Part shown: one piece after another, positions 1 to 49,800 of the stretch
How positions within the stretch are numbered: the first letter of the stretch is position 1
Layout of the letters: every line of letters starts with the position of its first letter
Assembly: GCA_018817165.1 (NCBI GenBank)
Contig: JAHITY010000022.1
Coordinates: 1-49,800, forward strand
From: Candidatus Omnitrophota bacterium
GTDB taxonomy: Bacteria; Omnitrophota; Gorgyraeia; B26-G9
Reading direction: 5' to 3'
DNA length: 49,800 nucleotides
Program-made: the position numbers and the translations under genes
The notes under the pieces: generated by a model
The model's database searches: none
Told to the model about the DNA's origin: nothing
Seen by the model: the letters and a program-made list of their open reading frames with translations, nothing else

Positions 1-40
1 AAAGTGAGAAGGAAAAAGGATAAAGGGCACAAGGTTGCAA

Positions 41-125
41 AGTAGGGGCCGCGCTTGCCCCGGCCCGTAATAATAGACAAGGTGAAATCATTAATAAGCG
101 GGCGCAGGCAAGCAGCGCCCCTACT
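41..125. repeat. Imperfect long inverted repeat (REP-like): AGTAGGGGCCGCGCTTGCCCCGGCCCG (41-67) versus CGGGCGCAGGCAAGCAGCGCCCCTACT (99-125)
   Basis: Arms are near reverse complements. The right arm resembles copies at 324-344 and 389-425. Confidence 0.7.
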
Positions 126-206
126 ATAAAGGGAAGGAATAATTATTTAGGCGGGTTTGAAGCCTGATTTTGATAGGACTGGCAAAATCAGAGATTCATC
201 CTCGGA

Positions 207-225
207 GTCCCGCAGGATGCGGGAC
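207..225. repeat. Perfect 8-bp hairpin GTCCCGCA-GGA-TGCGGGAC
   Basis: Direct reading; intergenic and followed by no U-tract. Confidence 0.6.
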
Positions 226-359
226 GAGAATGAGCTAAAATGATTGATTCCGAACCGCCTTCGATAAAGGTTGTCTGAGCAGGAAAATTTTGACTTGCGT
301 AAAATTTGCTGATCATCTATATTGGGGCAAGCCCTGTCCCTACTTTGAAAAAAGGAAAT

Positions 360-1286
360 ATGAAATTATCAAAATTGGGACAAATTATTGATAAGCGGAC
401 AGGGGCAAGCCCTGTCCTTACTATTATTTTTTGTTTTTTTATGATTACTTTTTTTTCTGCGCAGGCATTCGCGCTTGATTGGGTTAGTTTGCATGAACAA
501 GCAGATAGTTTGATTGGTATTGAATTGCCGAAAACATCAGCAGGTGAATCTAAAACAGTTGATGCCCTATATGTTTTAGGATTAGTCTATTTGTCAGAAT
601 ACAAAGATGACGCGGCGCAAACTATATTTTTAGAGATATTAGCTAAAGCTCCAGATACTATCGAAGCCAAATGGGGGCTAGGGGAAGTTGCCAGGCGCAA
701 ATACAATCTTACTCCGGCTTCTCAGACATTTGAACAGCTGATCTTACAATTCCCGGATTTTTCTCCAAGCTATATCAGTCTGGCTTATATTAAATTCAAT
801 TTAAAGGAATATAAACAAGCGATTATCCTGGCTAAGCATGTAATTGCCCAAGGCCAAGAAAATGTAGATACAAGCAATTATGTCCGGGCTTATTTAATTT
901 TGGCAGGAGCAAATGGGATGCTGGCGCAAAATGGCGGGCCATTAGCAAAAGTTGTTCATGGGCTTGGTGTTTTTTCGCTGATTAAGAAAGCCGAGAAATT
1001 GCAGCCGGAATGTCCGGGAGTTTATTTTGGATTAGGGACATTTTATTTGATGGCGCCAGGGTTTGCCGGAGGGGACATTGAGAAGGCTAATTTGTATTTG
1101 GAAAAAACAATAAGTCTTGATCCGCATTTAATTGACGCGTATGTGCGTTTAGCTCAAGTATATAAACAAAAGAAAGATATTGTTAAATTCAAGGAATATC
1201 TTAGTTTAGCGCTGAGCAAAGATCCAAAAAATTTTCTTGCCAATGAAGTCAGATTAGAAAATATTAAGATTATGGATGAAAATTAA
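360..1286 (+). CDS. TPR-repeat exported protein
   Basis: ORF with signal peptide and TPR-like repeats; paralogous to 13448-14341 (e.g. LVEAKWGIAE/TIEAKWGLGE, SYIKFNLKEY/AYIKFNLKEY). ATG at 360 preceded by AAAGGAAAT; the ORF-track start at 306 is less likely. Confidence 0.75.
   Translation: MKLSKLGQIIDKRTGASPVLTIIFCFFMITFFSAQAFALDWVSLHEQADSLIGIELPKTSAGESKTVDALYVLGLVYLSEYKDDAAQTIFLEILAKAPDTIEAKWGLGEVARRKYNLTPASQTFEQLILQFPDFSPSYISLAYIKFNLKEYKQAIILAKHVIAQGQENVDTSNYVRAYLILAGANGMLAQNGGPLAKVVHGLGVFSLIKKAEKLQPECPGVYFGLGTFYLMAPGFAGGDIEKANLYLEKTISLDPHLIDAYVRLAQVYKQKKDIVKFKEYLSLALSKDPKNFLANEVRLENIKIMDEN
389..425. repeat. REP-like palindrome within coding sequence (GGACAGGG-GCAAG-CCCTGTCC)
   Basis: Perfect 8-bp arms 397-404/410-417; near-identical partial copy at 324-344. 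Confidence 0.75.
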
Positions 1287-1294
1287 ACAAGAGT

Positions 1295-2335
1295 TCATAA
1301 TTCTAATATTTTTTGACAAAAGCCTATAAGTTCTTTTTTGTATGTTTTTTTTAAATTCGAAGTCTTTAATTCGTGGATCGATTTTTGGATAAACGCTTGT
1401 ATCAGATTTAGGCAATACCGCAGGCTTTTGGTTTCTTTTAATATTCGGCGCGCATTAATAATATCAGATTTAGTTGTTTTATTTTTTGTGAGGATTTTTT
1501 GTAGGCAGATCTTGTTTGCCGGGGTAGCATTATTGTAAGCATGCCAAATAAGCAATGTTTTTTTACTTTCTTTAATGTCGGTAAATCCCGACTTACCAGT
1601 TTGTTTGCTATCGCCAAATAAGCCAAGGATATCATCTTTTATTTGAAAAGCTCGGCCGCAATATTTGCCGAATTTAAATAATTTTTTAATTTCCGGGCTG
1701 CTTGCTCCAGCTAATATGGCTCCAGTTATAAGCGGGGCGGAAAAAGTGTAGTATGCGGTTTTGTAATCATAAGTTTTATAAATTTCATTCCTGCTGATTT
1801 GGGCGATGGGTTTTTTGCTGTTTATTATTTCGATGAATTCTCCGCAGCCAGTATAAAACCCGGATTCAAGGAGTTTTAGCAGGGCTTTTTGTTTTTTTTC
1901 AGGAGATTCCTTGATTGATATAAAGGCCTCAATTGAAAGGGCATAAATAATATCTCCGGAGACTAGAGCCAGAGGCATTCCGACAGATTTTGCTTGGCTT
2001 TTTTGATTTAATCGCTTGTTTAGCATAATATGCAATGCCGGTTGGCCTCGGCGCATGTCAGAGTTATCCAGAATGTCGTCATGGATTAATAAAAAAGAAT
2101 GGAGCAATTCTACTGATAATGCGGAGCGGTAAAGATTGAAAGGGTTTTTATTGGAGAAACCTTTATAGCCAATAATAAAGAGTAAAGGACGAATTCTTTT
2201 TCCGGGACGACTTAGAAAATTAATCAGATTCTTGTGAAGCATTGGTGATATTATGCTAAGCTTGTATTTTTCGTCAAGAATCCGAATAAATTTAACAAGC
2301 TCAAGCTCAATGTTTTTTTTGATTTTGTTTAGCAT
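1295..2335 (-). CDS. Polyprenyl (geranylgeranyl/farnesyl-type) diphosphate synthase
   Basis: First Asp-rich motif LLIHDDILDNSDMRRGQPALH; second motif QIKDDILGLFGD. Likely start is Met-21 of the 366-aa ORF. Confidence 0.88.
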   Translation of the reverse strand: MLNKIKKNIELELVKFIRILDEKYKLSIISPMLHKNLINFLSRPGKRIRPLLFIIGYKGFSNKNPFNLYRSALSVELLHSFLLIHDDILDNSDMRRGQPALHIMLNKRLNQKSQAKSVGMPLALVSGDIIYALSIEAFISIKESPEKKQKALLKLLESGFYTGCGEFIEIINSKKPIAQISRNEIYKTYDYKTAYYTFSAPLITGAILAGASSPEIKKLFKFGKYCGRAFQIKDDILGLFGDSKQTGKSGFTDIKESKKTLLIWHAYNNATPANKICLQKILTKNKTTKSDIINARRILKETKSLRYCLNLIQAFIQKSIHELKTSNLKKTYKKELIGFCQKILEL

Positions 2336-2361
2336 AGGTTCATGGTAACATATATATTGTA

Positions 2362-3303
2362 ATGCTACAAATAAAACCAAATCTAGCTTCATCATATAAA
2401 TATAAAGCTGCTGAAAAATATATCAGGGCCTTAAGACTGCCGTTTATTACGGCTAGTCTGCTCCCTTTTTTTTCCGGGACTTTACTGCAAGCCGGGAATA
2501 TTGACTGTTGGAAATTTGCCCTGGGTTTGCTGGCAGTTATTGCGACGCATTTAGCAGCTAATCTGATAAATGATTATGCTGACTCAAAATCAGGCGCGGA
2601 TTGGCATGATCAGAAATTTTATGGTTTTTTTGGCGGTTCAAAGCTAATTCAGGAAAATGTTTTATCAGAAAAATTTTATCTGAAGACAGCTCTAGTTTGT
2701 ATGCTTATTGCCTGTTTGGCAGTAATCAGCTTGAGTTTTCTCGGTGCAGATCTGAAAATATTCGGATTTTTTCTGGGAATACTGTTTTTGGGAATTGCCT
2801 ATTCTAATGGCCCATTAAAATTTTCTTATCGATATTTAGGGGAAATTGTTATATTTGTTTTGTTTGGTCCGGCAATTGTTATGGGGGCTTATTTTATTCA
2901 AACAAATATTTTTCCAACTTTTACTGGGTTTTTACTGTCTTTGCCCTTTGCTTTTTTAATCGCCGGAATTCTTATTGCTAATGAAGTCCCGGATTTGCCG
3001 GAAGACATTAAAGCGGCAAAATTCAATCTAGTCAGTATGGTGGGAGTAAAAAAGGCATATTTGCTTTATTATGGGTTTATGGGCCTAGGGTTGTGCTTTG
3101 TATTAGTAAACATATTAATTAATACCCTAACGTTTATTTCTTTGAGTGTATTCCTGCTGCTGCCTCTAATCGTAAAAGCCGGAGTTTTATTGAAAAATAG
3201 TTATGCCGATAAAACGAAACTTGTGAGTTCCTCAAAGCTTACAATTAAAGTACAAACAGTAATAGGATTAATAATTGTTTGGGATCAATTATTAAACAGA
3301 TAA
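2362..3303 (+). CDS. UbiA-family prenyltransferase, MenA-like
   Basis: NLINDYADSKSGADWHD and GGSKLIQE motifs, multiple TM segments. Confidence 0.82.
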   Translation: MLQIKPNLASSYKYKAAEKYIRALRLPFITASLLPFFSGTLLQAGNIDCWKFALGLLAVIATHLAANLINDYADSKSGADWHDQKFYGFFGGSKLIQENVLSEKFYLKTALVCMLIACLAVISLSFLGADLKIFGFFLGILFLGIAYSNGPLKFSYRYLGEIVIFVLFGPAIVMGAYFIQTNIFPTFTGFLLSLPFAFLIAGILIANEVPDLPEDIKAAKFNLVSMVGVKKAYLLYYGFMGLGLCFVLVNILINTLTFISLSVFLLLPLIVKAGVLLKNSYADKTKLVSSSKLTIKVQTVIGLIIVWDQLLNR

Positions 3304-3306
3304 GTT

Positions 3307-4431
3307 ATGAAAAAAATAATAATCATCGGCGGGGGGTTTGCCGGAATTAGCGCGGCTAATTTTTTAAGACACTCTAGTAATCAATTAGAAATCACGCTAA
3401 TTGATCAAAAGCCGGATTTTAACTTTTTGCCAATGCTTCCGGATATAATAAGCAATAGAATAGACGCGAAATTCCTTGCCGACAACCTTCAAAATAATGC
3501 GGAAAAACTAAAAGTTAAATTTTTAAATGCTCGGGTTGATTCTGTGTGTTTAAAAGAAAGCAAAGTTACTTGTTTGGGGAATGATATATTTTATGATTAT
3601 TTGATATTGGCAACCGGCAGCCAGACAAATTTTTATAATGATATAAATTTGCAAGAACAAGCATTTAAACTGGATAATTTAGAAGATGCTGTTTTAATCT
3701 TAAATGAGCTTAATTCCCAAAAATATGAAAACTTTGTGATCTGCGGCGGAGGCTATACCGGAGTGGAGATAGCGACAAATATCTGGCGCTATTTTTCAAA
3801 AAGAAAACTCGCGGTTAAGCCTATTTTTATTGTGGAAAAAAGTAATGAAGTTCTGGGCCGGCTGCCGCGGTGGATGCAGGAATACACTGGTTTGAATTTA
3901 AAAAAAATGGGCATTGAGATTATCCGGCAAGTAGAGATTAAGGCGGTAAGCGATGGAAAAATAACGCTTAATAATGGAAAGATTTTTCCAGAATCGTGTC
4001 TTATTTGGACAGCAGGAGTCAAAACTCCTGATCTGATTAAACATCTAGGGGTGAAAACAGCAGCGCAAGGCAGGGTAATTGTCGATGAATATTTAAGAAT
4101 AAATCCGAATTGTTTTTGTATCGGGGATAATGCCTATGTCGAGATTAATGGACAGCCGTTGAGAATGGGAGTGCAATTTGCTATTGCCCAAGGCGATTTA
4201 GCGGCAAGGAATATTATTCGATCAATGCAGAGGGAAAAATTAAAAAAATACCATGCTTTGGATCTGGGATATATAATACCTATGGGGAATAATAAAGCCT
4301 GCGGCATAGTCTTAGGGCTAAAGGTAAAGGGTGTGAGCGCTGTTTTTTTGCACTATCTAATGTGTATATTCCGCTCATTATCAATTAGCAATAGATTAGG
4401 GATTATTAAGGATTTGTGGAAAAATAAATAG
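3307..4431 (+). CDS. Type II NADH dehydrogenase-like FAD/NAD(P)-binding oxidoreductase
   Basis: N-terminal IIIIGGGFAGISAA, second Rossmann FVICGGGYTGVEIA, C-terminal CIGDNAYV. Confidence 0.85.
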   Translation: MKKIIIIGGGFAGISAANFLRHSSNQLEITLIDQKPDFNFLPMLPDIISNRIDAKFLADNLQNNAEKLKVKFLNARVDSVCLKESKVTCLGNDIFYDYLILATGSQTNFYNDINLQEQAFKLDNLEDAVLILNELNSQKYENFVICGGGYTGVEIATNIWRYFSKRKLAVKPIFIVEKSNEVLGRLPRWMQEYTGLNLKKMGIEIIRQVEIKAVSDGKITLNNGKIFPESCLIWTAGVKTPDLIKHLGVKTAAQGRVIVDEYLRINPNCFCIGDNAYVEINGQPLRMGVQFAIAQGDLAARNIIRSMQREKLKKYHALDLGYIIPMGNNKACGIVLGLKVKGVSAVFLHYLMCIFRSLSISNRLGIIKDLWKNK

Positions 4432-4443
4432 GAGGGCTTATTT

Positions 4444-4863
4444 ATGGCACAGAACTCGTCTGATAATTTTAGAGATCAAGGTTTATTGTTTTTAAGGGTT
4501 GGTTTGGGGATTATGTTTATAATGCATGGTTTGCCTAAGATGCTGGGAGGCCCTGAGCAATGGGCTGGTTTGGGCATGGCCATGGCTAATTTAGGAATTA
4601 ATTTTGCTCCTGTTTTTTGGGGTTTTATGGCCGCTTTTGCGGAATTAGTTGGCGGGATATGCTTATTGCTTGGTTTTATGTTTAGACCGGCTTGTGGTTT
4701 ATTAACTTTTACTATGATTGTGGCTGCGCTATTTCATTTAAAAAAAGGAGATGGGATAATGGGGGCATCTCATGCAATAGAGTTATGTATTGTTTTTTTG
4801 GGATTAATTTTTATCGGTGCGGGGAAATATAGGATTGATGGTTTGTTCAAAAAAAATAAATAG
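4444..4863 (+). CDS. DoxX family membrane protein
   Basis: LLFLRVGLGIMFIMHGLPKMLGG start and four TM segments; RBS GGAGG upstream. Confidence 0.85.
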   Translation: MAQNSSDNFRDQGLLFLRVGLGIMFIMHGLPKMLGGPEQWAGLGMAMANLGINFAPVFWGFMAAFAELVGGICLLLGFMFRPACGLLTFTMIVAALFHLKKGDGIMGASHAIELCIVFLGLIFIGAGKYRIDGLFKKNK

Positions 4864-4949
4864 CGGATTATTAGATTGATATTGATGCTATTGTTTTTCT
4901 GTAAGCTTATTTATTGGCGTAAACTTTGATAAGCATAAAGGGCGTTTAA

Positions 4950-5255
4950 ATGGGAGTATTTTTTGGCCAGGAATCTTTGGGCATGGCTCAAATACGCGGC
5001 AATGGGGTATTAGTGCTTACTGATGAGGAATTGTTTTTTAAAATGTGGGCTCCGGCAAAAGAGTTAAGTATTAAGTTAAGCGATATAATCGGTTTAGAAA
5101 TGCCCAAATCATTTTTAAGTAAGACAAAATTTAAGCCTTTATTAAAAATTATGTTTAAAAATCAAAAAAAACAGCCGGATGCTGCGGCCTGGCTGGTAGG
5201 CAACCTTTCTGATTGGCATAAATCAATTCAAAAAACACTAAATCTTTCCAAATAA
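4950..5255 (+). CDS. Hypothetical small protein, possibly PH/GRAM-like
   Basis: ORF; pattern GVLVLTDEELFFKMWAPAKELSIKLSDIIGLE resembles a beta-rich PH-like core. Confidence 0.5.
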   Translation: MGVFFGQESLGMAQIRGNGVLVLTDEELFFKMWAPAKELSIKLSDIIGLEMPKSFLSKTKFKPLLKIMFKNQKKQPDAAAWLVGNLSDWHKSIQKTLNLSK

Positions 5256-5277
5256 AGGCAGTTTAGTCTAGGATTAA

Positions 5278-6132
5278 ATGCATATTGAGAAACTTAATTT
5301 AGAGCATCGTGAGAATTTAGATAAATCACTCAAGCAAATTGGGTGTGGTTTATCTGATTATAGTTTTGCTAATCTTTATCTTTTTCGCCAATCGCATTTC
5401 AATGAACTAATTCTTGATAATAAAGAACTCTTTGTCCGCGGCAAGACTTATGATGGCTCGACTTATTTGATGCCCACTAAACATCCCGGCGAGATTAATT
5501 TTGCATATCTTAAAAGTAGGTTGAAGCAAATAGATTTTATTTTTCCAGTTCCAGAGACTTGGCTTGATTTTTTTCCAACTAGTGATTTTCGATCTACTTT
5601 TTTAGAAGGGGAGTCAGATTATATCTATGAAATTTCTCAGATAGTTGCTTATTCAGGAAATAAAATGCATAAAAAGCGGAATCTTTTAAATCAATTTGTC
5701 CGAGAATATGAGCATAAGTCTTATCCTTTAATCTCTGAACATATGAATGCTGCCAAGGAAATTTTAGAGCAATGGCAAGCTGACACCGGGCAGGATAAAT
5801 TAGATACAGACTATTATGCTTGTCTAGAGGCGATAAATATGAACGAAGAGCTGGTTTTGTGTGGAATGATATATTATGTGGATAATCAGCCGGCGGGATT
5901 TGTTTTGGGAGAAGAATTGACGCCGGATATATTTGATGTGAAATTTGCCAAAGCAAAAACAAAGTTTAAAGGAATTTACCAATATCTTTTTAATGATCTG
6001 GCTAAGCTCCTTCCGGAAAAATATCTATATTTCAATTTTGAAGAGGATCTTGGTTTGGATTCTTTAAAATTGGCAAAATCATCATACCAGCCTTGCCAGA
6101 AAAAGCTGAAATATAGAATTAGCTTAATCTAA
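5278..6132 (+). CDS. DUF2156 / phosphatidylglycerol lysyltransferase C-terminal-like GNAT-fold protein
   Basis: KKRNLLNQFVREY, FNFEEDLGLDSLKLAKSSYQP motifs. Confidence 0.75.
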   Translation: MHIEKLNLEHRENLDKSLKQIGCGLSDYSFANLYLFRQSHFNELILDNKELFVRGKTYDGSTYLMPTKHPGEINFAYLKSRLKQIDFIFPVPETWLDFFPTSDFRSTFLEGESDYIYEISQIVAYSGNKMHKKRNLLNQFVREYEHKSYPLISEHMNAAKEILEQWQADTGQDKLDTDYYACLEAINMNEELVLCGMIYYVDNQPAGFVLGEELTPDIFDVKFAKAKTKFKGIYQYLFNDLAKLLPEKYLYFNFEEDLGLDSLKLAKSSYQPCQKKLKYRISLI

Positions 6133-6207
6133 GCCCCCAACTCTTAATTAATAATTACCCTTAATTATTGCGGTTAAAACGATTATATCTTTTAGGAAAA
6201 TAAATCA

Positions 6208-6235
6208 TTGAAAAAAATCAGAAATATGGTATATT
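6208..6235 (+). promoter_or_regulatory. Putative sigma70-type promoter TTGAAA-N16-TATATT
   Basis: -35 at 6208-6213, -10 at 6230-6235, just upstream of the tandem repeats. Confidence 0.4.
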
Positions 6236-6243
6236 TATTATAT

Positions 6244-6273
6244 GTTAAAATAAGTTAGTTTAAGTTAATCTAA
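6244..6273. repeat. Three tandem 10-bp repeats GTTAAAATAA / GTTAGTTTAA / GTTAATCTAA
   Basis: Direct reading; exactly 10-bp phased between promoter and GTG start of the HTH-EIIA gene. Confidence 0.65.
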
Positions 6274-6292
6274 GATATGAAAAGGTGCAATA

Positions 6293-7003
6293 GTGTCTAA
6301 AAATAAAATAATGACAACCCGAGAATTAGCGGAATATATTAAGCTTAATGAGAAGACTGTTATTAAAATGGCGCAAAATGGAAAAATCCCGGGAATAAAA
6401 GTCGGTAATCAGTGGCGTTTTCATCTGGCATCAATAGATAATTATTTGCAAGGTCAGATAGTTCAATCGCCCAATGAAGATTTAGACTTGGTTATTCAGA
6501 CAGAAAATGATATTATTCCTTTGTCAAGATTGATTAATCCTGGGCTAATTGATTTGAATATGGATTTAGATAAGCCGGATGCTGTTTTGACAAGACTGGT
6601 AAAAATAGCTAAAGATAATAATATCTCAGAAAATGATCAGTTGCTGTTAAAAGAATTAAGAGACCGGGAAAAAATGATGAGTACGGGGATTGGTAATGGG
6701 ATTGCGATTCCGCATCCTCGGAATCCTTCGGAAAAACTGTTTAAAAAGTCGAATATAATTTTCGCGCGGACACTTAAACCAATTAATTTTAATGCGCCTG
6801 ATGATAAAGCGGTTTCGATTTTTTTTATGATCTGCGCGCCGAATGAATTTGTTCACTTGAGGATTCTGGCCAAAATCGCTAAGTTTTTAAATAAAAAGGA
6901 AATCGGAAATAAATTAATGGCGGCTGAAAACCCGGTAAAATTAGTGCAGGTTTTTCTGGAGTTTGAACGGGCGAATATGTTTTCGAACTTAAAAGCTAAA
7001 TAA
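6293..7003 (+). CDS. Excisionase/AlpA-like HTH fused to PTS EIIA (fructose/Ntr-type) domain
   Basis: N-term MTTRELAEYIKLNEKTVIKMAQNGKIPGIKVGNQWRF; EIIA motif MMSTGIGNGIAIPHPR. GTG start. Confidence 0.85.
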   Translation: MSKNKIMTTRELAEYIKLNEKTVIKMAQNGKIPGIKVGNQWRFHLASIDNYLQGQIVQSPNEDLDLVIQTENDIIPLSRLINPGLIDLNMDLDKPDAVLTRLVKIAKDNNISENDQLLLKELRDREKMMSTGIGNGIAIPHPRNPSEKLFKKSNIIFARTLKPINFNAPDDKAVSIFFMICAPNEFVHLRILAKIAKFLNKKEIGNKLMAAENPVKLVQVFLEFERANMFSNLKAK

Positions 7004-7329
7004 TGAGAAAATATAAAGTTTTTTTAATTATAATAATTTGGATTATTGCTGCGCAATTATCGATCGATGGCTTAGCATTCGCGTCGGATCAAGCAGAGGT
7101 AGCAGAGCGTTGTTGCCAGTTAAGGGAATGTGAAAGTTATAAATCAGTTCCCCAAAGCCCGAGAACCCAAAAAATAGAGTTGAGCTCGCGGTTAGCGGTA
7201 ATCGCTTGTTTTGTTTATCGCCGATTACCGGCGTTTGTCTTTAGGACAGAAAAAAAATGTTCGATATTTATTTCTCAGCTTTTCAATAATTCTCCGCCTT
7301 TTTTATGTTTATTGCCTGAATTTTCTTAA
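7003..7329 (+). CDS. Small putative exported Cys-containing protein
   Basis: Start overlaps the upstream stop (TAATG); hydrophobic N-terminus ending in AFAS. No family recognised. Confidence 0.45.
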   Translation: MRKYKVFLIIIIWIIAAQLSIDGLAFASDQAEVAERCCQLRECESYKSVPQSPRTQKIELSSRLAVIACFVYRRLPAFVFRTEKKCSIFISQLFNNSPPFLCLLPEFS

Positions 7330-7371
7330 CATTCTTAATTAATAATATAAATATAAAAAAGAGGTGGAATA

Positions 7372-7719
7372 ATGGTTGTAGTTATATATCATAATAGTCT
7401 GGATTATTTGAAATCAGTGGCAAGTTTAGTCGAAGAGCAGGGGTTTAAAGCAAAACAAATCACGGAAAAAAAGAATATCGGGACGGAAATTGTCGGACCT
7501 AGTTCATCGGTTACCTATTTACATGGCAAAGCAGTGCCCTCATATAATAAGGCTCTGGTTGTGCATGTATCAAGTGAAAAAGAAGCAATGAATTTCCTGA
7601 GTATAATAGAAAATGATAAACTGTTGAATTTGTGTAATCTGCAGGATAAGGGATTTATTTCGATTTTGCCCCTGTGTTCATTTGAAGGTTTTAATAGTTT
7701 GGTTGCAAGCAAAGGATAG
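7372..7719 (+). CDS. Small cytosolic protein, possibly PII-like ferredoxin fold
   Basis: RBS GAGGTGG; pattern MVVVIYHNSLDYLKSVASLVEEQG ... KALVVHVSSEKEAMNFLSII suggests beta-alpha-beta. Fold is inference. Confidence 0.6.
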   Translation: MVVVIYHNSLDYLKSVASLVEEQGFKAKQITEKKNIGTEIVGPSSSVTYLHGKAVPSYNKALVVHVSSEKEAMNFLSIIENDKLLNLCNLQDKGFISILPLCSFEGFNSLVASKG

Positions 7720-7723
7720 GACA

Positions 7724-8647
7724 ATGAGTGAATTAAAAGAAGTTATAAAAGGAAAGCTGATTATAAAACAGTTGCCGGTTTGTGATAAATTCCAAGCAAT
7801 TAAATTTCTGATTAAGGAAGTATTTGCTTCGGAAAAAGCAAAGATCGCTGGTTTATCTGAAAAAGAAATTTTTGACAGTATTGTTTCCCGGGAAAATATG
7901 AGTACAACCGGCATTGGTTTTGGCTTGGCTATTCCTCATTCCCGGATAGAAGGCTGGGGGAGATTTGTTTTGGCAGTGGGCTTAAGTTACGAAGGCATTG
8001 ATTTTGACAGTATGGATAAAACTCAGGCTAAAATAATATGTTTGATGATATCTTCAGCAGATGAACCGTATGTTATATTGCAGACAACTGCCGCTATTAT
8101 TAAATTCCTGGAAAAGCAAAAAGGGGCGGAAGCGTTTTTAAAAACATACCCTGTTTTTAATCGAGCAAAAGATAAGCTATCCGCGCTTTGTTTGGAAGTT
8201 GATGAACAGATATTCGCGAAAGATGTTATCCGCCCGGTGCAGGCATGTGTTAATCTGAACGATTCAATCGAAACAGCTACCCGGTTAATGCATTTAAAGC
8301 ATTTTGATGTTTTGCCAGTAGTCGATGATGAGTATAATTTTTGCGGTCAGTTAACTTGCTTGGATGTTTTTCAATACGGAATGCCGAATTTTTTTAATAA
8401 TTTAAAGACGATATCTTTTGTCAGACATATTGACCCATTTGAAAAGTATTTTAGAATTCATCGGAATCTTAAAGTAAGCAATTTTTATAAGCATGCTGAA
8501 CCGATTAGTCAGGACAAAACTTTATTGGAAATCATCTTTGAGTTAAGCATAAAACAACGGTCAAAGTTATTTGTGACAAATGAACGCAATAAATTAATCG
8601 GGGTTATTGATCGCTTTACCATAATAGATAAAATCTTAGTATTTTAA
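7724..8647 (+). CDS. PTS EIIA domain - CBS-pair protein
   Basis: EIIA motif MSTTGIGFGLAIPHSR; C-terminal CBS-type SIETATRLMHLKHFDVLPVVDDEYNFCGQLT and KLFVTNERNKLIGVIDRF. ATG at 7724 starts MSELKEVIKGK; 7682 is an upstream in-frame ATG. Confidence 0.85.
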   Translation: MSELKEVIKGKLIIKQLPVCDKFQAIKFLIKEVFASEKAKIAGLSEKEIFDSIVSRENMSTTGIGFGLAIPHSRIEGWGRFVLAVGLSYEGIDFDSMDKTQAKIICLMISSADEPYVILQTTAAIIKFLEKQKGAEAFLKTYPVFNRAKDKLSALCLEVDEQIFAKDVIRPVQACVNLNDSIETATRLMHLKHFDVLPVVDDEYNFCGQLTCLDVFQYGMPNFFNNLKTISFVRHIDPFEKYFRIHRNLKVSNFYKHAEPISQDKTLLEIIFELSIKQRSKLFVTNERNKLIGVIDRFTIIDKILVF

Positions 8648-8657
8648 ATCAGGAGAT

Positions 8658-9959
8658 ATGATGAAAGCATTACTTTCGGTTATTATTTTTGTGGGTGCTT
8701 ATATTGCTATTGCTTCCGATAAAGTCAGTAAAACAATAGTCGCGGTAATCGGCGCTTGTTTGGTTATTATGCTGCATTTGGTGTCATTTGAAGATGCTAT
8801 GCGCGCAGTTGATTTAAATGTAATTTTTCTACTTGTTGGGATGATGACTTGTGTTTTTATTCTTTCAAAAACCGGTTTTTTTGAGTGGGCAGCGATCAGC
8901 GTGGCTAAGCATTCTCGGGGAAATCCTTTTTTGATAATGTGTTTGCTTCTGTTGGTAACAGGAGTATTATCGGCTTTTTTTGATAATGTGACGACAATTA
9001 TTCTTCTGGTGCCCTTAACTATTCTTATCGCTGAACTGCTGGAGATCAATCCCATACCGTTTATTATTCTGGAAACATTGGCTTCAAATATTGGAGGAAC
9101 AGCTACGCTGATCGGGGATCCGCCAAATATTATTATTGGATCCGCCGCCAAATTGTCATTTTCCGATTTTTTAGTAAATCTTTCTCCTGTGGTAATCCTA
9201 ATTTTCGCTGTTTTCCTGTCCACTGTTTTTTTATTATTTCGCAATGCCTTTACTGTCCAGGAGTCAATGAAAAAACGGGTGATTAATGCTATTCCGCATT
9301 TAGCAATTGTCGATAAAAAAAACATGATCAAATCGTTGATAATTATGGGGGTGATTTTTATTGGCTTTTTCTTTCACGCGAAACTGAATATAGAGCCTGG
9401 GATTGTCGCGCTGGGCGGCAGTATGCTGATGATGCTTTTTTGTAAATCAGACAGTGAAGAGACTTTGATGAAAGTCGAGTGGGGTGTTATTTTCTTTTTT
9501 ATCGGAATGTTTATAATGATCGCGGCTTTGGACGCAAATGGGGTTATTGAAAAAGCGGGACAGCTGATATTGAATGCTTCGGGACAAAATTTATTTCATG
9601 TATGTCTTATTGTGCTTTTTGGTTCAGCTTTGTTTTCCGCGATATTAGACAATATTCCGTTTGTGATCACGATGGTTCCCTTGGTTAAGAATTTTATTGA
9701 GCATTTCTCTGGCTCTTTGGGCACGCAAAATATCGAACAAATAAGCCAGCCTTTATGGTGGGCTTTGGCTCTGGGCGCCTGTTTAGGCGGCAATATGACA
9801 GTTATTGGCGCTTCAGCGAATGTGGTTATGGTCAGGATCGCGGCACGTAATAAATATAAGGTAACCTTTGGCAAATTTCTAAAATATGGCGTACCGTTTA
9901 CAATCCAATCATTGATCATAAGCGCTTTATATCTTTGGCTTAGATATTTTAAAGCTTGA
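8658..9959 (+). CDS. ArsB/NhaD-family ion transporter
   Basis: ASNIGGTATLIGDPPNIIIG signature and about a dozen TM segments; second-half GACLGGNMTVIGASANVV. Confidence 0.88.
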   Translation: MMKALLSVIIFVGAYIAIASDKVSKTIVAVIGACLVIMLHLVSFEDAMRAVDLNVIFLLVGMMTCVFILSKTGFFEWAAISVAKHSRGNPFLIMCLLLLVTGVLSAFFDNVTTIILLVPLTILIAELLEINPIPFIILETLASNIGGTATLIGDPPNIIIGSAAKLSFSDFLVNLSPVVILIFAVFLSTVFLLFRNAFTVQESMKKRVINAIPHLAIVDKKNMIKSLIIMGVIFIGFFFHAKLNIEPGIVALGGSMLMMLFCKSDSEETLMKVEWGVIFFFIGMFIMIAALDANGVIEKAGQLILNASGQNLFHVCLIVLFGSALFSAILDNIPFVITMVPLVKNFIEHFSGSLGTQNIEQISQPLWWALALGACLGGNMTVIGASANVVMVRIAARNKYKVTFGKFLKYGVPFTIQSLIISALYLWLRYFKA

Positions 9960-9973
9960 TTAAAGAAACAGCG

Positions 9974-10034
9974 TATAGCCCTTCGACAGGCTCAGGATAA
10001 ACGGATAGCCCTTCGACTTCGCTCAGGGTAAACG
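9974..10034. repeat. Two imperfect direct repeats TATAGCCCTTCGACAGGCTCAGGATAAACG / GATAGCCCTTCGACTTCGCTCAGGGTAAACG
   Basis: Adjacent about 30-bp copies; second contains CCCT...AGGG palindrome. Confidence 0.75.
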
Positions 10035-10131
10035 TTTAGGAAAAACAGAAAGCTTTTTTGGCTCATAGACCATTAGCTATTGACCATTGATTTATGACCT
10101 TCGACTAAATACTGAGAAAAGGAGACAGGTA

Positions 10132-11082
10132 ATGGCCGATAAAATAAAAGTAGGAATCAGTGCTTGTCTTTTAGGCGAAAAAGTGCGTTATGACGGCGGT
10201 CATAAACTTGATCGTTTTTTGCGGGATACTCTGGGAAAATTTGTGGAATGGGTCCCGGTTTGTCCGGAAGTTGAATGCGGGCTGACAATTCCGCGGGAAG
10301 CAATGCGTTTAGTCGGTGAGATTAATAATCCGCGGCTATTGACCCAAAAAACCGGGATCGATCACACTCAAAAAATGAGTGCCTGGGCACAAAAAAAAGT
10401 TAAAGAATTAGCAGCAATGAACCTTTCCGGTTTTGTGTTTAAAGCCAAATCCCCTAGTTCGGGAATGCAAAACGTAAAGGTTTATAATGATAAAGGCTTT
10501 GCGGTCAATAAAGGAGTTGGCGTATTTGCGCGAATTTTCAGGCAAACATTTCCCTTTATGCCGGTAGAAGAAGAAGGCCGCTTGCATGATCCGGAACTGC
10601 GTGAGAATTTTATTGAAAAGTTATTTGTTTTTCAGCGATGGCAGGAACTGATAGCGAATAAAAAAACAAGCAAAGGCTTGATTGATTTTCATTCTGACCA
10701 TAAACTGTTGCTTATGGCGCATAGCTCGAAAGTATTAAGCGCATTGGGGAAAATTGTTGCTAATGCCAAAGAATATAAAAAAGAAAAGCTGTTTGATGCA
10801 TATATGCAAACAATGTTAGCAGGATTGAGTTTGCTGCCAACAGTAAATAAAAATACTAATGTCCTTGAGCATATTCTTGGTTATTTTAAACAAGACCTTT
10901 CTTCTGAGGAAAAGCAGGAAGCGGTGGAAGTAATTGAAAATTATCATAAGGGCTATGTGCCTTTGATCGTGCCTATTGTTTTATTGCAGCATTATGTCCG
11001 GAAGTATAATAAGGCTTATTTAAAACGCCAATATTATCTGCATCCGCATCCCATCGAGCTAATTCTGCGAAATCACGTTTGA
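10132..11082 (+). CDS. DUF523-DUF1722 fusion protein (TudS-like + YbgA-like)
   Basis: KVGISACLLGEKVRYDGGHK, VPVCPEVECGL; C-terminal DUF1722-like DFHSDHKLLLMAHS. ATG 10132 with GGAGACAGG RBS. Confidence 0.85.
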   Translation: MADKIKVGISACLLGEKVRYDGGHKLDRFLRDTLGKFVEWVPVCPEVECGLTIPREAMRLVGEINNPRLLTQKTGIDHTQKMSAWAQKKVKELAAMNLSGFVFKAKSPSSGMQNVKVYNDKGFAVNKGVGVFARIFRQTFPFMPVEEEGRLHDPELRENFIEKLFVFQRWQELIANKKTSKGLIDFHSDHKLLLMAHSSKVLSALGKIVANAKEYKKEKLFDAYMQTMLAGLSLLPTVNKNTNVLEHILGYFKQDLSSEEKQEAVEVIENYHKGYVPLIVPIVLLQHYVRKYNKAYLKRQYYLHPHPIELILRNHV

Positions 11083-11290
11083 TCCCGTAAGGCTAAATTT
11101 ACGCATCTATTTATTTTACAGCTGCTTATACTTTAATATTTAATCATATAATTATTAGTATTTTTATTTTAATTGATTTTGTATTATAATAAACTTCAAA
11201 CTTAATTTCAGTTTCATTGAATATTTATGCAAAGAATTAAAGGGGTAATAGATTATTTGTTAATTGTAGATTAAAATAAAGGAGGAAATT

Positions 11291-11911
11291 ATGAGTTTGC
11301 AGAAATATTTTGAGAATACCCAAGGAATGGGAATTTTAGCAACTGCGGACAGTAAAGGCATTGTTGATACCGCGGTTTATGGCAGGCCGCATTTTGTTAA
11401 CGAGGATAACTGCATATTTTTAATGGCGGATAAACTTTCGCATAAAAATTTACAGGAGAATTCTAAAGCTGCATATGCTTTTATGGAAAAACAAGGACAT
11501 TATGCGGGAAAACGTTTGTATTTAACAAAAACTAAAGAAGCTGATGATTCCGCTTTGGCTGATGAGCTGAGAAGGAAAAAACATGGATGTCAGTGTGAGG
11601 CAGATAAAAAGACTTTTGTGGTTTATTTTAAAATAGATTCAGTCCGGCCTTTAGTTGGGGATAAGGCTGAGGCCTGTACTCCGAAAGCGGATGCTTGTCC
11701 AACCTGTATGCAGAAAACAGGCAAATCAGGGCACATGTGTGTGCCGGTTAATAAAAAAGATGAAAAGTGCGATTGGTGCGGGGCAATGATTCCCACGCAA
11801 AGGCATTTGTGCAATGATAAGATAAAAGAGCTGGCTTATATATGTAATAGCTGCGGCAGAACAGCAGTTAAAGCAGAGCATTTGTGTCAGCCGAAAAAGA
11901 TTGAAAATTAA
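11291..11911 (+). CDS. Pyridoxamine 5'-phosphate oxidase-like protein with C-terminal triple CCHC finger region
   Basis: N-term GMGILATADSKGIVDTAVYGRPHFV; three CxxC-x8-HxC units at the C-terminus. Confidence 0.8.
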   Translation: MSLQKYFENTQGMGILATADSKGIVDTAVYGRPHFVNEDNCIFLMADKLSHKNLQENSKAAYAFMEKQGHYAGKRLYLTKTKEADDSALADELRRKKHGCQCEADKKTFVVYFKIDSVRPLVGDKAEACTPKADACPTCMQKTGKSGHMCVPVNKKDEKCDWCGAMIPTQRHLCNDKIKELAYICNSCGRTAVKAEHLCQPKKIEN

Positions 11912-11924
11912 ACTGTGCTGATAA

Positions 11925-11969
11925 TTATCCCGCTGCTGAAAATAGATTATTGTTTTCATGGCGGGATAA
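11925..11969 (+). terminator. Two-tier hairpin, probable terminator: TTATCCCGC...TGAAAA...TTTTCA...GCGGGATAA
   Basis: Perfect 9-bp outer (11925-11933/11961-11969) and 6-bp inner (11937-11942/11953-11958) stems, followed by ATGTTTT. Confidence 0.6.
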
Positions 11970-12045
11970 ATGTTTTAAAAGGGTTTTTATTGATTTTGCT
12001 CAGAAGAAAACTTTTTATCAATAATTAGGCAAATATTTTAAAACT

Positions 12046-12942
12046 ATGATAAGATTCGGCTTGTGTTGTAAATTCCATGATCAACCGATTAAATTTCATA
12101 CAACTACTGCGCTTTATCTAAGCAAGTTGTCGGATTCTCTGCGCAGTGATAAAATTTCAGAATTGTGTCTAAAGAACAGTCGAGCGCTCCTAGCTTCTTT
12201 GGAGTATTGCCATACAAATAATATCGGCTGTTTTCGAGTTAATAGTCGGATCTTACCACTTAAAACCCATCCTGATTATAGTTATGGATTAAACTCCTTG
12301 GAACAGGCAAAAGAAATAAAAGCCTGTTTTAATCTTTGCCGACAGAGGGCAAAAGAATATGATATTCGTTTAACTTTTCATCCGGATCAATTTATATTGT
12401 TAAGCGCAAAAGATCAGGCGATTACCCGCAGATCAATTGAGGAACTTGCTTATCAAGCGGAAGTAAGTGAATTAATCGGGGCAGATGTGATTAATATTCA
12501 TGCCGGCGGAGGCTATGGCGATAAGCCGGCAGCCTTAAAAAGAGTGAGTAAGGTTCTGGCTAAACTAGATAAAACTATTCGGGATAAGTTAACCTTGGAA
12601 AATGATGACAGAGTTTATACTCCGGCTGATCTGCTGGATTTTTGCCAAGCCAATGGAGTTCCTTTTGTTTATGATCTGCATCATCATCGCTGCTTGTCCG
12701 ATCAGCTTTCGACAGAGGAGGTCACTGTAAGGGCTTTGAAAACCTGGAATCGGGAGCCCTTATTTCATATCTCCAGTCCGAAATGCGGCTGGCAGGGAGC
12801 AAAACTAGGTCCACATCATGATTATATTGATATCCAAGATTTTCCCCATTGCTGGCTTGATTTGGACATTACGGTGGAAGTTGAAGCAAAGGCCAAGGAA
12901 TTAGCGGTTAACAAATTGCGCAAGCAGTTGCGATCAAGGTGA
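12046..12942 (+). CDS. uvsE: UV damage endonuclease UvsE/UVDE
   Basis: MIRFGLCC, FRVNSRILPL, LTFHPDQFILLSA, VINIHAGGGYGDK, LENDDR motifs. Confidence 0.93.
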   Translation: MIRFGLCCKFHDQPIKFHTTTALYLSKLSDSLRSDKISELCLKNSRALLASLEYCHTNNIGCFRVNSRILPLKTHPDYSYGLNSLEQAKEIKACFNLCRQRAKEYDIRLTFHPDQFILLSAKDQAITRRSIEELAYQAEVSELIGADVINIHAGGGYGDKPAALKRVSKVLAKLDKTIRDKLTLENDDRVYTPADLLDFCQANGVPFVYDLHHHRCLSDQLSTEEVTVRALKTWNREPLFHISSPKCGWQGAKLGPHHDYIDIQDFPHCWLDLDITVEVEAKAKELAVNKLRKQLRSR

Positions 12943-12952
12943 AGGGGTTATT

Positions 12953-13402
12953 ATGAAAGATAAAGAGGCTGTTTTTAATCAAATAAAATCGCTTTTAAAT
13001 ACACAGCATTTTGGCGTTTTGGCAACCCAAAGCAAGGAATATCCTTATTGCAGCTTGGTGGGATTTGCGGCCACAGAAGACTGCCGCGAGATTATATTCG
13101 CTACGATCCGCGACACTCATAAATACAAAAACTTAAAACATTCGCCAAAGGTATCTTTGCTTATTGATAGTCAAACAAATCAGGCGAATGATATCAGTCA
13201 AGCTCAGGCTTTGACTGTGCTGGGAACAGCTGAAGAAATCAGCAGCCAATCAATGGCTGATTACTTGGCTATTTATCTTAGGAAACAGCCGTATCTAAAA
13301 GAATTTGTAACCGCTCCTAACTGCGCGCTAATAAAAGTCAGGGTGATTAAATATATTCTGGTCAATGATTTTAAAAATATTTTGGAATATAGTTTTGAAT
13401 GA
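12953..13402 (+). CDS. Pyridoxamine 5'-phosphate oxidase family protein
   Basis: HFGVLATQSKEYPYCSLVGFAATED..ATIRDTHKYKNLKHSPKVSLLID. Confidence 0.82.
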   Translation: MKDKEAVFNQIKSLLNTQHFGVLATQSKEYPYCSLVGFAATEDCREIIFATIRDTHKYKNLKHSPKVSLLIDSQTNQANDISQAQALTVLGTAEEISSQSMADYLAIYLRKQPYLKEFVTAPNCALIKVRVIKYILVNDFKNILEYSFE

Positions 13403-13447
13403 ATAATTCCGAAAGATTTTTATTGTTTTTAAAGAGATAATTTATAT

Positions 13448-14341
13448 ATGAAACTTAAAACTCTGATATTTATTTGGATTATAATTTTTTGGCTTGGCAA
13501 TACTGCTTTTTGTCTGCCTTGGAAAATTCTGCACGAACAATCAGAAAGTCAGGATTTAAATCAACAAGAGCTGATTGTTAAAAATAATCCTGAAGATTTA
13601 AATAATCTATATTTATTAGGACTTATATATTTCAATGAATATGATCATCAACAGGCGAAAACTGTTTTTGAGCAGATGCTGGCAATTGAACCGGATTTAG
13701 TCGAGGCAAAATGGGGGATAGCGGAATGTTTACGCCGGGAATATCGCTTAGAGTTAAGTCAGAAAATGCTCGAGGAAATTATAGACAGACAGCCTGATTT
13801 TTTTCCGGCTTTTATCAGCTTATCGTATATAAAATTTAATTTAAAAGAATATGATCAAGCCGCTAAATTATCAGATAGGATTATTCGCAGAGGTAAAAAA
13901 TTAGCTGATCGGCACACTTTGACGCGGGCTTACTTGATCTTTGCTGGGTCAAAAGGGATGATTGCTTATAATGGAGGACTATTATCAGCGTTTATTAATG
14001 GTTCGCCTGTGTTTACAAACTTAAAAAGAGCGAGGACTTTAATGCCGGATTCTCCAGAGGTGTATTATGGCTTGGGGTGTTTTTATTTTCTTGCCCCAGG
14101 GGCTTATGGGGGGAATATTGATAAAGCTAAAGAATATCTGGAGCAGGCAATTGCTTTAGATCCCCAAATCATAGATGCATATGTGCGGCTTGCTCAAATT
14201 TATAAATTTCATGGAGATATAGATAAATTTGATTATTATCTTAATCTGGCATTAAGCAAAGAGCCCCAGAATTTTCTGGCTAATGATGTAAAGAGTAATA
14301 CCTGTAATTTTATCTGCCTAGAGCCGGAATTAGGAATTTAG
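13448..14341 (+). CDS. TPR-repeat exported protein, paralog of 360-1286
   Basis: Near-collinear alignment with the first TPR ORF; signal peptide. Confidence 0.78.
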   Translation: MKLKTLIFIWIIIFWLGNTAFCLPWKILHEQSESQDLNQQELIVKNNPEDLNNLYLLGLIYFNEYDHQQAKTVFEQMLAIEPDLVEAKWGIAECLRREYRLELSQKMLEEIIDRQPDFFPAFISLSYIKFNLKEYDQAAKLSDRIIRRGKKLADRHTLTRAYLIFAGSKGMIAYNGGLLSAFINGSPVFTNLKRARTLMPDSPEVYYGLGCFYFLAPGAYGGNIDKAKEYLEQAIALDPQIIDAYVRLAQIYKFHGDIDKFDYYLNLALSKEPQNFLANDVKSNTCNFICLEPELGI

Positions 14342-14379
14342 TTGCTAATTTTAGTTCATTTTATCATAATAAACTATAG

Positions 14380-14412
14380 TTAACCTAAACGTCACATAAC
14401 TGTCACCTAAAT
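14380..14412 (+). promoter_or_regulatory. Pho box array: TTAACCTAAAC-GTCACATAACT-GTCACCTAAAT
   Basis: Three 11-mers in tandem, two with GTCAC cores; -10-like TATATT at 14421-14426; upstream of phoB. Confidence 0.75.
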
Positions 14413-14467
14413 TTAATGTATATATTGTAATGTTTAAGTAATCGGTATATCCAATTAAGGAGAAAAA

Positions 14468-15169
14468 GTGGCAAAACAAAAAATTTTAGTCGTGGAAGAT
14501 GATAAGCATATTTCTAAATTGGTTAAATATAATTTAGAGAAAGCTTGTTTTGATTGTAGCGTAAGTATAACCGGAGAAGATGCTTTAGCGGTTTTAGCCC
14601 ATCAGGCGTATGATTTGGTGATTTTGGATATTATGCTGCCTAAAATAGATGGTTTTGAGACTTGTAGACAGATTAAGCAAGATAAAAAGTTGGCGCATAT
14701 TCCGATTATCATGCTTACGGCTAAAGGTGAGGAAATGGATAAGGTGGTGGGTTTTGAGCTGGGAGCTGATGATTACGTGGTTAAGCCGTTTAGCCCAAGA
14801 GAATTAATCTTAAGGGTAAAGGCAATTCTCAAACGCGGTAAAGCAAATGAAAATATTGAAGAAAATGAAGTAATAAGTTCGTCAAATATAAGCATAGATA
14901 TTGGCAGACATCAAGTAAAAGTTGATGAAAAGCAAGTTATCCTAACTCAGATAGAATTTAAACTCCTAGTCACATTAATCAGGAGAAAAGGCAGGGTTCA
15001 ATCAAGAGACAGATTGCTGGAAGATGTTTGGGATATGGATTCAGATGTAACTACCAGAACCATAGATACTCATATTAAACGGCTCAGAGAAAAATTAGGG
15101 AAAAGCGGGAAGTTAATTAATACGGTTAGAGGTATTGGCTATAAATTCAGTGAGGAAGATCAGGCTTGA
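14468..15169 (+). CDS. phoB: Phosphate-regulon response regulator PhoB
   Basis: Receiver VVEDDKHISKLVK..VILDIMLPKIDG and OmpR-type winged helix; adjacent PhoR-like kinase and pst operon. GTG start. Confidence 0.88.
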   Translation: MAKQKILVVEDDKHISKLVKYNLEKACFDCSVSITGEDALAVLAHQAYDLVILDIMLPKIDGFETCRQIKQDKKLAHIPIIMLTAKGEEMDKVVGFELGADDYVVKPFSPRELILRVKAILKRGKANENIEENEVISSSNISIDIGRHQVKVDEKQVILTQIEFKLLVTLIRRKGRVQSRDRLLEDVWDMDSDVTTRTIDTHIKRLREKLGKSGKLINTVRGIGYKFSEEDQA

Positions 15170-16938
15170 AGATAAAGATTCAATATAAGATCACTTTAAT
15201 TTTTATAATGATCAGCGGGATTATATTATCCGGACTTTTTATTTATCTGAGTAATAATCTCAAAGATTATATCTATAAAAGAATAAAAACAAATGTTGAA
15301 AGGCAGTTAGACTTAGTTAAAACATATATTGAGGATGTGCCGATAAATAATATAACTTCTTATGAATTAGATCCGATTGCGGTTAAGATAGGGCGTGATT
15401 TAGATTTAAGAGTAACGTTTATTGCTTTAGATGGTACTGTGTTTGGCGACTCAGAGGTTAATGTTGATAAGTTAGCCAGCGTGGAAAATCACCTTTATCG
15501 TCCGGAAGTTCAGCAGGCGATACAATCCGGTAGAGGGCAAAGTCGAAGATTCAGTACTACAGTTAAAAAAGATTTTCTGTACACGGCTGTTTTATTCAAT
15601 AAAAACAATATTCCGGGGATTATTCGACTGTCTATTCCGCTGTCTGAAATAGATGAATTATTGGGTAACTTGACGCTAACGCTTGAGATTGCTTTATTAG
15701 CGGCTTTTTTGCTTGCCGGATTAGTGAGTTATCTGGCATCTTTTTTTATTTCGCGTCCGATTGGGGAAATCTCCTGGGCAGCAAAAGATATCGCGCAGGG
15801 TAATTATGCTAGAAAAATATCAATGTATTCAAATGATGAGATAGGGGATCTGGCAAATACTTTTAATTATATGTCAGAACAAATCGAAACAAAGATTGAA
15901 GAAGTCAGTCAGAGCAAGTCACGCTTAGAAGCTGTTTTTTTAAGCATGTTCGAAGGAGTTATGATTGTTGATATTCAAGGTACAATTTTACTGATGAATC
16001 AGGCGCTTAAGAATGTTTTAAAAATAAATGAAAATCCAGCAGGAAAAAAACCAATAGAGGTAATTCGTAATCTGCAGATACAGGAAATAGTCGATAATGT
16101 ATTAGAACCTGAATCAGAGCTGATCGCAAAAGAAATATCTACTCTTTTGCCAGAAGAAAAGGTTTTACTGGTGCATGCTACGCGTATTGAAAAAGATAAG
16201 CACACCGAAGGGGCAGTTCTCGTTTTTCATGATGTTACGACTTTAAGGGGTTTGGAAAAAATTCGGCAGGAATTTGTGGCGAATGTATCACATGAACTGA
16301 GGACTCCGATATCAAGTATTAAAGGCTTTGCGGAGACTCTTTTAGCAGGGGCAATGGAAGACACGGAAAATGCTCGGGATTTTTTAAAAATTATTCTTAC
16401 AGATTCCAATCGGTTAGCTTGCCTAATAGATGATCTACTAAATCTTTCTAAAATTGAGTCGGGCAAACTGGTTATGGAAAAAAAATCATGCAAGCTATCG
16501 GAAATAGTTGAAAAAGTTATTGCCAGTTTAAAAGTTCAGTTAACAGATAAATCAATTATTGCTAAAGTAAATATTCCGACGGATACTCCCGATGTTTTAG
16601 TTGATCAGACTAGGATAAAGCAGGTTTTGTTAAATCTTGTAGAAAACGCGATAAAATATAATATTTCTGGTGGGGGGATTATTGTTTCCGCTCAGGAAAT
16701 AGGAAATTTTATTAAAGTTGCTATTTCGGATACCGGTATCGGCATCCCGAGTCAAGACTTGCCCCGTTTGTTTGAAAGATTTTACCGGGTGGATAAAGCG
16801 CGCTCGCGCGAATTGGGAGGCACTGGCTTAGGGCTTTCTATTGTTAAGCATATTATCCAGTCACATGGTGGTGAAGTATTTGTGGAAAGTGTGGAACGTA
16901 AGGGTTCTACTTTTAGTTTTACCATCCCCAAAGCTTAG
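15166..16938 (+). CDS. phoR: PhoR-like sensor histidine kinase (HAMP, PAS, HisKA, HATPase)
   Basis: FVANVSHELRTPISSIKGFAETLL; NLVENAIKYN; GTGLGLSIVKHI. Confidence 0.88.
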   Translation: MKIKIQYKITLIFIMISGIILSGLFIYLSNNLKDYIYKRIKTNVERQLDLVKTYIEDVPINNITSYELDPIAVKIGRDLDLRVTFIALDGTVFGDSEVNVDKLASVENHLYRPEVQQAIQSGRGQSRRFSTTVKKDFLYTAVLFNKNNIPGIIRLSIPLSEIDELLGNLTLTLEIALLAAFLLAGLVSYLASFFISRPIGEISWAAKDIAQGNYARKISMYSNDEIGDLANTFNYMSEQIETKIEEVSQSKSRLEAVFLSMFEGVMIVDIQGTILLMNQALKNVLKINENPAGKKPIEVIRNLQIQEIVDNVLEPESELIAKEISTLLPEEKVLLVHATRIEKDKHTEGAVLVFHDVTTLRGLEKIRQEFVANVSHELRTPISSIKGFAETLLAGAMEDTENARDFLKIILTDSNRLACLIDDLLNLSKIESGKLVMEKKSCKLSEIVEKVIASLKVQLTDKSIIAKVNIPTDTPDVLVDQTRIKQVLLNLVENAIKYNISGGGIIVSAQEIGNFIKVAISDTGIGIPSQDLPRLFERFYRVDKARSRELGGTGLGLSIVKHIIQSHGGEVFVESVERKGSTFSFTIPKA

Positions 16939-16984
16939 ATCCTCAGCTATATTTCTTTTTACGAGCCCCAAAGAGTTTACTTGT

Positions 16985-17003
16985 TTGTCATACATTCTTC
17001 ACA
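16985..17003 (+). promoter_or_regulatory. Pho box TTGTCATACATTCTTCACA
   Basis: Close to Pho-box consensus CTGTCATAWAWCTGTCAY; TATACT (-10-like) at 17013-17018, about 10 nt downstream. Confidence 0.7.
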
Positions 17004-17055
17004 ATCCGATTGTATACTTTATTTAGAAAATAAAGAATATGAAAGGAGGTGAGGA

Positions 17056-17304
17056 ATGGATTTAAAAATGGGTTATTTAATTTTTGCTCAGAATTTTCAT
17101 GCCAGACAAAGCTGTGATGTTAAAAAGCTGAATAAATTGCAGCAAGATTATATGGCCAGTTTTTTGCGTGTACAGCTGAATACATTAAAAAATGTATTAA
17201 GCAGCGTTGAAAACTCAGATAAATATAATGAGGGATATTTTTCAGAATCAATGCATCGGATTGAGAAAAATATACATCGGTTTAGAAAAGTTTGTAGTAA
17301 TTAA
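17056..17304 (+). CDS. Hypothetical 82-aa protein, putative Pho regulon member
   Basis: Strong RBS AAAGGAGGTGAGG; downstream of the Pho box and upstream of the porin. Confidence 0.6.
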   Translation: MDLKMGYLIFAQNFHARQSCDVKKLNKLQQDYMASFLRVQLNTLKNVLSSVENSDKYNEGYFSESMHRIEKNIHRFRKVCSN

Positions 17305-17322
17305 TCAAAGGAGGTTTTAAAA

Positions 17323-18600
17323 ATGAAAAAAATGTTGTGTTTAATGATTGTCGGAATTATGTTCATACTGCCTTTTGCGGCAAAATCTTTTGCTGGAGAA
17401 GTCGATCTTTTAGTCGATAAATTAGTGGAAAAAGATGTGCTTACTCCGGTGGAAGCACAGATTTTATTAGATGAGACAAAAACCGCGGTGGCTAAAGAAA
17501 TTGCGGAAGGTAAATCCGGAACTCTGCCTTCCTGGATTCAGACCATGACTTTTAAAGGCGATCTGCGTTTACGTTATCAGAGTGAAGAAAAAGATACAAT
17601 AACCAGTTTGAGTACCACTACGGCAAAAAGAGAAAGAGCTAGAGTGCGGTTTCGGCTTGGTTCTGAGGCAAAAGTAACCAAAGGATTTAAAGTTAATTTT
17701 GGTTTGGCGTCAGGGGGTAGTGATCCTCGTTCAACCAATCAGACATTTCAAGATAATTTTGCTTCAAAAGAGATTATGCTGGATTATGCCTATGCAACTT
17801 ACGCGCTGAATAATAATATCGATATTATGGGTGGTAAGATTGAATTGTCAAAAACCTTGTGGCTGGTATCAGATCTTCTCTGGGATGGAGATATAAATCC
17901 CGAAGGTGTGTTTGTTAATAGTCATTTACCGCTAAATTCTTCAACAGAAATTTTCCTGAATACCGGTTATTTTATTCTTGATGAAATGAGCTCTGGTGCA
18001 GATCCATCGATGTTCACGATTCAGCCTGGAATTAAATGGGAAATATCCGATGCAGTTACTTTAAAAACATCAATTAACTATTATGCGTTTAATTCAGTAG
18101 AAGGTCTGCCATATTCAAATATTGTTGATGGCGGCGGCACAAATACAACCAGTACAAGTCCAGCATCATTTAAGTATGATTATGATTCATTAGGTTTTAC
18201 CGCGGAATTGGGCATGAACTTGCAGGAAGATGCAGAGGTTGATGAAATCATCAACTATGTTGCCTTATTTGGCGATTATACTAAAAACACAGATCCGGAT
18301 AAAAATAATGTTGGTTATTTAGCGGGGATTAAATTTGGCGATAAGAAAGTCAAGGATCCAAGCACTTGGCAGGCAAAAGTGCTTTATCGTACACTAGAAA
18401 AAGACGCTTGGGTTGACTTTTTACCGGATTCAGACTTTTTGGGCGGGATAACAGATGCTAAAGGCTATGAATTTATTGTTAACTATGCTTTGGCTAAAAA
18501 TGTAATTCTTGGGTTAGATTATTATCGAACAGAAACTGACATTGCTGCTTCCAAGAAAGAGCAGGACTTAGTACAGGTGGATCTGCTGTTTAAGTTTTAA
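17323..18600 (+). CDS. Putative outer-membrane porin
   Basis: Signal peptide, helical N-terminal segment, alternating beta pattern, terminal Phe (QVDLLFKF). Confidence 0.8.
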   Translation: MKKMLCLMIVGIMFILPFAAKSFAGEVDLLVDKLVEKDVLTPVEAQILLDETKTAVAKEIAEGKSGTLPSWIQTMTFKGDLRLRYQSEEKDTITSLSTTTAKRERARVRFRLGSEAKVTKGFKVNFGLASGGSDPRSTNQTFQDNFASKEIMLDYAYATYALNNNIDIMGGKIELSKTLWLVSDLLWDGDINPEGVFVNSHLPLNSSTEIFLNTGYFILDEMSSGADPSMFTIQPGIKWEISDAVTLKTSINYYAFNSVEGLPYSNIVDGGGTNTTSTSPASFKYDYDSLGFTAELGMNLQEDAEVDEIINYVALFGDYTKNTDPDKNNVGYLAGIKFGDKKVKDPSTWQAKVLYRTLEKDAWVDFLPDSDFLGGITDAKGYEFIVNYALAKNVILGLDYYRTETDIAASKKEQDLVQVDLLFKF

Positions 18601-18601
18601 T

Positions 18602-18645
18602 ATAACGGTTTAGTAACTGTTTTGTAACACAAATGTAACAATAAT
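18602..18645 (+). promoter_or_regulatory. Four-unit 11-bp Pho box-like array: ATAACGGTTTA GTAACTGTTTT GTAACACAAAT GTAACAATAAT
   Basis: GTAAC cores at 18613, 18624, 18635 (exact 11-bp period); -10-like TAAACT 18650-18655; immediately upstream of pstS. Confidence 0.72.
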
Positions 18646-18678
18646 AAAGTAAACTTAAATTAACGGAGGAATTGGAAA

Positions 18679-19557
18679 ATGAAAAAAAGAAAAATAGGCT
18701 TGATTGGTTTAATAATCAGTTTAGGGTTAATGGTCGGATCTGTACAAGCTGAAGATATGATTCAGATCAAGGGTTCAGATACTTTGATTAACTTAGTGCA
18801 GCGTTTGGCTGAAGTTTATATGGAAGAATATCCCGGCAGCTATATTGCGGTCACTGGCGGTGGATCAGGAACCGGAGTTGCGGCTTTAATCAATAAGAAG
18901 TGTGATATTGCTAATGCATCACGCTTAATGCAAGCAAAAGAAGTTGCGCAGGCAACTGATAATGGAGTTCAAGTAAATCGTGTGGTTGTCGCTGTTGATG
19001 GTTTGAGTGTGATTACCAATGAAAATAATCCGATAAAACAATTGACTATGGATGAAATCGGTAAGATTTTCCGGGGAGAAGTAACTAATTGGAAAGATGT
19101 CGGCGGTGAGGATATGGCGATAACGATGTATGGTCGGCAGTCAAATTCCGGAACATATGGATTCTTTATGGAAACAGTTTTAAAAGGTGATTATTCGCAG
19201 AAGATGAATCAGATGAATGGAAATGCCCAGATTGTTGAGGCAATAAAACAGGATCGCTCTGGGATCGGTTATGTCGGGGTGGGGTATGTTAAACAAACAA
19301 CGGGTTTAAATGTTTTAAAAGTCGCGGCTCGGGCCGGAGGAATTTATGCCAGTCCGCTTAATTCGGATGATGTGAAAACCGGAGTATATCCGATTTCCCG
19401 TCCTTTACATCAATATGTTAATGGCACGCCCAAAGGCGCGGTAAAAGATTTTCTGGCATTTGAAGTAAGTGCTGAAGGTCAGAAGCTTGTGGAAGAGGAA
19501 GGGTTTTTCCCAATATCTAAAGAATATAAAGCGTTGAATTCTAAAATCGGATTATAA
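18679..19557 (+). CDS. pstS: Phosphate ABC transporter substrate-binding protein
   Basis: IQIKGSDTLINLVQRLAEVYM, GGGSGTGVAALI, RQSNSGTYGFF. Confidence 0.92.
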   Translation: MKKRKIGLIGLIISLGLMVGSVQAEDMIQIKGSDTLINLVQRLAEVYMEEYPGSYIAVTGGGSGTGVAALINKKCDIANASRLMQAKEVAQATDNGVQVNRVVVAVDGLSVITNENNPIKQLTMDEIGKIFRGEVTNWKDVGGEDMAITMYGRQSNSGTYGFFMETVLKGDYSQKMNQMNGNAQIVEAIKQDRSGIGYVGVGYVKQTTGLNVLKVAARAGGIYASPLNSDDVKTGVYPISRPLHQYVNGTPKGAVKDFLAFEVSAEGQKLVEEEGFFPISKEYKALNSKIGL

Positions 19558-19560
19558 AAT

Positions 19561-20481
19561 ATGTTGTCTCTTAGCCTGAAATATAGAAAAAAAACATGGA
19601 TAAGCCGAAGGCTTAAGGAAAAGCTTATCCATGGCTTTTTCTTTTTTAATGGGATAATATCCGTGATTATATTGTTAGGCATATTTGCTTTGCTGATTTT
19701 TACGGCTATCCCGGCATTTAGAGAAGTTAATTTAAAAGAGTTTTTATTTGGTATACAGTGGAATCCCACGGCTTATGTTAAGAATTCTTATGGGATATTG
19801 CCGATGTTGGTCAGTACGTTTATGGTTACATTAGGGGCTTTATTCATTGCGATTCCTTTGGGAGTCGGGACAGCGGCTTATTTGTCAGATGTTGCCAGTC
19901 CGCGGGTTCGCGAAATAACAAAACCAATAATTGAAATTTTAGCGGGAATTCCTTCGGTTGTGATCGGATTTTTAGGAATTGTTTTAGTCGGACCAATAAT
20001 TGCCAAAATTTTTGGGACACATAATGGCTTAAACGCTTTAAATGGTTCTATTCTTTTAGCAGTTATGGCTTTACCGACGATTATCAGTATTTCAGAAGAT
20101 ACTTTAACTAATATCCCAGATTCTTATAACCAGGCTTCTTTAGCTTTAGGCGCGACTAAATGGCAAACAATTATAAAAGTCAAGATTCCCGCGGGGTTGT
20201 CGGGGATCATTGCTGCTTGTATGCTGGGAATGGGGCGGGCGATTGGCGAAACCATGACAGTGCTTATGGCCACGGGTTGCGCTCCGGCAATGCCGGAAAG
20301 TTTTTTAGGACCAGTACGCACCTTGACCTCATCGATTGCCATTGAATTAGGGGAAGTGGCGTATAATACAACCCATTATTATGCTTTGTTTGCTTTGGGT
20401 TTAGTTTTATTTATTATTACTTTTTTAGTTAATTTAACATCGGATATTATTTTACATAAGTATGAAAAGGTGAATAGATGA
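19561..20481 (+). CDS. pstC: Phosphate ABC transporter permease PstC
   Basis: GIPSVVIGFLGIV, GRAIGETMTVLMATG; order S-C-A-B-U. Confidence 0.92.
   Translation: MLSLSLKYRKKTWISRRLKEKLIHGFFFFNGIISVIILLGIFALLIFTAIPAFREVNLKEFLFGIQWNPTAYVKNSYGILPMLVSTFMVTLGALFIAIPLGVGTAAYLSDVASPRVREITKPIIEILAGIPSVVIGFLGIVLVGPIIAKIFGTHNGLNALNGSILLAVMALPTIISISEDTLTNIPDSYNQASLALGATKWQTIIKVKIPAGLSGIIAACMLGMGRAIGETMTVLMATGCAPAMPESFLGPVRTLTSSIAIELGEVAYNTTHYYALFALGLVLFIITFLVNLTSDIILHKYEKVNR
19595..19647 (+). terminator. Terminator-like hairpin inside the 5' end of pstC (CATGGATAAGC...GCTTATCCATG then GCTTTTTCTTTTTT)
   Basis: Perfect 11-bp arms 19595-19605 and 19623-19633 followed by a T-rich tract. Confidence 0.6.
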
Positions 20482-21332
20482 AAAATCGTAAGGCTGAACA
20501 ATTCTTAGGGTTTTTAATATTAAGAGCCTGCGTATTTTTTGTTATCGCAGCTTTGCTTATAATTCTAATTGATATATTTACAAAGGGAGCGGGAAGTATT
20601 AATTGGGAATTTTTAAGCGCCATGCCGAAAAAAGGAATGACTGAGGGCGGAATATTTCCGGCAATAGTAGGCACGTTTTTGGTTACTTTGATTACCGCGA
20701 TTTTATCAATTCCCTTGGGAATGGGCTGTGCTATTTATTTGCATGAATACGCCAAAAAAGGTAAAATAACCAGGCTGATCAGGATGTCAATTCGTAATTT
20801 GTCAGGAGTGCCTTCGATAGTTTATGGATTGTTTGGAGTGGTTTTATTTGTGCAGTTACTTAAACTCAATACATCAATCCTTTCAGCGGGTTTGACTTTA
20901 GGATTAATGACTCTGCCCTGGACAATTACCGCTAGTGAAGAGGCCTTAAAAAATGTTCCTAAAGCATATAGAGATGGCGCTTTAGCATTAGGGGCGACAA
21001 AATGGCAATCAATCAGGACAAATGTTTTGCCTTATTCAATTCCCGGGATGTTGACCGGAACAATTCTGGGTTTATCTCGAGCAGCTGGTGAAACGGCTCC
21101 GATCTTATTTACCGGGGCGGCTTTTTATTTACCGTTTTTACCCAGGTCATTATCAGATCAGTTTATGGCCTTGCCCTATCATTTGTATGTTATGGCTACG
21201 CAGCATCATGCAATTGAAAAGGTCCGTCCAATAGCATATGGAACAGCATTGGTACTGATTGTCTTGATTTTTTGCATGAATTTGTTTGCGATAATTACGC
21301 GCTATAAATTAAGAAAGGTTAGATTGAAATGA
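20478..21332 (+). CDS. pstA: Phosphate ABC transporter permease PstA
   Basis: [32 protein letters not shown]. Confidence 0.92.
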
Positions 21333-22165
21333 GTGTATTGACAAAACATGGAATTAAAATGGAACAAAAACCATTAAACCACACAGGTAAAATGGCGGAT
21401 AATAAAAATAGTAATATTAAAATATTTATTAAAAACTTCAATTTTTATTATGGAGCATCTCAGGCTTTAAAAAATATTAGTTTAGATATCAGGGAAAATA
21501 CTGTTGTCGGGATCATTGGCCCATCAGGTTGCGGCAAGTCTACATTTTTGCGCTGTTTTAACCGAATGAATGATACGATTGTCGGGGTTCGTTATCAAGG
21601 AGATATTCTGATCGATGGAAATAATATTTTTGATAAAGAATTAGATATTGTAGATTTGAGGCGTAATGTCGGCATGGTATTTCAAAAATCAAATCCTTTT
21701 CCCAAATCAATTTTTGAGAATGTGGCTTATGGCCTTAGGGTAAATGGGATAAAAGATAAAGAGTATTTAACTCATAAAGTAGAAAAAAGTCTAAAAGACG
21801 CGGCTTTATGGGATGAAGTTAAGGATCGTTTAGCGAATAGCGCTTTTGATCTTTCCGGTGGTCAGCAGCAAAGACTTTGTATTGCCCGGGCTTTAGCAGT
21901 TGAACCGGAAATTCTTTTATTGGATGAACCGGCTTCAGCGCTGGACCCGATTGCTACGGCGAAAGTCGAAGAATTAATCCATGAATTAAAGAAAAAATAT
22001 ACAATTGTGATTGTTACGCATAATATGCAGCAAGCTGCCCGGATATCTGATTATACGGCTTTCTTTATGATGGGAGAGTTGATAGAATATGATATTACAA
22101 GCAAAATATTCACGAAACCCTCTAAAAAAACCACTGAAGATTATATAACCGGAAGATTTGGCTAA
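21329..22165 (+). CDS. pstB: Phosphate ABC transporter ATPase PstB
   Basis: [48 protein letters not shown]. Confidence 0.95.
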
Positions 22166-22181
22166 GAAAGAAGGAGTATCT

Positions 22182-22865
22182 ATGAAAAGGCATTTTGACG
22201 AAGATTTAAAAAAATTAAATACCGATATCCTGAAGATGTCTATTCTGGCGGAAGAAGCGATCATAAAATCAATAGAAGCGCTTAAGAATAGAGATAAAGT
22301 ATTAGCTCAATCGGTTATTGAAGATGATCAAAAGATTGATGAATTAGAATTAGCAATTGAAGAAACGGCAATCGATCTTTTGGCTTTAAGACAGCCGATA
22401 GCGCGTGATTTAAGGTTTGTTACGACAGGAATGAAAATTAACGCGGAATTAGAGCGGATCGCTGATCTGGCGGTAAATATAGCGCAGCGGGCTCTGGAGC
22501 TGGTAGATAAGCCTTTATTGAAACCGCTGATTGATATTCCTAAATTAACGGATATTGCCAGAAAAATGGTGAAAGATGTTATTACGGCTTTTGTAAACAG
22601 TGATGAACAACTCGCGAAAAAAGTCATACTTTCTGATTGCGAAGCGGATAATCTGCGTAATTTGATTCAGGATGAATTGATTAATGATTATATGAGTAAG
22701 GATGTTACCACAGCTGCGCGGGCAGTGCAGCTTTTATTGATCGCGCGTCACTTGGAAAGAATTTGTGATCATGCCACCAATATTGCCGAAGATGTTGTTT
22801 ATATGATCAATGCTACGGTTGTAAAACATCATTATGAGAAATTAGAGGACAATCAAGCAGAGTGA
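22182..22865 (+). CDS. phoU: Phosphate signalling protein PhoU
   Basis: RHFDEDLKKLNTDILKM, RQPIARDLRFV, RHLERICDHATNIAEDVVYM; ATG 22182 after AAGGAG. Confidence 0.93.
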   Translation: MKRHFDEDLKKLNTDILKMSILAEEAIIKSIEALKNRDKVLAQSVIEDDQKIDELELAIEETAIDLLALRQPIARDLRFVTTGMKINAELERIADLAVNIAQRALELVDKPLLKPLIDIPKLTDIARKMVKDVITAFVNSDEQLAKKVILSDCEADNLRNLIQDELINDYMSKDVTTAARAVQLLLIARHLERICDHATNIAEDVVYMINATVVKHHYEKLEDNQAE

Positions 22866-23065
22866 GTTTTCTTTGCCTCGGATTATTTTCTTTAGTTTAT
22901 GAGTATCTTAGCGGAATATTCTTATTTTAGTCTATTCTCCGGTGCTAGGCCATAGCTCTTGCCTAAATTACTTTTTAATTATACAATATATCTATTAAAA
23001 AATTCCCAGTCTGTGAATAATTTCAATATACTCCGTTTTATTAAAATAAGGTCAATAAATAATTT

Positions 23066-26000
23066 ATGAAAGAAGGCGCGATAAATTTTTTCCTTAAAAG
23101 GCATTTGCTGGCAAATTTAATTTTCTGTGTTGTTTTTGTCGGGGGAATTATTGCCTGGAATCAGATCCCGAAAGAGGAACTTCCGGATATTACTTTTGAT
23201 AATGTCAGAATCAGTGTGAATTACCCCGGAGCCTCGGCAGAAGATGTGGAATATTTTGTTACCAGACCGGTTGAAGAAGCAGTAAGAAGTCTTGATGGGA
23301 TACACAAGATAACCAGTTCTACCGGCGGCGGCAGCAGTATTGTTACTGTTGAGATTGAAAAAGATTATCCCGATAAAGATGAAGTAATAACTGAAATACG
23401 TAATGTTGTGCTGGATGTTGACTTGCCGGATGATATAAAAGATGATCCTACTATCCGAGTTTTTAAAACATCCCGCAAAGCGATTATTGATATTGGACTT
23501 ATTTTTGAAGGTAAAAATATTCTTTCTGTTGAATCAAGAAGTGTGCTTCAGTCATACGCATTAGCGCTTGAGAATAAATTGCTGAGTTTACCTGAAGTAA
23601 GTTCTATATCTCGATCGGGATATCTTGATGACGAAATCCATATTAAAGCTTACCCGGAAAAGCTGATTGAATCCCGCATTCCCTTTAATACATTAATAAA
23701 AGAGATCCAGAACAATAATGTTCGGCAGCCTGCGGGAAATATAGAGAATCTAAAAGAACCAAAAGTAACGCTTTATGGAGAACTGGACAATATTAAAAGT
23801 CTGGAGGCTCTGGCTGTTCAAGGAGGATTTGAAGGTCAGGTTGTCCGCCTAAAGGATGTCGCGGATGTTTTAAAGGGTTATGAAAAGACTAAAACAGTTA
23901 TTAAAATAAATGGGCATGAGGGAATATTTTTAAGAGTAATAAAAAGCTCTCAAGTGGGGATTATAGAAGCAATAGAAGCAGTAACTAAAGTGGTAAAAGA
24001 TTTTCAGCTGAGTAATGTGGAAAATGAACAGATTAAGATTATCCCTTTAGACGATGAGTCTTTTGATGTTAGAAATAGAATTTCGCTTATTTTGTTGAAT
24101 GGATTGATTGGTTTTAGCCTTATCCTTCTAATGCTTTTTTTGTTTCTGGATTTTCGTTCTGGTCTATGGGTAGCCATGGGCATACCGTTTACTTTTTGCT
24201 TTGCTCTTTTTGCTGCTTATATATCCGGCTACTCGATAAATAATATTACTCTAGCCGCAGTTATTATTGTTATGGGGATGGTAGTAGATGATGCGATTGT
24301 TGTCGCGGAAAATATTACCCGGCTGAGAGCTCAGGGAATGGAAACAAAAGAGGCGGCTAGTAAAGGGACGGCTTTTGTTTTTTTACCGATAATCGCCAGT
24401 ATTTTAACCACCTGTGTCGCATTTATCCCGCTTTATTTTTTCACGGGAAGATTTGGGGCAATGGTAGGATTTATTCCGCTGATTGTGTTTTTTATGCTGG
24501 GCGGCAGTTTATTTGAAGCTTTGTTTATTCTGCCGGGGCATATGATTATCCCCTTAGGCGAAAAGACAGAAAAAATTATTGATAAGTTAGGGCTGAAAAA
24601 GCGATTTAAAAAATTTTCGAGTAATCAGCGATTAGCAGAGGAAGTTTCTAGAAAACATTGGTTTGATCATTGGGAAAATGCTTATGGCAAATTTATAGAG
24701 TTGATTCTTTCCCGTAAAGTTATTGTATTTATAGTCTTTGGTTTACTCTTGGCTTTATCTGCTTTTATTGCGGGCGCAAAAATGAAATTTATTATGTTTC
24801 CAGGGGAAGAGACTCGGCAGATTAATCTTACGGCGCAGTCTCCGGCTGGTACACAGCGTTATGAAACAGCTCGCTTTGCTCAAGCAATGGAAGACATTTT
24901 ATCTAAATATGTCGGCAAAGAGGTGGTTGGGTTTAGGAATGAAATTGGCCGAACCAGACATGGCTCAGCGGCTCAAGAAAACTATATGCGGATGAATGTG
25001 GAGATTTTGCCCAAAGAAAAACGTAAGAAAAGCGCTGATCAATTGATTGAAGAGTGGAAAAAAGATTTCGCGAAGGTAGAGAATATTGAAAAAATAAAAT
25101 TCAGCAAGACTTGGCAAGGTCAGAGCGGAGACAGCCCGATTGAGATTCTTGTTAAAGAGAATAATAATAGCCGGCGCAGGGAAATTGCTGATGAATTGGC
25201 AAAAATAATGGAAAATTACCCGGCATTAGTTAATGTGGAAATAGACAGACCAATTTTAAATCCGGAATATCGAATAAAATTAGATCGCGATAAGATTAGA
25301 AGGCTGGCGATAAGTCCTGCGGATATAGCATCTACACTGAGAGCGGCATTGGAAGGTAAAATATTATATGAGTTTAAAGGGGATGAAGATGAAGTCTATG
25401 TAAGGATCACTACCATAGAAAATGCTAAGGATAGTATTGATAAAGTCCTGGAGCTTCCGGTTGAAAACGCGAGTAATTATCTTGTACCGCTTAAAGATAT
25501 TGTTATTGTAGAGGAGATAGTAAGTCCGGATTCTATTGTTAGGGATGATTTGAAAAGAACGATAATAATTTATGCTGATATAAAACCCGGCTCCAAGAGC
25601 ACTCCCTTAGAGATAGCCAAGTATTTTGAAAATAATGTTTTTAGTAAAATTACAGCTAAAACACCCTCTGCGATAATTGAATTTGCCGGTGAAGTAAAAG
25701 ACACCCGGGAGACCCAAGGGAATTTTTTAATGGCGATTATTATGGCAATTGGTTTGATTTATGTTATTCTCGCTTTATTGTTTAATTCTTTGAATCAACC
25801 GTTAATTATAATGATTACGATCCCTTTTGGTTTGGTGGGCATAATCCTGGCTTTTTGGATGCATGGGATTCTTATGTATGGCTTTTTCGCGGTTATCGGA
25901 GCTTTGGGGCTTGCCGGAGTAGTTGTCAATGACGCGATTATTATGCTGGTAAAGCTAAATTCTGATTTTGACGCATCTTTAGGTAAGCAAAGTTTTAATC

Positions 26001-26227
26001 GGCAAATAGCTAATATTGCTAAAACCCGTTTGCGCGCGGTGATGTTGACAACGCTTACCACAGTTGTCGGGATTATCCCTACAGCATATGGCTGGGCAGG
26101 ATATGATGCAATGCTTGCGCAAATGATGTTAGCGCTTACCTGGGGGCTTATTTTCGGCACAACCATAACCTTGCTTTTAATCCCTTGTGTCTATAGCCTG
26201 ATGAAAAGCGTGAGGCAGAGGATATGA
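23066..26227 (+). CDS. RND-family efflux permease (AcrB/MdtB-like)
   Basis: NYPGASAEDVEYFVTRPVEEAV, MGMVVDDAIVVAENI, GLAGVVVNDAIIML. Confidence 0.93.
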   Translation: MKEGAINFFLKRHLLANLIFCVVFVGGIIAWNQIPKEELPDITFDNVRISVNYPGASAEDVEYFVTRPVEEAVRSLDGIHKITSSTGGGSSIVTVEIEKDYPDKDEVITEIRNVVLDVDLPDDIKDDPTIRVFKTSRKAIIDIGLIFEGKNILSVESRSVLQSYALALENKLLSLPEVSSISRSGYLDDEIHIKAYPEKLIESRIPFNTLIKEIQNNNVRQPAGNIENLKEPKVTLYGELDNIKSLEALAVQGGFEGQVVRLKDVADVLKGYEKTKTVIKINGHEGIFLRVIKSSQVGIIEAIEAVTKVVKDFQLSNVENEQIKIIPLDDESFDVRNRISLILLNGLIGFSLILLMLFLFLDFRSGLWVAMGIPFTFCFALFAAYISGYSINNITLAAVIIVMGMVVDDAIVVAENITRLRAQGMETKEAASKGTAFVFLPIIASILTTCVAFIPLYFFTGRFGAMVGFIPLIVFFMLGGSLFEALFILPGHMIIPLGEKTEKIIDKLGLKKRFKKFSSNQRLAEEVSRKHWFDHWENAYGKFIELILSRKVIVFIVFGLLLALSAFIAGAKMKFIMFPGEETRQINLTAQSPAGTQRYETARFAQAMEDILSKYVGKEVVGFRNEIGRTRHGSAAQENYMRMNVEILPKEKRKKSADQLIEEWKKDFAKVENIEKIKFSKTWQGQSGDSPIEILVKENNNSRRREIADELAKIMENYPALVNVEIDRPILNPEYRIKLDRDKIRRLAISPADIASTLRAALEGKILYEFKGDEDEVYVRITTIENAKDSIDKVLELPVENASNYLVPLKDIVIVEEIVSPDSIVRDDLKRTIIIYADIKPGSKSTPLEIAKYFENNVFSKITAKTPSAIIEFAGEVKDTRETQGNFLMAIIMAIGLIYVILALLFNSLNQPLIIMITIPFGLVGIILAFWMHGILMYGFFAVIGALGLAGVVVNDAIIMLVKLNSDFDASLGKQSFNRQIANIAKTRLRAVMLTTLTTVVGIIPTAYGWAGYDAMLAQMMLALTWGLIFGTTITLLLIPCVYSLMKSVRQRI

Positions 26228-27621
26228 TGATTAGAAAAATAAGATTGATTGTATTAACAACTATAGCGATTAGTCTGATAAACCCAAATACTCTCAAAGC
26301 TCAAGCGGAAAACATTGAAATATTAACTTTAGATAATTTTATTAGTTTAGCTTCTAAAAAAGATACGCGCTTTGAACAAATACTTATTGATAAGCTTGCG
26401 CTTAAATATAGGAAAGCCTTAGGCTTACCGGCAGGCGATTTTATATTGTCGTTAAAAAGTAAATATAATTTTGTTTTTGATCCAGATGATCAGGACTTAA
26501 CTAATACAGTTGCTTTAACTAAACTCTTTCCTTATACAGGAACAGAAATTGAAGTGGGATATAGTTCATCGCTTAGCTCTGTTTCTCGGGAAATAAGCTC
26601 AGAATTTGAAGTTGCGGTTTCTCAACCAATCGCGGAGAATGCCTTTGGAAAGAATACTCGTCTTTTGGACAAAATTATTGGATTAGAGACTAAGGTAGCT
26701 GATTTTCAGGTGATTGAGGCCTATGAAGACTATTTGGCATCTTTGATCCAGCTTTATTATAATTGGTATTCAGCTTATGAAAATGTAAATACTGCCAGGA
26801 ATTCTTATAATGAAAACATGAAATTGCTGGAAAATATAAAAGAAAGAGAAAAATATAAAATAGCTTTGCCGGTTGATGTTAATAAAGTCAGCTTGCAGGT
26901 GGTAGCAAAAAAAGAAGCACTAATAACTCTTGAGAATAAATATGCTGAGTATTTAAATTTAATTAAACAATCAATTCGGAATGAAAATAACATTGATCTT
27001 CGGGCGGAGAATCCAATGCTTTATGAGGATTTGAAAATTAATTTTAATCCTGATTATCTAAAATTCAGTACTCAAAGCCGGACAGCTAAAATGTTGAAAA
27101 TGCTGGAAGATAAGACAAGCTTTGAGGTTGATAAATATGCCAATGAACTTCTTCCATCAATAAATTTAATCGCAGGATATTTGCAGGAAGGTTCTGATCA
27201 TCAGCTTAAAGCTTCTGAGCAGACTGTATATGCCGGGCTGTCATTTGATTGGCCAATGCCCAGTGTAGTGGAGAAGGCTCGTCTGGAAACTTCCAAACTT
27301 GAACTTAAAAAAACAAAATTAGAATCCGAAAATATTCATCTTAAAATTTATACTGATCTTAAGAATCTAAATAATCAGATAGATAATGAAAAAGAGCTTA
27401 TCTCTATCGCGGATGATAAAATTAAGTTTTCTCAGGCAATTGTAGACGATGAACGTAAAAATTATTCTTTGGGAAGAGTAACTCTAAATGATCTGATTGA
27501 TGAAGTGAATAAATTAGAAGATAATAAATTCAATAAAATTTTCCATGAAGTTCAATTAAAGCGATTGGTAGTTGAATGGTTAAGGCTTAATGATCAGCTT
27601 ATTAAACAAAATGATATTTGA
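26224..27621 (+). CDS. TolC-family outer membrane protein
   Basis: Overlaps the RND stop (ATGATGA); duplicated helical repeat, ARLETSKLELKKTKLE. Confidence 0.82.
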   Translation: MMIRKIRLIVLTTIAISLINPNTLKAQAENIEILTLDNFISLASKKDTRFEQILIDKLALKYRKALGLPAGDFILSLKSKYNFVFDPDDQDLTNTVALTKLFPYTGTEIEVGYSSSLSSVSREISSEFEVAVSQPIAENAFGKNTRLLDKIIGLETKVADFQVIEAYEDYLASLIQLYYNWYSAYENVNTARNSYNENMKLLENIKEREKYKIALPVDVNKVSLQVVAKKEALITLENKYAEYLNLIKQSIRNENNIDLRAENPMLYEDLKINFNPDYLKFSTQSRTAKMLKMLEDKTSFEVDKYANELLPSINLIAGYLQEGSDHQLKASEQTVYAGLSFDWPMPSVVEKARLETSKLELKKTKLESENIHLKIYTDLKNLNNQIDNEKELISIADDKIKFSQAIVDDERKNYSLGRVTLNDLIDEVNKLEDNKFNKIFHEVQLKRLVVEWLRLNDQLIKQNDI

Positions 27622-27852
27622 GCTTAATTTAATTGCTCAGCAATAATATTAAAATCATAATTTCTTGTAAGGTAATGACTTGCGTTAAAATTCAAGCCCG
27701 AAAAATCAAAAAATTAAAATTTATTAGCTAAGTTTGATATAATGTATTTTATGCTATTTGTTTATTTGCTGACTGTAAGCTTTGAAGATAATAAGACAAA
27801 TAATTACTCTAAGCGTAAATGATTATTATATGCGGATTAAAACGGAGGATTT

Positions 27853-28734
27853 ATGGTGACGGCTTTTAAGGAATTTGTAAATATTTTGAACATTCCAATT
27901 GTAAATATTGGACAAACGCAAGTAAGCCTAGGAGGAATATTTACCGCTGTTTTTGTTTTTTTAGTTTCCTTGATAATATCAAAATTAGTTCAGCGTGCTT
28001 TGACAAACAGCATGACAAAAAAACTCAAGTTAACTGCCGGAATGGCATATGCCGTAAAACGGATTTTGCATTATGTGATAGTTTTTTTTGGTGCTATTTT
28101 AGCCGCGCAATGCGTGGGCTTGAATTTAGGCAGTTTAGCGGTTGTTTTTGGCTTTATAAGTGTGGGCATTGGTTTTGGTTTGCAGAATGTGACATCTAAT
28201 TTTATATCCGGATTAATTCTGCTGATTGAGAGGCCAGTCAGTGCCGGAGATTTTGTGAGTGTGGAAAATCAGATGGGAAGAGTGGCCAATATAAATATGC
28301 GTTCAACAACAATATTAACCACAGATAATATTTCGATAATTGTGCCTAATTCTAAATTTATCGAAAACCCGGTTATAAACTGGTCTTATGGGGACACAAG
28401 AATAAGGCTGCATTGTCCGGTGGGGGTTGCTTATGGTTCAGATATCACGAAAGTGCGGGAAACATTATTACAGGTCGCTAAAGAGAATCCTGATGTTTTA
28501 AAAAAGCCTGAACCAGAAGTAAGATTTTTAGAGTTTGCTAATTCTTCGCTAAATCTGGAATTACTGGCCTGGACTGATGAACCGGAAAAACAGTTTTTAC
28601 TGCATAGTAAAATAAATTACGCGATTGATCAGGCTTTTCGTTTGGCGGATATCAAGATTCCTTTTCCCCAAAGGGATATTAATCTGCAAATGACTCCGGC
28701 AATTGAAAAAATCAGTCAAATTAGAAAAGGATAA
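27853..28734 (+). CDS. MscS-family mechanosensitive channel
   Basis: GFGLQNVTSNFISGLILLIERPVSAGDFV signature. Confidence 0.92.
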   Translation: MVTAFKEFVNILNIPIVNIGQTQVSLGGIFTAVFVFLVSLIISKLVQRALTNSMTKKLKLTAGMAYAVKRILHYVIVFFGAILAAQCVGLNLGSLAVVFGFISVGIGFGLQNVTSNFISGLILLIERPVSAGDFVSVENQMGRVANINMRSTTILTTDNISIIVPNSKFIENPVINWSYGDTRIRLHCPVGVAYGSDITKVRETLLQVAKENPDVLKKPEPEVRFLEFANSSLNLELLAWTDEPEKQFLLHSKINYAIDQAFRLADIKIPFPQRDINLQMTPAIEKISQIRKG

Positions 28735-28735
28735 A

Positions 28736-29626
28736 ATGAAAATGGGTAAGGTATTAAAAAAAATAGGTTTTTTGATGTTTGTGATGCTTTATTTTCTTAA
28801 TTTCAGTTATGCTGAAGAAGCTCAAGAGGATGGCAATGACGCGATTAATCGAAAACAAAGCAAGAGTTATCAATCTTATGATGAGTTGTTTGATCTTTAT
28901 CAGCCATATTTAAAGAATGTAAAAGCCTATGAACCGATATATTTTTTAATGGGAGCAAATCCGGAAAAAAGTAAGTTCCAGTTCAGCTTTCGTTTCCAGC
29001 TGTTTAATAAAGATGCCTCGCTTATAGAGAATTATGATTGGTTGAAAGGGCTTAATTTTGGATATACTCAAACTTCTTTTTGGGATTTAAAATCTAATTC
29101 TAAGCCGTTTAAAGACACTAGTTATAAGCCAGAAATATTTTATCTTTCAACGAATCTTGTTTCCGATAATAAGGATTTAAAGGGAGTGTTTTTACAAACA
29201 GGGCTTAAGCATGAATCAAATGGTCAGGCCGGAGATATTTCGCGTTCGACTAATAGTATGTATTTAAAACCGATTTTCATGTTTTATGACCCGAGTAGTT
29301 TAGTTGGAATGCAGATATCTCCTAAAGCTTGGTTTTATCTGGAAAATGATGATGATAATAATCCCGATTTGAAAGATTATCGCGGATATTTTGATTTGGA
29401 GGTAAAACTGGGCAGAGAGGATCGTGCTATGCTGGAATCGCATTTTCGGCCAGCCAGAGAAGGTAATTCCGTAGAGCTGGCCTTAACTTATCCCATCCAG
29501 AAATATTTGGCCAATAATATCGGGGTGTATCTTAATCTGCAGTATGTCAACAGTTTAGCGGAAAATATGATAAACTATAAAGAACGGACTGAGGTGGTTC
29601 GGTTAGGAATTTCTTTGGTTCGTTAG
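28736..29626 (+). CDS. pldA: Outer membrane phospholipase A (OMPLA)
   Basis: Active-site motif KHESNGQAGDISRSTNSMY; signal peptide from ATG 28736. Confidence 0.88.
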   Translation: MKMGKVLKKIGFLMFVMLYFLNFSYAEEAQEDGNDAINRKQSKSYQSYDELFDLYQPYLKNVKAYEPIYFLMGANPEKSKFQFSFRFQLFNKDASLIENYDWLKGLNFGYTQTSFWDLKSNSKPFKDTSYKPEIFYLSTNLVSDNKDLKGVFLQTGLKHESNGQAGDISRSTNSMYLKPIFMFYDPSSLVGMQISPKAWFYLENDDDNNPDLKDYRGYFDLEVKLGREDRAMLESHFRPAREGNSVELALTYPIQKYLANNIGVYLNLQYVNSLAENMINYKERTEVVRLGISLVR

Positions 29627-29673
29627 TTTGAACATACACTTATATAGTTACTAGTTAAAACAGAAGAGGGTAA

Positions 29674-32256
29674 ATGAAGTTAGATAAGTTTACATTTCAA
29701 GCTCAGGAGGCATTAGAGGCAGCTGCTCATACGGCACGGCGTTTTAAAAATCAGGAAATCGATATAACGCATCTTATGCTGGCAATGCTCTCAGTGGATC
29801 AAAGTATTGCCTTAAGTATATTGGAAAAATTAGGAGTAGATATAAGATTATTCCAGCGGAAAATTGAAGAAATTTTAGCAAAAAAACCGCAGGTTGAAGG
29901 TACTGGAGCACAGGAATATATATCTAAAAAACTAGAATTTATATTAAATGATTCATTGGAGCAGGCAAAACAGCTCAAGGATGATTATGTGAGCATAGAG
30001 CATTTGTTATTATCTATCTGTAAGAGTAGAGATGATGAAAATATAAATTCTTTACTTAAATTATATAATATTAATACAGCATCTGTTTTAAATATAATGA
30101 AAGAATTAAGAGGAGGCCAGAGAGTTATGGATCAAAATCCAGAATCTAAATTCCAGGCTCTGGAACGTTACGGCAGAGACCTGACAAAACTTGCTGAACA
30201 AGGCAAGCTTGATCCTGTGATCGGTAGAGATGAAGAAATTCGCAGAGCCATACAAGTTTTATCGCGGAGAACTAAAAATAATCCGGTTTTAATCGGAGAT
30301 CCCGGGACTGGAAAAACCGCTATTATCGAAGGATTAGCAAAAAGAATCGCGGACGGAGATGTTCCGACAACTTTAAAGAATAAACAAATTTTCGCTTTAG
30401 ACTTGGGGGCTTTGATTGCCGGGGCTAAATTTCGGGGAGAGTTTGAAGAAAGGCTAAAGGCGGTTTTAAAAGAAATTCAGAATAAGGCCGGACAAATAAT
30501 CTGTTTCATTGATGAACTGCATACTTTGGTTGGTGCCGGCAGCGCAGAAGGGGCGGTTGACGCGTCAAATATGCTTAAACCCGCGCTGGCTCGGGGAGAA
30601 TTAAGATGTATTGGGGCAACGACATTTGATGAATACCGAAAATATATTGAAAAGGATAAAGCTTTGGAAAGACGGTTTCAACCGATTTTTATCGGCGAGC
30701 CTTCAGTGGAAGATACGATTGCCATATTGCGCGGTTTAAAGGAAAAATATGAAATATACCATGGAGTCAAAATTAAAGATGAAGCTTTGATCAGCGCGGC
30801 TACTTTATCTGATCGATATATTACTAATCGATTTTTGCCGGATAAAGCGATTGATTTAATCGACGAATCAGCTTCTAAGTTACGCATTGAAATAGATAGT
30901 TTGCCTACAGAAATAGATGAACTTGAGCGAAAAATAATGCAGTTGGAAATTGAAAAACAAGCGCTAAAAAAAGAAAAGGATGAAGCTTCTAAGCAAAGGC
31001 TTAAAAAATTAGAAAGTACATTATCTGAAACTCGAGAGAAATCCCGAGCTTTAAAGGTTAACTGGGAAAAGGAAAAAGGAGTAATTGAAGCAATTCGAAA
31101 AATTAAATCAGATTTGGAAAAAGCGAAATTTGATGAAGAAAAATTCGAAAAAGAAGCGCGCTTGGATAAAGTAGCAGAAATTCGCTATGGAGTAATCACT
31201 GCTCTTAATAAACAACTGAGAGAAAAGAATGATAAACTGCATGAAATCCAAAAGAAAAGCAAAATGCTCAAAGAAGAGGTTGATGAAGAAGATATCGCCC
31301 AGATTATTTCTAAGTGGACAGGCATTCCTGTTTCCCGACTCCTAGAGGGTGAAATAGAAAAACTTGTTTCTATGGAGCAGCGGCTTAAACAAAAAGTCAT
31401 CGGCCAAGATCAGGCGATTTCAGCTATTGCTAATGCGGTAAGGCGATCCCGTTCGGGAATTTCTGATGAAAATCGGCCGATAGGTTCATTTATTTTTCTG
31501 GGTCAGACGGGTGTGGGTAAAACTTATTTGGCAAAGACCATAGCGAGTTTTTTATTTGATGATGAAAACGCGCTGATAAGAATAGACATGTCTGAATACA
31601 TGGAAAAACACGCGGTTAGCCGTTTGATCGGAGCTCCGCCAGGATATGTTGGGTATGAAGAAGGCGGCCAACTGACTGAAAAAATAAGGCGCAGACCTTA
31701 TGCTGTTATTCTATTTGATGAAATTGAAAAAGCGCATCACGATGTTTTTAATATTCTATTGCAAATATTAGAAGATGGGCGCCTGACGGATGGCCAAGGC
31801 AGGGTAGTAAATTTTAGAAATACGGTTATAATTATGACATCAAATATCGGCAGTCAATATTTTCAGGAAGCAACGGATTCATTGGATGATATAAAAATAA
31901 AGGTGGCGGAAGAAATTAAAAAGTATTTAAGGCCCGAGCTTATAAATCGAATTGATGAGATCATTATTTTTAATAAATTATCTCAACTCGATGTGGAAAA
32001 AATTGTGGAGATCCAGTTGTCGGAATTACAAGCTAAGCTTAAAAAGAAAAATTTAGTTTTAAATATTTCGCAAAAAGCTAAAACGAAAATCGCGGAATTG
32101 GGGTATGATCCTGATTTCGGGGCAAGACCCCTACGTCGTCTGATTCAAAAAGAGATCGAGGACGCGCTGGCGCTTAAAATATTAAACGGGGAATACAAAA
32201 GCAATGATACAATAATAGTGGATGTTGATTCTAAGACTGGAAAGCTGAAAATATGA
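29674..32256 (+). CDS. clpB: ClpB disaggregase
   Basis: Clp N domain, [15 protein letters not shown], coiled-coil M domain, [30 protein letters not shown]. Confidence 0.95.
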
Positions 32257-32921
32257 AGGATTATTACGCAATTATAGGGGTTCCGGAGACTTCGTCTCCG
32301 CAGGAGATAAAATCAGCGTACAGGAAGCTGGCGCTTAAATATCATCCTGATACATGTCCGGAAAATAAAAAAAAAGAATCTGAAGAAAAATTTAAGGATA
32401 TTTCCGCGGCTTATTATGTATTGGGTGATGAAAAACGGAAAAAAGAATACGATGCATATAGAAAAGGGCAAAATACTTTTAAACGCGGACCTGAAGCCGG
32501 AGATTTTGCTTCACAATCCGGATTTGACTTTGAGGAGCTGTTGAGGCATTTTAATAATTCTGGGACTCGAAGCAGCCGGCAAAAAAAAACAGAAAATAGA
32601 TACTTCTCTTTTGATGATCTGTCGGATATCTTCTCGGGAATGGGCGCTGAACAAACTTATTCAGGTAATGCTTACCAATTTAAAGCTAATCCTATGAAAC
32701 AAAAACAGGATACGGATATTTACGCGGAAATTAATATCCCGGAGAAGGTTGCTAAACTTGGGGGTGAAGTCAAAGTTAAGTTGCCTGATGCGAGAACAAT
32801 AAATCTTAAAATAGCGGCCAATACAAAAAATGGTCAGAAGCTAAGATTAAAGGGCATGGGAAAAATGTGTGATACCTGTGATCATAAGGGAGATTTAATT
32901 GTCTCAGTCCGCTATTCTTAA
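32253..32921 (+). CDS. Short J-domain protein (CbpA/DnaJ-like, truncated C-terminal region)
   Basis: J domain DYYAIIGVPETSSPQEIKSAYRKLALKYHPD; ATGA overlap with clpB. Confidence 0.85.
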   Translation: MKDYYAIIGVPETSSPQEIKSAYRKLALKYHPDTCPENKKKESEEKFKDISAAYYVLGDEKRKKEYDAYRKGQNTFKRGPEAGDFASQSGFDFEELLRHFNNSGTRSSRQKKTENRYFSFDDLSDIFSGMGAEQTYSGNAYQFKANPMKQKQDTDIYAEINIPEKVAKLGGEVKVKLPDARTINLKIAANTKNGQKLRLKGMGKMCDTCDHKGDLIVSVRYS

Positions 32922-32982
32922 AAAACAGAATAGGGCATGGTCATATTAGATTGTAAAATAGCTAATAAGAAAGAATTATGCG

Positions 32983-33822
32983 ATGAAAAAAATTATTCAT
33001 ATGAGTGATCTGCATATTGGATATAAAAATTTCAATCAAAGATTTATTCATATTATTGATTGCCTGAATAGTGCCCTGCCGGGAAAACCTTCTCACTATG
33101 TGCTTATTATTACAGGAGATCTTGTAAATAATGCTAATAAAAAAGATAGTTATCAAGAGGTTTTGCAGGGTTTGGATTATTTAAAAGAGCTGGGGTTCAA
33201 ACATGTATTACTTATCCCTGGCAACCATGATTATGGTACTGGTAATCGGGGTAAGAAAAAATTTATTAGTCTGTTTAAACAAGCTTTTTACGGAAAAGAA
33301 ATAGATTACCCTAAGGTGGACATAATTGATGATATTGCTTTTATTGGGTTAGATTCAATGGCCAAAGAGCTTAATTGGTATAATGAATTATGGGCCCAAG
33401 GTCAGTTAGGCAAGAAGCAGCTGACTGCATTAGAAACCATTCTAACTCAAGATATGGTGAAAGCCTGCTCAAAGAGAGTTATTTATCTGCATCATCATCC
33501 TTTTAAATGGCGTCCTTTGCATGAATTAAAAGATTCGCGTAAATTACATAAAGTTCTTAAAAAAATAATGGATAAGGGGATTTCCATTGATGCTATTTTA
33601 TTTGGGCATAATCATGAAGGTAAGCCACATAATGGAAAGTGGGGGATCCCGAGATGTTATGATGCCGGAACAGTTACTCTTAAGCCAAGACCAAAATATG
33701 TGGATTGGGCTCCTTGGTTCAAGGTAAAATCTTCTACTAGGATAATTGATCTGAGTAATCCCCCGGAAACCGATTACATTGTTTCTTGTGAATATCAAAA
33801 AGATGCTTCGGGAGAATTATGA
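32983..33822 (+). CDS. Calcineurin-like metallophosphoesterase
   Basis: HMSDLHIGYK, ITGDLVNN, IPGNHDYG, GHNHEGKPH. Confidence 0.9.
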   Translation: MKKIIHMSDLHIGYKNFNQRFIHIIDCLNSALPGKPSHYVLIITGDLVNNANKKDSYQEVLQGLDYLKELGFKHVLLIPGNHDYGTGNRGKKKFISLFKQAFYGKEIDYPKVDIIDDIAFIGLDSMAKELNWYNELWAQGQLGKKQLTALETILTQDMVKACSKRVIYLHHHPFKWRPLHELKDSRKLHKVLKKIMDKGISIDAILFGHNHEGKPHNGKWGIPRCYDAGTVTLKPRPKYVDWAPWFKVKSSTRIIDLSNPPETDYIVSCEYQKDASGEL

Positions 33823-35273
33823 TCAGCGATATCCGGGATATCTTGTTAATTTGTTATTATTTATATCTACTGGTAACAATCATTTATCTATTATTAGACA
33901 ATCGCGAAACCTCGGCAACTTTTGCCTGGATTTTTGTTTTAATTACATTTCCGGTTATAGGATTAATCTTCTATTTACTTATCGGTCGTAACAGAAGAAA
34001 ATCACACAAGTATAAAAAATATCAGCAACAGGAGCGGAGATGTCTGAATCTGGGAATAGAAACTTATATTCATCAGCAGGAAGAAAATCTAAAGAGACTT
34101 TCCGCTCAGGATGATTTTGTAACGCGCAGAAAATTATTTGAGCTTTTATATAGAAATTCTAATTCTTTGTTAACAACAAACAATGCGATTCAGCTTTTCT
34201 ATACAGGTAAAGATAAGTTTGAGGCTTTGATTGCGGACTTAAATAATGCTAAACAATTTATTCACATGGAATATTTTATCTGGCGCAATGACTCATTGAC
34301 AGAGCAGGTAAAGAATGTTTTGATTAATAAAAGCCGCCAGGGAGTTGAAGTTCGAATCCTGTTTGATATTATTGGAAGTTTTCGATTTAAAAAAGCATAT
34401 ATTAAACAAATGCGGAAAAATGGGATTAAAATTTATCCTTATGATAATCCGCATTCATTTATTACAGTTCATTCTTTAAACTACAGAAACCACCGGAAAA
34501 TCGCGATTATTGACGGGCTGATTGCTTATACCGGAGGAATGAATATGGGCCAGGAATATATAGATGGGGGGAAGAGATTTGATTCTTGGCGTGATACACA
34601 TATGAGAATTATGGGTGATGCGGTATGTTTGTTGCAGTCAATTTTTATTGCTAGCTGGCAAAATACAACAAATGAAAAAGTAGCAGGCATAAAATATTTC
34701 CCGCAAGCAAAGGATGTTAAGTCATATGTTCCGGCACAGATTACAACTTCCGGACCTGATGCGGAATGGAGTTCCATTGAGCAGCTTTATTTTACTCTGA
34801 TAACCTCCGCCCAGGAATCTATTTGTATTCAGTCGCCTTATTTTATTCCCAGTGAAAGTATTTACAAGGCTTTGTTAAGTGCTGCTTTAAGCGGAATAAA
34901 AGTTAAGCTGATTGTAACGGGCAAGCCGGATAATTTACTGCCTTATTGGGCCGCATTTTCTTTTTTTGGCGCATTATTAAAAGCTGGTGTAAGAATTTAT
35001 CACTATCAAACAGGATTTATGCACGCAAAAGCGATTATTGTTGATAATGAAATTTGTTCTGTGGGCACAGCTAATATGGATATCCGCAGTTTTCAATTAA
35101 ATTATGAAGTTAATATGTTAATATATGATAAGACCATTGCGCAGGATTTGAGTACACATTTTGATTTTGATTTAACTGGTTGTCGTGAGCTTACTTCGGA
35201 AAAGTATTATAGTATAAAACCTTTAAAGAAATTTCGTAATTCTCTGGCCAGATTATTTGCTCCGATAATGTGA
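33819..35273 (+). CDS. Cardiolipin synthase (PLD family)
   Basis: Two HKD motifs: HRKIAIIDGLIAYTGGMN and HAKAIIVDNEICSVGTANMD. Confidence 0.92.
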   Translation: MISDIRDILLICYYLYLLVTIIYLLLDNRETSATFAWIFVLITFPVIGLIFYLLIGRNRRKSHKYKKYQQQERRCLNLGIETYIHQQEENLKRLSAQDDFVTRRKLFELLYRNSNSLLTTNNAIQLFYTGKDKFEALIADLNNAKQFIHMEYFIWRNDSLTEQVKNVLINKSRQGVEVRILFDIIGSFRFKKAYIKQMRKNGIKIYPYDNPHSFITVHSLNYRNHRKIAIIDGLIAYTGGMNMGQEYIDGGKRFDSWRDTHMRIMGDAVCLLQSIFIASWQNTTNEKVAGIKYFPQAKDVKSYVPAQITTSGPDAEWSSIEQLYFTLITSAQESICIQSPYFIPSESIYKALLSAALSGIKVKLIVTGKPDNLLPYWAAFSFFGALLKAGVRIYHYQTGFMHAKAIIVDNEICSVGTANMDIRSFQLNYEVNMLIYDKTIAQDLSTHFDFDLTGCRELTSEKYYSIKPLKKFRNSLARLFAPIM

Positions 35274-35310
35274 TGTTTTTAATTGAAATTTAAAAACCCT
35301 TGACTAAGTA

Positions 35311-35339
35311 TTGACATTTTAAGCGATTAAGAGTAAGAT
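35311..35339 (+). promoter_or_regulatory. Putative sigma70-type promoter TTGACA-N17-TAAGAT
   Basis: Direct reading upstream of the GNAT-HDAC gene. Confidence 0.55.
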
Positions 35340-35452
35340 TATCCGATTTTGAATAAAAGCGGTTTTTACTGTGTGCAATCAACACAAAAGACAATAGGAA
35401 AAATAATTAGTTTTAGATGAGTATAATTCTGATTATTAAAGGAAGGAAAAAT

Positions 35453-37195
35453 ATGTTTAGAATAAGAAGAATATATGATATAAATACTCCAATTAACCAG
35501 AAAGCTTACACTCAAGTACAGCAAATCCTTAGAGAACAGTTTACCTTAATCCATGCTAGTGAAATTGATAAACTGCCTGATTTGCTTAAAAATCCGCTTA
35601 AGTATCGGTTTCGCTCAATTCTTTTTGTTGCGGATAATATAAAAGGTGATGTCAGTGGATTTGCTTTGCTACTTCATGCCCCGGATTTGGACTTTTGTTA
35701 TTTAGATTATATCTCAACGGCAAAGCATTTTACGGGAAGAGGGATTGGGGGAGCGTTATATTCAAGAGTTAGAGAAGAAACCGTGCTGTTGCAATCTAAG
35801 GGCTTGTTTTTTGAATGTCTTCCTGATGATCCACTGCTTTGCAAAGATCCTCTGGTTTTAAAACAGAATAAAGCTCGGCTGAGGTTTTATGAAAAATATG
35901 GCGCCAGCCCGATAATCAATACCAAGTATGAAACTTCGGTCAAACATGAAGGAGATAATCCGCCTTATCTGGTAGTGGATACATTCGGGAAAGAGGCTAA
36001 ATTTAAAAAAGAAGAAATGCGACTGATAGTAAAGGCAATTTTAGAACGCAAATATCCTGATGTTTGCAATAAAGAGTATGTGGATATGGTGGTAAACTCA
36101 ATTATTGATGAACCGATCAAATTTAGACCGTTAAAATATATTGAAAATAAAAAAGTCGAAAGTATCGCAAAAATAACTTTGCCTTTGGATAAGCGGATTT
36201 CTTTGGTTTACAGTACCAAGCACGCTATTCATCATGTAAAGGAAAGAGGCTATGTAGAATCACCGGTACGGGTAACGACGATTTTAAAATCTCTGAATAA
36301 AACTAATTTTTTTAATAATATTGAGCCGCGTCATTTTGGCGATCATCATATAACGGCGGTGCATGATCGTGAGTTTTTTGAGTATTTGCAGAAAGTATGT
36401 GCGATAATTCCTGACAATGAATCAGTTTACCCTTATGTGTTTCCGATCAGGAACAATGCTCGTCCGCCGAAAGATTTGCCGATGCGCGCCGGATATTACT
36501 GCATTGACACTTTTACTCCGCTTAATAAAAACGCTTATCTCGCGGCACGCGCGGCAGTTGATTGCGCGCTTACCGCGGCTCAGTCAATAGTGGAAGGTTC
36601 GTATCTTGCCTATGCATTGGTGCGGCCTCCGGGACATCACGCGGAAAGAAATGTATTTGGCGGATTTTGCTACTTTAATTCCAACGCGATCGCGGCGAAT
36701 TATTTAAGCCAATATGGAAAAGTGGCAATACTCGATATTGATTATCATCATGGTAATGGGCAACAGAGTATGTTTTATAATCGCAATGATGTGCTTACGG
36801 TTTCAATCCATGGACATCCGCGGTTTTCATATCCTTTTTTTAGCGGGTTCATTGAAGAGGATGGGGAAAACGCGGGTAAAGGTTTTAATTTGAATTTCCC
36901 ATTAATGGAGAACCTGGTTACGAATAAATATGTGGAAACTCTTAAAAAAGCGGTTCAGCAAATCATTAAATTTGAACCTAAATTTCTTGTGGTTGCTCTA
37001 GGTTTTGATACTGCTCGCGGAGATCCGACCGGGACTTGGAATCTGGACGCAAAAGATTTTGAACAAATCGGAAAGATTATCGGTGAGCTTCCTTTTTCAA
37101 CACTTTTTGTCCAAGAAGGCGGATATAAAACTAAAACTATCGGCAGAAATGTCAGACATTTTTTTAAAGGGGTTTGGGATGGTTCGTTTTTATGA
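35453..37195 (+). CDS. GNAT-like acetyltransferase fused to histone deacetylase/acetylpolyamine aminohydrolase-type domain
   Basis: N-term GRGIGGALYSRV (acetyl-CoA loop), C-term RPPGHHAERN, GGFCYFNSNAIAA, DIDYHHGNGQQSMF, GFDTARGDPTG. ATG 35453 with AGGAAGG RBS. Confidence 0.88.
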   Translation: MFRIRRIYDINTPINQKAYTQVQQILREQFTLIHASEIDKLPDLLKNPLKYRFRSILFVADNIKGDVSGFALLLHAPDLDFCYLDYISTAKHFTGRGIGGALYSRVREETVLLQSKGLFFECLPDDPLLCKDPLVLKQNKARLRFYEKYGASPIINTKYETSVKHEGDNPPYLVVDTFGKEAKFKKEEMRLIVKAILERKYPDVCNKEYVDMVVNSIIDEPIKFRPLKYIENKKVESIAKITLPLDKRISLVYSTKHAIHHVKERGYVESPVRVTTILKSLNKTNFFNNIEPRHFGDHHITAVHDREFFEYLQKVCAIIPDNESVYPYVFPIRNNARPPKDLPMRAGYYCIDTFTPLNKNAYLAARAAVDCALTAAQSIVEGSYLAYALVRPPGHHAERNVFGGFCYFNSNAIAANYLSQYGKVAILDIDYHHGNGQQSMFYNRNDVLTVSIHGHPRFSYPFFSGFIEEDGENAGKGFNLNFPLMENLVTNKYVETLKKAVQQIIKFEPKFLVVALGFDTARGDPTGTWNLDAKDFEQIGKIIGELPFSTLFVQEGGYKTKTIGRNVRHFFKGVWDGSFL

Positions 37196-38373
37196 ACTTG
37201 TTTAGCGATATTACTTATATAGATATTCTGGATATAGTCATGGTGGCTTGTCTGCTTTATGGGATATTTTTGTGGTTTAAAAAGACTAAGTCAGTTTTTA
37301 TTTTTGTAGGTATTGTTATTTCCGGATTAATTTATCAAGTTGTAAATATTTTGGGTTTGCGGCTGCTTTCTACAATAATGCAGGGGTTTTTCGCGGTTTT
37401 TTTAATTGCGATTGTCGTTATTTTTCAGGAAGAGATCCGGCGGCTTTTTGAGCGGATCGCTTTGTTTAGCTTATCGCCTAAACTTAATAAGCTTAAGAGA
37501 ACGGAAGATTATCAGCCAATAATTGAAGTTTTAACAGATTCTTTTTTCTTCTTTTCAGAGAAACATATCGGGGCAATAGTGGTTTTAAAAGGTAACGATA
37601 CTCTCTATCGTAATATTCGTCGAGGAATCGCACTTGATGGGAGACTAAGCGCTCCGCTTTTAAAGAGTATTTTTGACGCTCATTCCGATGGGCATGATGG
37701 CGCGGTGATTATTGAGGGAAATAAAGTACTGAAGTTTGCTTGTCATTTGCCGCTATCTAAAGATGTTGATCAATTGAAAAACAAAGGAACGCGGCATGTA
37801 GCTGCTTTGGGATTATCAGAAGTCTCAGATGCTCTGTGTCTGGTTGTGTCTGAGACCTCAGGTGATATCTTAATTTTTCAAAATGGTAAGTTTGAGAATG
37901 TAAAAAACAGAGAAGATTTTAAAAAGCTTTTAGTTGATTTTTATGATAGTTTTGGTAATATGCGGGTTAGTCCCCAAGCAAAGTTTTCAATTTCAAATTT
38001 AAAGCAAAAAACAATTGTTTTTGCTTTAGCGGTTTTTCTTTGGTGGTTTTTTGTTCATGAGTCAGTAGTTGTTTATAAGTCTTTTGATGTCCCGATTAAT
38101 TATATTAATCTCGATCGGAACATTACTGTTACAGAAATCGTTCCTGATCAGGTAAGAGTTGTTTTATCCGCGCCAAGAAGAAGATTTTATTTTGTTGAGC
38201 AGAGAGATATTAAGGTTTTGCTAAAGGTTATAGACGTAGAAGATTTAAATAAAATATCTCCCGATGATTATGAAATAATTGTAACAGCATCAGATGTGAA
38301 TTTGCCGGGATATTACTCGATAGTAAATGTTTTTCCCCGCAGTGTAAGGTTGAGGATCGAAGCGGTTAAATAG
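37192..38373 (+). CDS. CdaA-type diadenylate cyclase fused to C-terminal TM + YbbR-like region
   Basis: 3 TM, FQEEIRRLFERI, DGHDGAVIIEGNKV, GTRHVAALGLSEVSDALCLVVSE; second TM FALAVFLWWFFV and YbbR-like VPINYINLDRNITVTEIVPDQVRVVLSAP. ATGA overlap at 37192-37195. Confidence 0.85.
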   Translation: MNLFSDITYIDILDIVMVACLLYGIFLWFKKTKSVFIFVGIVISGLIYQVVNILGLRLLSTIMQGFFAVFLIAIVVIFQEEIRRLFERIALFSLSPKLNKLKRTEDYQPIIEVLTDSFFFFSEKHIGAIVVLKGNDTLYRNIRRGIALDGRLSAPLLKSIFDAHSDGHDGAVIIEGNKVLKFACHLPLSKDVDQLKNKGTRHVAALGLSEVSDALCLVVSETSGDILIFQNGKFENVKNREDFKKLLVDFYDSFGNMRVSPQAKFSISNLKQKTIVFALAVFLWWFFVHESVVVYKSFDVPINYINLDRNITVTEIVPDQVRVVLSAPRRRFYFVEQRDIKVLLKVIDVEDLNKISPDDYEIIVTASDVNLPGYYSIVNVFPRSVRLRIEAVK

Positions 38374-38444
38374 GCTGAATATTTAAAAGAGGTAATTAAT
38401 TATTAAGAAAGTTATTGATGAAAATACTTTTAAAAGGAGACAAA

Positions 38445-40202
38445 ATGAATTTTGGTGAATTTGAAATTTTAGAAAATAAAGTCATTATTAGGATAAAAGA
38501 TAGGATTTGTGAAAATGCTGAAGAATTATTAAACAGCGCGCTATTTCTTCAGGTATTAAACCATTGTTTAAAAAATTTGCAAAGGCACAATTCATATCTT
38601 CTTGGAGTTTTCGCGAAACAAGATATAACTGATCAAAATATTGAGATGCTGATTAAAACTCTTAATTTTCTGGCTAAAATGACCGGAGATTTAGTGCCGA
38701 ATGTTGAAAAAGGTTCAGAAATATTCTTTAGAGATAAGGCATTATTCAATGAATTCGTGGATTATTTGTATAATTATTGGCGGAGTTTCGATCGGTTTAT
38801 TATCTGCGAATCAGAAGAAAATAATCAGGAAAAAAGGCCTTATCGGATATTCAATAATACTATTGAACAATTAACGCATCTGGTCAGAGCGGTTTATCGT
38901 GATATACAGGAAAATATAACCGGAACTCATCCTCGAATATACCGGCAAGTCAGAGCTGGGGCAGAAATTGCCAGTATCGCAGTTCCTAAAATAATTCCTT
39001 ATGCAGCAGCGGAATATGAAAAATTGAATTCTATTTCTTTTATTCGTCAAATATTGATATATCCTCCATTGATTTTAAATCAGAAAATGAATAAGCGCAC
39101 AGGGACATTTGAACGAATAAAAGAAAATCCGCTCAAGAAAGTAATTCTAAATCAAAAGGAGTGGCTATGTTATCCAGCTAAAGTCGGGGAATTGATTATT
39201 CTAATCTATGTTCATCAGAAGTTTTACGAATTAGGATATTCATTGTGTAATTTGTTTGAATTAGCGGATGATGCTGACTTAAACCGGAAACCAGACGCAG
39301 TGTATTGTTATGGGGTTGATAAAAAAGATATTCAAGGCCTGGGTAAATCTTTAACAGTTTTTTATGAAGATCAAGATAATGATATGATGGTTGCGGCAGT
39401 TCCGAATGATGATGAATTTGGTTATTTCGGTTATCTTAAAAAAATGGTTCTGACTTTATATAATGTAATTATGATTCGACGCGGCGTATTGCCTTTTCAC
39501 GGAGCTTTGCTGAAGATAATGATGCCGAATAATAAAAAAGCAACAATGCTGCTTATGGGTGATACCGGGGCGGGTAAATCAGAAACAATAGAGGCGATGC
39601 GTGATCTAGGCAAGAATGAAATCCAGGATATGATAATTATTGCTGATGATATGGGGTCAATAAAAATTGACGCGAATAAAGATGTAATTGGCTATGGCAC
39701 AGAAATCGGCGCTTTTTTGCGGTTGGATGATTTAAAAGCCGGCTATGCTTTTGGTCAAATTGACCGAGCAATAATAATGAGCCCGAATAAAATTAATGCG
39801 CGAATTATTTTACCGGTAACTACTTTTGAACGCTTGATCAGCGGCCATAAAATAGATTTTATTTTATATGCCAATAACTATGAAGAAATTGATGAGGACC
39901 ATCCGATTGTTGAACAAATAGATACCGCGGAAAAAGCATTACAGATTTTTCGGGAAGGGACAGTTATGAGTAAAGGGACAACGACCTCAACCGGACTGGT
40001 GCATTCTTATTTTGCTAATGTTTTCGGGCCTTATCAATATAAAGAAGCTCATGATAAGCTGGCTAAAGAATATTTTAAAGCGTTTTTCGGTAAAGATATT
40101 TTTATCGGACAAATGCGCACCAGATTAGGGATATCCGGATATGAAAGAAAAGGGCCGGAAGAAGCAGCCAGAGAATTGCTGGAAATAATGAAAAAGCGGT
40201 AA
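38445..40202 (+). CDS. PEPCK/HPr-kinase-like P-loop protein
   Basis: LPFHGALLKI...LLMGDTGAGKSETIEAMRDL; RIILPVTTFERL; ATG 38445 with AAAGGAG. Confidence 0.65.
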   Translation: MNFGEFEILENKVIIRIKDRICENAEELLNSALFLQVLNHCLKNLQRHNSYLLGVFAKQDITDQNIEMLIKTLNFLAKMTGDLVPNVEKGSEIFFRDKALFNEFVDYLYNYWRSFDRFIICESEENNQEKRPYRIFNNTIEQLTHLVRAVYRDIQENITGTHPRIYRQVRAGAEIASIAVPKIIPYAAAEYEKLNSISFIRQILIYPPLILNQKMNKRTGTFERIKENPLKKVILNQKEWLCYPAKVGELIILIYVHQKFYELGYSLCNLFELADDADLNRKPDAVYCYGVDKKDIQGLGKSLTVFYEDQDNDMMVAAVPNDDEFGYFGYLKKMVLTLYNVIMIRRGVLPFHGALLKIMMPNNKKATMLLMGDTGAGKSETIEAMRDLGKNEIQDMIIIADDMGSIKIDANKDVIGYGTEIGAFLRLDDLKAGYAFGQIDRAIIMSPNKINARIILPVTTFERLISGHKIDFILYANNYEEIDEDHPIVEQIDTAEKALQIFREGTVMSKGTTTSTGLVHSYFANVFGPYQYKEAHDKLAKEYFKAFFGKDIFIGQMRTRLGISGYERKGPEEAARELLEIMKKR

Positions 40203-40252
40203 TTGAAATAGTGAAAATGAGCAGCCGAGAAAGAATATTATTTACCGAGTAC

Positions 40253-40281
40253 TTGTTCCTATCTCCATAATATAGTATAGT
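40253..40281 (+). promoter_or_regulatory. Putative sigma70-type promoter TTGTTC-N17-TATAGT
   Basis: Direct reading upstream of otsAB. Confidence 0.5.
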
Positions 40282-40315
40282 AAGGGATAAACTATTAAAA
40301 GGAAGTGGTGAATAA

Positions 40316-42490
40316 ATGGGTAAATTAATTATTGTTTCAAATCGATTGCCGATTACAGTAGGAAGTGTTATTAAAAAATCCTCGGGGGGGCTTGTATCCG
40401 CGTTAAGCGGAGTCTCAACCGATACAAAAATGATTTGGATCGGTTGGCCAGGGACATTTAGTTCGAATTCCGATAATTCTGCTAAGCTTAAAGAAACGTT
40501 GATCAATGATTTTGATTGTTATCCGATATTCCTGAGCAAGAAAGAAGTATCGGATCATTATCATGGTTTTTCCAATGCCTGTTTGTGGCCGGCCCTGCAT
40601 TATTTTTCTCTGCATATCCATTATTCTTCGCGGTTTTGGGACAGCTATGTTAATATAAATAGGAAATTTGCCGAATATATCGCGGAGAATGCTGAGGATG
40701 ATGATCTTGTTTGGATTCATGATTATCATTTGTTTCTTGTCCCCCAGATGCTAAGAGAAATGAAACCGAATATTAAAATCGGCTTTTTTCTGCATACCCC
40801 ATTTCCTTCGTTTGAAGTGTTTCGCTGTCTGCCGCATAGAGAAGAGATCTTAAAAGGCTTGCTGGGTGCTGATCTGGTGGGATTTCACACTTATGGTTAT
40901 TTGCGCCATTTTAGGAGATCTTGCCTGAGATTATTGAATATAGAATCAGATATAGCGCATGTATTGGTTGGTAAGCGTTTTTGTAAATTAGGCGTTTTCC
41001 CGATTGGCATAGACAGCGGTCTGTTTTTAAAAGAATTAGGGACGAAGAAATTCATTAAAAGAAGAAATGAATTAAAAAAAGCTTACGCGAATTATAAAGT
41101 AGTGCTTAGTGTAGAGAGGGTTGACTACACAAAAGGAATACTGCGAAGATTAGAAGCTATTGAGAAATTCTTATATCATCATAAACATAAGCTTGATGTC
41201 GCGTTTGTTTTTATCGGGATCCCCACGCGGGGAGAGGTCAAGGAATACAAAGAACTTCTTGGCCAGATCCAGAAAAAAGTAGGGGAAATAAACGGTCAAT
41301 ATTCTAACATTGAGTACACTCCGATACATTTTATTCATAAAACAATTCCCTTATCTGATTTGTGCGCGCTTTATTCGATTGCTGATGTGGCAATGATTAC
41401 TCCTTTGATCGACGGGATGAACTTAGTGGCTAAGGAATATCTGGCTTGTAAAACAGATTCAACAGGTGTTTTATTATTGAGCGAGTTTGCCGGAGCGGCT
41501 CATGAACTTATCAGCGCGATCTTAGTTAATCCGTATGATATAGATAATGTAACGAAGAATTTAGAGAACGCGCTTTTGATGGATGATGCTGAGAAAGATC
41601 AGAGATTGATCCCGATGCGATCGCATGTGCTCAGATATGATGCGAATCATTGGGCCCAGACATTTTTAGATGAATTAAAACAGTCAAGAAAGCGGATTAA
41701 GCAACAGAATAATACTAATTTGAAATTTATTTCAGAAAAGGTATTAAATTTAATCAAAAAGGCGAAAAAAGTCGCGTTTTTCATAGATTACGACGGCACA
41801 TTAAGGGAGTTTGAAGACACTCCGGATAAAGCTACGCCGACTAAGGAAATATTGAAAATAATTTCCGAACTTGCGAGATGCCGGAATCATGAAGTTTTTA
41901 TAATAAGCGGAAGGAAAGAGGCTGATCTGCAAAAATGGTTTAAAGGGGTTAATGTTACTTTGATCGCGGAACATGGATACTCAATATTGCTGCCGAAAAG
42001 CGATAAGTGGCAAATGACTAACCCCGAAATAGATCTTTCCTGGAAAAAGAAGGTTATTAAAATATTATCGCAGTATGTTTCAACTCCGCAAGGGACATCA
42101 ATCGAGGAGAAAAAGTCCGCGGTTGTCTGGCATTACCGGCAAGCGGATCCTGAGTTTGGAAAATGGAAATCGCAGCAATTATTGGGGAATTTGCTTGAGA
42201 TCTTGACCAGTGAAAATGTGGTTGTTAGTCAAGGTAATCACATTGTCGAGGTAAGTTCAAGTCAAATCAATAAAGGTTTTGCCGTGCGTCATTTTATGCA
42301 AAAAAATAATTATGACTTGATTGTCTGCGCTGGGGATGATAAGACGGATGAAAGTATGTTTCAAATAAATGACCCGCGGATTATTTCGATTAAGATCGGT
42401 TTGAATCAAACATTCGCGAAATATAAAATATTATCTCCTGCTTTATTTAAGGGATTCTTAGCGAAAGTAGCTAAAAGAGGAAATATTTAA
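40316..42490 (+). CDS. Bifunctional trehalose-6-phosphate synthase/phosphatase (TPS-TPP fusion)
   Basis: GT20: [45 protein letters not shown] phosphatase: [24 protein letters not shown]. Confidence 0.93.
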
Positions 42491-42492
42491 GA

Positions 42493-44265
42493 ATGGATAA
42501 TTATGATTATGGAATAATCGGCAATTGTCAAAGCGCCGCGCTTGTGAGCAAGGAAGGTTCAATTGATTGGCTTTGCTTGCCTAATTTTGAGGCCGGATCA
42601 GTATTCGCGAAAATCTTAGATGATAAAAAAGGCGGTTGTTTTGCAATAATACCTGAAGGACAATACACTACTCAGCAACAATATATACCCAGAACCAATA
42701 TTCTTTCGACAATTTTTAAAAGCAAAGAATGGTCGTTTGAATTAATTGATTTTATGCCGCGTTATCATGATTATAATGGGAGTTATCATAACCCGCCGGA
42801 TGTTATAAGGATATTAAAGCCTCTAAGCGGGATTCCGAAATTTAAAATTTTCTATGACCCAAAGATCAATTATGGGGAATTTCCGACGATTACGACCCTG
42901 AGTGAAGATTATTTAAAAAGTTATTCCGCAGACGGAGCTTATGAATCGATATATCTTTATTCCAGTATTCCGCTAGAAGTTATTAATAATCAACAATATT
43001 ATACTTTAGAAAAGCGTGAATTCTGCAACTTAAGCTATAATCAAAAAATAGCAGCATTGTATATGGATAATATAGAACTGGAATTAGAATTGACACGAAC
43101 ATACTGGATGTCCTGGGTATCTAGGGGCAATCAATTTCCTAAATACAATGCGGAAATACAGAGAAGTTCCTTAGTATTAAAGCTGCTTTCTTTTCAAAAT
43201 ACAGGAGCGCTTCTTGCCGCGGCAACAACAAGTCTTCCGGAAACAATAAAAGATGTGCGCAACTGGGACTATCGCTTTTGCTGGATACGTGACGCATCGA
43301 TGACAATCAGGGTCTTAAACCAGCTGGGGCATGTTAATGTAGCGGAGCGTTTTCTTAATTTTATTCTCAATATAATCCCCTATAAAGATGAAAAGATTCA
43401 GATAATGTATGGAATTAATGGCCAAAAAGAATTACCGGAGCGGGAACTAAGCTGGCTGGCGGGCTATCAGGACTCTAAACCAGTGAGGGTTGGGAATGCG
43501 GCTTATATTCAAAAGCAGAATGATATTTATGGGGTTCTTATTGATATGATATATGAATATCTCCTGCTGTACAGAAATAATGCATCGCATAATATCGAAG
43601 ATCTTTGGACAGTAGTAAGGACTTTAGCGCGTCATGTGATAAATAACTGGACCTCTCCCGACCATAGTATTTGGGAATTTCGCAGCAATCCGCAACATTT
43701 TACATTATCAAAGGTACTATGCTGGGTCGCGCTTGATCGGGGCGCAAAAATCGCGGGTTTATTCAATAAAGCTGATTATGCAAAAGAATGGGAAGCGCGT
43801 AGCCAGATAATCAAGGAAGATATATTGAAAAACGGTTGGAATGCAGAATTGGGATTTTTTACTCAAAGCTATCATGGCACTAATTGTGACGCGTCAAATC
43901 TCCTGATGGAGCATTATGGTTTTATTGATGCCGCGGACCCGCGTTATGTCAGTACAGTAAAAAAGACATATGAAAATTTGTGCAAAGATGGAATTATGTT
44001 CAGGTATATTAATGAGGATGATTTTGGTAAGCCCAAATCAGCTTTTACTGTTTGTACTTTTTGGATGATAAAAAGTCTTTATCGAATCGGAGATAAGGAT
44101 CTGGCAGTGGAAATGTTTGAGAATATCTTAAACCAGAGTAATCATCTGGGTCTTTTTAGCGAAGGGCTGGATGTTGAGAGTAAACGTTTGCTGGGTAATT
44201 TTCCTCAGGCTTATAGTCATTTGGCTTTGATTGATCTGGCCATGGTTTTAAACGGTGAGAATTAA
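42493..44265 (+). CDS. Glycoside hydrolase family 15 protein (glucoamylase/trehalase-like)
   Basis: IGNCQSAALVSKEGSIDWLCLPNF, RNWDYRFCWIRDASMTI, FSEGLDVESKRLLGNFPQAYSHLALI. Confidence 0.92.
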   Translation: MDNYDYGIIGNCQSAALVSKEGSIDWLCLPNFEAGSVFAKILDDKKGGCFAIIPEGQYTTQQQYIPRTNILSTIFKSKEWSFELIDFMPRYHDYNGSYHNPPDVIRILKPLSGIPKFKIFYDPKINYGEFPTITTLSEDYLKSYSADGAYESIYLYSSIPLEVINNQQYYTLEKREFCNLSYNQKIAALYMDNIELELELTRTYWMSWVSRGNQFPKYNAEIQRSSLVLKLLSFQNTGALLAAATTSLPETIKDVRNWDYRFCWIRDASMTIRVLNQLGHVNVAERFLNFILNIIPYKDEKIQIMYGINGQKELPERELSWLAGYQDSKPVRVGNAAYIQKQNDIYGVLIDMIYEYLLLYRNNASHNIEDLWTVVRTLARHVINNWTSPDHSIWEFRSNPQHFTLSKVLCWVALDRGAKIAGLFNKADYAKEWEARSQIIKEDILKNGWNAELGFFTQSYHGTNCDASNLLMEHYGFIDAADPRYVSTVKKTYENLCKDGIMFRYINEDDFGKPKSAFTVCTFWMIKSLYRIGDKDLAVEMFENILNQSNHLGLFSEGLDVESKRLLGNFPQAYSHLALIDLAMVLNGEN

Positions 44266-44282
44266 ATCTCTTAAAATATGAT

Positions 44283-44921
44283 ATGATTAATTTTAAAAAA
44301 ATCAATTTAATCTATAATCAAAAAAAAGTAATTGAGCAATTGTCTCTTAATATTGAAAAAGGAGATAAAGTTGTAATCCTCGGAAAATCCGGTTTGGGTA
44401 AATCCTCGCTGTTTTATTTGCTTCTGGGATTCATCGCGGAGTATAAAGGAGAAATTCAGTTTAATAATATTCCGGTTAATCAGAAAACAGTTTGGGATAT
44501 CCGCAAACAAATAGCTTTTATTGATCAGGATGTGAGTTTAGGACAAGGCAAAGCTATTGACTGGATAAGATCAGTGTTTAATTTTAGGATCAACGCGGAG
44601 CAAGCATTTCCCCAAAAACAAATGGAAGAGCTCTTGGAATATTTTGAATTAAATAAAGATGATTTAGATAAGGATACTCAAGAACTTTCCGGCGGAGAAA
44701 GACAGCGGCTGGCAATAATTACAGCTATTCTTTTAAATAGAAAAGTATTTCTGTTTGATGAGATAACTTCAGCTCTCGACGCTCATCTAAAACAGAAAAC
44801 AGTTGATTTTTTTACTAAAAATAAGGAATGGACAGTTATTGCTATTTCGCATGATTCTGTTTGGCTGAAAAACCCAAAAGTAAAAGTATTTGATTTAGAG
44901 GCTAAGACATGGCAACAGTAG
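44283..44921 (+). CDS. ABC transporter ATPase, FetA/YbbL-like
   Basis: GKSGLGKSSLFYLLLG, ELSGGERQRLAI, FLFDEITSALD; next to FetB-like permease. Confidence 0.85.
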   Translation: MINFKKINLIYNQKKVIEQLSLNIEKGDKVVILGKSGLGKSSLFYLLLGFIAEYKGEIQFNNIPVNQKTVWDIRKQIAFIDQDVSLGQGKAIDWIRSVFNFRINAEQAFPQKQMEELLEYFELNKDDLDKDTQELSGGERQRLAIITAILLNRKVFLFDEITSALDAHLKQKTVDFFTKNKEWTVIAISHDSVWLKNPKVKVFDLEAKTWQQ

Positions 44922-45694
44922 ATATTTCCATTTTCTCATTGTTTTTAGCCCTGCTTTTATTAACAGTACCCATAGTCTTAAGCCGGGTTTATGGAATCGG
45001 CTTGATCAGATCTTTAATTTATTCCACTATTCGGATGTCAATTCAGCTGGTTTTAATCGGAATATTTCTAAAATATCTTTTTGTTTGGAATAATACAATC
45101 TTGAATATTGTCTGGCTGGCGGTGATGATTCTGGCCGCAGTTTTTAGCGTGATCCGCGGTTCAGCGATGAAAGCGTCTAAAGTGCTTGTCCCAGCGTATA
45201 TTTCTTTTTCTTTAGCCACCTTTACCATTGTTTTATTTCTGAATATCGTGGTAATTCGCTTGGATTATGTTTTTGACGCCAGATATTTGATTGTATTAGG
45301 CGGAATGCTTTTGGGTAATTCTTTGCGGGGAAATATTGTGGGGATTACGGCTTTTTATACTTCGATAAAAAAAGACAAAAAGAAATTTTTATACACATTA
45401 TCTCTGGGCGCGAGCTTTAATGAAGCGATACTGCCATATTTAAAAGAAAGTATCCAGCTGGCATTAAAACCAACACTTGCTTCAATGGCAACAATGGGCA
45501 TAGTTGCCCTGCCGGGAATGATGACCGGAGTTATCCTGGGCGGAACCAGTCCGGAAGTGGCGATTAAATATCAGATTATGATTATGATCGGTATTGTCAC
45601 CAGTACAATCGTTAGTGTTTTTCTGACTATTCTAATGACTTTACGGGTTTGTTTTTCTAAGTATGGGGTACTTAATCAGGATATATTTATTTAA
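44909..45694 (+). CDS. ABC transporter permease, FetB/YbbM (UPF0014)-like
   Basis: IRMSIQLVLIGIFLKYLF, GMLLGNSLRG, GIVALPGMMTGVILGGTSPEVAIKYQ. Confidence 0.88.
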   Translation: MATVDISIFSLFLALLLLTVPIVLSRVYGIGLIRSLIYSTIRMSIQLVLIGIFLKYLFVWNNTILNIVWLAVMILAAVFSVIRGSAMKASKVLVPAYISFSLATFTIVLFLNIVVIRLDYVFDARYLIVLGGMLLGNSLRGNIVGITAFYTSIKKDKKKFLYTLSLGASFNEAILPYLKESIQLALKPTLASMATMGIVALPGMMTGVILGGTSPEVAIKYQIMIMIGIVTSTIVSVFLTILMTLRVCFSKYGVLNQDIFI

Positions 45695-45728
45695 ATAAAG
45701 GATTTTTTATCTGGGAGTTTTTAGGGAT

Positions 45729-46400
45729 ATGCGTGTTTTAGTTATTGAAGATGAAAAAAAAGTAGCAAGTTTTATAAAGAGGGGACTTAAAGAAAAGGGC
45801 TATGCTGTTGATGTTTCCGAGGACGGGGATGACGGCCTATTACAGGCCAAGACAAATCCTTATGATCTGATTGTTCTGGATATTATGCTTCCGGGAAAAG
45901 ACGGGATTTATATCTGCCGGCAGTTGAGAAAAAATAATATCAATGCGCCGGTTTTGATGCTTACGGCCAGAGATGATGTTGAGGATAAAGTAAATGGTTT
46001 AGATTCAGGAGCAGATGATTACTTGACAAAACCTTTTCAGTTTGCTGAGTTTTTAGCAAGGGTCAGAGCATTAGTAAGAAGGAATGATGGGAAAAAAATA
46101 ACGATTCTCAAAGTATCGGATCTGGAGCTAGACCAGATTACGCATAAAGTTACCCGCGCGGGCAAAGCGATTGAACTAACCAGCACTGAATACGCTTTGC
46201 TTGAATATCTGATGCTTAATGTTAATCAGGTTGTTACCCGGACAATGATTTCTGAGCATGTCTGGAATGATGACTTTGATAGTTTTTCCAATATTATTAA
46301 TGTTTATGTGAACTATGTCCGGAGAAAAGTTGATGATGGTTTTGCAAAGAAACTTATCCATTCAATCAGAGGAACAGGTTACATCCTAAAGGAATATTAA
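45729..46400 (+). CDS. OmpR-family response regulator
   Basis: VIEDEKKVASFIKRGLKEKGY, LDIMLPGKDG, winged helix. Confidence 0.9.
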   Translation: MRVLVIEDEKKVASFIKRGLKEKGYAVDVSEDGDDGLLQAKTNPYDLIVLDIMLPGKDGIYICRQLRKNNINAPVLMLTARDDVEDKVNGLDSGADDYLTKPFQFAEFLARVRALVRRNDGKKITILKVSDLELDQITHKVTRAGKAIELTSTEYALLEYLMLNVNQVVTRTMISEHVWNDDFDSFSNIINVYVNYVRRKVDDGFAKKLIHSIRGTGYILKEY

Positions 46401-46401
46401 A

Positions 46402-47867
46402 ATGAAATTCAATTCTCTGCGGTTTAAAGCCAGCATTCTGTATTCAGCTATCTTAGCTTTAATTTTAATAATATTCAGCACAATAATTTTCTTTAGCGTG
46501 CATAAAATACTTTATCAGGATTTGGATGAAGAATTAAGGATAAAAGCAGAAGAGATTGCTGAGATTCTGAATGCTTATAATAAGGTGAAACTTACTGAAG
46601 AATCGGCAACAGGCCGAGTTCTCAAAATATTAAGAGGGGAAGATAAGCAATCTGACCAAAGAATGATAGTAGATGATTTATGGAAGTCAAAGTTAAATAT
46701 CTTAAATTTAAAAAATGATTTTATAAATATCTTAAATATCCGTGGGGCAGTACTGCTTAATTCAAATAATTTTAAAGGGGATGTTGAGACATTGTTTAAG
46801 ACTCAATTTCCTTTTGTCTTAAATCATGTTGTTTATAAAAATTTAAGCAATGAAAAGTATAGGCTTAGGGCAATTAATCTTCCGGTCAAGTTTTATAATT
46901 CCACATTAATAATACAGGTGGGCGCTTCAGAGACCTCTGTAATAAATCTGCTTTATAAACTTCTTATGTTTATGGTAATTACAGTATTTTTGCTGCTTAT
47001 TTTTACCAGTTTTGTCGGGAGAATTTTTGTGAATAATGCTCTGCGCCCTGTCAAAGAAGTATCAGCTTTGGCTAAAACTATTTCCCATAAAGATTTAAAT
47101 CAGAGGATAGAAGAGAAAAAAATTGATATTGAAATGAAACAGCTGGTTACTTCTTTTAATTCAATGATCAGCCGTTTGGATAAATCATTTGGGCATATCA
47201 ATGAATTTAGTTCGCTTGCGGCACATGAATTAAAAACTCCCTTGGCAATATTGAGAGGGGAAATCGAGCTTGCTTTAGAATCAGATAAGACTGTTGAAGA
47301 CTATAAGAATTTATTAGATTCAAATCTGGAAGAAATAGACCATATGATCAGAGTAGTTAAGGATTTATTACTTTTAGCTAAATTAGATTATAAACCGGAA
47401 ATTTTTAAGTTTGAAAATTTAAGACTTAAATCATTTCTGGAAGAGATCTATGAGCATAGTAAAATTTTGGCAGAGACTAGGAATATTAAGATCAGTAAAG
47501 ATCTTAAAGTGGATAATGTGCTGATAAACGCTGATAAAGTTCATTTGCGCAGACTTTTTTTAATATAATCAGCAATGCAATCAAATTTACTCAACCAGGA
47601 GGATCGGTTGATATCCAAGCAAAGTTTTCTGATAAAAAGTGTTATGTAGATATTATCGATAGCGGATCAGGCATATCTGAAAAGAATATTGATAAGATTT
47701 TCGATAAGTTCTTTAGAGTTTATAAAGACCATGACTGGATTGAATCCGGGGTCGGTCTAGGTCTAAATATTGCCCAATCAATTGCTAAAGCTTATAATGC
47801 TGAGATCCGGGTCAAGAGTGTTCTTGATAAAGGAACTACCTTCACTGTTATCCTTCCTCTTGTATAA
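46402..47867 (+). pseudogene. Sensor histidine kinase split by -1 frameshift (0 frame ends 47568; HATPase continues 47562-47867)
   Basis: 0 frame has HAMP/HisKA (AAHELKTPLAILRGE). Downstream -1 frame reads NIISNAIKFTQPGGSVDIQ..SGSGISEKNIDKIFDKFFRV..GVGLGLNIAQSIAKA..GTTFTVILPLV. May be recoded or a sequence error rather than a true pseudogene. Confidence 0.82.
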
Positions 47868-47884
47868 ATACCTCTGATTTCTGA

Positions 47885-47906
47885 AAAATTAGAAAATTCT
47901 AATTTT
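47885..47906. terminator. AT-rich perfect dyad AAAATTAGAA-AA-TTCTAATTTT followed by GTTTT; possible terminator
   Basis: 10-bp perfect arms just after the kinase stop. Confidence 0.4.
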
Positions 47907-47988
47907 GTTTTAACCTTATTCTTATCACGGATATGATATATATGAATTGTAAGGGGAAAAAGAAATCAAACAACCATGGAGGTATGAA

Positions 47989-48696
47989 ATGTCAACAATT
48001 CTTGTTGTAGACGATGAGCAACGCATCAGAAGAGTCTATAGAAGCCTTTTTGAGTCAGAAGGCCATAATTCAAATATTGTGGATGCCAGGGAACAGATCA
48101 AGCAAACCCCAATAGACTTAGTATTGCTCGATATTAATATGGGTGAGTTCAGCGGGGATATATTGTATGAGATTTTTCTTTGTTTTCATCGTTATATAAG
48201 AGTAATTGTTCCCAGTGTCTATCCTTTGGACGAACAGCAAAGCATTATTCCTGAGGCCTATGACTATTTTGATAAATCAGAGGGGAATAAGGTTTTACTG
48301 GAAAAGGTAAGAAGAGCATTAGAACATAAAAATGAATGGATGAATAAAAATATTTTGGTTGTGGATGATGATATGCGAGAAAGAAGAATGTTCCATTATT
48401 TGCTGAACAAAGCAGGTTATGATTCTACTGAATTTGCTACAAATAATATCTTATTTGATTATCTGGATAAACAAAATAAGAACATTGATTTGCTTATATT
48501 GTGTCTAGCGACACCAAAGAAAATAGCTGTTGATTTATTTAAAACCATCCGCAAGAGATATCCAGATCTGAAAATTATGATCACCAGCAGTTTTTCTTTA
48601 GCCGAACAGAAGAACTCCCTGCCTGAGGCTATTGATTATTTTAATAAAGCGGATGGGGAAGAAGTGCTTATTGAAAAAATAAAACAGTTAACCTAA
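47989..48696 (+). CDS. Tandem receiver-domain protein (REC-REC), second receiver lacking phospho-Asp
   Basis: REC1 ILVVDDEQRIRRVYRSLF..LVLLDINMGEFSG; REC2 ILVVDDDMRERRMF..LLILCLATPKK. Confidence 0.82.
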   Translation: MSTILVVDDEQRIRRVYRSLFESEGHNSNIVDAREQIKQTPIDLVLLDINMGEFSGDILYEIFLCFHRYIRVIVPSVYPLDEQQSIIPEAYDYFDKSEGNKVLLEKVRRALEHKNEWMNKNILVVDDDMRERRMFHYLLNKAGYDSTEFATNNILFDYLDKQNKNIDLLILCLATPKKIAVDLFKTIRKRYPDLKIMITSSFSLAEQKNSLPEAIDYFNKADGEEVLIEKIKQLT

Positions 48697-48713
48697 AAAA
48701 GGAGGGGATGAAA

Positions 48714-49352
48714 ATGAAAAGGACAAATGTTATCAAGAATAGCGTAATTGTTTTGCTAGGAGTTTTAGTATGTATTCCGCCGGTTTTTGCCCAGGATAAT
48801 GCAGGGGATCTGAAAAAACAGGTTGAGGAATTGCAAAAAAGAGTTGATTCTCTGGAAGCCGCTAACTTTCGTCTGCAAAACCAGGCTCAGCAAAAGATCA
48901 CTCCCCAAAGCAGTGCGAACACTAATAATCTAAATAACCGGGGATGGGATATGTTTGACCAGACCGGACGGATTCAGGATGAACTGAATCTTATGTTCAA
49001 GAGTATGTTTTCTGATCAAAAATATAGCAATCCGGGAATGTTCAGCAGCAGTATAAGCTTTAGTCCCAATTTAGATATAAAAGAAAATAAGGACGGTTAT
49101 GTGGTTACTTTTGATATGAAAGGCTTTGATGATCAGAAGGTGGATATGGAAATAAATGAACATTCAATCACAGTTAAGGCCAATCAGTCGAAGAAGGATA
49201 AAAAGGAAAGCAAAAATGGATACTATAGCTCAGAAAGCTACGGTTCCTTCTTACAGACCATTCCTTTGCCTCTGGATGCTGATACATCAAAAGTAAAAAC
49301 CGAAAAAAAAGGAGAGCAGCTAATAATCAGGCTGCCCAAAAAAACAGTTTAA
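48714..49352 (+). CDS. Putative exported Hsp20/alpha-crystallin-domain protein with coiled coil
   Basis: Signal peptide ...VLVCIPPVFAQ; coiled coil DLKKQVEELQKRVDSLEAAN; ACD-like PNLDIKENKDGYVVTFDMKGFDDQKVDMEINEHSITVKA..LIIRLPKK. Confidence 0.8.
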   Translation: MKRTNVIKNSVIVLLGVLVCIPPVFAQDNAGDLKKQVEELQKRVDSLEAANFRLQNQAQQKITPQSSANTNNLNNRGWDMFDQTGRIQDELNLMFKSMFSDQKYSNPGMFSSSISFSPNLDIKENKDGYVVTFDMKGFDDQKVDMEINEHSITVKANQSKKDKKESKNGYYSSESYGSFLQTIPLPLDADTSKVKTEKKGEQLIIRLPKKTV

Positions 49353-49381
49353 ATTAGGATTTATATAAATTGGGGTTTAGG

Positions 49382-49417
49382 GGAAAGCTAATAGTTTTGT
49401 GATGCCTGCGGCTTTCC
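49382..49417 (+). terminator. Hairpin GGAAAGC...GCTTTCC downstream of the hsp20 gene, followed by TCTTT
   Basis: Perfect 7-bp arms 49382-49388 and 49411-49417. Confidence 0.45.
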
Positions 49418-49698
49418 TCTTTACTTTAAGCCGAGAAAATTAGTTTCAGACCATTTATTTATCAGTTTATTATAATGTTTGATTTTCTATTTTTCCAAGT
49501 TCCGCAATAATTTAAGAATTCTGAACTTTTATGCTTATTAAAAATGCTCATACACAATAGGATAAATGCATGGTTTAAAAATATTTTTATATGTACTAAA
49601 TAAAGCTAAATGAACGGGTGATTTATTTGCTTGTCTCATAAAATTAATCTAGAATATGCGATAGTGTAAAATAGTCTGTTGCTTTTGGAAAAGAAAAA

Positions 49699-49790
49699 TG
49701 CTCTTTAAAAAAGAAGCAGAGCATAGTAACCTTAAGGTGTTACGACCAATAACACCAAAAAAGGAGGTTACAATGGAAACGCTCTGCTTC
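49699..49790. promoter_or_regulatory. Structured leader: nested/competing inverted repeats before a 3'-truncated ORF
   Basis: ATGCTCT/AGAGCAT (49699-49705/49718-49724); GAAGCAGAGC/GCTCTGCTTC (49713-49722/49781-49790); GGTGTTA/TAACACC (49736-49742/49750-49756). Confidence 0.6.
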
Positions 49791-49800
49791 ACAGGTAATT
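49773..49800 (+). CDS. Start of an ORF running off the window (METLCFTGN...)
   Basis: AAAAAAGGAGG RBS then ATG; product unknown. Confidence 0.5.

Follow-up and report, generated by a model that had tools for sequence, protein, structure and literature searches.

The window analysed here is a 49.8-kb stretch of DNA from an Omnitrophota MAG (3.08 Mb, 93% complete), and the contigs related to it are mostly from Omnitrophota MAGs. The + strand carries five co-directional genes between positions 6293 and 9959, all present as open reading frames, with a 1-base overlap between the first two, followed by gaps of 42, 4, and 10 bases when EIIA-CBS is started at ATG 7724. This bears out the tight, co-directional arrangement described in an earlier sequence-only reading of the same DNA. 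Upstream of the first gene lie a promoter-like element and a repeat array, and the features are as follows:

6208..6235, + strand: sigma-70-like promoter, TTGAAA-16-TATATT with TG before the second hexamer (consensus scan, 10/12)
6232..6281, + strand: array of five 10-bp direct repeats, consensus AAGTTAATAT, putative operator of HTH-EIIA
6293..7003, + strand: gene 1, HTH-EIIA, with excisionase-type HTH_17 and PTS_EIIA_2 domains (Pfam) and phospho-His141 at 6713-6715
7003..7329, + strand: gene 2, small protein, exported or anchored in the membrane, with an (N/H)SPP motif at its C-terminus and counterparts in the same slot of six other loci
7372..7719, + strand: gene 3, small PII-like protein of 115 aa by model topology and PII fold matches, from a family found beside EIIA proteins and ion exchangers
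7724..8647, + strand: gene 4, EIIA-CBS, with PTS_EIIA_2 and a CBS pair (Pfam, alignments, model, and fold search) and phospho-His72 at 7937-7939
8658..9959, + strand: gene 5, ion-transporter-superfamily permease of the CitMHS/ArsB/DASS type (Pfam, NCBIfam), neighbour of EIIA-CBS in 29 of 32 loci

The domain composition first read for the two EIIA proteins agrees with Pfam, where gene 1 matches HTH_17 (1.8e-12) and PTS_EIIA_2 (3.2e-31), and gene 4 matches PTS_EIIA_2 (6.3e-17) and CBS in two stretches (8.4e-10). Both EIIA domains also possess the phospho-histidine motif ascribed to them, at His141 in HTH-EIIA and His72 in EIIA-CBS. The PH motif is retained across the HTH-EIIA sequences listed, and an alignment of 30 EIIA-CBS homologues shows Arg56, Glu57, Thr62, Pro71, His72, and Arg74 to be invariant. 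The model of EIIA-CBS (30-row alignment, pLDDT 85) consists of an EIIA domain and a CBS pair, and its matches in the PDB are EIIA-Ntr and CBS-pair structures, among them CBS pairs bound to AMP, ATP, and c-di-AMP. Only one of the two CBS motifs looks nucleotide-competent from its residues: GQLTCLD in CBS1 fits the GhxT/SxxD-type ribose motif in the window protein, with a last position that varies among homologues, while GVIDRFT in CBS2 does not fit. The segment between the two CBS cores, which in most members reads SFVRHIDPFEKYF, is among the best-conserved parts of the protein and is a candidate contact with the transporter.

The region upstream of HTH-EIIA contains a candidate operator. Most HTH-EIIA genes are preceded by a −35/−10 pair in the position that it occupies in the window, although promoter-like consensus matches are frequent by chance in this region (18 found, 14.2 expected). 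The window array has exact GTTA at 6244, 6254, and 6264, flanked by imperfect units at 6234 and 6274, and this exact triple occurs once in the 49.8 kb and in none of 20 dinucleotide-preserving shuffles. Nine of the 11 HTH-EIIA promoters first examined carry three to five repeat units, the exceptions being L080, where the array is weak, and L103, which has none. Across 429 kb of neighbourhood loci, all matches to the array with at most one mismatch fall at HTH-EIIA promoters, and a pattern search of 14 whole genomes returned one further AAGTTAATAT-type array, in G164, where the gene behind it is a second HTH-EIIA. The consensus was built from 40 units at ten promoters (nine of the first eleven and that of G164), and the arrays sit at or just past the −10-like box where such a box is visible. 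The sole other GTTA triple in the window's genome has a different flank, so the regulator looks local. A plain genome-wide search for GTTA triples also picked up, in G002 and G003, 10-bp arrays of the GTTAC type whose flank differs, and GTTA alone is therefore non-specific in those genomes.

The AAGTTAATAT repeats are probably the operator of HTH-EIIA. Because the winged-HTH protein BldC binds AT-rich direct repeats as head-to-tail multimers (PMC5859096), repression by HTH-EIIA multimers spread across the start region would be a natural model. The two systems share a short winged-HTH-type domain and tandem direct repeats spaced at about one helical turn, here as 10-bp arrays at HTH-EIIA promoters. 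They differ in that HTH-EIIA carries a phosphorelay domain, scores 17 bits with the BldC model against a cut-off of 77, and is predicted rather than known to bind its repeats.

The transporter is best described at the superfamily level. Its first Pfam match is CitMHS (5.5e-84) and its second ArsB (1.3e-25), and a full-length score of 282.6 bits, against a gathering score of 31.9, places it within the CitMHS/IT superfamily. ArsB and VcINDY are its relatives of solved structure. None of the narrower assignments we tried was retained. MamN is the best full-length NCBIfam match at 183 bits, far below the cut-off of 500, while the ArsB models give 125 bits against 457 (NF011980) and 124 against 415 (TIGR00935), and no NhaD model appears among the NCBIfam matches at E <= 0.1. 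The earlier label of ArsB-NhaD transporter thus stands for the superfamily, but not for NhaD itself.

Genes 2 and 3 have no match in Pfam or NCBIfam. Aligning the exported protein with its counterparts in G003 and G206 suggested the C-terminal (N/H)SPP motif, and when 3784 short reading frames were searched for this motif together with a signal-like start, seven matched; four of these had played no part in defining the motif, and all seven occupy this slot of EIIA operons. For the 115-aa protein, the AlphaFold2 model (3-row alignment, pLDDT 71) shows the order E-H-E-(loop)-E-H-E and a few short additional helices, that is, the ferredoxin-like strand and helix order of the PII superfamily with a loop between strands 2 and 3, although the scores are modest. 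The first 50 Foldseek matches in the PDB are mostly PII proteins (GlnK, GlnZ, PstA, and PotN), with modest E-values of 3e-3 to 2e-2. The description of this protein as PII-like is upheld by the modelled topology but finds no counterpart among the PII sequence families of Pfam or NCBIfam, and the protein is likely PII-like by fold and not by sequence family.

A phosphorelay that could serve these proteins is encoded elsewhere in the genome. Contig C123 holds one EI, one HPr, PtsN, and a YvcK-like gene together, which answers the question, raised with the first reading, of whether EI and HPr exist in this organism. The lack of a sugar EIIB or EIIC, first remarked for the locus, extends to the whole 93% complete genome, where EIIC (PF02378) and EIIB (PF02302) are absent while controls matched, the search covering these two families. 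Because EI, HPr, and PtsN are present and EIIC and EIIB of the tested families are absent, the EIIA domains of the window are most likely regulatory. EI and HPr with EIIA-Ntr-type proteins and no EIIB/EIIC partner describe a regulatory, PTS-Ntr-like system. A sugar PTS was rejected on the absence of these EIIB and EIIC families, and a strict PTS-Ntr on the EI, which at 593 aa, with PEP-utilisers_N near its start, has no room for the GAF domain of EI-Ntr (PtsP). The remaining EIIA domains of the genome belong to PtsN and to fusions with a Na+/H+ exchanger, an amino-acid permease, and the alpha subunit of F1 ATP synthase, which ties the use of EIIA in this lineage to membrane transport and energetics and not to sugars.

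Comparison across genomes shows that the feature is real and conserved. Overall, the first reading of it is partly supported. EIIA-CBS orthologues occur in 19 of 384 genomes of the phylum (E <= 1e-25). A scan of public genomes found 30 EIIA-CBS loci, reaching MAGs labelled Auribacterota, Verrucomicrobia, Planctomycetota, Brocadiaceae, Dependentiae, and Cloacimonetes; as the scan used one peptide pattern, the spread is at least this wide, and some MAG labels could be mistaken. In 29 of 32 loci, counting the window, the immediate neighbour of EIIA-CBS is a full-length transporter of the same class, mostly 0-55 bases away, and of the three others two are cut by contig ends and one (L082) truly has no transporter. 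Distances within the two families are correlated (r = 0.93 overall and 0.81 in a close subset), as common descent alone could yield. The conserved core is thus two genes, EIIA-CBS followed by a CitMHS/ArsB-type transporter.

Around this core the locus is modular. The exact five-gene order occurs in the window and G003 only and was rejected as a conserved unit, so that conservation of gene order, set as a test with the first reading, holds for the two-gene core across phyla and for a longer cassette in several genomes, but not for the full set, which is rare. G206 has the exported protein, the PII-like protein, EIIA-CBS, and the transporter with no HTH-EIIA nearby, while G007, of the same genus as the window's genome and expected to share the locus, is without EIIA-CBS. 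In G270 and G326, HTH-EIIA, the exported protein, and the PII-like protein accompany an EIIA without CBS, and a CPA2-type exchanger (Pfam Na_H_Exchanger in G270) lies directly downstream in G270 and third in line in G326. G175 encodes HTH-EIIA, a PII-like-EIIA fusion, and an exchanger, and G241 has HTH-EIIA and the start of such a fusion at a contig end. This swapping of transporters suggests a control cassette that can be moved between cation/proton antiporters. Since the leading genes stay while the class of ion transporter changes, it is also the best available hint that the window transporter may be a cation/proton antiporter.

We propose, as the moderately likely account, that the locus is a regulatory-PTS cassette with two levels of control over a secondary cation/proton (or related ion) transporter, self-repression by HTH-EIIA included. 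EI and HPr would pass phosphate from PEP to the EIIA domains. EIIA-CBS would act as a gate on the cytoplasmic side of the transporter, with the EIIA half sensing the PEP/pyruvate state through His72 and the CBS pair sensing an adenine nucleotide; without phosphate it would most likely be inhibitory, as unphosphorylated PtsN is towards YcgO. The small PII-like protein may serve as a further regulatory subunit, one that can be exchanged, and the small exported protein may have an accessory role at the membrane or beyond it. HTH-EIIA is predicted to repress its own operon by occupying, in the region where transcription starts, the phased AAGTTAATAT repeats, and phosphorylation of His141 would alter this binding. 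The proposal is built on the domains, active-site conservation, the presence of EI and HPr, the absence of EIIB and EIIC, gene adjacency, transporter swapping, and the repeat array; from these we infer the ion, the sign of regulation, the nucleotide, phosphorylation, protein contacts, and DNA binding. Combined phosphorelay and nucleotide control of transporter and transcription had been suggested at the outset, and the conserved array at HTH-EIIA promoters strengthens the transcriptional part; for the nucleotide part, only one of the two CBS motifs looks competent. More tentatively, and with somewhat less confidence than in the proposal itself, a portable cassette made up of an autoregulated HTH-EIIA and its phased-repeat operator, the exported (N/H)SPP peptide, the PII-like protein, and an EIIA that may or may not carry CBS could act on unrelated classes of cation/proton antiporter, so that PEP/pyruvate, a nucleotide, and a PII-type signal would jointly set ion gradients in uncultured bacteria.

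Several observations count against the main proposal: arsenite/dicarboxylate carriers among the transporter's best relatives, the rarity of the five-gene set, the lack of EIIA-CBS in G007 and of a transporter at L082, and two of 11 promoters with no clear array. The first of these underlies the strongest alternative, in which gene 5 is an arsenite/antimonite or organic-anion (di/tricarboxylate) carrier, with no cation/proton antiport, that the EIIA proteins tune to carbon supply. Matches to CitMHS and ArsB in Pfam and to ArsB and DASS models in NCBIfam speak for such a carrier, as do its solved relatives, ArsB and VcINDY. However, the transporter falls well short of every curated NCBIfam family cut-off, the annotated neighbours included no ars regulator or reductase, and the same cassette is coupled to Na+/H+ exchangers elsewhere; we regard this reading as unlikely.

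It is less probable again that EIIA-CBS is mainly a nucleotide sensor whose EIIA domain is a no-longer-phosphorylated scaffold, leaving HTH-EIIA as the sole phosphorelay-responsive part. In favour of this view, the EIIA domain of EIIA-CBS has diverged, scoring 62 bits where that of HTH-EIIA scores 109, yet Arg56, Glu57, His72, and Arg74, unneeded in a mere scaffold, are invariant in the 30 homologues from several phyla. That the genes are unrelated and co-directional by accident, as their patchy distribution in 19 of 384 genomes might suggest, is very improbable: this reading is contradicted by adjacency in 29 of 32 loci across phyla and by the reassembly of the same leading genes with another antiporter class.

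K+ homeostasis recurs as a target of PTS-Ntr control (PMC13104625). The E. coli targets of PtsN (EIIA-Ntr) include YcgO, TrkA, and KdpD (PMC11808508, PMC13104625), and YcgO, a K+/H+ antiporter, is bound at its cytoplasmic region and inhibited by PtsN in the unphosphorylated state, a contact that phosphorylation weakens (PMC11808508). The window's system shares with PTS-Ntr the EIIA Pfam family, an EI/HPr-type donor, the lack of a sugar permease partner, and an ion transporter as presumed target. It differs in that EIIA is fused to CBS or HTH, dedicated to one operon, and encoded beside a transporter from another superfamily, with a PII-like protein and a putative operator array added. Among other known regulators, SbtB, a protein of PII type, acts as a gate on SbtA, and LacS is under the control of an EIIA-like domain (PMC10710835). 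SbtB resembles the window's small protein in being PII-type and encoded beside a secondary transporter (SbtA, for bicarbonate), whereas no sequence relation to PII families is detectable for the small protein of the window, and the transporters are unrelated. LacS likewise illustrates an EIIA-type domain devoted to a non-PTS transporter, but that domain is EIIA-Glc-like, of another EIIA family, and fused to a sugar transporter, where the window's is separate. For the magnetosome transporter MamN, homology to a Na+/H+ antiporter has been described (PMC3905215); it is the best full-length NCBIfam match, but its cut-off lies far above the window transporter's score, and no magnetosome genes were noticed among the neighbours read.

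By these analogies, the window's system would join the principles of PtsN-YcgO, SbtB, and LacS in one operon. Our literature searches (EIIA with CBS, with ArsB/NhaD, and in Omnitrophota) found no description of it, most subscription papers being beyond reach. Why a PEP-driven phosphorelay governs ions is stated to be unclear (PMC13104625). PTS-Ntr is known to touch proteobacterial K+ transport, and here the link between phosphorelay and ions is hard-wired in operons and fusions of little-known phyla. Uncultured Omnitrophota appear to have turned proteins of the sugar-uptake phosphorelay into a dedicated control cassette that regulates itself and lies next to ion transporters, an arrangement suggesting that ion and proton balance is tied directly to the metabolic energy state of these cells. 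The locus offers a dedicated regulator, two precisely located histidines, a protein that may do the gating, and a DNA element of 10 bp as putative operator; new here are the tandem 10-bp AAGTTAATAT repeats, specific to HTH-EIIA promoters.

An EIIA domain is joined to the alpha subunit of F1 ATP synthase in G000 and G007, two genomes of one genus, at the following neighbourhood loci:

L044, 2843-5068 (G000, contig C115): alpha subunit-EIIA fusion, ~741 aa, PTS_EIIA_2 at the C-terminus
L149, 4449-6674 (G007, contig C49): alpha subunit-EIIA fusion, ~741 aa, PTS_EIIA_2 at the C-terminus

The C-terminal parts of the two proteins share 88% identity, so the fusion, present in both genomes, is no assembly chimera. 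The fusion gene is part of an atp gene cluster. Contig C59 of the window's genome carries additional alpha/beta pairs, a second F-type and one V/A-type.

EIIA domains are also fused to transporters:

L043, 2432-4270: amino-acid permease fused to PTS_EIIA_2
L042, 4684-6405: Na+/H+ exchanger of 573 aa, PTS_EIIA_2 at the C-terminus

EIIA domains of the L043 kind on open frames of ~610-640 aa are common across the phylum, with a match in 84 of 384 genomes, the frame annotated being that of L043.

At two loci, genes for HTH-EIIA-type proteins lie within gene clusters for membrane subunits resembling those of complex I or hydrogenases (NADHdh, Proton_antipo_M, Oxidored_q6):

L045, 4762-5475 (G007): HTH-EIIA-type protein gene
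L040, 12216-12905 (G002): HTH-EIIA-type protein gene

The loci built around EIIA-CBS vary in composition. Two tandem transporter copies follow EIIA-CBS in L106, L113 (Planctomycetota) and L110 (Cloacimonetes), while in two further loci a CBS-pair protein occupies the slot of the PII-like protein, with the exported protein on one side and EIIA-CBS on the other:

L076, 1156-1635: separate CBS-pair protein
L102, 1263-1748: separate CBS-pair protein

At L080 (1590-2518, genome G052), the EIIA and CBS parts of EIIA-CBS are carried by two separate reading frames, which may reflect either a split of the gene or an error in sequencing.

Repeats of other kinds were also seen. Numerous arrays of 10-bp direct repeats of the GTTAC(T/A)A(A/T) type occur in G003 and G002; their flank differs from that of the putative HTH-EIIA operator. 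Immediately 3′ of the window's transporter gene lies a further repeat:

Window 9978-10036: CCCTTCGAC...CTCAGG...TAAACG repeat, two copies
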